DNA of 64,000 bases, taken from the NCBI GenBank assembly GCA_009869945.1, contig WIXG01000173.1, positions 1 through 64,000 on the forward strand, read 5' to 3'. Each line of letters starts with the position of its first letter. The stretch's first letter is position 1. Under the pieces are notes generated by a model. That model ran no database searches and had not been told where the DNA came from. It saw nothing but the letters and a program-made list of their open reading frames with translations. This document shows positions 1 to 64,000 of the stretch, piece after piece. The DNA is from Mesaphorura yosii. Its lineage: Eukaryota > Arthropoda > Collembola > Poduromorpha > Tullbergiidae. The position numbers and the translations under genes were made by a program.

Positions 1-3000
1 TAAGCCGCTCTGGATAGCAGACGAACGTGCTTAATGGCAAAGTTTTAATTTAAGCTACTAATTTAAGCTTGTGCCATTGGAGCGTTTGTTAATGCCGCTG
101 CAGTCGATCCAAACCCCGAAAGAGCTGCCGAACACATTGTCTCAAAATTAGTTTAATAAATGCGCTTGCTTTTGCCTCTGTTTGCCATGAGTGAGTTGAA
201 ATCTGTAAATAAATACCGAAACGGAGAGGAAATGACCCATAAAGATTGTATGGTTAATGTAAAATGTTGCGCCGAAGTAATTCATCTTCCGTTCTCCTCT
301 CGTTTTCGCTTTCGTATTCGAGGGTTTCCGCTTTTACGTTTGCTATTTTAATGAGGTGCGAACTAATGAGCATCACCAACACAGATTTTTACTCGGCACA
401 GAGGGCTCCCAGAGGGTTGTACAAACGACCAGAACTAATTTTGACTTCTACATCCACATTTTTGTGGTCTGGCATGCCAATACCGATATCATGTATCGTC
501 AGTCTCGTATTAATCACGTGTCATAAAATTGAAGTATGAGTTGAAGAGTTCAATGAAAGGCAAAGGCAAGGCACATACACCACGGAAGCCACAGATCAAG
601 TTTACGACTCCTCTTTTGCATGCGCATGTAGAGAAAAAAGAAACCGCAATGCAATAAAATGCGAGTATGTGCAAATTGTGTGCTTAAAAATAAAATTTTC
701 TGCTCGATTAGCAGCCTTGTTCTTTGTGAGGTCTTTTCGTCTTTCTTCTTCCTTTTTAAGTGGTCAAAGCCTTCATAAAGAGTTAATGTTTCTAGTTCGA
801 GTGAGTGTGACTGGCTGACGAACAGCAAATAAATTGTCGACTGTCGAGCCGACACTGCGCTACCGCTGCTACAAGTTAACTCACTTCACGCAAAACCTAA
901 AAATGTAGCTAAAAGTGTGTCCGCTCACGGTTCATTTTGGCAGTACGTGATTTCTCATCTAGCCATAAATTTATTAAACTCAACGAGCCAAAGCCAAAGC
1001 CGAAGCCAAGATAAATAGCAGAACAGCAGAAGCAAAAGTAGCGCTGATCTTTCATGCCCTTCTTGCTTTTTGAAGTGTCAATCATCTTCAAGTTTTGCAC
1101 TATCATTAAATCCATGTCGCTCTCGACTCTTGACTCTGCTTTGCTCTGCTCTGGTTCATGGATATGGATTGAGTCTAGTCGTCTTATTTTTGGACTCTGA
1201 AACGCGATAACCTCGACTCCTTCTCTTCTCGTTTCACACGTACTCCATCGTGTATCATGAATCTCTGATGTATCATGGACTCTAAACATTTTGGCATATA
1301 TGCGACTTCAAGCGAAATATTATCGCTTATCGCTTTCGTCTTCTGTCATCGCTGAGGAATTCTCTGATATGTGCAACTACCCACTTCCTGCAATCCGTCA
1401 TAATGGGATTTGGGGAATTTATATTTGATATTTTTTCGTGCCTGAAATGCCAATGAGAAGAGAGATTAGCCGAAAGTTAAGAACATTTCCGTGAAGCAGA
1501 GATCTACTTTTCTCGTAAAAGCACATCTGATTTGATACTTTGAGTTCTATCGGGCTAAGACGAAACCGGAGTAATAGGAGGGGAATCTCAAGCATTGAAG
1601 CCGTCGGCTCCTGTAGAAAGGGTTGCGGCTCTCGACTCGAATCTCATGCCATCTCCTCCAAACTTTCCAAATGAATTCAGCTTACTTGCAAATGCCAAAG
1701 TGGAAGCGTTTCTGAGACAGAATTCATGCCACGCGCACGCTTTCGCGCCGGCATCTCTTTGTGATGCCGGCTCATTGTTAATCATTAACTAATTTATTTA
1801 ACTTTTGCATAGGCACACATTGAAATCCTTCCCATTTGTTGTTTGTTGCTCGGCATTTGTACGAGATCACAAAAAATACTGCAATTATTGATTCATTCTT
1901 CTTACTTTCCACTTCGTCTTGGAACGCCAATAAAAATTATGAAAATAAATAGTCTTAGTGGAGTTCTAACATCCTGGGGTAGTGTTTACTCGCTGACCCC
2001 GTGTTATTTGTGATATTTGAGCTCCTGAAATTATTTGGAGATTTTTCACCGATACAAAGATCGAAGCACATGCTCACTAATTTCCTTCTCGTTTTGGAAA
2101 GTTCGTAGATACACAATCAAGACATCAGATTTCATCTCCTTTGTACTACCACAGTTTGGAGCAATCTTTGTCGACATTAAAAGCTATCATTCTGGAGGAT
2201 CATTCTGGGGACTATCAGACATGCTATATGTCATGCTTTGGTAAAGTGAAATGATTATGATTGGGATTCATGAAAAGATTAGGAAAGCACAACGAAACCG
2301 CTGAAACGATTGGACAAAAGGACAAAGCCTGTTTCTGGTTTCGAGATAGTCACGGCATGGAGCCCAGATTCCATACAAAACAAATGCGCACCTGGTCGTA
2401 AAATCTGAGTATGAAAACACTTAAGCAGCATTAATTCTAAGTAATAATTTCTAATATTATTTTCTGACAAGACGCTACTTTACTACTGTTGTGGCTGTGG
2501 TAAAAGAATCTTGCGATGTTGTGACTTAATTCAGTGATCTTGGTAGTTGACGGACAGTTCCGTATTCTCATGACTAGTAATAATCTTCCTGCTTTATAAT
2601 CCGTGGAATCATCCCTCGCCTCGCTCACGGTCCACTAGTCCACTTCACACGTTTACCCTCGTGCCTCGTGGTGCTCTGTGCGTGTTTCTTTTGGTACCTC
2701 ACTCCACCACAGCCACACTGGCTGTAGGCTCTCACTCCTACCTCATCACTGAAGCCAGGAACCTCGCCTCTCATATGATTCAGTTTGTTTTTGGAGTTCC
2801 GAGTGAAAGGTTGTGCTGTGGTTCTAACCGGCTCGTGGTTCTTGGTTTGGCTCTTGCTAAAATGAGACGTGACACATGGGGATGACGCTAACTCTGAAAC
2901 AACTTCACTCGTTCAAAGTGAGAATTAAAACAGCGTCGGCATGAATTGACGGCAATCAGCACTGTCTGCACGTGGTAGCATTCTAACCGTTGTTCTGTTT

Positions 3001-3155
3001 GTGCTTCATCCCTATCCGTGACTAATTAATTGACCAGACAGAATGGTTGGAATTCCGTGGTGAAGCTTATTTGCTCATGAATAGAGCACACACACGCTAA
3101 AATTCGCGGTTCTCTAAGGCTCAGCACAGCGGAATCGTTGTCATATCGGTTCGTA
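1..3155. other. Upstream non-coding region of the RYK-type gene
   Basis: I see no supportable gene here. The open frames on both strands are short, overlap one another, and have no domain, signal peptide or splice structure. The stretch presumably contains the promoter and any 5' untranslated exon of the receptor gene that starts at 3156. I could not pick out a convincing TATA box or initiator. Short runs of AAGCCA/AAGCCG hexamers occur near 985-1012. Confidence 0.5.
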
Positions 3156-6100
3156 ATGGCGACAATTGGATTCGGACAATTTTGTCTTGCACTCTTCGCC
3201 ATTTGGATCCCGGTGGCGACTGGACATTTTAACCTGTACTTGAACTTGAATGAAGTCAAACGAATACTGGGTAAGTAAGGAGAATTGCAGAATTTATGCT
3301 TTATTAACCTTATTCTCATTAAACGAGTGTAGAACTGACTGACAGTGTACGCTAAGTGAATTAACTGCTTTGCGTGTTGGTACATTACTAGAATTTTATG
3401 ATGGATCAACTGGCGTCGCGTAAAAACCAGAATGCAGGCGCAACGCAGTACGCAAAGGAAGTGAGATGCTGTGAATGCACATTAACTATTGTTATTTTTA
3501 TTGTCCAACAAAAATAGAGTTCGTCTGTTTCCTTTCCTTGCATTGCCTTCCGTAGTCTGCGCCTGGCCCAACATTCTTTCACTTGCATTGTTTACCTTTA
3601 CGAAATGCAGCAAAGGCGATGGCGAAACCTCGTATTTACTCAAAGCAAAGGAAAATGCAGAATGCAGTTTATTATTGGAATAGCGAAGGCTGTCTGACTG
3701 ACTGGTTTAGATAAAAGAGTAACAATGGAAAAATTCGATCCATCTTGTGCACTGGGCAATACTTCATTTTTCGTCTTCGTCTTCGACATGTCAGTATTTC
3801 AATAATTCGTCTCCTGATTCAAGTGGAATTCCACCTCATTCTTCATTCTCATGTGGCATTTTTGAGGAACTCGTCTGGGATGACACAAGCCTATTGTAAA
3901 CAATGGAGTGTGGCATTCTGATTATTACTGCATTACTCAATACTCAATTCTTGTGCATAGTGCACTGAATGCATTGAACAAATAGTCCATACAAAAGGTT
4001 AGTTTGTCATACGGCGATGCGAAAGAATAACAGAACATAAACGTAAACATAAACGCACTTGAGACTCCAATCAATAATGCCAAATACTGTAAATAGAAAG
4101 TGAGTTGACATGAAAGAAAAACTAAGAAAATGAGACGGAAAACATTACAGCTTTGATCGAGCTGTAAGATCTGAACCCCAAGAAAAATTCAGAGTGTCCA
4201 AACGTCAGAATTTGACACTTTTATTTTTGACATGAAAGAAATTGATCTTCAAATCCAGGCTCAGCTTGTCGTTTGCATACATAAAAGAAAGAGGCTGTTT
4301 CTGTTCCTTTACCCGAGCAGTCCAAATTGAGTCAGTTCGATGATTGTCAAGTACGAATACAATTGTACAATGGTTTCCACTTATTACAAGTTATGTCGCT
4401 GGTTTTCCGCTTGGTTTGTGGAACTGGAGTACAATCGTCGTCGATGTGATGTGATCTTATAAACTTTTACGACTTGCATTAGAAAAATAACATTTACAAG
4501 TGGGATGGACCCCAAAACACCAACACACAAGGAGCCTTTCTTCTCGAGTTTGTGACTTCATGATATTAGTTGGTACGCAGACGTACATATTTGGGAGACA
4601 TCGACACGACTCACGAGCGGGCGTCCAAGATGTGTTCATTCACTCGAAGGCCTAAGTGTTTTAATATGACATGAGCTCAATATTTATAGGGCACTGGAAC
4701 ATAATTTGTACACAAGAATTTACATGTGCCTTGATATTTTTTGATGGTATTGCTGGAGGACTTGTCACAAAACCAGATCAGACAGAAGATTGGCTGTTTG
4801 CTGTGTCGTGTCGCGTCTGATCTGAGGAATTGAAACGAAAACAACAAAAATATGTGCTTATGCAAAGAAGGAAATGCAGTTGAGTTTGACAGGTTTACAA
4901 GTTTACATTTCGAGATTATTCTTTCGTTTTGATGTGACATCTGCTTCTTCATCTTCATTTCTTGGGAGAATTACGGCCGTTGACTCGTGCCTGGCGGAAT
5001 GTTAATATTTTGCTGATTTAAGAGCCCATCATCATTCTTGAAAATCATTACGTACGCGCGCCGCGCGAATAAAATTAATCTAAATGGATGCTGAGCCCAT
5101 TTTCGGCCATTGATGTGCGAAAAGTGTCTGCGGCCTGTTACAGTTACGGTGTTTTCTGTCACTTATCAGTAATCTACATAAATGCATGTTTAATTGTGGG
5201 ATGGATGCTTCAATGGTAGTGATGCGACCACAGCACAGGGGCCAGCGACAAGCAGCACAGGGCTTGCAGCTGGTTAGGAGAAGATGGATTGGATGGGGTT
5301 GTTAAAAATAATTTCCTATTCCAACCACCGGCCAGGCCATGAATACTCGTAATTAGAATAATGTTTTGTATAAATAAATAACATGGGCCATAGACTGGCA
5401 TACTGTCGTGAAGCACTTCCATTGTTATTGTACGTAGAGTGCGTATGCGTTATTGTTACGCATCTGTGCATATTTTGAATTTAGTCAAGATACTCATCTC
5501 GTACTCATCTTCATGCTCTCAATTCATCATTTTAAATCATGACAGCTTCGGCGATAACACATTCAATGCCAAGCATTCAATGTCTGAGCCGCAGCCTACG
5601 TTACACATGTAACATGATGGGATAAAATCCAAGCACGAGATTAACATGCACAACCCATCACATTACCGTCAATATTTTACATTTCAAATTTTCAAAAGGA
5701 TATTGTATTGACTTGAGAGATGCGCTTTGCTCGGCTTGACTGGCTATGCGTGTTATTGAAATCTGCTGGGAGGAATTAATCTAGAAGCAGAATGAATCCG
5801 TTTGTTGCATCTTGGCTTCTTGGCATATTTATAATGCTCCTGCCACCGTGCTCATTTTTCACTGAGCGATTTCGAGATAAGTGGCAGTAATCGTAATGTC
5901 TTTGAGACTGTCTTTATGGTTCTCTCGTCAGAAATGTCAGCTATTTAAGCCTTCAGTCGTGAAGTGCACGGGAATGGGGTTAGAAACAAACATTGCGCCG
6001 TACTTGAATCGAGGTACAAGTTGGAAAATATTTTTTCCTGTTAAAACTTGGGTGGCATGCTCACGAGAAGAATGGGAGACCTTTCTTCTGCTCCGTTATC

Positions 6101-9100
6101 TCTTCAATATGCTCAAGACAAAACAAACTAATTTCTTAAAAACATGTTTCGAGTTTAGAAGGTATTATTAAGTTGCAATTGAAACAAGTAATTCATTTTT
6201 ATTTCTCTGCTCGCTCGTGAGGTCCTCCAGCCCAGCCCAGCCCGACACGGCCTCCTCCGTGCAAGCATTGAAATGCATTTATCAAAGTGAACTAATAATT
6301 TCATAATTCACTTCCATCATTATCATTCTTGACTTGAAGCAGTCGACCCGAACTTGTTGAAGTAATAAGCTAAGCCAAGCCAGTCAAGAAATCTATATTT
6401 AGTCGAGTCGGTCGTGCGTCAGTGTGCCGGTTGAATGTCCGTCATTCAAAAAGTATTCCCATTGCGCCTACTTCATCGTAGCTGTCGATTACGTTACGAC
6501 AAGGTTCCATGGCTATGGTTTGTATTTGATAAAATCAAATTACTTTGTTATTGTTTTGCTCTTTGCTGTTGTTCATTTTGTAATACTGTAACTCGTGTTT
6601 AAATGAGGCTGGAAAGCCGTCAGTCGTCATGCGCGAAGTACAGAACGGCATTACTCATATTTTATTTCACTCGGAACTGCAGATTGCAATAAATATATAG
6701 AGTGTATTATTATGATACGGGTACGCACTTTTCATTACTATTCTAAATACTTCCGAAACCACGCGAGGCAAGGCAGGGACCGGAAAAAGTACTTGAAAAC
6801 CACTCGAGCGGTCATATCATAATTTGGAATCAAAATTTAAAACTTTATGTATCCTTTCACTCCGTCGCCACGATCACGAGTGAGGTAGCCGAATTGACGA
6901 ATGTGGCGTATGCGAGATTCTGGAATGTAGAATTGGAGTACCGACGCACCGAGTCGAGTCAGGATTCAATTTTTTGTACTGTGCGTGCAGCGTGTTTGAT
7001 ACCTCCGTAGATTCCATGCACACTGTCTCACTTCTACCGTGCCCCACGAAACAAGATACAAGCCCATATATGTTCCCGCATCGTACAGACAATGATGTTT
7101 TTAAATTAAAAACATTTTAAAGATACACACGCCCAATTGTGCTTGTACCTCAGTTAATTACTTGATAGCGTATATTTATTATATCGTTATTGTTTGGTTT
7201 ACAAACAACGAGGCGACGGATGCCGAATGCGAACCAGCAATTTATGTGGCATCAGGCAGAGAATTGGAATGGAATTCATTTTTGGAAGACAGCCGGTCGC
7301 TCGGTCAAATGAGAGCAAAGCAAACATCAGTGATCAGAGTTCATGCTGATATTAGTTAATCATTTGGCTTGTTGATCTTTAAGGTAGTTGCCAAGAAACG
7401 AATCCATCGGGCTCCGACCCCTCAGATATGGGGTAATCTGTGATTACTTTAATCAGATTACGTAATATGATCACATCTGGTGTAATCTCGGAGCTCGCTT
7501 TAACATTTGTAATTGATTACAAACAGATTACAGATTACAAGAATGCCAAATTTCAACCTATTTTTCGCATAGTTTAGTACTTCTGAACATTTTTTAAAAA
7601 CTTTTGAGAGGCACTGAATTAAAATTTAGGAGAAGGTCGGTACAAACTCGTGCATTTTTCAATGTTTAGGTTAAAAATCCTATCTTTTTTGTCCCAAGAA
7701 ACTCACAAAACGGCCTCAAACACCGGCGACACCTCAATATTTTGAATTTTGTAACCGTGTAGTGTATTTGTAATCGATTACTGTAATCTTTAATAACAAA
7801 AATGAGAGTTCCCAGTAATCTGTAACTTTTGATCTTGAATCGAGATGAGCCAAAGTAATCTGTAATTCTATCGAAGAGCTGGAGTACAGTTCAGAAGTAA
7901 TCAAAGAAAAATATCTGCCCTCAAGTAATACTTGCAAGAAGTGAAGAAGAAATACTCCGATTATATGAAGTCATCCCAAAATGGTATCAGATTCCCTTAT
8001 CGAAGTCTGTGTACTTCTCGCGGGTTGAGCGTTTGTTCGAGTGCAAAAATATGGCAACGATGAGAAGCAAGTCGACCAGGACACACTTTGCGCCAAATCT
8101 ATCTCCTCCCTCAATAATGATCAGAACGGGTTGGCGTTGAGTTTGTAGGATTCCTAGATATCGGACCCACAGATCTCCGTGGATAGATTAAAAACATATG
8201 ACCGGGCAAAATAATTCTCGATCCAAAAGGCAAATCGGGGTCAAAAGTGAGGACAAGTTGTTTGATCGGAAATTATTTTTCCCGGCCACATTTACAAAAA
8301 AAAGCCTATCCAAGGCGATCTGTGGTCCGATATCTGGGAATCCTACAAACTCAATTATTGATCATTATTGAGGGAGGAGATAGATTTGGCGTAAAGTGGT
8401 TTTATAAGGCGATTCCCAATCTAAAATCTTACTGCTAATCTTCTTGACAACTACCTTAAAAACTCTGAAAGTCAAAAATCGCATTTCCCCATTCCTTCAT
8501 TGCATGAGAACATTCGCCAAGCCAAAAAGTGACGCAAAGTTTCTTGACGAAATTGTATATAAATGTTGAAATAATAATGTTATTATGTTGTATTGTATTA
8601 TCACTTCTTCAGAGACCTTCGAAAGCTGAAAATTTTCAGTTTTCTGTGTTTTGCGTGGTTATTGCCTCGGATACTAATGATCCGGGTCACATTGACTGTA
8701 ATTCTCCCATAAGAAATAAAATTGGGCAGAAATCCCCATTTTCTGCCCAGTTTGGAAAAAAAGTTGTTCGTTTTCGAGCTAATCGGCAAGTGAACGAACT
8801 TTATTATACAATTTACTAGCGTCCATTAGCTTTGAACTGACGCATGTTTCAATCAGCATCGTCCCCAAATTCTTGTAAAATCTCAGCATCTTAACTCATA
8901 GTTTTCATTGAGCGGAAAGACTTGGAATTTTCATCCTGACTCCTATTTTGCTTTGCTTCTTTGAGCTGCAATGCAATGAGGAAGTTCGTGTTCATATATC
9001 TTTCAACTCGAATGATCTCAGTTTCTTTTCGTACCAAAATCCTAATTCATATGTCTGTTTCATACTTTTCTCATTCTGCCTGTGTTTCAGCATGTCTTCC

Positions 9101-12100
9101 CTTTATTACTTGCGACTCGATATTTGGTTTTGACATACGGTCTTCACTTGTCAGCTATGTATGGGAATGGGCTGGAAATTTGGAAGCTGAGCGAGCTGGC
9201 TGACTCGATGAAGGAGTGGAAGCAACAAATTTCAAGCGATGAAAACTTAAAGACTGGAAAACTATTAGAAAAAGGCGAGGCTGGCAGTGCCGTGCACGTT
9301 AAAGAAATGTGTCTCGTCGGTTTGGTTTGAAAAGGGAAGGAAGGAAGGAGGTATCCAGGCATCATAAAGTCATCAGGTGATGAAATGGAGGTGAAGCTGT
9401 TGAGCAAAGGCAATAGGCAAGGCAAGCCAGAGGTCAAGCCAAGAGTCACTGCCAACAATGAAAAATTGTAGGCACTTATTACCAGCATGAAATGCAAGCC
9501 ATGCCAGGCTAGTTAGGCTAAGCGGAGTAGGCGTGGAAGAGAACTCATTCTTCGTTGTACCTTGTTAGTAAAGAGTCATGTTGAGAGATCAAGATGACTA
9601 AATATATTATGAAAACATAAAAAATATATCGCTTTAGGAAGTGAGGCAAAATGCGAGTGAGGAGTCGAAAGAAAAGGTTCATAAATACAAAAATACTGGC
9701 ACAGGTGCCAGAGCAAAGCCAAAGCCAGCGTTAGCGTAATGATATACACGCTCCGTTTTGTGTGCGGCATCTCTTTAACTATCCATAAAAACAAAACTTA
9801 ACTTTCATCTCACCAACGCACGAACGCGTGGTTCGTGCGTTCACGCACATCCAAAAACGAAGGGCAAGAGTCTCATGCAACGAAAACATTTGCCAAACAC
9901 AACAGACAGACGAGAGACGAGTTCGGTTGTTGGAAGTCTTTTGTTTTAGTTTAATTGCACAATGCCTTGTTATTGTTTCCTTGATGGAGAGACGGCGAGT
10001 TGCAGCGTATTTACATGCTGAGTGTTGGAGAAATTAACGGACTCGTAAATCTCATTTGCATAACGAATTTCCATAATTTTGCTCACAGTCCGTTTATTGC
10101 ATAATTACCAACGTTTGGGTTGGCTTGTGGAAGAGAAACTACTTCTCTTTGTGTTTACTGTGCAAATTACATGCTAATTATTCATTCATCATTTGAATGC
10201 AGTCCATTTACTTGGAATGGAATGGAGGAAGTTTCATTAACTTGAATCGAAAATTGTGACTGCAGTTCACCGAAAGTTCAACATTCACCGATTCACCTGA
10301 ACTGTCCTAGAAAATGCAGTATTGAACCGAAGTAAACGTCCATGGCCAGAGTTTGCATCATGTTCATTGACTTGTGCATTTTTATGGTGGAAACTTCTGC
10401 CGTTTTCGCATCATTCGTTTGAAAATTTCGTTCCTTTATGCATTTTTTGTAATTTAAACTTGAAATTGAGTCCATAGTTTTTTCTTTGAGGGTTCTTTTG
10501 GACTGGGAAGACAATTTCAATGCAGGAAGAAAGTCGATTATATAGTCCATCATTTACAGTTACAGCGGTTGGAATTGGAATACACAACAAAGTCGAATTT
10601 ACTCAAGTAAAAAATGGAATAGGTTTCCATTTTACAAACTGAATGTAGTCAGACCATTTTATCGAACTTCGGAGAGTTCTGCAACCTGAAAACGGAGCCT
10701 GGAACCGTTTGAATAAGCAGAAACAAATATTAATCATAGTACAAGTTCCGACCGCCTTCGCTTACGCTTCTCTTTGAGAATTAATCCCACGTTGCACTGA
10801 ATGTAACATTTTCACGGATTTATAAGGAGGACGGATTCATTTTGAGCTGCTTCTCAATTCAATTAAGCAACCTCAACAAAATGGTAACCATTAATTACAC
10901 AAGTCAGAACCGTTTTATTCCAACGAGGCAATAATTCTCTTTATCCTGCAAATAATAATGAAATAGCTCCACAAAACACGAAACATGCGATGCTTGAATG
11001 AGAAACCGCTCTGGAAGTCAAGCAAAGTCAAGTCAAGAAATATTTATTGGTTCCAGACTCGCAGGCAAATTACATCCCAAACCATGTCCAAACTTTTAAT
11101 AGATGCTATCCTGGTGCAAGTTCAAGCATAACGCAGCACTATCGACATGCATGCTAAACTACTAATTTATTCATCGCAATGCCTTTTGAACATTTTTGGT
11201 TTAGCGAATGTCAAATTGTGGGCGGGTTTAATTATTACGTTGTCTTGTTGTGCAATAGCAATAACAATAACAGAAACTGCGGTTGAAATCTGTTGCGCCC
11301 AAAATGAAAATGCACCACGGAAAGAGCTCCTTGTAATATTAATCAGAAGTCATGAAGTCACGGCATGCAATCTTTTCTTGAGTCTTGACTTTTCGTACTT
11401 CCAGACCAAAGAGAGCGACGAGCGACTCGTAAGCAAGTAATTGTAATTTGTAGTTATGGGTTTTGCAGATAACAAATTATGGTAGCGCCAGCCAGCAGTT
11501 GAAGGAAAAGAAAGAGAGAAATAAGAAATTACAATTTGAGAAAAAGTAATTTAAACTTTCATACCGGTAAAAAGTTGCATGCTGAACCAGAAAAGAAAAA
11601 TATCTCAAGTGGTGGGAGCTGGCGCACCTTAGCTTTTGCAGGTAGCGACAAGCCATAATTTTGCAGTTGTACATGGAAAAGACGAGTCCACCTGCTGCCT
11701 GGAGGTCCTCACACATGGTCGACTGCCTTGTTTCACCGTTTCTGTATTTCTTATCTACTGTTTTCATAAAGTGTCCAATAATTTCTCATTTATGTGTGGG
11801 ATGATGATGATTAGGTGCATCCAGAGTGTGCTTCTCCTGGCTTCTTACCTGCGAAAAAGTGTTACACGTGCGCATCTCATGGTTTCGTAATGCATTACGA
11901 CTTCCGCACATTCTTGGGATGCAAGCCACCAATTCCACCATACTCCATGCTTGGGCTTAATATATGGGCCGACGTTAGAAAAATGGGATCAGGCAAATGC
12001 GAAATGCAGCAGATATTATCATCCAGTTATGTATTTCCAGCATTGTAAATATGTCGAAGAGCATGATGCTCGTGACTCGTGATTCTGTTGAGGAAGTTTG

Positions 12101-15100
12101 AAGCAAAGGCTGGCGCAGAATTCAGAATTCATGCGATTTTCCATGAAGTTGAGCCAGAAGTCGTTTGAGGTGCATTTCATGGTTGCTTGTGCTTGCACTG
12201 TCTCATATTTTATGCTAACTTATGGTTTTCATCTTGAACTCGTTCCGTGTTGAATAATTCACTCAAGATCCCACCATAATCTTGAAACTGGATCGTAATC
12301 TCTAGCCACGTCTCGGTTCCTAATCCTGATCAAGCCACGGCCATGTAAAAAGCAGGCGAGCTGAGCCGTGAAATTTATTTTTATTGGTGATCTTAATGAA
12401 ATTAAAAGTCTCTCTTGAGGCAATTTTGCATGATAATTGGCACATGTGGGAAACCTTTATTGCTTAATCCAAGCCATAACGAAGACTTTAAAGATCTGCA
12501 AAATAAAAGCGTGCGGAGTAATTCAGTACTTTGAAAGTTTGCACCTTGTGCCTCACACGCAGAGTTCAGAGCAAATACTCAGGAAACGCATTTTAAAGTA
12601 CCATATTGCAAGTTTGCGCGGGATTTAACTTGTCTGATGGGACTTATTAATCAATTCCTGCTCGTTACTTTCCTCGTCTTGCCCTGCCTTGGCTGCTTGG
12701 TTGGTGTTCTACAGATTTCTTCCTGGTTGTCTCCGCTAAGCCTTATAAATTTTCCTCCACGTTGAAGCCAAAGCCAAAGCAGATGCAGTGCAGCCGGTGA
12801 TGAAATTGATTGCATTAAGTGTCTACGCCGAGAATGAAGTGTCAGCCCGTAGTACATTGCGATGCGATGCGGGATCCCCCACTTGCTGTTGCTGCTTTTT
12901 ATATGCGGTAATATAATTCGAGCCTTCAAACAGTTTGTTTTACTTGGCCATTCATCAGCGAGTAAAAATTCAAGCTACACGTACGCGTATGCCCGTTTTA
13001 TTCACTTTGCGCACCGAGAGTGTTGTAATTTTGTGTAAAATGTTGCCCTTGTGCAAAAACCCGAAGAAATAGAAAGGAGTGAGAGAATAATAACAAAATC
13101 CCCTCGTGTCGTATTAAAATGCGTGCTAGTTCAGCCTTTTTTATTTCTCGTCTGTGCCTTTCATGCCAGTTCATGCTTTCTGCGCACACACGAGCTCTGA
13201 ATTAGCGCACACAAAACAGCTACAGCGCTGGCATGGCACGGCACTGACGGCGGCTTCCTTTCATCCTCCTTCATAATCATCTCATCCAGTCATCATCCCT
13301 CCAGAACCTACTTAGTAAATGTCTTGAGGAGAGCGAGAGTGAAAAAAAAGCAGAGCTCGTTTATAATACGGAATTAAATCCTAAGTACTTGAAGCTTTAA
13401 AAAGATTTCTGCTATGCTAACGAGCCTCAGTACGAACTCGTAATGCTGGTTACAATCTGAAGCTGCATCTTCAAAGCATGAGTCGTGTAAAATGCAGAGC
13501 AAAGATACACGAAAGCTCAATGCGTCGAGAGTCGAGACTCAAAAGGCTTTTGTCTTTTAGGATTGTGTAGAAATTCGAGAGCACAGTATTTAAAAATGTC
13601 AAGGGAAGATCGTGCAGCGCAGCAAAAGCAATTTCAAACGGACAGAGGAGAGGAGAGGGAATGGTTAATGCAGTGTGAATGAGTCATATCAAATGAGATT
13701 ATGCGCCTAAATTTTTTGCCTTTTCCCTCCTTCCCTATAAATAAGTACCTCGTTAAGACTTGCGCAACGCAAGTGAAGTGGGGCAAAGTCCACAAAGTGC
13801 CATGAAGCATCAAGCGTCAGTGATTATTCGCTTTAAAAAGGTAGGGAATTGTTACCGTTTTAAAAATGACAATAAACGTTCATAAGAAATTGTTTTTCTA
13901 TTGCAAATATTCAAATTCGTTGTGGTGGATTCGAATACTTCTAAAGATTTCATTGTTGGTCCGCAGTTAAGAGTATGTGCTTAAGGAAGAAATTCTGGGA
14001 ACAATTTGCTTGAAACAGTTGTCTAGAAACAATAAATTGTCTGGGAACAATTTGTCCTGGAAACACTTCCAACAAGTGGCTGCGTGTTCGGAAGCGTCCT
14101 GTTGGAAAGGCGCAGAACGCCGTAATCCGTAATTTTCAGACATCCCTTGACAGGGACACTTCTGGCCAACATTATGCATCTGGGAACAAGTAAATAATAA
14201 TGACGTTCGATTTCGGGTTTGACATATTATTCCTGTAACATTTTACTACTTCTTCATTGAGAGACCCAACCAATTACCTACTAGTGTCACACTAGTTGGT
14301 AGTTACTTTTATACGACATCGCGCAGTCGTGTCTATTATTAAATATTCGAAATATCATGAAGCCATCCAAGCGAGTGTCAGTTTGTTTTCCCCTTCACGC
14401 CTTTTTCAAAGCTGCCAGGAGAATTGGTCATAACTCATTCCGTTAATAATATTATCCGTACGCGTACGCGTACCTTCGAATGAAAATAATAATGTTACAA
14501 GAAACGTGTTCATTTATTATAATTTTCTTTGTGTGTTTGCTTTCTGTTTGCTAGAACGCATAAAAAGTACAGAAACCATTTATTTTATGCGTTATTCTAC
14601 GGCTCTCACCCTAGGCTGGTTAGAGCCATTGTGGAGATCACGAGAGTGGGCCACGGGTCGGCTTACGCTTATGCATCAGTGCCTCAGCCATTAAAAATGG
14701 ACGTTAGGGACTGACAACCTAGTCTCGCATAAAAGAATTTAAATGAATTCAAAACCATTCGCCGTGGAGTAAGTCAGCAAATGGTCATAATTCTATTTTG
14801 ATGTTACGACCGGGAAAGGCAAGCAAGCGGGTGGACTTTCGCCTGTTTACTCGGCATTTTATAACAAAGTTATGAGCTGGAACTTAACGACTCACTGACT
14901 GGCCTGGGTTTATGCACTCAATCCTCCGTTTACTTTGAACAATAATCACGAAGACGAACAAACGTAACGCACAGGAAGGGAAACGTTTGAGGGTCCTTTG
15001 CAAGATGTTTTCATTTCTACAAGCCATATGGTTTAATGTAATTGTTATTATGTTGTAATATTTTGAATTGGGCAGTCCGGATGCCCGTCAAATCAAATCA

Positions 15101-18100
15101 AATGAGTCTCTAACGAAATGTGCTCACATTATGTAAAGAAAAGAAAAATTCAACGAGGCTGATAGAGAGATTTTTCGAGGCTGGGTCGTAAATAGAAGTG
15201 TCCTGGAGTGCGGGTTGAGTTGGGTTGGAGGAAAAGAGAACAAAAGACAGAACCTTTCCGTACTGTACACACTTTTACTTGGCAGGAGACAAAATATCTC
15301 AGAATCTGTTGGAGGTATCGCGTAGCCATCTTCTGAGAAGACGATATGGTACCTTCAACTTGTTGCTCCGTTCTGTGCTGCAACCGGGAACGATTTCAAG
15401 CAGTCGTTCCAAGTGTTGTGAAAAAATTGAGTTCCTTCCACAAGTTCACCGTTGGCCACTTGTTCACATTTCATTTCGTGACACGCCAAATGGTAACAAA
15501 GATCCGACCCGTACCTGCTTGACGGAATTACGCTCAAAATGCGGCTTGAAAGCGCAGAAAATGTTGAGTGTAAATATAAATAGACTCATTCCAGAGAAAT
15601 GATTCCATTGTTGAAACGTTCATTGCAGACTAAGAGCGAAGATGAGAGAAAATAGCTGCTGCCCCTTCGGTTGGCGGTTTCAGTCTTCTGCCTGGCGATG
15701 TGGCGACTGCGACCTTTTCCGTGTCCATTGTTCCAGTTCTTTCCGCTTATTTAAATACTCCTTTGTTCCTTTGCTCTGTCAAATGTAATAAGCCAGTTGT
15801 CAGGTCGGAATTGAAATAATCAAGAACATTTCGTAGGGCCGAGTGAGGGTTTGAGCAACAAATGTCTTTATATTTCTCAGAATTTATATTAACAAGACCT
15901 TTTCTTTGAGTGACACTAATAATGAACACATAATAAGGAAATAATAAATAGTTTGGGGGATTTCTCACACCTTCAGTCCACGTCCAAGCGTCACATTCTG
16001 GCTTCCCCTTCCTTTTGTCAAATTGGGACTATGATTCTTTTAACAAGTCTGCAAGGTAAAGGCTTCTTGTTAGTTGCATTCGTCACGAAATGCAAGCAAA
16101 GACAGATGCACAGGCTTGACAGTCATTAAATTGTTGTGCCTGGATGAAATTAGAGCTTGAGGTACAATTTTACTTGTTCGCTATGTCGTCTTCGTTTTTA
16201 TCGTCAAAAAAGAGTTGACTAACTGGATCTGAAGCGTTCTTGGATTGTCCATAGAATGAAATGACAATGTAGAATTTAAATTAAGACGCTTCGTTTCGGT
16301 CGCATCTCGAAATGACGATGTAAACCTTGAAGTGAGTGGTCTTGGATATCCAAGTTTACAATATGGCTTGGCTGGGGCCTGCACTTTTGAAAATGAGAGT
16401 TTTATTTTAAGAAACTTTTCGGAACGTCTCAAGCCAGGAAATATTTAATTTCAACCTGTGCATTATCTTGCGTGAAATATCAGTGACGTTTTTGTGCCTG
16501 ACAAAAAGTCATGACAAAGCGATAGAGAAAGGAAAAATTCACAAGTGTCACGTCCACGAAACTGATCTCCATTGTCTCAAGCTGAACTTTGCTCTGAAAG
16601 ATCTCATCGCGTCGTGTCTCTGTCAGCACGATCCTTCTCCTGGGACAACGTCTTCTTCTTGGCTAACAAAGCGGAAAAAGTTTGCTCGTTTTAATTATTC
16701 AACGTCTTTTCCACTTTCGTTTTGTTTCGTGCTTCAAGTCCAAGCAGCTGAAACTTGTCTTGTGAAAAAGAATGCCAAATTGCGTACCTTCAGGATGCTG
16801 GCTGCAGTTGCAAACTGGAACTGGATGACGACATTGTGCAGCTTTGGCTTCGGGTATAAAACGACAGCTTGCATTCATTGTGGCTTACAGCTTCATCTGG
16901 ATTTATTGAGCTGAAGTGTTAAGAGCCATAACTAACTCTTATTAAGGGAAAAGGTCGTTCATGCTCTTGATTTCACGCTTTATAGCAATTTCACGCAGCG
17001 CAGTACCATACTTAAAATTCTATTCAAGTTTCGTAACGAGAAATTCAATTGCTTTCCTGCCGCACGATTGTTTATCCGAAATTGTCCATTGAGCAAAAGC
17101 CTGTGCCAAATGCCAATAAAGGCTGACGGTCGTCGGTCGGTCAAATCAGGCTCGCATCCTGTTAAGGGCTAGGATCCCCTGGTCGTTCGGTCATGTCTGC
17201 TATGCCATATGGACAAGTTTTGTACTTACTAGCTGCGCTATGATAAAGTCGTCACAATTGGAAATGCCAAATGTAATTCAAATGGATTTGGATTTGGTCT
17301 CGAACAAAAGTGGAAATATTAAGTTGGCCTGGTCAAATGCGGAGAATTGATAATAAAGTGTATGGAAGAAGGAAAGCTTGTCCCTGTGCTCGGTTGCTCT
17401 CATTATTTGCACAGCATGACGTTGATTCTCCAGTTTGATGATAATAAGGTGACATGAGGGGGTCCTTCTTTCACTCCAATCAACTGCCATCCAGACCAGA
17501 CCGTGCTGCATTCAAGGAGTGGATAAACCTCTACCATGATTATAGTTTTCAGTTGGATTGTGTTCGCTGAGCGCTAGTGCGAATCAAAACAATGGACGAG
17601 ATTTCAGACATCAGATTTCGTACATCTTAATATAATAAGCATAGCTCACATCCATTTGTTCCGAGCTTGAAGCTTGAATACTCTCACTAATAAAACGAAG
17701 TTCAAGCTCTGTCATATTTGCATAACAATCAAGTGCAATTTCGACTGTATTATTGGCACCCACCCTTCTCAACTTGAGAATTAAGTCTGTAGAGAATTGA
17801 CACTCTTCGCCAGTCACCGGTCGAGTGAGCGCGCATTGCGCATGCTGAATACTGATTCTAAATTCTGGTCTGGACAAATTGCGTTATGCATTGGCGTCTG
17901 CCGACCCGCATTTGCGCAGTCTGCATTGGTCCAGATGGCAAAGCAAAACAGAGCACTGACGATGAGCACTTGAATGTTGAATCGCATGACGGCATTTCTC
18001 TATGGTGCGAGTGCCTGGAACAAGATTATTATTATTGAGCACGGAATGGACTTGTATACAAAAGCAACGCGGCAGAAGAGAACAGAACTGCAGTACCGAA

Positions 18101-21100
18101 CCTCGAATAGTGAAAATTGTAATGCGGATTATTTTGAAAAAGAAATGGAAATGTGCGAAGGGCATAATGAGAGACAAACACTTCTATTGCTCAGCGGGGA
18201 AACTCGCACTCGCATTTCTTCTTTTCTTTCCATTCCACGTTCGGGTAATAAGATGCGTTTAAATCTACATATTGTTTCATCTGGTTTGAATTCTGAAGCT
18301 ATTTTGGTATCGCTACGAGGAAGAGGAAATTTCCCCGGCACAGGCGATCACAATGGGAGCCCGCTTTCCTTTTCGATTATATTAAAAATGCATAAGTTTA
18401 AGAGCCAGCAGACAACAGACGGCACAAAGATTCGGTCTTCTCGTCGGTGATGGTTTTAATTTGGTGGCAACACAACGTGATGATGTTGATGGTTTCTATT
18501 TTCACTTCTCAATATTTAGTGCGTTCTCCCTCTTGTCTTACTCGGCTAGAAGGGTGAAATCGTGAAATAGTGCATATTTGAAAGAATATTGGATTTGGTT
18601 CCACTAGTACTCAATTTACGTTTCTGTCTCTCTCAATACAATGTGTGGATGTCACATTCTGAAGGAGGGAAACAAATATTCTGGCTACAGCTACGGCCAG
18701 ACTTTTGGTTAAATATTGAAGACTCAAGATGGGAATGGAAATAAAATTCCAAGGCACAGAAGGACGCGCCACGTTACACGTTGTGCATTTGTTTTAAATT
18801 AACATTTGAAGAGGGACTGAACGAAGTCGTACAGATTGTGCTGCGTGTTAGTAACTTGACTTCAGGAAATTGTCCGTGATATCCAGCCAAATGTGTAGCA
18901 CCGGAGAACAAAATGGAGTTAAATGGACAAGGCGTAGAAAAGCAAGACGCAAGAAAGGTCGAGGTGTTAATTTACAAGATATTTTCATGCAGGCATGCCA
19001 TCAGCGTGCTCGGGCCCAGAGCCACATTTTCACTCTTCTACTGCTCTCGATTCATGAAACGATGTGCTATATTTACTTTTATATATTAATCTAATTATAT
19101 TAATTCATCAAAGAAGGCCTAGTGGCATAATTTCACGTGCATTAATTCTCCGAGTTACTTTTCGTGACTGCAGAGCCACATTTATTAGACAAAATAGGGC
19201 ATTGTAATCAAAAATGGTAGGAAAAATGATGGAATAGTAGCCACCTTTATATTCATCTCATCCCAGACCCAAAGTGAGACATGTTTTCATTATTTGTGTG
19301 CCCGGTCGATCCGACAATAATACCCAGAAAGGGTTTCTGTCATTGTCAAAGTCATACGAGTCACATATTAAACTTTACTCAGAAAGGCGGACGAAATGAA
19401 TTCTCATTTCAGTACAACAGGAAAAAGATACGTATTTCTAAACATTTCTCTGACTTTGTTATTTTAAAATTCCATTTTATTGCTTTGTGGTTGAATTTTG
19501 ACCCGCTAATGTGAGGAGCAAGTGGTTGACGCGGTTCGGGCATTTGTGATGGTGTCAGAGTAAAAAGATTGCATTGTTAAGAGTTCGGGAACTGAGTCTG
19601 AACAGCGTGTGAGTGTGATTGTGGTTGGGTTAAGTGCGCGCTGGAGCTGTGCTGGGATTTCATAATCCTGCTTTTGACTTTGAGCCGCTTGGCTGAGGAG
19701 ATTATAAAGATATTCTTTTATAAATATCATCTCATCTCGTCGATCTCATGGAAGCTGTTCTGACTGAGAATAAAAATGGTAAGGAATTGATAAGGCCGAA
19801 AGCTACAAGGGACCCTTCTGGCATTATAAAGAGTCGAGTCAGTGCAGTGCATGCAGTCAAGGCTCATATTTCAACCAGTTCCAGTAACCAGACTGCCGTG
19901 CACCGTGTTTTTAACACTTAGCCTTGGACACGTCACACTGATTTTTGAAATGAACCAAATATCAACAGTTAATATCAATCCCTTCAGTAAGCTGTTAGTG
20001 GCTCGACTCGGCATTATTCACCAGTTGTATTTTTACGACCACTGCTTTTATTTTACAATTTCAAAAGCTAACAAAAAGGTTTTAAACTTTTAAACATGAA
20101 CCCTTTCCATCATACGTCATATTATGGGTTATTGTTCCATGGTTAGCTGCATCCGTGTCTAAATCTGGGAAATTGTAAAGTTACGCAATGCTGCAATTGA
20201 CACCCTTTCTTATTCAGAAACCAGGCACTGGTCTGGCCCGGTACTGCTTTGCCCTCATCAATTCGACACGACCCTTGCCCCAAAGCTAATCTCATTTTCA
20301 CGCTTTAAGACCCTTCTTGTTCTCGTACAACTGTGACGTGATTCTGATGAAATGAATGTAGTTTATATAGCAAAGCCAGTGCGGTGGCTAGTGAAATTGA
20401 AATTTGAAATTAATAAACAACGGCAACTGCTTAAAATAGAAAACACTGACTGGGATTTGAATCGGGGTTCTATTTCTGCTGCTGCGTCACACGCTAAACG
20501 CACACGACAGGATTGCAATTATAAACGGCTCAAGTGTTCCACACTCAAGAGTCATGACCATAACTAATCGAACGTCTGCTCGGCTTCGAGGAGAATGAGT
20601 TATGGATGAATGAGAGAAACAATTCCCCACGAGATTTGCCGACTCTAGTGTTTACAAATCACAAAAATTAAAAACTTGTGGGAAAGTGACCGTAAATTTG
20701 CGTACGCATGAGTTTTTAAATTAAACATGCGGAGTCGCAAGATTTATTTTCAGGTCTTATCGCCTGCCTTTACTTTGTCTGGTTGACCAGCGAGAAAGAT
20801 GCATTATTTACATATTCTTGTTGAACGAAGTATCAAGTTTTGATAAATAGCCCGTCTGATTTGTGCAGTATTCTAAAATATTATCTTGCCCTACAAGGAA
20901 ATATGAGAATTTCATAAAACACGTATCATATTTCCTGTTTCTCTCTTAACTTGCTTAAAAATGCATAAAGCTCGTGATTCGTGAATTTTCGCTGATTGAA
21001 ACTTTCCCAGTTGTTTTTAACAGTTTGTCACGTACGTACTCCGATTCAAGCATACATTATGATGACTGGGAATTGTGATGAATAATCGGTAAATATATGA

Positions 21101-24100
21101 ACTCATGTCTTCTCGTTATGATTTATGATCTCCAAAAGATGAAATGGCTCGACGTGCATTATCTAAATTATCAGTCATCATTCTTTCATATGTTACCTTC
21201 AATTGAAGGTATGAACGGGTAATGACAATGGCTGGCTACGACTGCCTGAGTTGGAAACACCCGGTGTTTCCATTACCAACCGTGTACTCTACATGCACCA
21301 AAATTAGTTGAGTTGGGCACATTCGGCATTCACTGGAAGTATTCACCTTTCATCCTCCCACGACATTATCATTATCACAGTGCATTATAGAACAAACATT
21401 ATTCTTTGTTCATTATTCACTATTCTTTGTTTGTTTGATATCCCTCGACTCCGGTCTCGCGTAATGCAGTGTCCAGCTGAGTAATTCAGATTGTACGCGT
21501 ACGTGACATTTCTGGGGCCGAAACAGAATCTGTACACAGTACACGGAAAGAGTGTTGTGTTGTTGTGTTATCAATTTTTCCGATACAGTTTTCTGTAGTA
21601 TTGCCATTAACGATTTTATTTGTAATCGAATAGCCTCTTTGCGCGGTAGGGTTGTTGCGCAGGGTGACGGACTGCACTGCGGTGTCCTTCTGATGCCGGG
21701 TATCTTCAATGTGAAGGTAAAGGTGTTCAAAAAACAAACCCGGACCGACCAGACCAACGGTCCGGCTTGTTAATGGAACGCGATACGCTGTCGTTGTCAA
21801 CAAAATTCACGAGGATTGAGAATTTGGATGGAAATGCGACTCGCGACTCTTACTCATTTCATTTGGCAGCGGCAGCCTTATTATTGATGATCTAATATTC
21901 TGAGTCCTGAGTTTGGAGGATTTCTGCGCTTAATGCCTGAATGCGTTGTTTCTCGTTTGTATGAGTCATTGCCATTCCTATTCGATATTGTTATTATTGC
22001 AATAACTGGCCAGGCCAGACCATTATCAAGTTCACACATGGCTTGCGTTGAATGACTAACAAGACACGAGAAAAGACTGAATTTATTACAATGCCAAGTA
22101 ATAAACAATTATTTTATGACACTACGGAGCTGGAATTGGAATTACTAATCCCAGGACAGTATTTTACTCGCACGATGCACGATGACGCCAGAGTTGCCAA
22201 AATATCCACATTTGTATTCATATGTGTGTCTGTGTGTCTTCATCAGCCCAGACGCAGCGACCTGTGATTCATGTCAATCGTGTTACCAGTTCGAGTCCCA
22301 TCGAGTTGAAGGACTTATCAAAACATTGCACTCATTTCAGATTGCATCTGCGTCAGTGTCTGAATTCAACTTTTATAAATGAATTTAGTACCGATTATTT
22401 GTTTAAACAGCTGTTGATGGAGTTTTCACTTCATTTTGAGCATTCGTTGGCACTTGGCACGTACTTAAAGCCTCATCACCATCACTCTGACTTGATCAGC
22501 CACTTCTTATGTTTATCATTGCTTTTTTTAAATAGAGTGAACATTTTTAGATTATAAAATGCAATTTTTCAATATAAACTCGACTCGACACGACTCGAGT
22601 CGGTTTTCACATTTAGTCTCGCTTGAATGATGACGGTAATAGATTCTGGCAAGTAGCTGGCAAGCCACGCCACGCCATACGTTCCACGAAGAAATGACAG
22701 CTCACCCTCCACAAACACTGCGTGTCTTCACTTTTTATAACACCAATAACTCATAAAATGCATGTCACGAGAAAGGCAAAGCGAGTGATTCATCTCTGAA
22801 TAGTCTCAAAGTGCATTCAAACTTCAAAATATGCACGCAGACAGCATTCAATTATCAAATCCACAAGCCATGAAGTAATGACAACGAATAGAGTGAACGT
22901 CAAACCAATTTAAAAGGGGTAATCATGATTTTTGTGCTTTCTGTGAAAGTCGGGCGAGAAAGACAGACAGGCAACAGCCCGAACGCAGGATGACAGTGCA
23001 GATTTCTAGGCCCCTTTGTGTGCGTTTGCTTTTACCACTTAGAAATTTCCATTTCGAAACAGTGCACAATATTTTGTAATAGTAATAATGAGTGAGCAAA
23101 TATTTGATTCTCTTTGGATGTGGGCAGGCATACTTGTAAATTACATAGGCCGGCGAGGCCTTCACTTTACGCAATTTGTTCATGCATGAGTAACTGCGAT
23201 GCATTTCCATAGCCGGATCTAGCCGGCCATTGTTCGTTAGATTAATACTTCATTAGAAATGAAAGACACTAGCACATCTTCAAGCATATGAAACACTCTT
23301 CTTAAGCGGTGCATCGGGGATGATTGGTATAACAACGCTATACGTTTCCAATGCAACGCAATCATTGCTGTCTCATTCTTGGCGTCACCGCCACTCGATC
23401 GCTCCTCGCTTTGGCTCGGACGCTCTAGCTGACGGTTCCGCGTGGTCTATTTTGCTTGCTAATATACATGTGTGTGCTTAATAGACGTATCAAATTTCAA
23501 TCAAATTTTCGTTTAAATACCCTGACTTATGTACAATCCATAACTTATCATCAGCTAAACAGGCGAAACACGAATCAATTTGATTTTCACCCAACCTACA
23601 TGCAGAGCAAAGTACGACACTGAACATGATTAGAAGCAACCACTGGCGTGGGGTCTACAAAGCTCGTGCCTACACAGTCTGATCTTGTTTAACTCATCAC
23701 ACTTCTGCAGCCAAATTTTCATGAAGAGATAACTCGGCAGTCGTTGTCCGTGTAAAAATTGAGTACAGCCAGGGGACAATTTTTAAGTATCAACAGCAGT
23801 TTGCTTCCTCCGCTGCAACCTGAGTTTCACACCTACGAAACTCCCATCTTTGGCCAGGGATAATACGATTTCAAGGATGATGCATACTTCTACACAAGCA
23901 AATCCTTTTGCTTCCTTGGTTCTGAAATATACTGCACTCGGCAGCGACCGCTCCGACTTTAACATGATTACCTTGGACATGCATTTTAAAATCATTGAGA
24001 TCACATACTATATGTCTGAATTGATTACCCTCGACTCGTATATCAAACACAAGTATGACAGTTGACTACGATAGATACCCAATGATAGATGTTTCGTTCA

Positions 24101-27100
24101 CGCTGCGTAATATTACAATATTGACTGTTCTGTTGGTACGCAATCCCGCTGTCCTGCTTTACTAGCATAAGAAACATTTCGCTTCACGCCGGGCAAAATA
24201 TCTGAATCGTGAAGCGGTTTCCACAATTTTTTTATATATAACGTATACAGACGGACAAACAGACAAGAACGAATCCATAAGCAACTGAAGTTGTGATAAT
24301 AAAACCCAGCATGAAAATATTAATGCCTTGCGCTATCCGGGCTGGAACCAGCCCGCGGTTATTAATTTTAATTCGCACCACACTTCCACAATAATTTCGG
24401 CTTCTGTTTCCATAAAATTGGGGCAATACACACTTTACCACTTTCCTACTTTTTCTGCTGATTGGGAATTGTTTACACGTCCTTTTTACGACCGCGTGCA
24501 TGCTTTGTGTTCGCTTTAATTCGCTTCTCGCCCCACAATAGGAATTATAATTTCGCTCGCGTACGCGCACAGTATTTATGGAATAGCTAGGAAAGTGCAC
24601 AACACAATATCCAATTTGTTAAAACGTGAAAGTCAATGGCGGAGCTCAATTTACACCAGAGACCATTTCAGCCATTCATTTCCACGTAGTATCAGAAACC
24701 AGCTACAGCTACTGGCTTTTAGTATTGCGAAAGAGATAATGGGAAAAGACATGTTTATCACGAACATTCATTGTCTACACCTTTTCGCTTCTCAGCGCAT
24801 TACATTAACGACACGGTTACGATTACGGCTACGGTTTCGTGTTGTGTTTGCTTAAGCTTTACAATAGACGAAAAGCAAGAAGAAAGGTAAACACAGCAGC
24901 GCAGCGCAGCAGTTGTGTATCTATTTATTTGGAAAGCGTCTTGGTTCTTGTATGTTGTAGCAGTCACAAATTATATTTTAGTATTAAATGTAAAAACTTT
25001 AAACAAACGAAACGAAAACGACGCGCTTGCTAGCTTGCCAGGAAAAGGCTGGCAGACAAAGTTACAGTGTAAATGAGAATGAACAATGCAACAGCGTGAA
25101 ACCCTTTTACATTAAATGAATTTTGTATTGATCGAGGTGACGACAATGACTAGCAAGGTACTGGCATTGGATTCCTTTTCCGTATCGTGTCGTGATGAGG
25201 GAGAAAGCAAAGACAAGAAGAAAGCTGCGATTCTGAATTGGCTTGTGCTTCGTGCTTTGTGCGTATATTTCTCGTTTACTCGCATAATAATAATACGTAA
25301 TACTTCTCAATTCAATTTGTGAAGGTGATACGAGACGAGAAACGAGACTGACTGCATTAGTAAACTTTAAGTAAAGTTAAAGTACGTAAAAGCAGGCTTG
25401 TCGTGATTTCCTCTTCGCGTATCGTGTTTGCTCGCAGAGCAAATGAAGTTTCAACAGCAGCAATCCCGAACGAAAATGAAATGCAGGATCGTCGCTGGTT
25501 TTCGTTCAGTGGAGGTTAAAGCATAATATTGGATTTTCTGGTTCTGAGAGAATAATATTTTATGCAACGCAGATGATGAAAGATGTATTAGTGCATGGCC
25601 TGAAAAGAAAAGAAGGGGAGAGTCAGCAGCAGAAGAGAAATAGTAAACCAAATCTGTATCAATTCAAATCTCTTCACATTTACTTGCTTTCGCTTTCGTG
25701 CTTGTATCCATTTTCTGCTGCACAAACGTTATCCAGGCTTAGGCTCAGATTTCACCAGAATTCTGTCTGCCTGCAACGCGCCAATACTCCCGCAGCTACT
25801 TGCTTCCAGCGTTTTCCTTACACCACGATGTGTTGAATTGTACGCACTAATCAAATATTGTGGTAGTATTAAATGTCTTGTATTAATGACCAAAAGAGTG
25901 TTACACTGAAATAAATGTAATCTCGTCAGCATGCGCCCCTGGGCTCCCAGAAAACGACAAGAGAATCTGATCCTGGGTTCTGGTCCTCGTTCTTATTTGA
26001 TGGTCAACTAATCCTTTATCAGCGTGATGACACGAATTCTGCATTTGATTGACTTCGAAGTACTGCTGGAAAACTAATGCTGAATAATCCATGACATTAT
26101 TCTAATCTCCTTATAAGACACACGATTAGCGTTAGCACACACATTAACAAAATTACTATTGCCAAATACGTGTCACTACACTTTACTTTACTACGCTCAT
26201 GAATATCTTAATGTCATTGGTGAAAGGCTTTACGATTTTATGGAACATGCATTATACAAAATTGAATTTTACCATTCATGAGAACCTCTGTGCATAATAC
26301 AAAATGCCTTAAAACGAGATGCAGTTATTGGAAAGCGCTTTTACTAACACTTCGAAGACGGCGGATCCGTGGACCATTTCCTTTTACGTTGTTTGTACAA
26401 GAGTTCAAGTTCAAACATAATATTTTATAACGTTTACCACATAACATAACTTCAGTTATGTTATGCCTTGAATTTAATGCATGATTCACTTAAGCACTGA
26501 TGCATAGTGCGCTGAAAGCAAACATACGCCTTCTGATTCAGTGAAATCCTCATTGAAGAAGCTAAGAACAAGAAATGGGTTGTCACAGTTGAATTATGTC
26601 GGAGCACACTTGCTTAACTGGCAAATTGAGTGCAATTGTGATAAACGTAGCTGAGCCCGGCTATGGCTGCCTTTTTGCGTTACAGAGTCGAAAACACCTG
26701 AACCAAATGCCACAAGATTGTGAGAGAAAGCGACGGAGCCCCTGGATTTGAATTTCTTAGACAAAGAGTAATGAAATCTACTTTAAATTCATGAGACGTC
26801 AGGATTATGTGGAAAGATGCGAGTGATAAACGCGAAAAGGTTTCGGTCGACCACAGGAGGTTCGCCACTGCCACTGCCAGTTCATTAACTATTCATCGCG
26901 TAATCCATAAGCCATAAGCCCAGACCTGCCTAGCCCTGGAAAAAATTCACCTGAAATTTGAACCGTACTTATGAATCTCTCTTTTATCTGTTATAGGTTT
27001 GTCCAAGGAGCTCTACTACGTCACGGAAGGCGTTGTAAATGAGTACGCACTCAATTTCGTCGTTCCAGTTCCGCCTGACATCAACGCACTGCACTTCACC

Positions 27101-30100
27101 TGGCAATCGCTGGGCCTGAAGTCGGTAAGTGTCAGCTACCTTGTGCTATCTTGCCTTGCTCTCATATTGCTGAGGCCAGTGTAAAATCAGTAAAATGTAA
27201 TCTTGGCACGTAATTCTCGTAAATGAAACTCGAGAAAGTAATCAGTGATTGTAAAACGGCTGTAAAGATGTTCCAGCATGCTTAGCGGTAGCTAAACAGG
27301 ATTCTTAAATCTCTGACTGTTGTCCAAGATAAATTTTGAACAAATACAATCCGAAAGCCCACACTGTTCGGCGATGTTCCCGTGTAACTCCACCAGACCT
27401 GGTAAAAACAACAGCGTATCTGCAGAGCAAAGGGAAGAGCCAAACGGCAAATCGACACGAGGAGTTTCAGTTCTGAAAAAGTCATAAAAGTAATAAAGTT
27501 GTATGGGCTTCAGCGGTATGCTGAATACTGAGAGTTGAGACTTTGAAGCTATGCAGTGTCTGCAACGAGGTACGAGGATTTACGGCTAGTTAAAGAGAGT
27601 CGTTATTTTAATAGAATAACCAAGTTCCAGCTCAGCGTCCGTCTTAACTGAGTTGTAAGTTGTCAGTTGCAATATGAACGCAAGAACTACCACCACACCA
27701 GCAGGAGGTTATTTACTATTTTCAACATGTCTTTGCTTTTCAAACACATGGGAAGATAATAAAAATGTTAACTACGTGTGCAGTGTGTAAAGATGTGTGG
27801 ATTAAGAATCGTATTGTTGTTAAGTGTATGCACAAGACGCGGCGAGGGCAGCGAAGACGAGAGAGAAACAACTACGAAAACAATCAATCTTATGTTATTG
27901 GTTTCGGTAAACACAGAATATGATTTGACAAGACGTGATTTCGTGGCCATTGTCCAAGTTTCAGACATTAAGCAGATCCAAAAGGACGTAGTACTGGCAC
28001 AGCGAATGGTCGAATGTGATCCTTCTTAACATCCAGCGTCAGATCATAGCCGAGCACTCCAATGGTTTAGTTAAGACATCATGGAGCATAAACATCATGA
28101 ATTATTGCGAAAACTTTAAGCTCAGCTCAGACTTCAGCAACTTTTGCCAGCTATTGTTCTGCAGAAATATTTGGCGAAGCCGAGTTTCAGGTGTGCATTG
28201 CCTGGACTGGTAATCCCGTTCTCCGTGCACGTCGGTGGTGCTGCTCTTTAACAAGAAAGTACTTGAAAATATTGTTATTGCAATATGGTTTCATTTTACG
28301 AGTACTTGGTCAAATAAATTAAACGACATTATGCACATAAAAGGAGAAAATTGCCGTGCTTATAATTTCCGACTTGAATTTTCCATGGACTGGGTGGGCA
28401 AGAATTTCATTATTTACATCTTTCTTGAGCTCATCTTTTGCTAAAGCGAAGTACAAAGCAAGCGCGAAGGCTTGTTGGCAGAATCTTTTTCTTGGTCATG
28501 AATATTTGATAGCGGCTTATTATTATCACCGCCACATGTCTCGTTATGTACAGAATTTGTATGAAAAATGTGCATTGTTGGACTTGAACTTTATTGTACA
28601 GCTTTTGCTCTTCTAGTATCTTGTAACTTATGAAGCAATTAAAATTCCTAAGCAGCTAAGCTCTTACGAAGCTCTTCAAGAACCCCTCCGAAGGTTTTGT
28701 CATTTTAAATGAAAAATGATAACATTGCAATTGCAATCTTTCACTGCATAAATCATTTCAATCATCACGTCCCGTGAAGAAGCCTGAGATTCTGCAGTTG
28801 AGAAATTCTTTGTACACGAAATAAGAAGCTTATTTTCTCATCAGAGTAATGATAATTGTGTTCTTCCACAAACTTGCCACTTGCCTCTTGCATTGGCTTC
28901 ACTCCAAGTTCATCGCCGACCAAAATACCACTAATTGAGTACTGCCTTTTTTCCTTTGAAAAATGTGTGTATAAGATGACATTTAACTTAATCAGCCGTA
29001 ATTGTGAGAGAAGTAAATTAGGCTAGACTCTGTCATTTTATTCTGCGCTTTGGGAGTTAGAAGAAATAAGAAATATGCACTTATATGTAATGCTAATTTA
29101 AAGAATTTGATAAGGAATTCGCGTGTTCGGCTTAATGTCAGACTTCATCATTCTGCGCATTATTCTTCGCAAAGTGTTTATGCAAGTCCTTTTAAAAGTA
29201 ATGAGAAAGCTTGAATTGCCGTTTTCAAGAAGCGAGCAGATTCTTGGAGCGTTCAAAGATTAATAGATTATTGTAGATTCGAGGCAGTATTTGGCTATTT
29301 TCAGTATGGCGCTTCGAACGAAGTCAAAACGAAATGAAAACAAGAGGTTGGCAGCAAAGGGCCGCCTGCCGATAAAAATCTTAGAGTAATTTATTTATTC
29401 GGGACTGCTCTTAAAGTCTTAAACATATTCATTCATCGTCTGACGTCTAGCACTGCAAAAGCAAAATGCGGAAAAGATAAAGTTACACAGGAAGTCTTCT
29501 AGCCGACCCGTAATATTGGGGCAGTTACAGTTACTTTGTTCATTAACATTAGCGCAGCCGAAACCCGAAGCGTACCTGCCTAAGCCTGAGAACGCAGGCA
29601 GACAGATATCGAGCTCTTCGTTAAAAATACGTCGTTCAGCAAAGGGTTTGAGGAAATTGAATGCGTGGTCACGGCAAGAGTGATTGACAAGTTGAACTCT
29701 GTCTACTGAAGAAGGAAGCCGCTTTTCATCTTTCTTGTCTTCATTTCTGGCTCCGTAGTTCTTTTAATAACCTCGCCAGAAATGAAAATCTTCAGACAGC
29801 AAAGGAGTTGTTCGGTAAAGCTGTCTGCTGGTTCCATGCTTGAAAGCTGTACGTTGCTGTGTTAATTTTTACCGTTCGCGTCCCAGAATGGCTAGATGGT
29901 AAAATTCTCACCGCGCCAGTCACCTGTTGAATAGTAAAACGTTTGATTTGGTAATTGAAAATCCGCCCAATAATTTCCTGTTTAAATATTTGGAGAAGGA
30001 GCAAAATTATAGTAATTATCGACGTGTTTGGCATTTAGCGTACCAAAACAAACCCGAATCGAAGGAAAGATGATTGATATAAAGTGCAGAGGTTTGAAAG

Positions 30101-33100
30101 TAATTGGTGTAAGGATCAAAACCCATTATTAATTCATTATTATTGCGTGCAGCAACGAGTAACGAAAACGAGGCATCAAAGTCGAAGTTATAATTTATGG
30201 TATTTGTGAAGCATGTCTCAGGATTTGCCGTCCCCCAAATGCTAATGCTAATAATGTGGAGCAGATGCAGAGATAAGCAGTCACGTTGCACGTAGCGTAA
30301 TTAATTTCTTCACATCCGAAAATGTGCTTCAGACGCTCGCTCGCTTTGGCAGTCCAACTCACGTTTCTCGAAGGGATGAACTTTCATTTAGCTCTGATTT
30401 TTTATGTCAGTTGTAGTTTTCCGAGCCTTAAACGCAACAATGCGTGCATGCAACACTGCGAATACGATTCGAAGCATCCACTGAATATTAATCAATAAAG
30501 GATATTACACGCATATAGTAACGCAAACCAAATACGAATTGTATGACCGTGAATCATGAAAATGAAATTGAATTCTTTTCAAGCCGGCTCCGGCTCAACA
30601 ATGAGAAAAGGTGGAGAAGCGAGAAAGGTTTTTACGAGCCCATTCTTCCAGCATAATTAACAGCCTTGCCTCGCCTTGCAATGAGGCAGGGAACGTGATT
30701 ATAAATTCCATATGCTAACCTTCTTCAATATATCAAACGAAAGCCAATTAATAAATTCTTGCGTCTCGCGTTCGCGTCTTGCCTCTTCCTTTGAAATGCT
30801 AAATTGCAATCATTATTCAGCGCGGCGCAGATGCAAAATTTTACGTACGTCTCTTTGCGTGCTAAACCTTCAACTTTTCTGAAACCATGATTCACACACG
30901 GCAAGGGAAGGTTCGAATTCGAAGTTGGCCGTAAATGGCGTGTCGAATTCATGATTCGGACTAAACAAGATCAACTCGAGCATCTTCTATTTCAATGTTC
31001 CATTACGCAACAAGAATTACGAATTACACATTTGTCGTACTAATCTTTCCTCATAATCTGTTCGTTGTCGTGTCGTTGTCTGAAAACTAATCTTACATAC
31101 CTTTTACCCTGTTTCCTTTGCAGCTGCCGTACACCTCATCGATTGAGATCTCCGACTCATTAGCGATGAGGAAGCCCACGATGAATATATCATCCAAAGG
31201 ATACATTCCTACAGCACCACAAACATTCCAGATTCTCCTCCCGTGCACTGGTGCTAAGAGCAGCGAAGTCTACTTGGAGCTGACGCTCAACGTGACGATA
31301 CCGCCACCAATCATCGATGGGAAGCAGCTGCCCGCGACATCAACAAGTGTCGTAATTAAGAGAAAAATCTTTTGTTATGAAGGTAAACCAGCTGATTGTG
31401 TCATTACATTGCCAGAATTTACTGAATAACCTGGGAAGGGCCAGATTAAGTCGTCTCAGGGCACTTAAACAGCACATAAAATGTGATTAGCCTTATTTAG
31501 CATATCAGTCTGGGTGAAAAGATAATTGGTGCAAAAGAAATGACAAGTCTGGCAACTACAAGTGGGAAAGCGTTGTGATACAACCATAAAATGTCAAATG
31601 TCATACGAAAATGTGAATGTGCAAGATAAAATTCAGGTTTCAGCTCCTGGTCCTCTCGGACTCAATTTAATGACTTGAAAACTGGAACTTGTTTCAAGTA
31701 ACGTAATACGTTCAAGTAATACGTTTATTAATCCTTCGGGACTCTGCGCAGTGGTGACGGTGACTTGAATGACATCACACTAATAGCTACCAGCTAAGAG
31801 ATAGAATTGGGATTTAGAATTATGACCAAGTGCCTGATGAGTCATTTACGATCATTCGAGCAAGCATTAAAATTCTAATTCTCGCAATTCGAAGAGCATT
31901 AATTGCATTTTTCAATTCATCCTGTAACAATAATACTATTAACGCTTTATTTAGGCGAATTTACAAGCAATGCGTTACCGTTACGATAATAGCTTAATAA
32001 AAGCTATCAAGAACTTTCGGCTCTTCGAAGTCGTAGGTCGTAATAAGGGAAAATTGTAATCTTTCGGGGTTTATGACATTGCATTAAGAATATGCAGCCA
32101 GAGAATCGCCCGTAAATAGTTAGAATGTGATTATGGAAATGAGATGGCAATGGCAATGCAACTCTGAACTTGACTTTGGCTTTGACTCTGACTCCGTTTC
32201 CTTTTTCAGATCCCAACTTTAGCTCCAAGCAACGTGAAATGACACTGGACCACCCAACACAGCCGAATAATAGTAATCAGCAGCAACAGCCTAAAAGCAA
32301 GGGGATGAAGTCAAAGACGAGCAGCAGCAAGAGCACTGCTAATGGCAATGGGCCTGACAGCAATAATAACAATAACAATGGGGTTATTAATGGAAATGGA
32401 GAAGTCGAAGTCGACGATGACGGCGATGGTGAGAGCAGCAGCGTCAATTCCAAGCGGAGAGATGTGCTGGTAATCTCGACGGAGGAGGCGGTTGGAGACA
32501 ATTCAAATATGATCTACATTATAATGGGCAGTTCACTGGGCCTCATTATCATTCTTATCGCGCTGGCATCTGGTGCGATTGCATACGTTCGGACAAGAAA
32601 AGTTGCCAATACTGCTGAATCAAGTGGATTTCTTCACATGTAAGTCCTCGTCGCATCGTGCAACTGTCATGTAATAATATTATTAGGAATTTAATATCAT
32701 GCAAATGGCATGGGCGCATGCTGCCCTCATGTAAAATAGTGGCCAGTCATTATCGTGAGCTTAGCTGGGGCTCAAGAAGTTGTTTCTTGATAAATTATTT
32801 CTCCCTACTTAAGCTTAAGTGCGTGTACTTGTCCTTGCAGCCAAACAACTTAACTATGTACAATAACACCTACGTTCATTCATCCGACAAGGGAAAACAA
32901 TGCAATGCAGAAGTTTGAGTCAAGCGATAGCGAATATTTCATACTGACCATTACATAAATCCTTTCTGAATTCTCGAAATTAGTCTCTAATCTTTGCCAT
33001 GTGTCAAGTAGCTTTTTATTTTCTGAATGGTCGTTATATTTATGTTATGTCAGCCTGGCTTGCGACTTGTGGCGTGTGTGCATGGCAAAATATGGCAATG

Positions 33101-36100
33101 GCTTATCGCTTCTCATTTGCTCCCGCTCGTATATGGTCTTAATTAAGGCTGCATTGTACAATTTGCAAACATCATTCCAAGTTTTATAATTCTCCTTCCT
33201 CGTTACGAGCAATTGTTCTGAAGCGGCCTCTTGAAGGTTATTTTAAATCTCAGCTCGCGCGACTGCGACGCGCTTGCGAAATCTTGTGCGGAAGCTCTCA
33301 TGTCCAATGTTCTTTTTCTTTGAAGTGAAACGAGTGGAAATGGCTCATCAGGCTCTGGGTCAGGCACTGGATCTGGAGGCAGCTTATTCCTACGATCTGA
33401 CTCGCCGCATCATTACACTTCAGTCTCGCCCAGCCACGACTTGGGTCCATACTCGTACTCATCGTTTAATTCGCCCAACAATAACCCCAACACATTCTAC
33501 TCGGAGATATCAACTTGCACCAAGTCCAAAATCTCGGACAATAGCAGCACAATAGACTCAAATTGTAAATTGGCTGAAATGATGACAATTGCAAGGTTTG
33601 ACTTGACTTCATTTTCATTCGCTCATCCGTGATGCGTGCACTGTCCCATTTATGAGCACCGTGGAAGCGTAAAATGATTTCATATGTTCAATTGCAGATG
33701 CAAAGTCAGACTCCAGAGTGTGATAATGGAAGGATCATTCGCAAGAGTCTACAATGGGACAGTCCTGGAACGACTTGGCTCTGAAAAGAAAGTCATTGTA
33801 AAAACAGTAGTAGGTAAGCTGAAAAATCTACTCGAGCGAAACTAATAACGAAAGCCCAAGCGTAGCGTATTAATAGAATCAGTCCGCTTAACTTAATTAA
33901 AAGAATTGAAGACAAATTCTGTTGGAACAACGCTACAATTTCAAATTCGCCTACTCCAATACGAATACGAAATACGAATACCTCGAATGAAAATATGGGA
34001 CGATGCTGCTAGATTTGATGATTTATGAATCTTGCAATTATTATTTCGTATTTTCCAGATCACTCGTCACCGGTACAAATGGCATTGTTACTGCACGAAG
34101 GGTTATCATTAGTTGGAATGCTCCAGCAGCACGTGTTGACTGTCATTGGCGTAGCAGCTGAGGAAAGGGTACCACCATTCCTGATTTACCCTGATGAGGG
34201 GTTTCGCAACTTGAAGAGGTTCGTCATCATTGCCATGTATTATTATCATTTCATAACCAAAATTATGATTGCATGCCGCGTTGCGTTATTTTATTGCTTC
34301 ATGCATACTGCACCCGTGCCAGCCAGCACCGTTGAACCCCAATTTTAAATGCGAAGAATGAAACACGAATGGGGCTGAGGGCTGATCGCTGATGTCTGCC
34401 AGTCTGTTTTCTCGCTCCAGTGATGATGATACGAATATAATGACAAACCCATTAGCATCATTATTTTAGAATCACACTCTTCAATTTTTTTGCTTCGCAC
34501 TTCTGCGAGAAGCATAGCATATGCCACGACCACGCCAGGCTCAAGATGTCTAAGCTGAGGGAGGGAGCAGATCATCATATTTCATCGTTTCAAGTGAAAA
34601 ATGAGATACATTTGAGAGATTGGCTGAATTCTGGATGCTTAAGCCAAAAAATGCTGTTGTTCTTGGGAGTGTGGGATTATAAACTTCGAGTCTTTGATTA
34701 ATTGATGAATATTTAGCGCAGTTGTGCAGGAGGACATTTGTGCATTTGTTTGATATGGCCAGAGAAGCCCGCTCACCGCTCCTGCTCGTTCGTGCTGGAC
34801 AGACCATTTGTTCATAATCAAACGAAATATTTGCATGTTGCATGCGATTTCGAATTTTATCAGAAAGGCTGCACAAAATCTTGTAATCAAAAAATTTTCA
34901 ACCCTTTCCCGTTTATTATAACGATATCGGTCGTTGTGCAGTCCAGCTTGCCATCTGTCACTTCAGTCCAACATTTATTGCCTTGAGGTAGGCAAACCCG
35001 TGCTGTGCTGCTGCTGCTGGTTGACCGTAATTGAATCCACGTCACGGCACGCACCTTCTTCCCCTGTTACACATTCGTCCTGTTCCTATATCTTTGGCGA
35101 ATCTTCCGTGAGGCGAGGGCGGCCACGTCACGTCACCCTCCTGCCGCGATGCAAATAAAAAGCATGAATCATTTGAATAACATATATTTTTAATCGATTC
35201 TGTAGTAAGTTAGCATTTCCCGTCTTGTATTGTTTCAGGTTTCTGCAACGCTGCCGATCTGGTCCTGGCAGGCCGATAACAGCTCAGGAAATTGTACATA
35301 TGGCCATACAGATTGCAAGTGGGATTGCATTTTTGCATAGACAAAATGTTGTTCATCGTGATATCGCGACCCGCAACTGCGTGTAAGCACACACTTTAAC
35401 CAAATTCGACGTCCTGGGTCCCTTCATGTACTTCATTTATATAGCCGCTGATTTGGGAACGTGCCTTTTGCTCTCGCGCTCAGTTGGGACTCGGCACTTT
35501 CATCTAGCTTTCTATTTTTCTTAAATAGATGAAAGTGAAAAAGTTTTTTCATCAGACTTTCCTCCTTTACCTGTTTCGCACTTTTAATGAAAGACCTCCT
35601 GCAATTCAGATGCGAACAAGAGGATGGGGAGAAATTTAGATTGTTTGAATTGAGAAGAAAAGGAAATCAGACTGCTGTGAATACTGGCATTCTGCCTGAT
35701 TAACCGTATTCATCTTAAATTGGAATATCTGAGAAAATGAAAAAAGAATTCATGTAGCGAAATTCTTGAGGTGTTAATAATTTCTGAAGTCGAGCGCCGC
35801 CGCTGTGACAATTCAATTTTCCAGCTCAGTATGACCTTCGTTAGTTTTTCAGACTTGAGGCAGCAGAAAAAGGTGACAAGAATTATATGCTTTAGTCCTG
35901 GCTGAATAGATATTATCTCTGGTCCGTTTAGTAAACGTAAAAAGGATGAATCGCAATCTCTGTATAACGGGACCCGGGATTAGAGAAACAAATACCAGAA
36001 TCGTAATTGTATTTACCTTTTTTCTTCCTCCATTCAGGCTGGACGATAAGCTGATTGTCAAAGTGTCCGATAGCGCATTGTCAAAGGATCTGTTTCCAGA

Positions 36101-36853
36101 AGATTATCACTGGATGGGTGAGGCAGAGAGCCGACCTGTTAAATGGATGCCACCTGAATCCATTCTACAAAATCGAACTTCAATGGCTGCCGACATGGTA
36201 CGAAGAACCAACTTTTTCAATAAGCTGGAATGATCTGACAATGACATAACGTCATTCTCTCACTCTTCGTTTCTTTTTCTTTGCTTCTGACAAACCCGTA
36301 ATGCAGTTGTTGTTTTTCGTTCGTTGCAGTGGTCATTTGGTGTCTTACTTTGGGAGATTACAACATTTGCCCAGCAGCCTTACGCCGATATTGACATTAA
36401 TGAACTGAATTCTTTCCTGACGATGGGATATCGCCTTCCCCAGCCTATCAACTGCCCAGATGAGTTGTAAGTAACTTCTGTTGACTTTCCAATAAAAATC
36501 TCATCAAAATCCGGACATTGAGGACGAGAAATAACAAGTTTCTACTGCAAATATTTCGCCTGAGGGATTCAAGCTCCCGTCTCGAGAATATTATCTGCAA
36601 TTCTGTCATACGACGACTGCCCGACTGCAGTATTAAAGAATGATAGCTATTTTCCCATTTTTGTTTCAAATTCCCTAGCACAATAACAACATTTTTATCA
36701 ACTCGGAACACGTATAAAGGAAGTTGTTTGATGGATTGCAGGTACTCAAGCATGACGAGATGTTGGACGTGGGATCCCGACAACAGACCGAAATGGACGC
36801 ATGTGTTGCCAGAACTGCAGGATCTCCACGCACAGTTGGCGCAATATGTATAA
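3156..36853 (+). CDS. drl: RYK/Derailed-type WIF-domain receptor pseudokinase
   Basis: Single-pass Wnt co-receptor of the RYK/Derailed family. Coding exons are 3156-3270, 26997-27124, 31124-31382, 32210-32639, 33326-33595, 33698-33813, 34059-34218, 35239-35382, 36038-36197, 36330-36466 and 36742-36853. All junctions are GT-AG, phases match, and the sum is 2031 nt (676 residues plus stop). Residues 1-23 are a signal peptide. Residues about 24-167 form the WIF domain (FNLYLNLNEVKRILG, then ELYYVTEGVVNEYAL). A low-complexity Asn/Ser/Asp stalk follows to about 267, then a transmembrane segment at about 268-293. A Gly/Ser-rich juxtamembrane exon precedes the kinase-like domain at about 402-672. 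The glycine loop is degenerate (EGSFARV), the VIVK lysine and HRD (532-534) are kept, and DFG is replaced by DSA (552-554), as expected for a family whose members carry DNA there. The C-terminus QYV resembles the PDZ-binding tail of RYK. Known members are about 600 residues; the extra length is low-complexity sequence. The ortholog name drl is tentative, since arthropods can have several paralogs. Confidence 0.93.
7383..8455. mobile_element. TTAA-flanked fold-back DNA transposon (non-autonomous)
   Basis: The ends are a 15-bp terminal inverted repeat: GGTAGTTGCCAAGAA at 7383-7397, and the same with one change (T for C) in reverse complement at 8441-8455. TTAA lies immediately outside both ends (7379-7382 and 8456-8459), the target duplication typical of piggyBac-type elements. 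The left half (about 7430-7930) is full of GTAATC and GATTAC words in both orientations. The right half (about 8078-8412) is a long hairpin with arms of roughly 150 nt; both arms contain the CTCCTCCCTCAATAATGATC word in opposite orientation. There is no transposase frame, so this is a MITE-like passenger. The hairpin arm is shared with the element at 63189-63656. A composite of two nested elements is also possible. Confidence 0.75.
17611..17987 (-). CDS. Candidate small secreted protein, nested in the RYK intron (doubtful)
   Basis: I do not recognise a family. Reading the - strand from 17987, the frame starts with MRFN followed by a strongly hydrophobic stretch (IQVLIVSALFCFAIW) and TNADC, a textbook signal peptide, and it stops at 17814-17816. 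A second frame, open down to 17611, encodes a polar segment with two Cys residues and N-glycosylation sequons (NNT, NMT), including LKLRRVGANNTVEIALDC. The two frames could be joined by a short intron. For example, a weak GT donor just after the ADCANA codons paired with the acceptor ending in ctctacag gives a 119-nt intron and restores the frame, for a product of roughly 80 residues. The donor is poor, so a frameshifted pseudogene, a 57-residue secreted peptide, or pure chance are all possible. It lies antisense inside a receptor intron. Confidence 0.25.
21194..21271. repeat. Two short perfect palindromes
   Basis: TACCTTCAATTGAAGGTA at 21194-21211 is an 18-nt perfect palindrome. GGAAACACCCGGTGTTTCC at 21253-21271 is a 9-bp inverted repeat around one base. 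They lie 41 bases apart within the receptor's first intron. Either could be a dimeric transcription factor site or a chance arrangement; nothing else supports a function. Confidence 0.4.
26440..26465. repeat. Small hairpin palindrome
   Basis: Two 12-bp arms (CATAACATAACT and its exact reverse complement) are separated by TC. The structure lies 530 bp upstream of the second coding exon of the receptor gene, within its intron. It may be a minor cruciform or a remnant of a fold-back element; no function can be assigned. Confidence 0.4.
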
Positions 36854-39800
36854 GAATACATGAGTCAGAACAGAACAGAGTCGAGCTCATCAAAATTCCA
36901 AACTAGCTGCGCCACAGCCACTCCACATGAAGCTGTTGCTCTTTGGCAAACCACCAACACAACCCATCATAATGCACCCATTACAAATTATATGTTGACT
37001 GCATCGCATCATTGCACCGCTCTTCTTACTTTAATAGGATTTGTTTTTCTTGAGGTTACATTTCGACAACTCAATCCTCCTCGGCAGTTTCATTCCTTTC
37101 TCCTTTCTGCTGTCTGCCTTCTGCTTGCAGTTCAGTTGTAACAATAACTTTCAATCACAAAAGGAAACAAAACACAACTGATTTTTTTCTTAACCAAAAG
37201 CACATGCGATGCCATTTTTGTAACCTTCGCCTTCTGAACTGAACACAAGAGCTTTTGCTGCTAATAATGCTGACTGCTGGCAAGTGGCAAATGGCAAGTT
37301 CGCGTTCGCAGATTCCTACCGTGCCCGTAATTACAGTGCCAGTTTGCAGTCAGTGAGCATGTTTGGATTGGCTAATTGGGCTGTCACTCATCTGCACGCT
37401 TCACGGCTCGCTCTTTTGACCCTCACATTCATTCTAGGTTTTGAGTGTTCATGATGACAGTTCAAAAATTCAAATGTTCCCATGTTCCCATGTTGTGTTC
37501 ACTCATGTGTTGCATTTTTGACACCATGTTCATCACGAGACAACTTCATCAAAGGAGCAAGCATTGTGTCTGCCCGTTTGTTTACATTTTATTGTTGTGC
37601 CACAGCCACAGTCGCGTGAAAGGAGTCAAAACAATGACATGGACTTTCGCTCTTTCATTCTTTGACGTTGACGTTGATTGCATTAATTGTGGTGGTTGTG
37701 GTGTACAGAAAACAGAACGCAATGCACCGAACCTTAGCTTTACGACTTGTAAATACTTACCTGGAATTTTGTATACGTGTAATAAACTGAATGTAAAATG
37801 TACTGTAAACTGCTATGTAAGTATCCACCATTTACAATTGTACATATTTTTTGGTCAATGGTCGATTCTGAAGAAGTTCATACTTTGTGATATCGTCGTA
37901 GTTGAGTAGAAAATAGAAATAGAGCACATAGCATAAGGCATACGTGAATAGAAGTAATCAAGTGTGAATGTTTTATGGTACAGAACTATCAAAAGTAGTG
38001 CGAGTACGACGAAGGTTCAAAACCCGCAGTGTTCAATTTACAACAGAAATAATAAAAAAGCATTGAAAACAAGTTTAAATGGACATTGTATTTATTTAAT
38101 TGCACGCGCCAACGCGTTACTGAAAGCTGAAAGTGAGATCAAAGGCACTGCACGGCGAACCCTTTCGCTTTTGGACAGATATTATTTATGTAGTTAGAGT
38201 AAATAATTCATCATGCGGGAGAAATAACAAATCTTAAATGTCACGGCGAATAAAAACCATTTGTCGTGCTCGTGTCCCTCACTTGCTCTGCTCGACTCCT
38301 GGCGTTGTGTTAAGCGATCTTGGATTTTCATTTTACAGAAAACTAAATTATGAACAAAGCGCAGACGGCAGGCAGTCGACCGAGTTGATGTGTGAAAGTG
38401 AGAAGTGAAAATAGGAAAGACTTGCATCGCACTTTGAATTATTGCTTTCTCGTTCCCATATTTTAGGTCGCTCTTCCTGCTGCCTGATTGTCCTGGCTTT
38501 TGGTTTTGATATTATGACAAATGACACCGATCCAGCGCAGTGTTCACGTTCATACGCTCGAGAAGTTCTTTATTTAATGGTGCCTGCCAAAAGTAAAAGA
38601 AAGTTGATGGATTCTATTCAATTCCTTTCCCCGGTGGCTCCTGGCGTTGTCATCTCGCATTCAATTTACTCCGGGAAGCCAGAGCTTGCTCGCATATAGC
38701 CAAGAACTGGCTGAGACCATTGTAACCGACAATTTGCATATTTGTTGGTCCACTTCTTGACCGCTTCAAAGAAAAAGGCCCAAAAATTGCAAAAGTAAAA
38801 CAGTTTGCCTTCACAACTTCTTTGTTCTCGCAATTACCTGAAAAGTCACGGCGGTAAGACAGGCTAGAAAATACAAATTGCCGAAGCGAAAGAGAATTTC
38901 ATCGGATGGAAATTTAGAATTGTAATTTTCATGGAATGAAATTCACAAGAAAGTTTGTCTATTCTCAGAATAGCACACCGCGGATGCAAAAGCATTCTAA
39001 AATTCAGAATTCATAACTTTCGCTCGCTTGCAAAGCAAAGAAACAGAAGAGAGATAAAAAAGATGACCATGAAACTACTATTGCCATTTTACCTTTTTCC
39101 GTATTTGAATACTGAATTTTTGTGTTTATTATTCTGAATTCTTGAAATTACTTTTTTACACTTGCGGTTATTTCAATCTATTCCACAATTCAGACTTGGT
39201 TATCAGTACAAATAAAAAATTGGCTGAGGAAATTGTGCCCTTGGCTTTGGTGAAAATGCATGAAGACGAGAGGATTAAATCGTTTCATGAGCCAAGAAGT
39301 CTCCTCCAACAAACAATACATCGATGCGCCATTATCATATAAAAAATAGAAATAGGCAGATTGTATTGCAATTTCTGGCTTTGTCACTATTATAAACTCC
39401 AGCACGACCTTTCAGCATCCAATTTCCTTTCCGTTTGTATCTTCAACTTGTGTAACCGCGCGGACGACTCAAGGAAATTACATGATTCGCATATATAAAC
39501 AATGGCCAGCGCAGCGTTTCGTGTCCAAATACAAATTTTGGAATTTCTCTTCCCAGATGTAAGTCTGGAACTAGAACTGGTAACAAATTAAGAAGAGTGG
39601 GCGTTTCCATTTCAGCAGCAGTTAGCTGTTAGCTGTAAATCGCAGCACGAACATGAACGGGTATTCATTACTCCCATCAGCAATCAACACACCAGAACCA
39701 GAAACAGTAGCAGCTGAATCTCATTTCATCCGCTTCCTCTTCTGCATCCCTTAATTATTTCAAAATACTCGGTAATTGGAATAAGGGATGAAAACGAGAA

Positions 39801-42800
39801 TAGACGGATGTAGATTGAGAACGGGGAGTGAAAAGGGTTAATTGGATTTCTGTTCCTGCGTTGAGTCTCAGAGACCGAGCAGCAGTTAACGCTAATGTAG
39901 GTGCTGAAACTCGTGAATAAATAAAACTTTCCATGCACACAATATGTAAAATGGCAGGAAGAAAAGATAATGAATCATACGTTCAAGATTGCACGCATTG
40001 CGATTGTTCCATGAAATATGAAAGCCAGCTTCAGCTTCACTTTGAGAGAGATCGGTTCACTTTTCACTGCGTGATAGCTAGCTAGCAAAAACTTCGCGTT
40101 TTTTACCCCTCGCATCTCTTCCTGGTTCCCGATTCATTGCTGCTGGTGCTGGTAGCTGGTTCTGATTCGGATTTCATTTACACTGCGTTTTTATTTCTCT
40201 GCTGCGCTTCGCTTCCTGAAAAGTTCTCAAACCGTCAGTGCAAACTAAAGCACTAACACGCCAAACTTCACCCCACGGAAGTCTCCTCAACAATTTTCGT
40301 AACCAGCCAGCCACTTTTATCTTCCACTCTGCTTCTACCAGAATTTAGGAATCGGGACCATCGGTCCGTGAGCCAGCCGAGCGATGCGATTATTACTCAA
40401 CTTTTACAAACATTCTAAATGGATACCTCCGTCGTGTGTGTTCATACACCGTATTGTATCGTATCGCAGTATCGTCTTACGATGACATGCCACTATTACG
40501 CTTTACGCTACAATATTTTATTGCATTACTTTATGGGCAGCACTTTCCACTTCCGGATTCATTCCTCTGCTCTACGTACTCCGACTTCTGACTTGACTTG
40601 ACTACAAAAGTGGAAGATTCCGAAATAGAAAAGTTTCTTTTCGATTCTTACTCCAAGAATTCCTTGTTAGTGAATTCTCAGTTGACAAAATACTGGGCTC
40701 CAGCGCCAAGAAGCCAAGATCCGAGTGGGCCAGTTCGTAAAGGATGGCTGACTCACTGATTGCTCTCCGGGTAACTTGAAACCTCTCACTGTGGCGTGGG
40801 ACTGAGCGTTCGTTCCCAAAGTTTTATGCATAACTGGACCAACCGAGTAAGAACTGCACTGTGTCGCCTGATTTAAAACAAAGCAATAGTCTGCCATCAT
40901 AAATTACAGTTATCATTCTTGGCATTTGACTGGGCGGTCCAACGTCCCGAATGAGTGAATGCCGTGCTTAATGCGCAGGAGGTTGATCAAATGAGAATGG
41001 CAATAAAATAAATATTAAACTTTGCATTCATGAAGCATGAGAACGCGCACGCACACGCTTTAAAATATAAACATTCAAATGGGACAGCGACGGGCGGCTG
41101 CACTGCACTGAAATTATTGATAGTATTTATGAATTATGGCATTAGAGCTAAGAATAACAATGGCGTGGACGTGGACGTGAAAGTCGGTTGCATATTCCCA
41201 TGATTTCAATCCGATCCACACAAGTAGCCTGCTGGTTGAGAGCTCGGGCTGGAACCCACTAAAATCATTTATCATTTCATAGAGGAAGAGCAGCCCGAAT
41301 GCCCGAACAATGGCAATGAATAAAATGATGCAATAAATACTGCACTCAGACAGGAAGCTCCGCGCCGAAATAGGGAAACTTTGTGCTGCTCTGTGCTTTG
41401 CTGGTGTAGAAATCATATGATAATATGAATTGCATTTCTCGTCGAGCAGTACAAAGAAAAGCACTTGGTTCAAGTTCTTAAGTGTTATAACGAGACAACC
41501 GAATCGAAATGCATATGTTTATGTATAGCTCAATTTAGGCGTAGCGTAAGCGCAATGTCAATAACGCACTGCAACTGCAATACTTAACATCTTTTTAGTC
41601 ATCGTACTTGCACTTGCTCGAGCTGACACTGTATCTTGTCAAGAAATGGCTTCTGGTGTCTGGTGTTATGCTGGTGCTCTTTCCATTGAATTCCAAGTCG
41701 GGGTTCCCCTTGCAAGTTGCAATTATGTTTAAAAGTGTGACTCAGCCACTGCGTCGCGCGTCCGCTGCAACTGCAACGAATTGAATGCAACGTGACTTCG
41801 ACTTCATTGTCCCATTGAATTGTACACTGCGCAAATACACAAGGGAATTACACATCCAAGTCCAAACCTTCGAGCGACAGACACTTTGTGTCAATTTGTC
41901 TTCTATTTGAGAGTGAAATGAAAATGCACGCCGTCTGATTGACAAAACGACGGATAGAGGAGCAAATTCTCTCAGAATTCAGAACTGATTCGAATCTTGG
42001 CAAGGCACAGCACCTTCAGATGGCTGAATTGTGTGCAAGGCAGAGGCGAATGAATTTTATTAAAATGAGACCGGGACACGAGAAAAATTGTTTGCATTCT
42101 TTTAAGCAGAAAGAAGTAATAAGAGTGTTATTAGTTTCTTCATGTTGCACGAGGCACTCGAGAAAACCCACAGCAATAAATCCAACTTCCATTTCATCGC
42201 ATCGTGAAAAGTGGAAATTAATATCAGCGCGGCTCTTGAGCGTCTCGTGCACGGGCATTGACTAAATACTTGAGGGCACTTGATTATTTCGAAATTGCTA
42301 CATTATTATAGATAACATAGCCTGATGGCTTCTGATGCCAAAACCGAAACCATATTAAAGTACAGGGACGGGAGACTGGAGAAAGAAGAGGTATGTAAGA
42401 GGGTAGCAATAAATTTCCTTTTAACTTGGCAAATAGGTACACAAGATCACTATTTGATGTACTGTGTCTTGAAGGGCAAAGCACAGGGAGCAAATTGGTG
42501 AGTATACATGAGCGAGAATGAAAACCAAAGAAATTAATGAACACTGAGTTATTCAGGGGGCAATGCATGGCAATTTGGCTGTGATTGATGAAATGAACGA
42601 TGGTTTTCATTCTTGTATCGTGTTTACGATGAATAAAATAGAGAATTTCCCTTTATTGAACAACAGTGTTCTAACTTTAAACTTCACTACTATGCTATCG
42701 CCATTGAATCCTAAATTAAGAAAATGATTGACTTTGTTAAGTGCCATTGTTTTCTGCGGACAGTTTAATGAATTTCAAGTTCACATTCATTATCGGAAAG

Positions 42801-43093
42801 AAAACGACCTCCTCGAAGCTGCACTGGCATGACAGTTTGCAATATATTCGAGAGGAAGTCGATTCGTGAAACTATGAAACTTTGTAAGCGCAGTTAAGCG
42901 GCCTAGTTCAGGAAGTGTTCTCATAAACTTTGTATCTGTTCGTCGTCTGCATGTCTGCACTGCACATATTGTACAGATTACGCTTTTCGTGTGTGCATCA
43001 CGAATGTTTGTATGAATGACTTGAGGCCAGAAATTAATTGAGCAGAAAGGCGCCCGGATACTTTGGAAATTGAAACCAAATGCAACTTTGACA
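36854..43093. other. 3' flank of the RYK-type gene and intergenic DNA
   Basis: No gene is supportable here. The first kilobase probably includes the 3' untranslated region of the receptor gene; an AATAAA lies at 37781-37786, about 930 nt past the stop codon. The remaining open frames, such as the one at 37445-37909, show no domain, splice pattern or repeat and look random. Confidence 0.5.
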
Positions 43094-43095
43094 TA

Positions 43096-43900
43096 CAGGG
43101 TCTTTCAGCGTATTTTATCCAAAGTGTAAATTGCAAGAACAAAGAACGGGACGAATCTTTTGTGTTGAATTAACGATTCTCATAGCGATGTGAGTATCAT
43201 AGTCATAAATTAGCTGAAGTGCAGAGAAATATTGTCAAAATCCCGGAAAAACTGGATCCAGAAGTGGATTCGCCCGTGTTTACGTTTTCCAAACTAGGTT
43301 TCTCTCGTAGGGAAGTGCAGACAAAGCTGAAAAACTGAAAAGCTGAGCGACAAGATTATGGCTGTCGGGACAATTTGTGACCGGGGTCCACTATACCACT
43401 CATCAAAGTGCCTCGAAATGTAAAGATTAATGGGGATTAATATCTTGAGCATCTGCTCAAATCAATTTGTGAAATCCACATTCTCGAAATCTATGGAAAC
43501 GAGACGTCAAAGTTTTTCTATACCACGATGCTGCTCCGGCGCACACGGCAACGAAAACTGGATTACGCAGCAGAAGTCAAGTCGAAATATGGAATCACCA
43601 TCATAGCGAATCCACTACCGTTGACATCTCCTGATACAAGCCCGATGAGTTTTTTTTCGGATTCGGCTACCTGAAGCAGAAGTTGGAAAGGAGGAGGCCA
43701 ATGGCAATTGCGGGTATGTGGAAAGTTTTGAACGCCATATGAATGTCCCTCCAAAAATAGTCGCTAATGTTATGATGACTTGGAAACGGTGCTTGCGTAT
43801 GGTTCATGCACATCAAGGAGAACACGAGAAAGGCTCACCGTCGTAAAATTTAGCTGAAATGCGAGTTTCAAAACTGGGTAAAATACATTGAAAGACCCTG
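43096..43900 (+). mobile_element. Decayed mariner-type (Tc1/mariner) transposon
   Basis: The terminal inverted repeats start CAGGGTCTTTCA at 43096 and, in reverse complement, at 43900. They match over about 25 bp with three differences. TA lies just outside both ends (43094-43095 and 43901-43902), the target duplication of this superfamily. The + strand keeps remnants of a transposase C-terminal half: FYHDAAPAHTATKTG corresponds to the second catalytic Asp region, and after a stop codon KPDEFFFGFGYLKQK corresponds to the conserved block around the third catalytic Asp. At about 805 bp the copy is shorter than a full mariner (about 1.3 kb), and several stops break the frame. It is an inactive fossil. 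Confidence 0.85.
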
Positions 43901-43902
43901 TA

Positions 43903-46604
43903 TTCGGCTCGGCACATGAAGCATGTAATTATGAAGCGAAGTTTAGGTTGCCTTTTCTTCGTCTACACATTGTCGTCGTCATAATAAATGCTATTCAGAC
44001 TGCCACAATGTTCTTGTTCCCAACGAACCCATGCGTGCGACAAATTTTAGACTTTCTAATGGGACTTCTTCGTTCCGTCGTAGACGGATTCTTTCATCAG
44101 ATAATTCGTGCTGTTGAATTTGAACATACGAAAACATACGCATTTACATTTACACATGCATTATAAATCTTTTTTTAGCCCCTCCATGGCGAAGTGCTTC
44201 TTTCTTCATCTTGCTTCCTCAGAAAGTGATTCAGTGAAAGCTTCTGAACTCATTGCGTGCTTTCACTTACTAATTCTTCGGATTTAATACGGCTTGCACC
44301 AATGCATGATGATGACTCAACTAAAAGACCGTTTCGGCTGTATTTATCGGCTTTCTTTTCTTTATAATTTCTCCATCGCTGCGGCGTTGTTAAATGACCT
44401 GAAAGCAATATGACAATATTCTCCTGCATTTTAATACTTTAATGACAATTAAAGCCCTCGTAGCTTTTATGATGGATTTTATGATGAATGAAAGCATTTT
44501 ATGGACTCGCCTCCCCTTTCAATTCCAATGACGATGCATGCTCAGTTTCATTTCTTAATTGATTATGGCCCGACGCAATTCCCCGCCTTTGGTATATGAA
44601 TAATTAATCCAAAGTTGTTGATTCACTTAATAATTCCAGTGTGGATATTCTAATCGAAATCGAGCATACACACAGAGCATAGGGCTTAATTACAGAACAC
44701 TCATGGAAGGATGGAACCTCTTTGGCTGGCGTCGGTCGGCGGTGAATAATCCATTTTCCCATTAGCAACTGATTTATGTTCTTTCACTTTGCACTCCGCG
44801 TGGCTCCCTTCATTCCGGAAGACAATCTCGCTTCAAGTGCATGCAGTGCGACCGATCTTTCTTATGCCGCATGTGAATCAGCGTGAACGTGAGTGAAAAG
44901 CATTGGGCCAACAATGAGAAATGTAAACTTGTGTATACGGCACTGCGCCGGCGGTATGCAAAAGCCATTGCGATAATCTACTGCACTCGCGGCACGTGGC
45001 CGTACGGATCGAGTCTCTCGACCGTTCCAGATCATTTTATTGTCCAAATTGTCTTTCGTAGTTTTTGTTGGTTCCTTAAAGTGATTGCTTACTGCATTGA
45101 ATTGCACTCAAAACGTATAAAATGCCAGAATTATTAATCACTTTGTTGTGCGTAACACATCGCACGAGCGTTTCAATATCCTGGTGACTCCGAATTCGGT
45201 GATACTCAGGGTGAAAAGTGACAGGACAAGGACGCTCCAATAGACAGAGTTCGCTGGCCCTTATTGGAAAGGGCAGGAAATTGTGTAGTTTAGTGTCACA
45301 TTACTTATGATGTGTTGGCACACGTAAATACTTCAACTTTGTACGTATTTACACAGTTACTCATACCGATAGAGAGATTCGAGGTGATACTGGTGAGGGC
45401 TTGGGAAATGTGAAGGGAGTCGACCAAAGATGGAAATCTCGAAATCTGTTAGGACCTATGACTCATTTCGTTCCACAAAAAAGCTTCTGTCGTCAAAAAT
45501 GTTCCCCGATACTTGAATGAGGGCGAGGACGAGGACTTGAACTTGAACTTGAACTTTCTCTGGTGTCGTGTCGCTTCTAGCGCTCGTCAAGTGAAAGACA
45601 GCCGCGGTGACAGACACCGCCACAATTCGACAATTCTTTGACGCCATGCGCTGTGGCTGCAATGCTCGAATCGCTCGTTCGTTTGTGCAATAAAGTTAAA
45701 TATAAGCTGAACAGAATTTAATCTTTCATGGAACACATGAGCTCATAAAGAAAAATCTTCTCTCTTTCATTGCATTGCGGCCTGGTAAGGTTTTGTGTTT
45801 GTCACCAACGCTTGAGGAGGGATGCTCGATGTTCGCCAAAGCAAGAAAATTGAATAAGTCTTGTGAATTGCGATCCCCACACTGCAACAACTGCAACTGC
45901 ACTTTGAGAATTATCTTCAAAATGCAGTTGTGCTCTCGAATGGCTGGATAATAGGGCTGCTATTATAAGTTCATTGTATTTCCTCGGAGCAGGACACTTC
46001 ATGCGGGCAACTCATGAATGAATGGGTCATCGCCTCTGCACCCGCATTTTAAAATGTGTGTAAATATATTTATGGGAAAGGAAACGGGGAGACGGGAGAA
46101 AACAAGCACGGCAGCAGGGCACAATGCACCAAGACATAAGGCTCGAGATTCCACTGAAGACACAGACTCGATACGATATTAGTCTCGAGGGAGATGACGA
46201 TGACGGGCATGTGAGAACGAAATACTGCTGAAGAGGGTCGTTTTGTTCTCTGTGATCAAGTACATCGGAATTGGAATGAAATGAGACGAAAATGCTCGGT
46301 ATATGAAATCGGAGCAACAATGAAGCGACTGAAACGGGGAGATAGGAACTCACCCTGGGCAGAAATCAGTAAGAGTTTATGAGCCAAGAGACATCTTCAA
46401 CGGGGTAATCGTATATATTTAGCACTTTCCTTGTTCGTCCGTCTCTTGGCTCTTCAGATTTCATTAATTCATCACTTTGTCCCCATTTAGAAACGAAACG
46501 AGTAATGCGAGATAAAGCAGCCTAAAATCCGATTTCCACCATTCTGTCGTCACAATTCTAGATAAATTCCTTTGATAAAGGTCGTTAGAAATAAAAATAC
46601 TGGC
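43903..46604. other. Intergenic region without a recognisable gene
   Basis: I see nothing here beyond short overlapping open frames and dispersed pentamer/hexamer words such as GACTTGAACTT near 45530-45556. No RNA gene, repeat pair or promoter signature stood out. Confidence 0.45.
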
Positions 46605-47033
46605 TTACTGGTCGACGTCTTTCACATTTTGCGACGTTCGTTCTTCGACTTCATTACTAACGTTGTTGTATGACATCTCTCGCTTGAACAGCGGAAAGAT
46701 TTTCGGGCGTGCATCAATGAACTTCTCAAATCGAAAAATGTTATCTCTTGAAAACAAATTGTCACCCTTTCTATTTTTGAGAGGGATGAAAATTAGATTT
46801 TTGGGATCTGATTCTAGTTGCCGTTCAGGCGAAAGTTTCTTCATGAAGGTCCAAATCTTTGAATTCCACCTTCCAAGCCATGACTTGGGACTTACTTGGC
46901 AGACAAGCAGAAGCATATTAATAGCTTTGGAAACTGAATAACTTGTGAGAATATTGAGTGAGCATGAATGCTTCCACGGCTTCAAGGGAAGATTTCTGAG
47001 TAGTGCATTGAAATAAAATGTAAAAACGCACAT
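46605..47033 (-). CDS. Hypothetical 142-codon open frame with an upstream TATA box (doubtful)
   Basis: I do not recognise this product. The frame is mixed in composition, Lys/Arg/Glu-rich toward the C-terminus, with no stop for 142 codons and an ATG at 47031-47033. A consensus TATAAAAG sits on the same strand at 47064-47071, about 30 nt upstream of the ATG, but that would leave almost no 5' untranslated region. A good splice donor (AAGTAAGT) occurs inside the frame. It is on the same strand as HYOU1 and about 520 bp past its stop codon, so it could equally lie in or just past that gene's 3' untranslated region. Chance is a real possibility. Confidence 0.2.
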   Translation of the reverse strand: MCVFTFYFNALLRNLPLKPWKHSCSLNILTSYSVSKAINMLLLVCQVSPKSWLGRWNSKIWTFMKKLSPERQLESDPKNLIFIPLKNRKGDNLFSRDNIFRFEKFIDARPKIFPLFKREMSYNNVSNEVEERTSQNVKDVDQ

Positions 47034-47555
47034 TCTGATCTTAGATTTCGTAAAAACATGCTGCTTTTATATCACCTCACCACCACTTTAGCACATTTAC
47101 AGGATTAAGGTGAATAGACAATACAATAATACGAAAGGTCCACCAAATGAGTGATCTATGCAGTACAAACACATACTTAACTCACGAAGAGGCTAAATCT
47201 CAGGCTTGTTTGCTCTTAAATACTAATATACACACGCATTTGGAATAAATTGCAGTTAACGCTACAACAGTCGCAGGAGAGTCGTAGTGCACGGAATAGT
47301 AACCAATATTTAACTAATTTTAAATATCACAATAAAATGCAGTGTGTAAAATTCGATTGAAACACGCCATCTGCGATTCTTGGCCATGGTTGGAGCAGAT
47401 TTGGAGAAACGTCAAGTCAGGAGTCGTCACAATATGCAAGTGGATCATTAACAGCAAGTTCTTACTCTTTCGGAAAACGAGATTGATGATTTTGATTTAC
47501 GCTACGTAAATAAATAGTAACATTAAAATTTGACTACACTTAATTTTTAAGTCCG

Positions 47556-50500
47556 TTATAATTCTGTATGTTCATTTGTTGATGTTTGGCTTGGCTCTAC
47601 TTCCTCATCGGCTTTTGTGCTGTTCTCGGTTGACGACTCTTCCGTGTCGCCCGTCGCAGGCTCCCCGCTGTCGGGCGGAGGCGACTCATTTTGAGTTTCT
47701 GGAGCTGTGCTATTTTTGTCGTCCTCAGCCGTAGTCTTGTTTTCCTTCTTGCTTTCCTTTTCTTTTTCTCTTAACAATTCGGCGGCTTCTCTTTCTTTCT
47801 TCAGTTTCTCAACTCTGGCTTTGTTCAGCATATATTTCACCTGAAATGATTTAACGTTCGTTGCTAAACTAACAAATGATAAAAGAATTATTTGAAGTGA
47901 CTGACCTCTCTGTCCAAAGAGTCAATCTTTTCTGCAATCATTCGAACTGTCAAAACTGGCGTCTGATTTTGTGGCCCGGAGTCTTGCTGAGCCACCATGC
48001 TATTTCTCCAGTCAATCGTTTCTCGGACAAGCTTCTCCAACGTGGTAATTTCGACTTCTGTGAAATATTGTTGGTCTGCGGGCACAGATTTTGAGCTTGC
48101 CAAGAAGCTTTCACTAATATTAAGCATTTTGTCTAAAGCCTGGATCGCATCTGGCCTCTCCTTGTGTTCCCTGAGTCTATCGGTCAAGTCCTTGCTCAGC
48201 TTCTTGAGAGACTTGAATTTTTCTTCATAAACTTCTTTTGTCGCATGAGCACCATCTTCGTACAGCCAATCGGAAATCTGGAAGTACACAACTCAATAAA
48301 AATCAACGAGCTAAAAATTAAAATAAGCTTCTTGCTTCATCAGCCGTTAATTCTTCGCGCTTACCTCAGAGCAAGTCTTCCCAATCGTCTCCCTCTCCTC
48401 CTCAGTTACGAATCTTTCATTTTCAGATGAATACACTTTATCCTGCATTTCTAAGACGAATCCTTCCAAAGAATTTCGTGCCTTCTCCCTCAAAGCTCGG
48501 AGTTTGTCCGCTTCACCCAGTTCATGCAATCTGAAAGTTAACAGGACTCAATCAAAATCTGACCACTGATATTTGAAGTTAAAGATCATTTCATAAGCTT
48601 CATACTTCTTTGAGGACGCCTGGAATTTTTCTCCTTCCAGAGGAGGAACATCCAACACAGTTGTAACAGCTTCAATATTTTCCTTGATTGTGACTAGCTT
48701 TGGTTTCTTCGGAGCGCTTGGAGCTGTTTCATTTTTCTTAGCATCTCCGCTGGTCTCGGTTTCATTCTTAGCTTGCTCTTCACCACTTTCCTTGGACTTT
48801 TCACCTTCGCCGCTTTCGCCTGTCGTAGTATTAGTTTTGTTTTCAGAGCCAGTATCTTCAGGAACTTTCTCGGCTTCCTCTGGCTTTGGCGTTGTTGTTG
48901 TTTCAGATCCTCCTGTTAAAAGCGGAACGTTTTGGTTAGATTATTGGTTACTCAATTCCAGCTACATAAAGTAAGCAATAAGTAAGACATACCGAATAGA
49001 CTGCTAAACGCTGAGCCAATTTTGGACAGCGTATCTGACGCGTCGTCGCCTTCGGCTTCAGTAGAATTCTTTTCGAAGATCGATTCAACCAACGAGAGCG
49101 AGAAAATGCCGCTGTCATCCATACTGAAATGTGCCTTCACGCCCTTGGGTTCAGTCCCGTCGCCTACATGCTTTGCATGGGCGGCTCCAACACCACTGAG
49201 GTCCACTTTTGTAATGTTCGAGGAACCCACGGCCCTATTTAGATACAAACCGTAATTAGAAACTGTTGTTAAAAGACATATAGGCTCCTTGCACTGACCT
49301 TGCTTCCTCAGCTGAGACTTGGAGATCACCGTAACTGACGTAGAAAGTGAAATCATTAACGTGCTTATTGAAGGTGAGGATCTTTTTCTGTGGATACGGG
49401 TTCATGTGAGAAAATAATGTCCGTCTTATAATTTTCAAAGTTTTTGAACCATCCTCGGCTTCCGCTTCTCGTACAAAATCAACCTGCCAGAAAAAGGATC
49501 AGCATCACGCCTCCGAATCCAATAATCACAAGATCAAACAAACAATTCCAAACAGAGCCTCGAACTTACCAAAATTGGAAACAGTACAGCATCCTTCGTA
49601 ATGAACTTTTTGACTTTAAAACCACTGCTGAGATCGGCGCCTTTGTAAACCGCTCCCATTGCAGCAGCCTCATCGGTGTTCAAACTCTTGCCCAGTTCCC
49701 TATTTAGATGTTCTGTCAACTTTTCCTGCACTTTAGGAACTCTGGTTCCAGCTCCAACTAAAATCACTTGGTCGATCAAGTCCATTGTAATGGCTGCATT
49801 ATTCAATGCTTGTTCTATTGGCTTTTTGATACGATCAACCATGTCCGCAAACAGATTCTCAAACTCTTCTCGGTTTACTGGTAGCTTGAAGTCTTTGTCA
49901 TCCAATAGTCCTTCAACCTGTAACAATGAATAAAATCAGTGTTGGTAAGGAAAGGATGTCTCGTTTTTACATCACCAAACTGTGGGAACACGCTGATCGG
50001 ATGCTCACCTGTGCGTTGTGAGCTGTGTTGGCACTAAGAACATTCTTTAGCCTTCCAGCTTCTTTGAAGAGCTTGGCCATGGCTCGGTGATTGGTGAATA
50101 CATCTGTTTTGGTCTTCTTCATCTCGTTGAATGCTTTCGCCAGAAAATCACGCAAGCGCAATTGCAACTCCAAGCCACCCAATGTTCGGTCGTATCTAAA
50201 AGTTCGAAATCAGCATATCAAGTTCCAGGATCCCATACTTAACATATTATATGATTAGTTTAATATATCCTTAGAATCCTTACCCAACACCAAGAATACT
50301 CAGCTGTGGATTTGACTCGACATATCCTTTCTCTTTTGTCTTCACAATTTGATAGCTGACGACAGTTGCAATTGTGCTGGCTGCTCCCATATCATATAAT
50401 AGTATGTTTTGGGCCGTTTCATTGAAGTCGCTTCGTCGGAAAATTCCATAATTCAGTGCAACTGCAAATGTGCAAATCGAAACAATGTTATTCATCTTTC

Positions 50501-51342
50501 ATCTTTCATCTTTCTTTCAAGAATCACGCCATGATTTGAGAGAAATGAATGTCAGTCTCACCAGCAGTATTTGAATTCATAAGTTGTAGAACCTTAATGT
50601 CAGCCAGTTCAGCAGCGTTGAGGACTGCTCGGCGTTCGGCTTGATTGAAGAACGGTGGCACGGTGATTACAGCTTCTTTGACAGGTTGCTTCGTGAAGTC
50701 TTGGGTGTACTCACGACATTTGCTCAGAAGCATTCCAAGTAATTCTTCCGGAGAATATCGAGTCTCGCTGCATTTAAAAGTAGTGTGAGAATTTACAAGC
50801 TCGTTTGAATGAAATTGACTTCGAACTCACGGGTCGTGTTGAAAAGTAACAGTGCCACGGTCTTCGTCGGCAACAATATTATAATAGGGAAATCTCTTCT
50901 GATATAACTTCACCATCGGGTTGTCAATGCTTTTACCGAGCAAATCGGTAAAGTAAAGATACGCGTTGGGCGGAAATCTCACAGCCACATTTAGTGCATC
51001 TTCTCCAATTAGTCTCTCGCCATCCCGGAATGAAACAGCAACCGGTGTTTTCCTCTTTGATTCCTTATTCAAGACAATCTCCATTGGAACTCCGGGCTAA
51101 ATGAAAAGTAGATGAGGATGAGCACTATCAGAAATATAACGATCGTACTTTTAATGACGATCGCATTGTTGATCACTTACCGACACCACGCCAATTTTGA
51201 CCCATTCGGAGCCCAGGTCCACACTCATCACGGCAACTCCTTCCGTTTGACCGCATATTAATACTGTTAAAATTATAGTTGACCATACTAAGGAGAGTGT
51301 AGACATGACTGGAATCCTGGACTTCGAACCCGGCGAAGTCAT
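47556..51342 (-). CDS. Hyou1: Hypoxia up-regulated protein 1 / GRP170, ER Hsp70-family chaperone
   Basis: Large Hsp70-superfamily chaperone of the ER lumen; family members act as nucleotide exchange factors for BiP and as holdases during ER stress. Coding exons, in reading order on the - strand, are 51342-51181, 51096-50831, 50767-50562, 50461-50284, 50195-50009, 49917-49570, 49483-49299, 49234-48993, 48912-48606, 48530-48365, 48277-47906 and 47840-47556. Phases match at every GT-AG junction, giving 967 residues (human about 999). The first ATG of the exon is used; an in-frame ATG at 51306 gives a tighter signal peptide ([16 protein letters not shown]). Landmarks are [13 protein letters not shown] at the start of the ATPase domain, [25 protein letters not shown], and [14 protein letters not shown]. 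An acidic, Ser/Thr-rich loop with N-glycosylation sites precedes the helical C-terminal domain. The C-terminus is HTEL, a KDEL-type retrieval signal. A non-coding 5' exon probably ends at 51450, joined by a 91-nt intron. Confidence 0.95.
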
Positions 51343-51809
51343 CGTCAGGTTTATGGTTCTACGAACCAAAACCACAATACAATATTAAAAAACGAGCAAC
51401 GGGGCATCAGTGGGCAACGAGTAATCTCTAGAACGGTCACTACACTTACCTGACTGAAAATTATGCACCACCTTGCACCGCTCTACTCACTCCACAATCA
51501 CTGCTCGCTGCAGAAATCTTCAATTTATCCTGAACAGCTGCTTCTGTTTCAATTCGGCTCGAATTAATGATTGTAACTTGAAGAAAAAATATAAACTGGG
51601 AATCGAAAGTGTTTAATCGTCCTAATCGAGCACCGGGAATGTGAGATAATTTTCAGCTGTGCCATGTGTCCCTGCGCATGCGATATCTGTAAGTATTTAA
51701 TTACGAATTGGAAATTGACAGGTAAGAACTCTAGTCGAGACTGCGGTAAATACGTTCAATACCATAGAAAAGCATAGAAAAATTCCGACTCTGTACACGC
51801 GTTAAAAGT

Positions 51810-51828
51810 CGTGGGGACTCATCATTGG
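51810..51828 (-). promoter_or_regulatory. Perfect ER-stress response element (ERSE) upstream of HYOU1
   Basis: Read on the HYOU1 strand the site is CCAATGATGAGTCCCCACG, an exact CCAAT-N9-CCACG. In vertebrates this element binds NF-Y plus ATF6/XBP1 and drives HYOU1, BiP and other ER chaperone genes. It lies about 470 bp upstream of the chosen HYOU1 ATG and about 360 bp upstream of the donor of the likely 5' untranslated exon, in the region shared with the divergent RIIa/IQ gene. The match is sequence-level; activity is inferred. Confidence 0.75.
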
Positions 51829-51914
51829 TTGGCTCAACCTTTTCTCACAGATACAAGAGTGCGCGTTTTGAAACCATCGCATCAAGGAACAAAGGCCAGT
51901 AAAACTTTAGCTTT

Positions 51915-51928
51915 GTAACCAGTAAAAC
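51915..51928 (+). promoter_or_regulatory. X-box-like (RFX) site upstream of the RIIa/IQ gene
   Basis: GTAACCAGTAAAAC fits the 14-bp RFX X-box consensus GTHNYYATRRNAAC at 12 of 14 positions. RFX factors drive ciliary genes, and the gene starting 370 bp downstream has RIIa and IQ motifs typical of axonemal proteins. A 12/14 match to a degenerate site is weak evidence alone. Confidence 0.3.
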
Positions 51929-52295
51929 ACCTCAACAATCCGTGCGCTTCACTAGAGTTTTCACCTGTATGAGCAATTTCTGGGCGAGATTGCAGTTTCT
52001 ATTGATCTGTGGCTCGTTAATGTCGTTTCTAAGACGAGTTTGCAGGAACCCGAGACTTCCTCACAGTTATCGGATGCAATCACAAAAATTTCAATCAGCA
52101 ACATGCAGCATTTAGTAAACCGAAAAATACAAGGATTGAGTTGAAAGTGTGGTGTGTCATTCCAATTCAAGTTGATACAGAATTTCCAGAAGTATTCTAC
52201 ACTTCAAAGATCAAACAAATAAATTACTCATCATAATCGCAATTTCTCAACTCATACGTGCGGGTTGAATTGTTTGAAACCGAAGCCTAAATGAA

Positions 52296-53839
52296 ATGGC
52301 TGACCTGAACCTCGCCGACCAACCAGTTGGACCAGTTCTGTATTTTCATGGACAGCGAAAGAAATTCTTTCTCCCCGAAGGCCTCGAGCCATTGCTGGAG
52401 GAAATTGCTGTCGAAGTAAATGACGCTGTAGCTGTCTGAGAATTGAGTCGATCGAGTTACTGTAGGTATCTTAACCCATTGAAACTTCGACTTTGGCTCC
52501 AGGTTCTGAAGCGCAATCCAGAGAATATTTACGAATGCATTACAACCCTGCTGGAGGCAAAGGTGCAAAAAAGGAGTGCCGAAGCTGAACATGAACCTCA
52601 GCAGGTGCTCTCTTCGTATTTCGCATTTGCATTTTGCAAACAATGAACTTGACAATTTACATTTCTCGTGCTCGATTCACTTAGGATCGTCGACATAGTT
52701 GGGAGTGGAGGGTCTGGGTAAGCCTTCTCTTGAAGTAGCCATTGACAAATTGCAACTTTTGTTGTTGGTCAAACGAAAATCTAATACTATTCTAGAGTTC
52801 AGATGTTTCTTCGGTTCTGAATGAGGAGGAGCTACGAACATTTGTAGCTGAATTCAATATTCCGCTCGACGCAGCCGAGCATTTGGCAACCGTAATTCAG
52901 GTACGCTGTCAACGCGTCTGTGTTTTCTGCGTAAAATTTTGTCATGTAATCTTTTGTTTTGGGCTGGACAGGCAGCATGGCGAGGCTTCCATGCAAGGCA
53001 AGACTACAAGAAACTAAGTCGCGAAAGGAAACGGACTCCTGTAAGCTCAAGTTCAATTAGGTTTCTAAGAAACTAAACATTCACAAATATGAATAGGTTT
53101 AATCTATTAACAGTCAAGTCTGTGGGAAGAATGGATCAAGGAAAGCAATTTCGTATTTGAGGGACGCGACATGCTGCAGATCCTCCTTCACTATGGGCAC
53201 ACACGTGCGGAAGCTGATAAAGCCGCCACGAAGGTGTTTATTAACGAGCAAATTCAATCTGCAAAGTACGAACCTGCAGCTGAACGTGTTTTTCACTATG
53301 CTTTCAGATCCAAGCATTGTTTCGAGGTCACCTCACACGAAGGCTACTACATGCTCCTGCACATCCTGGAAAATGGACTTCCGAACTGTTACGCGAAATG
53401 GGCATCACGCGTGATGAAGCTCATAATCAAGCCACCGTCATTCAAAGCAATTTAAGTCGTAAGCAGTTGACAGGCCTGGAACAAAATTTGACAAATGTAA
53501 GTGGATCCCCAAAGTATCGGCTGCTCGAATATTTACTAACAGACTGTATTTTTAAAGCCTCCAGACATAATAGCCAAAGACGTCAAGTTCGAGGCAGAAC
53601 GGGAAAAATCTAAAAATGCAGATATGTCCTCATATAAAATGAGAGACGTTGAAGAAATTGGTGGAGAGGACGAAGACGAATTTGATGAAGACGGTCCAGT
53701 ACCTCCAACTGCTAGCCAGTACATTTTTCTGGATAATGAATCGGACGAAGATGAAGAGCAGGTTGAACCAGCGTCTGAGAAGGAATCTGTTCAAATGCAG
53801 CTGCAGCATGAGGAAGTTGAGGAGGACGGCGAGGAATGA
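52296..53839 (+). CDS. RIIa-domain protein with IQ repeats (sperm/cilium type, SPA17-like)
   Basis: Probable axonemal or sperm-tail scaffold that docks to AKAPs through an RIIa domain and binds calmodulin through IQ motifs. Coding exons are 52296-52415, 52503-52604, 52685-52717, 52796-52900, 52972-53040, 53114-53233, 53308-53496 and 53558-53839. Every intron is phase 0, and the total is 1020 nt (339 residues). Residues about 29-74 form the RIIa dimerisation/docking domain (FFLPEGLEPLLEEIAVE, then VLKRNPENIYECI). IQ motifs follow at about 118-130 (VIQAAWRGFHARQ) and 181-197 (ATKIQALFRGHLTRRLL), plus a degenerate one at about 225-240. Each is preceded by a helix of the form L-x-x-x-x-G-x-T-x-x-E-A. 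The tail (about 247-339) is highly acidic. The order RIIa then IQ matches SPA17; the multiple IQ units and acidic tail are extra. The 33-nt third exon is the least certain part. An AATAAA lies at 53866-53871. Confidence 0.8.
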
Positions 53840-54199
53840 TTAACCATAAACTAATTAACGTAAATAATAAATTAATAGACGTAAATGCATCTAATGCTTA
53901 AGAGCTTGTGGTAGTGTTAATTACGATTATGTAAGTAATGTAAGTAGGATGCTAAGAAAAGGAGTAAAGTAAGGCACTGACAAAGCCCCAAATAGCGAAG
54001 CCATTGTTTCCACGGACTCGCCACTTAACTCATGCCACTATCACTTCACTAAATGATAAAGCAACGAGAATCGTCGAAGAGAGGACGCCGAATTCTTCTA
54101 TGGATGGATGGTGCCCGTGAACCGTGACCTACGCAGATTTTTAGTAAAGCATGTTTCTGTTTCATCTACTTCTCGGGACAGAATACGAGCGATCACAAA

Positions 54200-54935
54200 A
54201 TGATTCGGGCACTTCCCATTACTCCCAGCGTGACCTCATCGAAGCCCCCGCCTCGTACTTCCGGATTAATCATGCGCCAGGTGGAGGTAGTCCCGTCCAA
54301 TCTTCTGCCCCCTCAATCAATTCCGAGCACCGCCGCAAACGTTAACTCATTTAAGCCTACTGTTTCTCAATCAATTTTGAGTACGGCAAGTGTAAGTGTA
54401 AACTCTTTTAAGTCTCCGCCTGCTCTGGTACAAGTAGAAGATCTGCAACAGATTCTTGCCAGTGTTGGGACTGCCTCCGCGGCTCCTGCACCGAAATCAG
54501 AGCAATGCATCCGTCCCCCACGCCCGTTTGAAGTGGTCGGACTGAAGCCATTGATAAAAGAGATCAGTCGTGAGGTACTTGCGTGCTTTATCGACAGTTT
54601 CAATTTCGGTGCCAATTTTCCGACTTGAGACGTTGAACATTTATGGTTTCCAGGTCCTCCGGCACAATCCGATCTATCTGTACCAGTTTATTGCCGATTA
54701 TCTTGACGAAAAGGTGCGTGAGCGTGGGACCAACAGTGCGGAGGTGCAGATGCTGGTAAGATGAAATTAATTGACAAGTGCTGGAGCCCGTGGAGCGATT
54801 GAAGGCGAGAGCTCTCAGACTACTGTACTAGTGAATAGTATCTCAGATTTGATTCTGTATTTCTAGGATGCTGTGCAGGAACAGCAACGACTCGGAACAG
54901 AGGTAACAAGCAGTGATCAGGCTATCACGAATTAG
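54200..54935 (+). CDS. Small RIIa-domain protein, tandem paralog of the preceding gene
   Basis: Coding exons are 54200-54574, 54654-54755 and 54867-54935, all joined in phase 0, giving 181 residues. Residues 1-105 are Pro/Ser/Thr-rich and probably disordered, with an internal NSFKP/NSFKS repeat. Residues about 108-160 are an RIIa docking domain (PFEVVGLKPLIKEISRE, then VLRHNPIYLYQFIADYLDEKV), the module that lets SPA17, ropporin and CABYR bind AKAPs in the sperm tail. No IQ motif is present. The intron falls after the same Glu as in the neighbouring RIIa gene, and the second exon is again exactly 102 nt, so the two are tandem duplicates that diverged outside the domain. The frame is open upstream of 54200 without another ATG until an earlier stop, so a 5' exon could be missing. 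A GT at the GAG codon at 54900-54902 could be a donor to an unseen exon. Confidence 0.65.
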
Positions 54936-55700
54936 ATTGGCATTAGTAGTACGATAATCGTAGCAATATGCACCGTATTCTTAAGGCTAAGAATGTGAAT
55001 CTACCCTTTTATGAAAAGAAATTGGATATTAAAATTTATAAGGGACGGATTGTTTATTCCATTAACTGTATTGTGCATTTAAATGTGGTTTCAACGGAGC
55101 GATGAAAATGACAAGCATCTTATCCGAGATTGTGTTTGTCAGTTTATCGATGAAATTGTAAATGGCATCCGCTCGCAACTTTGACATTGATCAATGAAGT
55201 AGTGTAGTGGCGAGTGGGAAAAAATCTTCAGTTTCTAAGAGCTTAAACGCCATCCTTCGAATAAACGATTCAGACCTTCTGTGCACCTGCGAAAACCATA
55301 GAGAGAACACGGTATATTCCTATTATAGCGACACGAGAACACATACGGAAATTATGTTTTGCTGCAGAAAAAAATGTAGTGAATCCATAAGCACATAAGA
55401 TGTGCTAATAAAATGAAGATCGCATAGCAGTTGGTGATGATGAGCAGATTAGATTAGTTAGATAAATGATTTTAATAATCGAAGCTTGCACACCACACAC
55501 GTGACAGCATTTTTTATTCAAGCTGCTTTGGAAGAGTAGAGCTTACGGACTGGGCAAAAACTCTTATTGATTTCGTCTTCTCACTATCCTCTGCGTTGTT
55601 GCGTATTGCGAGCTAAATGACATGCAACAGTTCTCAGCTGATCTCTCGCCAGTTGCAGTTATCCTCTACGGTCGACAGCGAACACCACACCGCGAGAAAT
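54936..55700. other. Intergenic region between the RIIa pair and the FrnE-like pair
   Basis: No gene is supportable here. It contains the probable 3' untranslated region of the small RIIa gene (AATAAA near 55407) and the upstream region of the first FrnE-like gene. The open frames at 55207-55398 and 55617-55847 lack recognisable features; the second overlaps the probable 5' leader of the next gene. Confidence 0.45.
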
Positions 55701-55708
55701 TATTTAAG
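55701..55708 (+). promoter_or_regulatory. TATA-like box of the first FrnE-like gene
   Basis: TATTTAAG lies about 140 nt upstream of the ATG at 55844. The same word occurs upstream of the second copy at 56983-56990, so it may be a core promoter element kept through the duplication. Start sites are not mapped. Confidence 0.35.
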
Positions 55709-55843
55709 GACTTTCTGCTTATTAAGAGGCGAGTTTAGTCGAAATATGAAATCCAAACGGAACAGGTATCGCGAAGTTGAACTCTTGACTGAATTGAATT
55801 ATCAAATCTTTTATAGCAGTCCCCGAATTCGGAATTCCTCGAC

Positions 55844-56488
55844 ATGAAGATCAAGGTCGAAATTTGGTCAGACATTATTTGCCCGTGGTGCTACATTGGA
55901 AAACGTAGATTCGAGTGTGCTCTGAAGCAGTTCCAACATCGTGACAAAATTGAGGTTCAATGGCGAAGTTATGAGCTGTATCCAGATCTCCCAAAAGGAG
56001 TGACATCACCGGCATTGGAGTTCTTCGTAAAGCACAAGAACGTCACGGAAGCTCAGGCGAGAAACATATTTCAGGAAATAACCAAGACCGCGGCGAAAGA
56101 GGGACTGAAGTTTAATTACGACAAAGCAGTACGCGCAAGCACATTCGACGCCCACCGACTAATTCATTTCGCGGATCAGTCTAATAAAGGTGATGAGATG
56201 AAGGAGCGCTTGCTAGCAGGATTCTTCGAGCGAGGGGAATCACTCGCCGATGTCGACACCTTAGTGACGATGGCGTCAGATGTGGGACTTGACGCAACGA
56301 ATGCCAGGAAGATGCTCCAATCAGATGATTTAAGCAATGCAGTCAGGAAAGACGAAGTCAACGCCAAGAATTTAGGAATCACCGGTGTACCACATTTCTT
56401 GATTAATGGAAAGTACCAAATATCCGGAGCGCAATCGCCTGAAACCATTTTAAAGATCTTGGAAAAGGCAGCGGCAGCGAGCGACTGA
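55844..56488 (+). CDS. FrnE-like DsbA-family thiol oxidoreductase, copy 1
   Basis: Single-exon gene of 214 residues in the DsbA-like thioredoxin superfamily, FrnE subgroup (relatives are bacterial FrnE and 2-hydroxychromene-2-carboxylate isomerase-type proteins). The thioredoxin strand VEIWSDIICPWCYIGKRR carries a CPWC redox motif at residues 13-16; a helical insertion follows; the cis-proline loop TGVPHFLING lies near the C-terminus. No signal peptide is seen, so it is probably cytosolic. The physiological substrate is unknown; family members do disulfide or glutathione-type chemistry. An AATAAA at 56561-56566 and a TATA-like box upstream suggest a normal eukaryotic transcription unit. The absence of introns, when all neighbours have several, and the bacterial character suggest old horizontal transfer followed by duplication. 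The domain call is firm; origin and substrate are inference. Confidence 0.85.
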   Translation: MKIKVEIWSDIICPWCYIGKRRFECALKQFQHRDKIEVQWRSYELYPDLPKGVTSPALEFFVKHKNVTEAQARNIFQEITKTAAKEGLKFNYDKAVRASTFDAHRLIHFADQSNKGDEMKERLLAGFFERGESLADVDTLVTMASDVGLDATNARKMLQSDDLSNAVRKDEVNAKNLGITGVPHFLINGKYQISGAQSPETILKILEKAAAASD

Positions 56489-56982
56489 TTCATAAACTGG
56501 AACTGGGTGCTTCTGTTCCATATTCTTCGCATTATTAACAATTAAACATTTGATTGTAAAAATAAAAACTTATTTTTGCTTGTTAATGAGAAATTCGCGA
56601 AATGAAGTACATGGGCTTTTGCGAGTCTCTGAACTCTCAATGCACAAGCCACTTGCACTCACTCGCGTAGTCACGTCCCTCAAGTTTCCAGTTCAAGGTC
56701 ATGCATTCTTTGCCGTGTTGATCGCATTTTCGCACTGTCATGTTTACGCTGTCGCTGTAGGCAAACAATTCATTCGATTTTTCCTCGTGCGTGAAGTGCG
56801 GTGGTGTTTGACGTTCAGTTACACAAAGACTCTCAACTCAGCTGGTCATAATGATCACATAACCGGACTGTTTTCTTGCATTGTAAGATCCACTGGTAAT
56901 AGTGAATTGAGTTTGTTCACAGACGTGATTAGTTTTAAGTACACGCACAGCTGCTGTCCTTGTGTTAGCTGCGACCACAACA

Positions 56983-56990
56983 TATTTAAG
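56983..56990 (+). promoter_or_regulatory. TATA-like box of the second FrnE-like gene
   Basis: TATTTAAG lies 31 nt upstream of the ATG at 57021, implying a very short leader if used. The identical word sits upstream of the first copy. A functional role is inferred only from position and repetition. Confidence 0.35.
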
Positions 56991-57020
56991 ACAACAGAAA
57001 TCTGCACTGCGAGAAGCGAA

Positions 57021-57662
57021 ATGACGATCAAGGTCGAGATTTGGTCAGACATCGCGTGCCCATTTTGCTATCTTGGAAAACGCCAGCTTGAGAGTGCCTT
57101 GCAGCAATTTGAACACCGAGACCAAGTTGAGATCCTGTGGCGCAGCTTTGAGCTTAACTCCAACATACCAAAGGGGAGTAGTACGTCCGTCCTGGAATTT
57201 CTGATGGCACACAAGGGCATCCCAGAAAATAGAGCTAAGTTACTCTTCCAGGACGTGACGCGAACTGCTGCGAAAGAAGGGCTGAAGTTCGACTTCGACA
57301 AGGCTCTGCATGGGAACACATTTGACGGTCATCGACTGGTGCATTTCGCAAGCGAGTTTGGTAAGGGCAACGAAATGAAGGAGCGACTGTTTTCTGGCTA
57401 TTTCGAACGAGGAGAGTCTGTTGCAAATGTCAAGACGCTGGCGGCCATGGCCTCGGACGTCGGCCTCGATGGGAGCAAGGCAAAGGCCATGCTTGAGTCA
57501 GACGCCTTTTGCGACGTGGTCAGGAACGATGAACAGCGCGCAAAGCAGTTGGGAGTTACCGGTGTGCCTTTCTTCTTAATCAACGGGAAGCATCAATTAT
57601 CAGGAGCACAATCACCAGAAGCCATTCTGAAGCTGCTGCAGAAGGCGTCAGCGGAGACATGA
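57021..57662 (+). CDS. FrnE-like DsbA-family thiol oxidoreductase, copy 2
   Basis: Single-exon gene of 213 residues, a tandem paralog of the gene 530 bp upstream. The two proteins align end to end without large gaps and share well over half of their residues. The start chosen (MTIKVEIWSD) aligns exactly with the first copy. The frame stays open for another 157 codons upstream to 56550, but that stretch overlaps the poly(A) signal of copy 1 and has no family resemblance, so it is treated as chance. The active site is CPFC at residues 13-16 (CPWC in copy 1), a change at the first position between the cysteines that may alter redox potential. The cis-proline loop is TGVPFFLING. The DNA is more GC-rich than in copy 1, with many GCC/GTC/CTC codons around 57430-57500. 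The substrate is unknown. Confidence 0.85.
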   Translation: MTIKVEIWSDIACPFCYLGKRQLESALQQFEHRDQVEILWRSFELNSNIPKGSSTSVLEFLMAHKGIPENRAKLLFQDVTRTAAKEGLKFDFDKALHGNTFDGHRLVHFASEFGKGNEMKERLFSGYFERGESVANVKTLAAMASDVGLDGSKAKAMLESDAFCDVVRNDEQRAKQLGVTGVPFFLINGKHQLSGAQSPEAILKLLQKASAET

Positions 57663-59243
57663 AAATTCAATTTGGTGCCTGAATGCTAGATGCTGGCGAA
57701 AGTTAAAAAAAAGACCACATTAATTAACACCACCACGCATATTTTCATAATAACCCGATACACAAAATGTTGTCGCTTTATTGTATTTCTCTGTAAAAAT
57801 GTGATTCAATTGTTGCTTGAAAATTACTGTAATGTTAGTTACGCCTAATTCAGTATGCAATTAATTTAAGCTAATATCATTCGAACCAGAACGCGTTATG
57901 GGAAACTTCCAGTATGGATCATTTGATCATTTACACGGTACGGTTGAGTCTGAGAATAGAAACCAAATACTTGTTTGATTACAACGGAGGTCTATTGTAG
58001 TGTTGTTTGTTGCTGTCTTCTAAAATGGTTGAGACTAATAAATTCAAGTCAAGTTTGTTGAAATTAATGCGCCAACTGATTATTAACACTCTTTACAGGA
58101 ATCATCATCGACTAATTGTCTTATCTTGGAAATTAATTTCAACGACCTGGTGTAACGGGCTGAATATCATGAGTTTCGGCAGCACTAACCTAAATGACAT
58201 TCTAAATTATATTGTAGCAAATGAAATGCAGGTAATCTGTTATCATTATGGCAGTTTTGTAGTATTGACCCGGGCTGTATTACGGAAATGCAGTTGTAAG
58301 TTGTAAAGAAAGTGACACAGAAGTTTACATTCGGAGCTGTAAAAATAGACTGTAACAAAAATTAAGTGTTATGTACTCAGAGCAGTTAACAAAAAGTGAG
58401 ATTTGTGAAAGGAAAAACTGTCATTGAACATGAAATTGAGACCGTGTACAAATTGCATCGGATATTATGAGTTACTTTCCATATTTATACACCAAACACA
58501 TTTACGTACAACTTAGACGCTTCCCGTTAACGTTGCGAACTCTCGATTGTGCATTTCTAAAATTATTCTTTCCTTGATTTCGTAATTTAGTAACACTCAT
58601 TTATACAATTCGAAATCCAAGTGATTCTAGATTTAATAATTTAATTACTTAAACTTATAAGTTAATTATGAAGGTACTTCATCTTAAAGCCAACAGCATT
58701 TTAGATTGTAGTTAAACTGTTGAAAGGAAAGTTAACTCAGTCAGAAGAATTAGATTGTTGTATTTTACTAGTAGCATACTTCTAGCGTACATCTACAAGG
58801 ATGATCTTATCGTCTAACGTCAGAATAAATTAAGGACTAAATCAGTCTAGCTGTGGTATCAGTTACAAAGAATAGTTTAGTTGGAGCTGTGAAACGTCTT
58901 CAGTGATTCTGCTCAATTAAACTGAATTATCTCTAGAAATTTCACGATTTTGGCTTTCCCAGCTGTTTTGAGAAGCAAAACCGTCATTTAAATTCCAACT
59001 TACTCAAAATAAATAACGCAAAGGTTTAAGATCACACGGTAATTAAAAATTAACGTTTAAAAATGAAGGAACATACACCATGTTTGAAGTAGTAATAAAT
59101 AATCGCCCTACTCAAATAAGTTTAAGTTAGAAATACAGCTACTTTTGGAGAAAATTTACAAGACCATTATGATAAGCTCTTAATCAAGGGTTGCAACCAA
59201 ATCAAATAGTGCAGCAAAAAATACCCTCGAAATCAAAACGAAT
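57663..59243. other. AT-rich intergenic region
   Basis: I see no gene. The first few hundred bases probably hold the 3' untranslated region of the second FrnE-like gene, and the far end may include the 3' flank of the DYRK gene on the other strand. The open frame at 58007-58306 shows no recognisable feature. Confidence 0.45.
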
Positions 59244-59899
59244 CACAGTGGGATAGGTGACTCAATTTCGTTGCGCCATACATTTTGCCATGTATGAGGC
59301 GACCAACTTTGACCGGCTGCTGCGACCCGTCAAGTTGACGCAGAATAATGGTGTTTGTACCCCTGGATTGCCCATGGTCTGGGCTTTCCATCAAAACCTG
59401 ATTTGGGTGGGGTCATCATAGAAACCCCGCTCCCGAAATGGCGTCCACTCCAAATTGGTGGCTCCTTTGCTCCTCCATCCCGAAAAAGTGCACCCTGCAA
59501 ATTAAACACGGGATAGTCCGGTAATGCACTCCTTGTATGCAAAACCCGAAACGCATTCAGGTGGGGGTGACCAGAGATTCAATCTCAAAGTTGGCAGTAG
59601 ACTTAGGAAATTTAAAATTGTGGTAAATGCAAAATGCGCTTTTTAACTGCCAACTTTGAGGTTGAATTTCCCGACAGTCCACCTGAGCGCAGTTTCGGGT
59701 TTTGCAAGGAGTGCATGGCCTGGGCTGACCTGTGTTTAATTTTCAAGGTGCAATTTCTCATGGTGGAGGAACAAGTCCAGACCACGGGCAATCTGGGGAT
59801 GCAAAAGCTACTGTTCTGAGTCAAATTGACGGGTCGCAGAACGGCTCGTCCATGGCAAAATGAAGGGGGCAGAGAAACCGAGTCACTTATCCCACTGTG
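59244..59899. mobile_element. Long fold-back (inverted-repeat) element
   Basis: Nearly the whole 656-bp element is a hairpin. The left end CACAGTGGGATAGGTGACTC pairs with the right end, whose reverse complement reads CACAGTGGGATAAGTGACTC. Homology then continues with small gaps through both arms (about 59244-59560 and 59590-59899), including a shared TTTTGCCATG word, the GCGACCCGTCAA words, and TGCACTCCTTG followed by AAAACCCGAAAC. No transposase is encoded. A clear target duplication was not found, so the superfamily is undecided. It lies in the 3' flank of the DYRK gene; if transcribed it would form long double-stranded RNA. Confidence 0.8.
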
Positions 59900-60309
59900 C
59901 AAATGCGCAATTATTTCGGGTAAATCAAAAATGCCCTTCAACGTTCAAGTATTCTCCAACTCTTAAGATTCGGCCTAGACGTGGTTCAAACTCAAAAAGT
60001 TAACTCAGTTCCAAACTTCAGTACTCAAATGTTACTTGCCTATCAGACATTAACCTTAGAGTTTAATTCTTACGCCCCGAGTCGTAAGAATTGTCAACGC
60101 TTATCGTCAGTACCGAAACAGACAAACGGCACTATCGTTCTGGTCTTGGGGTTATCCCAGTCAACTCTTGCCTTTAGAAATTTACAATTTACAACGCCCG
60201 TTTACGCCTTGCCTTAGCTAGCGAATATTTACAAAGTAATATCAAACTAACATTAGTTCAATTCAATGAATGCCTATTTAATTATTGAGCATCTAGGACC
60301 AAGTCTTGG

Positions 60310-63136
<2,827 letters not shown>

Positions 63137-63188
63137 CTATAACAAATTAAAACTTGTACCATAAACCGTTCACCAAAAAACGCATTAA

Positions 63189-63656
63189 GGCAGGCGTCAG
63201 TAGCGTATTTGACAGGGGCTCCTCCACCAGATAACCTTAGTTACAGCGCCAGCGAGGCGGATAAAGTGAAGCAGAAAGTCCCACATCGAACCACTTCGTA
63301 CCAAAACTATCTCCTCCCTCAATATTCGTCAGAATTGCTTGGGATTAGATTTGTTGGATATCCAGATATCTGGGCCACAAAGTATGTTGCTTACTATCCC
63401 CGACTATCGTGCCTGGGAAAGCTGACAGATGATCAAAACCAAAAAAATACGTGAAGAAATGTTTGAAAATCTGTAGCAATTCCCAATCCAGGTTTTCGGG
63501 GAAAGTGAGCAACATACTTTGTGGCCCAGACATCTCAGAGTCCAACAAACTCAACCCCATTCAATTCTGATCAGTATTGCGGGAGGAAGATAGTTTGGTT
63601 TTTATAAAGGGGCTTCCTATCTCAAGTTTAAGTTTTTAATCGCCCTGACGGCCGCG
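63189..63656. mobile_element. TTAA-flanked fold-back element, relative of the one at 7383-8455
   Basis: The arms at about 63303-63390 and 63508-63605 are inverted copies; both carry the CTATCTCCTCCC/CTATCTTCCTCCC word and end in GGGCCACAAAGTATGTTGCT, which is identical in both arms. The same CTCCTCCCTCAAT-type arm occurs in the fold-back element near position 8100. TTAA lies at 63185-63188 and 63657-63660, and the sequences just inside are imperfect inverted repeats (GGCAGGCGTCAG against CGCGGCCGTCAG). There is no coding capacity. It sits in the intron upstream of the first visible DYRK exon. Confidence 0.65.
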
Positions 63657-63706
63657 TTAAGATCATTAAGAAATTAATATCCCTGGAAAGGTAGCCTCGT
63701 AGGCTG

Positions 63707-63994
63707 AGTTTGTGCAAAACGGAGAAGCTTTCCTCTAGTGACTAATGCTATTCCTAACGAACATCAACTTTAATATTTTTGAAAAGTGCAATATATTTAC
63801 GAAATTAGTTATTCTGAATCTATTTCTATCACATCTAATAAGTCAACATTATCAGCATGAAATGACAACATCTTCTTCCTCTAGCGGGCGAAACTGAAAA
63901 ATATTTCAATAATTAAAGATAATTAAAGCGGATGTTCGTTAGGTTGATGGTTAATCAGTTACCAGAGGAAAGCTTCTCTGTTTTGCACAAACTT
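63707..63994. mobile_element. Fold-back element at the window edge
   Basis: The left arm 63707-63765 (AGTTTGTGCAAAACGGAGAA onward) pairs with the right arm 63931-63994, whose reverse complement reads AGTTTGTGCAAAACAGAGAA and continues through AAGCTTTCCTCT to CCTAACGAACATC. The arms are about 60 nt with a loop of about 165 nt. It may continue past the window end, so its true borders and target duplication cannot be judged. It lies about 50 bp from the preceding fold-back element. Confidence 0.7.
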
Positions 63995-64000
63995 TACAAA

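Follow-up and report, generated by a model that had tools for sequence, protein, structure and literature searches.

A candidate ER stress response element upstream of a predicted HYOU1 gene, with exact counterparts at predicted BiP and GRP94 genes

Results

The window, a 64,000-nucleotide stretch of Mesaphorura yosii DNA (contig WIXG01000173.1, positions 1 to 64,000), carries on its minus strand a complete gene, which we take to be HYOU1/GRP170 from its likeness to human HYOU1; Pfam itself reports only HSP70, across residues 27 to 772 (E = 4.5e-91). The predicted protein has a signal-peptide-like N-terminal start and would be 12 residues longer if translation began at the in-frame ATG at 51342. 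Its C-terminal tail is HTEL (47556 to 47570, minus strand), which is not a common KDEL-like tail and may resemble an ER-retention tail; a comparison of the C-terminal part with solved structures found nothing. The 5′ leader probably contains an intron, to judge from a donor-like CAG/GTAAGTG at 51449 and a CGTAG acceptor-like site that ends at 51359. The coordinates of these features are collected in Table 1.

Table 1. Features of the HYOU1 locus in the 64-kb window
Feature	Positions	Strand	Basis
HYOU1/GRP170 coding region (12 exons, 955 aa)	47556..51306	minus	Exon joining, GT/AG at every junction
Likely intron in HYOU1 5′ leader	51359..51449	minus	Splice-site-like sequence alone
ERSE-I, CCAAT-N9-CCACG, CCAATGATGAGTCCCCACG	51810..51828	minus	Sole exact match in the 64-kb window
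CCACG half, presumed ATF6/XBP1 site	51810..51814	minus	Sequence; ATF6-like bZIP encoded at C129
CCAAT half, presumed NF-Y site	51824..51828	minus	Sequence; NF-YA encoded at 2 loci
Divergent RIIa-domain gene	52296..53839	plus	First two exons joined; Pfam RIIa E = 1.3e-5; open frame to 53839

The gene divergent from HYOU1 encodes an RIIa domain, which occurs in PKA-anchored and in sperm or cilium proteins; the assignment of its last exon is approximate. The two ATGs are 989 bp apart. Also on the plus strand are two adjacent intronless DsbA-family genes (55844 to 56488 and 57021 to 57662; Pfam DSBA E = 1.1e-43 and 1.3e-45), whose CPWC and CPFC motifs give them the look of FrnE-type oxidoreductases from bacteria. 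Prokaryote genomes scanned with the first gene yielded no relative, a result that proves nothing either way. One kinase exon in the window closely resembles human DYRK1A (E = 2.1e-58), as would be expected of an animal.

NF-Y prefers CCAAT boxes with the flanks RCCAATSR. The original prediction placed an exact ER stress response element (ERSE), whose consensus CCAAT-N9-CCACG and cognate factors have been described (PMC5890977, PMC3645738), in the 5′ region of HYOU1, and both the match and its placement hold. The element reads on the strand that encodes HYOU1 and stands 503 bp before the ATG (467 bp if the ATG at 51342 is used); the inferred first exon ends 359 bp away from it. Its CCAAT half is flanked by AA and GA, which fits the NF-Y consensus. 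Shuffles of the window gave a mean of 0.05 exact matches, with at least one match in 5 of 100 shuffles. Neither ERSE-II nor the UPRE (TGACGTG plus G, T, or A) was found between 50001 and 53000.

A second perfect ERSE, CCAATCAGGAGAATCCACG, lies at C195:93465-93483, 433 bp before the ATG of an HSP70 gene and on that gene's own strand. The central exon of this gene matched solved BiP with E = 3e-151, against about 1e-102 or worse for the other HSP70s; it has a signal-peptide-like start, and its last residues are KDEL. From these characters we identify it as the predicted BiP gene. The genome contains 15 HSP90 matches, among which the first matched exon at C376 had 74% identity to a piece of human GRP94 (C58, 60%; C32, 51%; best stretches), and we assign the C376 gene as the predicted GRP94. 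A third perfect ERSE, CCAATCAGAGCGCACCACG, occupies C376:11251-11269. It lies past the first matched exon of GRP94, at a distance of 883 bp and in the orientation opposite to the gene; it may occupy an intronic position, or another gene may lie between it and GRP94. Stop codons within some of the matches at C376, BiP, and C58 are most simply explained as read-through of short introns, an explanation that for C376 is a presumption. In mammalian ERSEs, GGC occupies the middle of N9, which is not the case here: the middle is GAG in the HYOU1 and BiP elements, both of which are followed by ACT, and something other than GAG in the GRP94 element.

NF-YA matches were found at two loci (C149:119437-119604 and C81:118096-118260), from which the organism is predicted to encode NF-Y. 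The two are separate NF-YA-type loci in one invertebrate genome. Of 11 bZIP matches, 10 of them over the cut-off, only that at C129 matched a piece of human ATF6 (53% over 62 residues), making it the ATF6-like candidate; neither a membrane anchor nor cleavage sites were seen in it. The recurrence of the element at BiP and GRP94, with NF-YA and an ATF6-like bZIP both encoded, supports the proposal that NF-Y/ATF6 logic reaches this lineage. The CCAAT half might instead serve by itself as a basal NF-Y promoter box, with CCACG incidental; the flanks and the encoded NF-YA would fit this, but the CCACG half appears again at the exact spacing at both BiP and GRP94, and we regard this as the least probable of the explanations considered.

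We scanned the whole genome (93,006,257 bases, or 93.0 Mb, in 1,127 contigs) for the bare motif CCAAT-N9-CCACG and found 139 copies on both strands, the HYOU1 element being one. An assembly of this size is smaller than expected of a vertebrate. The same half sites at spacings of 0 to 30 gave 4,705 matches, and the N9 spacing (139 copies) was not enriched, the other 30 spacings averaging 152.2 copies (Poisson P[≤139] = 0.15). This counts against an extensive ERSE regulon, and nothing is proved by the motif on its own; we therefore dropped genome-wide spacing as proof of function. A control with the backwards pattern (60 versus 139 copies) was also set aside as misleading for the bare motif, since the order of bases differs. 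Half sites with zero gap, CCAATCCACG, made up 6 of the 100 matches listed out of the 4,705, whereas an even spread over the 31 spacings would give about 3.

Requiring NF-Y-quality flanks made the element rare: the strict form RCCAATSR-N7-CCACG occurs at 13 sites in the genome, all listed, and HYOU1, BiP, and GRP94 account for 3 of them. The form as such is not clearly enriched (13 versus 8 for its backwards control). We estimated how often at least two further sites would fall in the flanks of 19 loci by chance, excluding HYOU1 as the starting site. The loci were those of BiP and GRP94, the two of the calnexin/calreticulin family, MANF, and 14 contigs on which thioredoxin-domain matches lie. 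With 1-kb flanks, the chance was 3e-6 for the strict form, which was itself chosen after inspection of the HYOU1 and BiP flanks and the GRP94 CCAATCA, although the consensus comes from work on NF-Y. With 2-kb flanks and a fivefold factor for promoters, the most conservative combination used, it rose to 3e-4. The corresponding values for the bare motif were 3.9e-4 and 0.033, and an earlier run with 12 genes and 1 kb had given 1.2e-6 and 1.6e-4.

These numbers bear on the possibility that the HYOU1 site is simply one of the 139 background copies that happened to fall in a 5′ region. The unenriched N9 spacing among 31 spacings is what chance would produce, and strict sites do arise randomly, as shown by one at C4 inside a Peptidase C54 (ATG4) exon. 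At the genome's own rate, however, only 0.0015 copies are expected per kb, in agreement with the original statement that a match within less than 1 kb is unlikely by chance, and the element is found again at the two other GRP genes, which with HYOU1 hold 3 of the 13 strict sites. We consider a chance origin improbable, while still the most serious competitor. An otherwise ordinary bare motif is rescued by its location, because the same perfect element stands at BiP and near GRP94.

Among the 10 remaining strict sites, we inspected the neighborhoods of two, C4 and C9; no family was found in the one frame scanned at C9. Positions were listed for 100 of the 139 bare copies, covering contigs up to C388. 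Eight bare-motif loci were fetched, and 10 open frames from seven of them were scanned. Two frames (at L003) were Peptidase C54 and one (at L008) was FGAR-AT; seven had no family, and no ER domain appeared in these 10 frames.

Control loci were scanned for perfect ERSEs, first in 12 of 14 fetched stretches and then in all 14 (134,419 bases), where the only one was that of BiP. The set included the two NF-YA loci, two calnexin/calreticulin-family loci (C76 and C391), and nine other HSP70 loci (C218, C59, C83, C272, C146, C106, C554, C468, and C669), the scanned portion of the HSP70 matches, which extend to further contigs; the 5′ flank at C106 was only about 450 bp. The HSP70 at C218 ends in EEVD, as cytosolic HSP70 does. 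Many calnexin/calreticulin-family genes use ERSEs in mammals. Neither locus of this family had a perfect ERSE here, nor, in the 12 stretches, a one-mismatch ERSE within 1 kb before the gene. Those stretches held four one-mismatch ERSEs: one at L050:373, which follows the C76 gene on its downstream side; one at L052:8216, which is of the CCACA form and lies upstream of the C218 HSP70 gene by about 4.3 kb; and two more at L062:1554 and L062:3429. Near 26 thioredoxin-domain matches and MANF (C773), no strict site was found except that at C4, which is within the ATG4 exon and lies downstream of a weak thioredoxin match at a distance of 4.6 kb.

Since the ERSE is also 467 bp from the ATG of the RIIa-domain gene, it could act mainly or additionally on that gene as part of a shared two-way promoter. 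A precedent is the mouse CRELD2-ALG12 pair, in which an ERSE likewise lies between divergent genes; in the available portion of that report, the ERSE region could drive a heterologous reporter whichever way it faced, and the mRNAs of both genes increased (PMC3091781). The mouse genes, both of them ER related, are separated by less than 400 bp, whereas here the partner carries an RIIa domain across the wider interval given above. The mouse ERSE drove mainly one promoter in reporters even so, the ALG12 promoter responding little and being held down by suppressive sites, as far as that portion describes it (PMC3091781). Sharing of the element with the RIIa gene is therefore possible but is not to be assumed. 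The neighbor is not an ER protein by domain, and the BiP and GRP94 elements point to HYOU1 as the target; we judge the two-way reading very unlikely, and the earlier suggestion that the divergent neighbor may be stress linked is unsupported, as no ER feature was found in it.

Discussion

Taken together, the data are best explained if the motif is a working ERSE-I of HYOU1, bound by NF-Y plus ATF6/XBP1, to which we assign a probability of about 0.78. By analogy with the mammalian system, NF-Y would occupy CCAAT; once unfolded proteins accumulate in the ER, CCACG nine bases away would be bound by ATF6 in its cleaved form or XBP1 in its spliced form, and the bound factor would join NF-Y and raise transcription of HYOU1 together with BiP and GRP94. 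The sequence itself shows the element, its gene, its recurrence, its rarity with NF-Y-quality flanks, and the encoded factors, whereas the binding of NF-Y and a bZIP, the induction by stress, the start site, and the acting bZIP are inferred. Against a working ERSE weigh the calnexin/calreticulin-family genes that have no element, the opposite orientation of the GRP94 site, the unenriched N9 spacing, and the strict form's own lack of clear enrichment.

An ERSE is known at mammalian HYOU1 from the accessible part of one report (PMC8107106), and the site described here is probably a known element type in another lineage; the interest lies in the recurrence at three genes and not in the single site. 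Mammalian ERSE-I at GRP78, GRP94, and HYOU1/ORP150 has the same 10 fixed bases, 9-base spacing, and three target genes; one copy per gene was found here, whereas mammalian GRP promoters have several, according to the portion available (PMC5890977).

Comparisons with other systems, each drawn from the available portions of the papers, show both likeness and divergence. Caenorhabditis elegans hsp-4, likewise a BiP gene of an invertebrate, combines half sites of the NF-Y type and the XBP-1/ATF-6 type, but its elements are ERSE-II-like (ATTGG-N6-CCACA) and depart from both consensus forms, while those reported here are exact ERSE-I (PMC6448932). The C. elegans manf-1 promoter is described as having partial ERSE-II matches (PMC6095968). 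The plant pERSE, CCAAT-N10-CACG, also pairs NF-Y with a membrane-released bZIP at ER stress genes; its consensus is without the first C of CCACG, and bZIP28/bZIP60 take the place of ATF6/XBP1 (PMC3645738). The role of Drosophila ATF6 in the unfolded protein response (UPR) was termed uncharacterized in 2016 in the text available (PMC4790953), and the corresponding part of a shrimp paper mentions the ERSE in general terms only (PMC3634759). In searches of open-licence literature, we found no report of a perfect ERSE at invertebrate BiP, GRP94, and HYOU1 together, which is weak evidence of novelty, as subscription papers lie mostly outside that literature.

More tentatively, and with less likelihood than not, the exact mammalian ERSE with NF-Y flanks may represent the ancestral animal control of BiP, GRP94, and GRP170, kept here as a minimal NF-Y/ATF6 regulon and drifted in C. 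elegans. If the element works, the mammalian ER-chaperone cis-code, exact in its bases and in its 9-base spacing, would predate vertebrates, and the same three genes would still be marked by it in a compact genome. These genes would then form a regulon that is small and open to testing, in which the evolution of the ATF6 branch could be studied in comparison with C. elegans and Drosophila.
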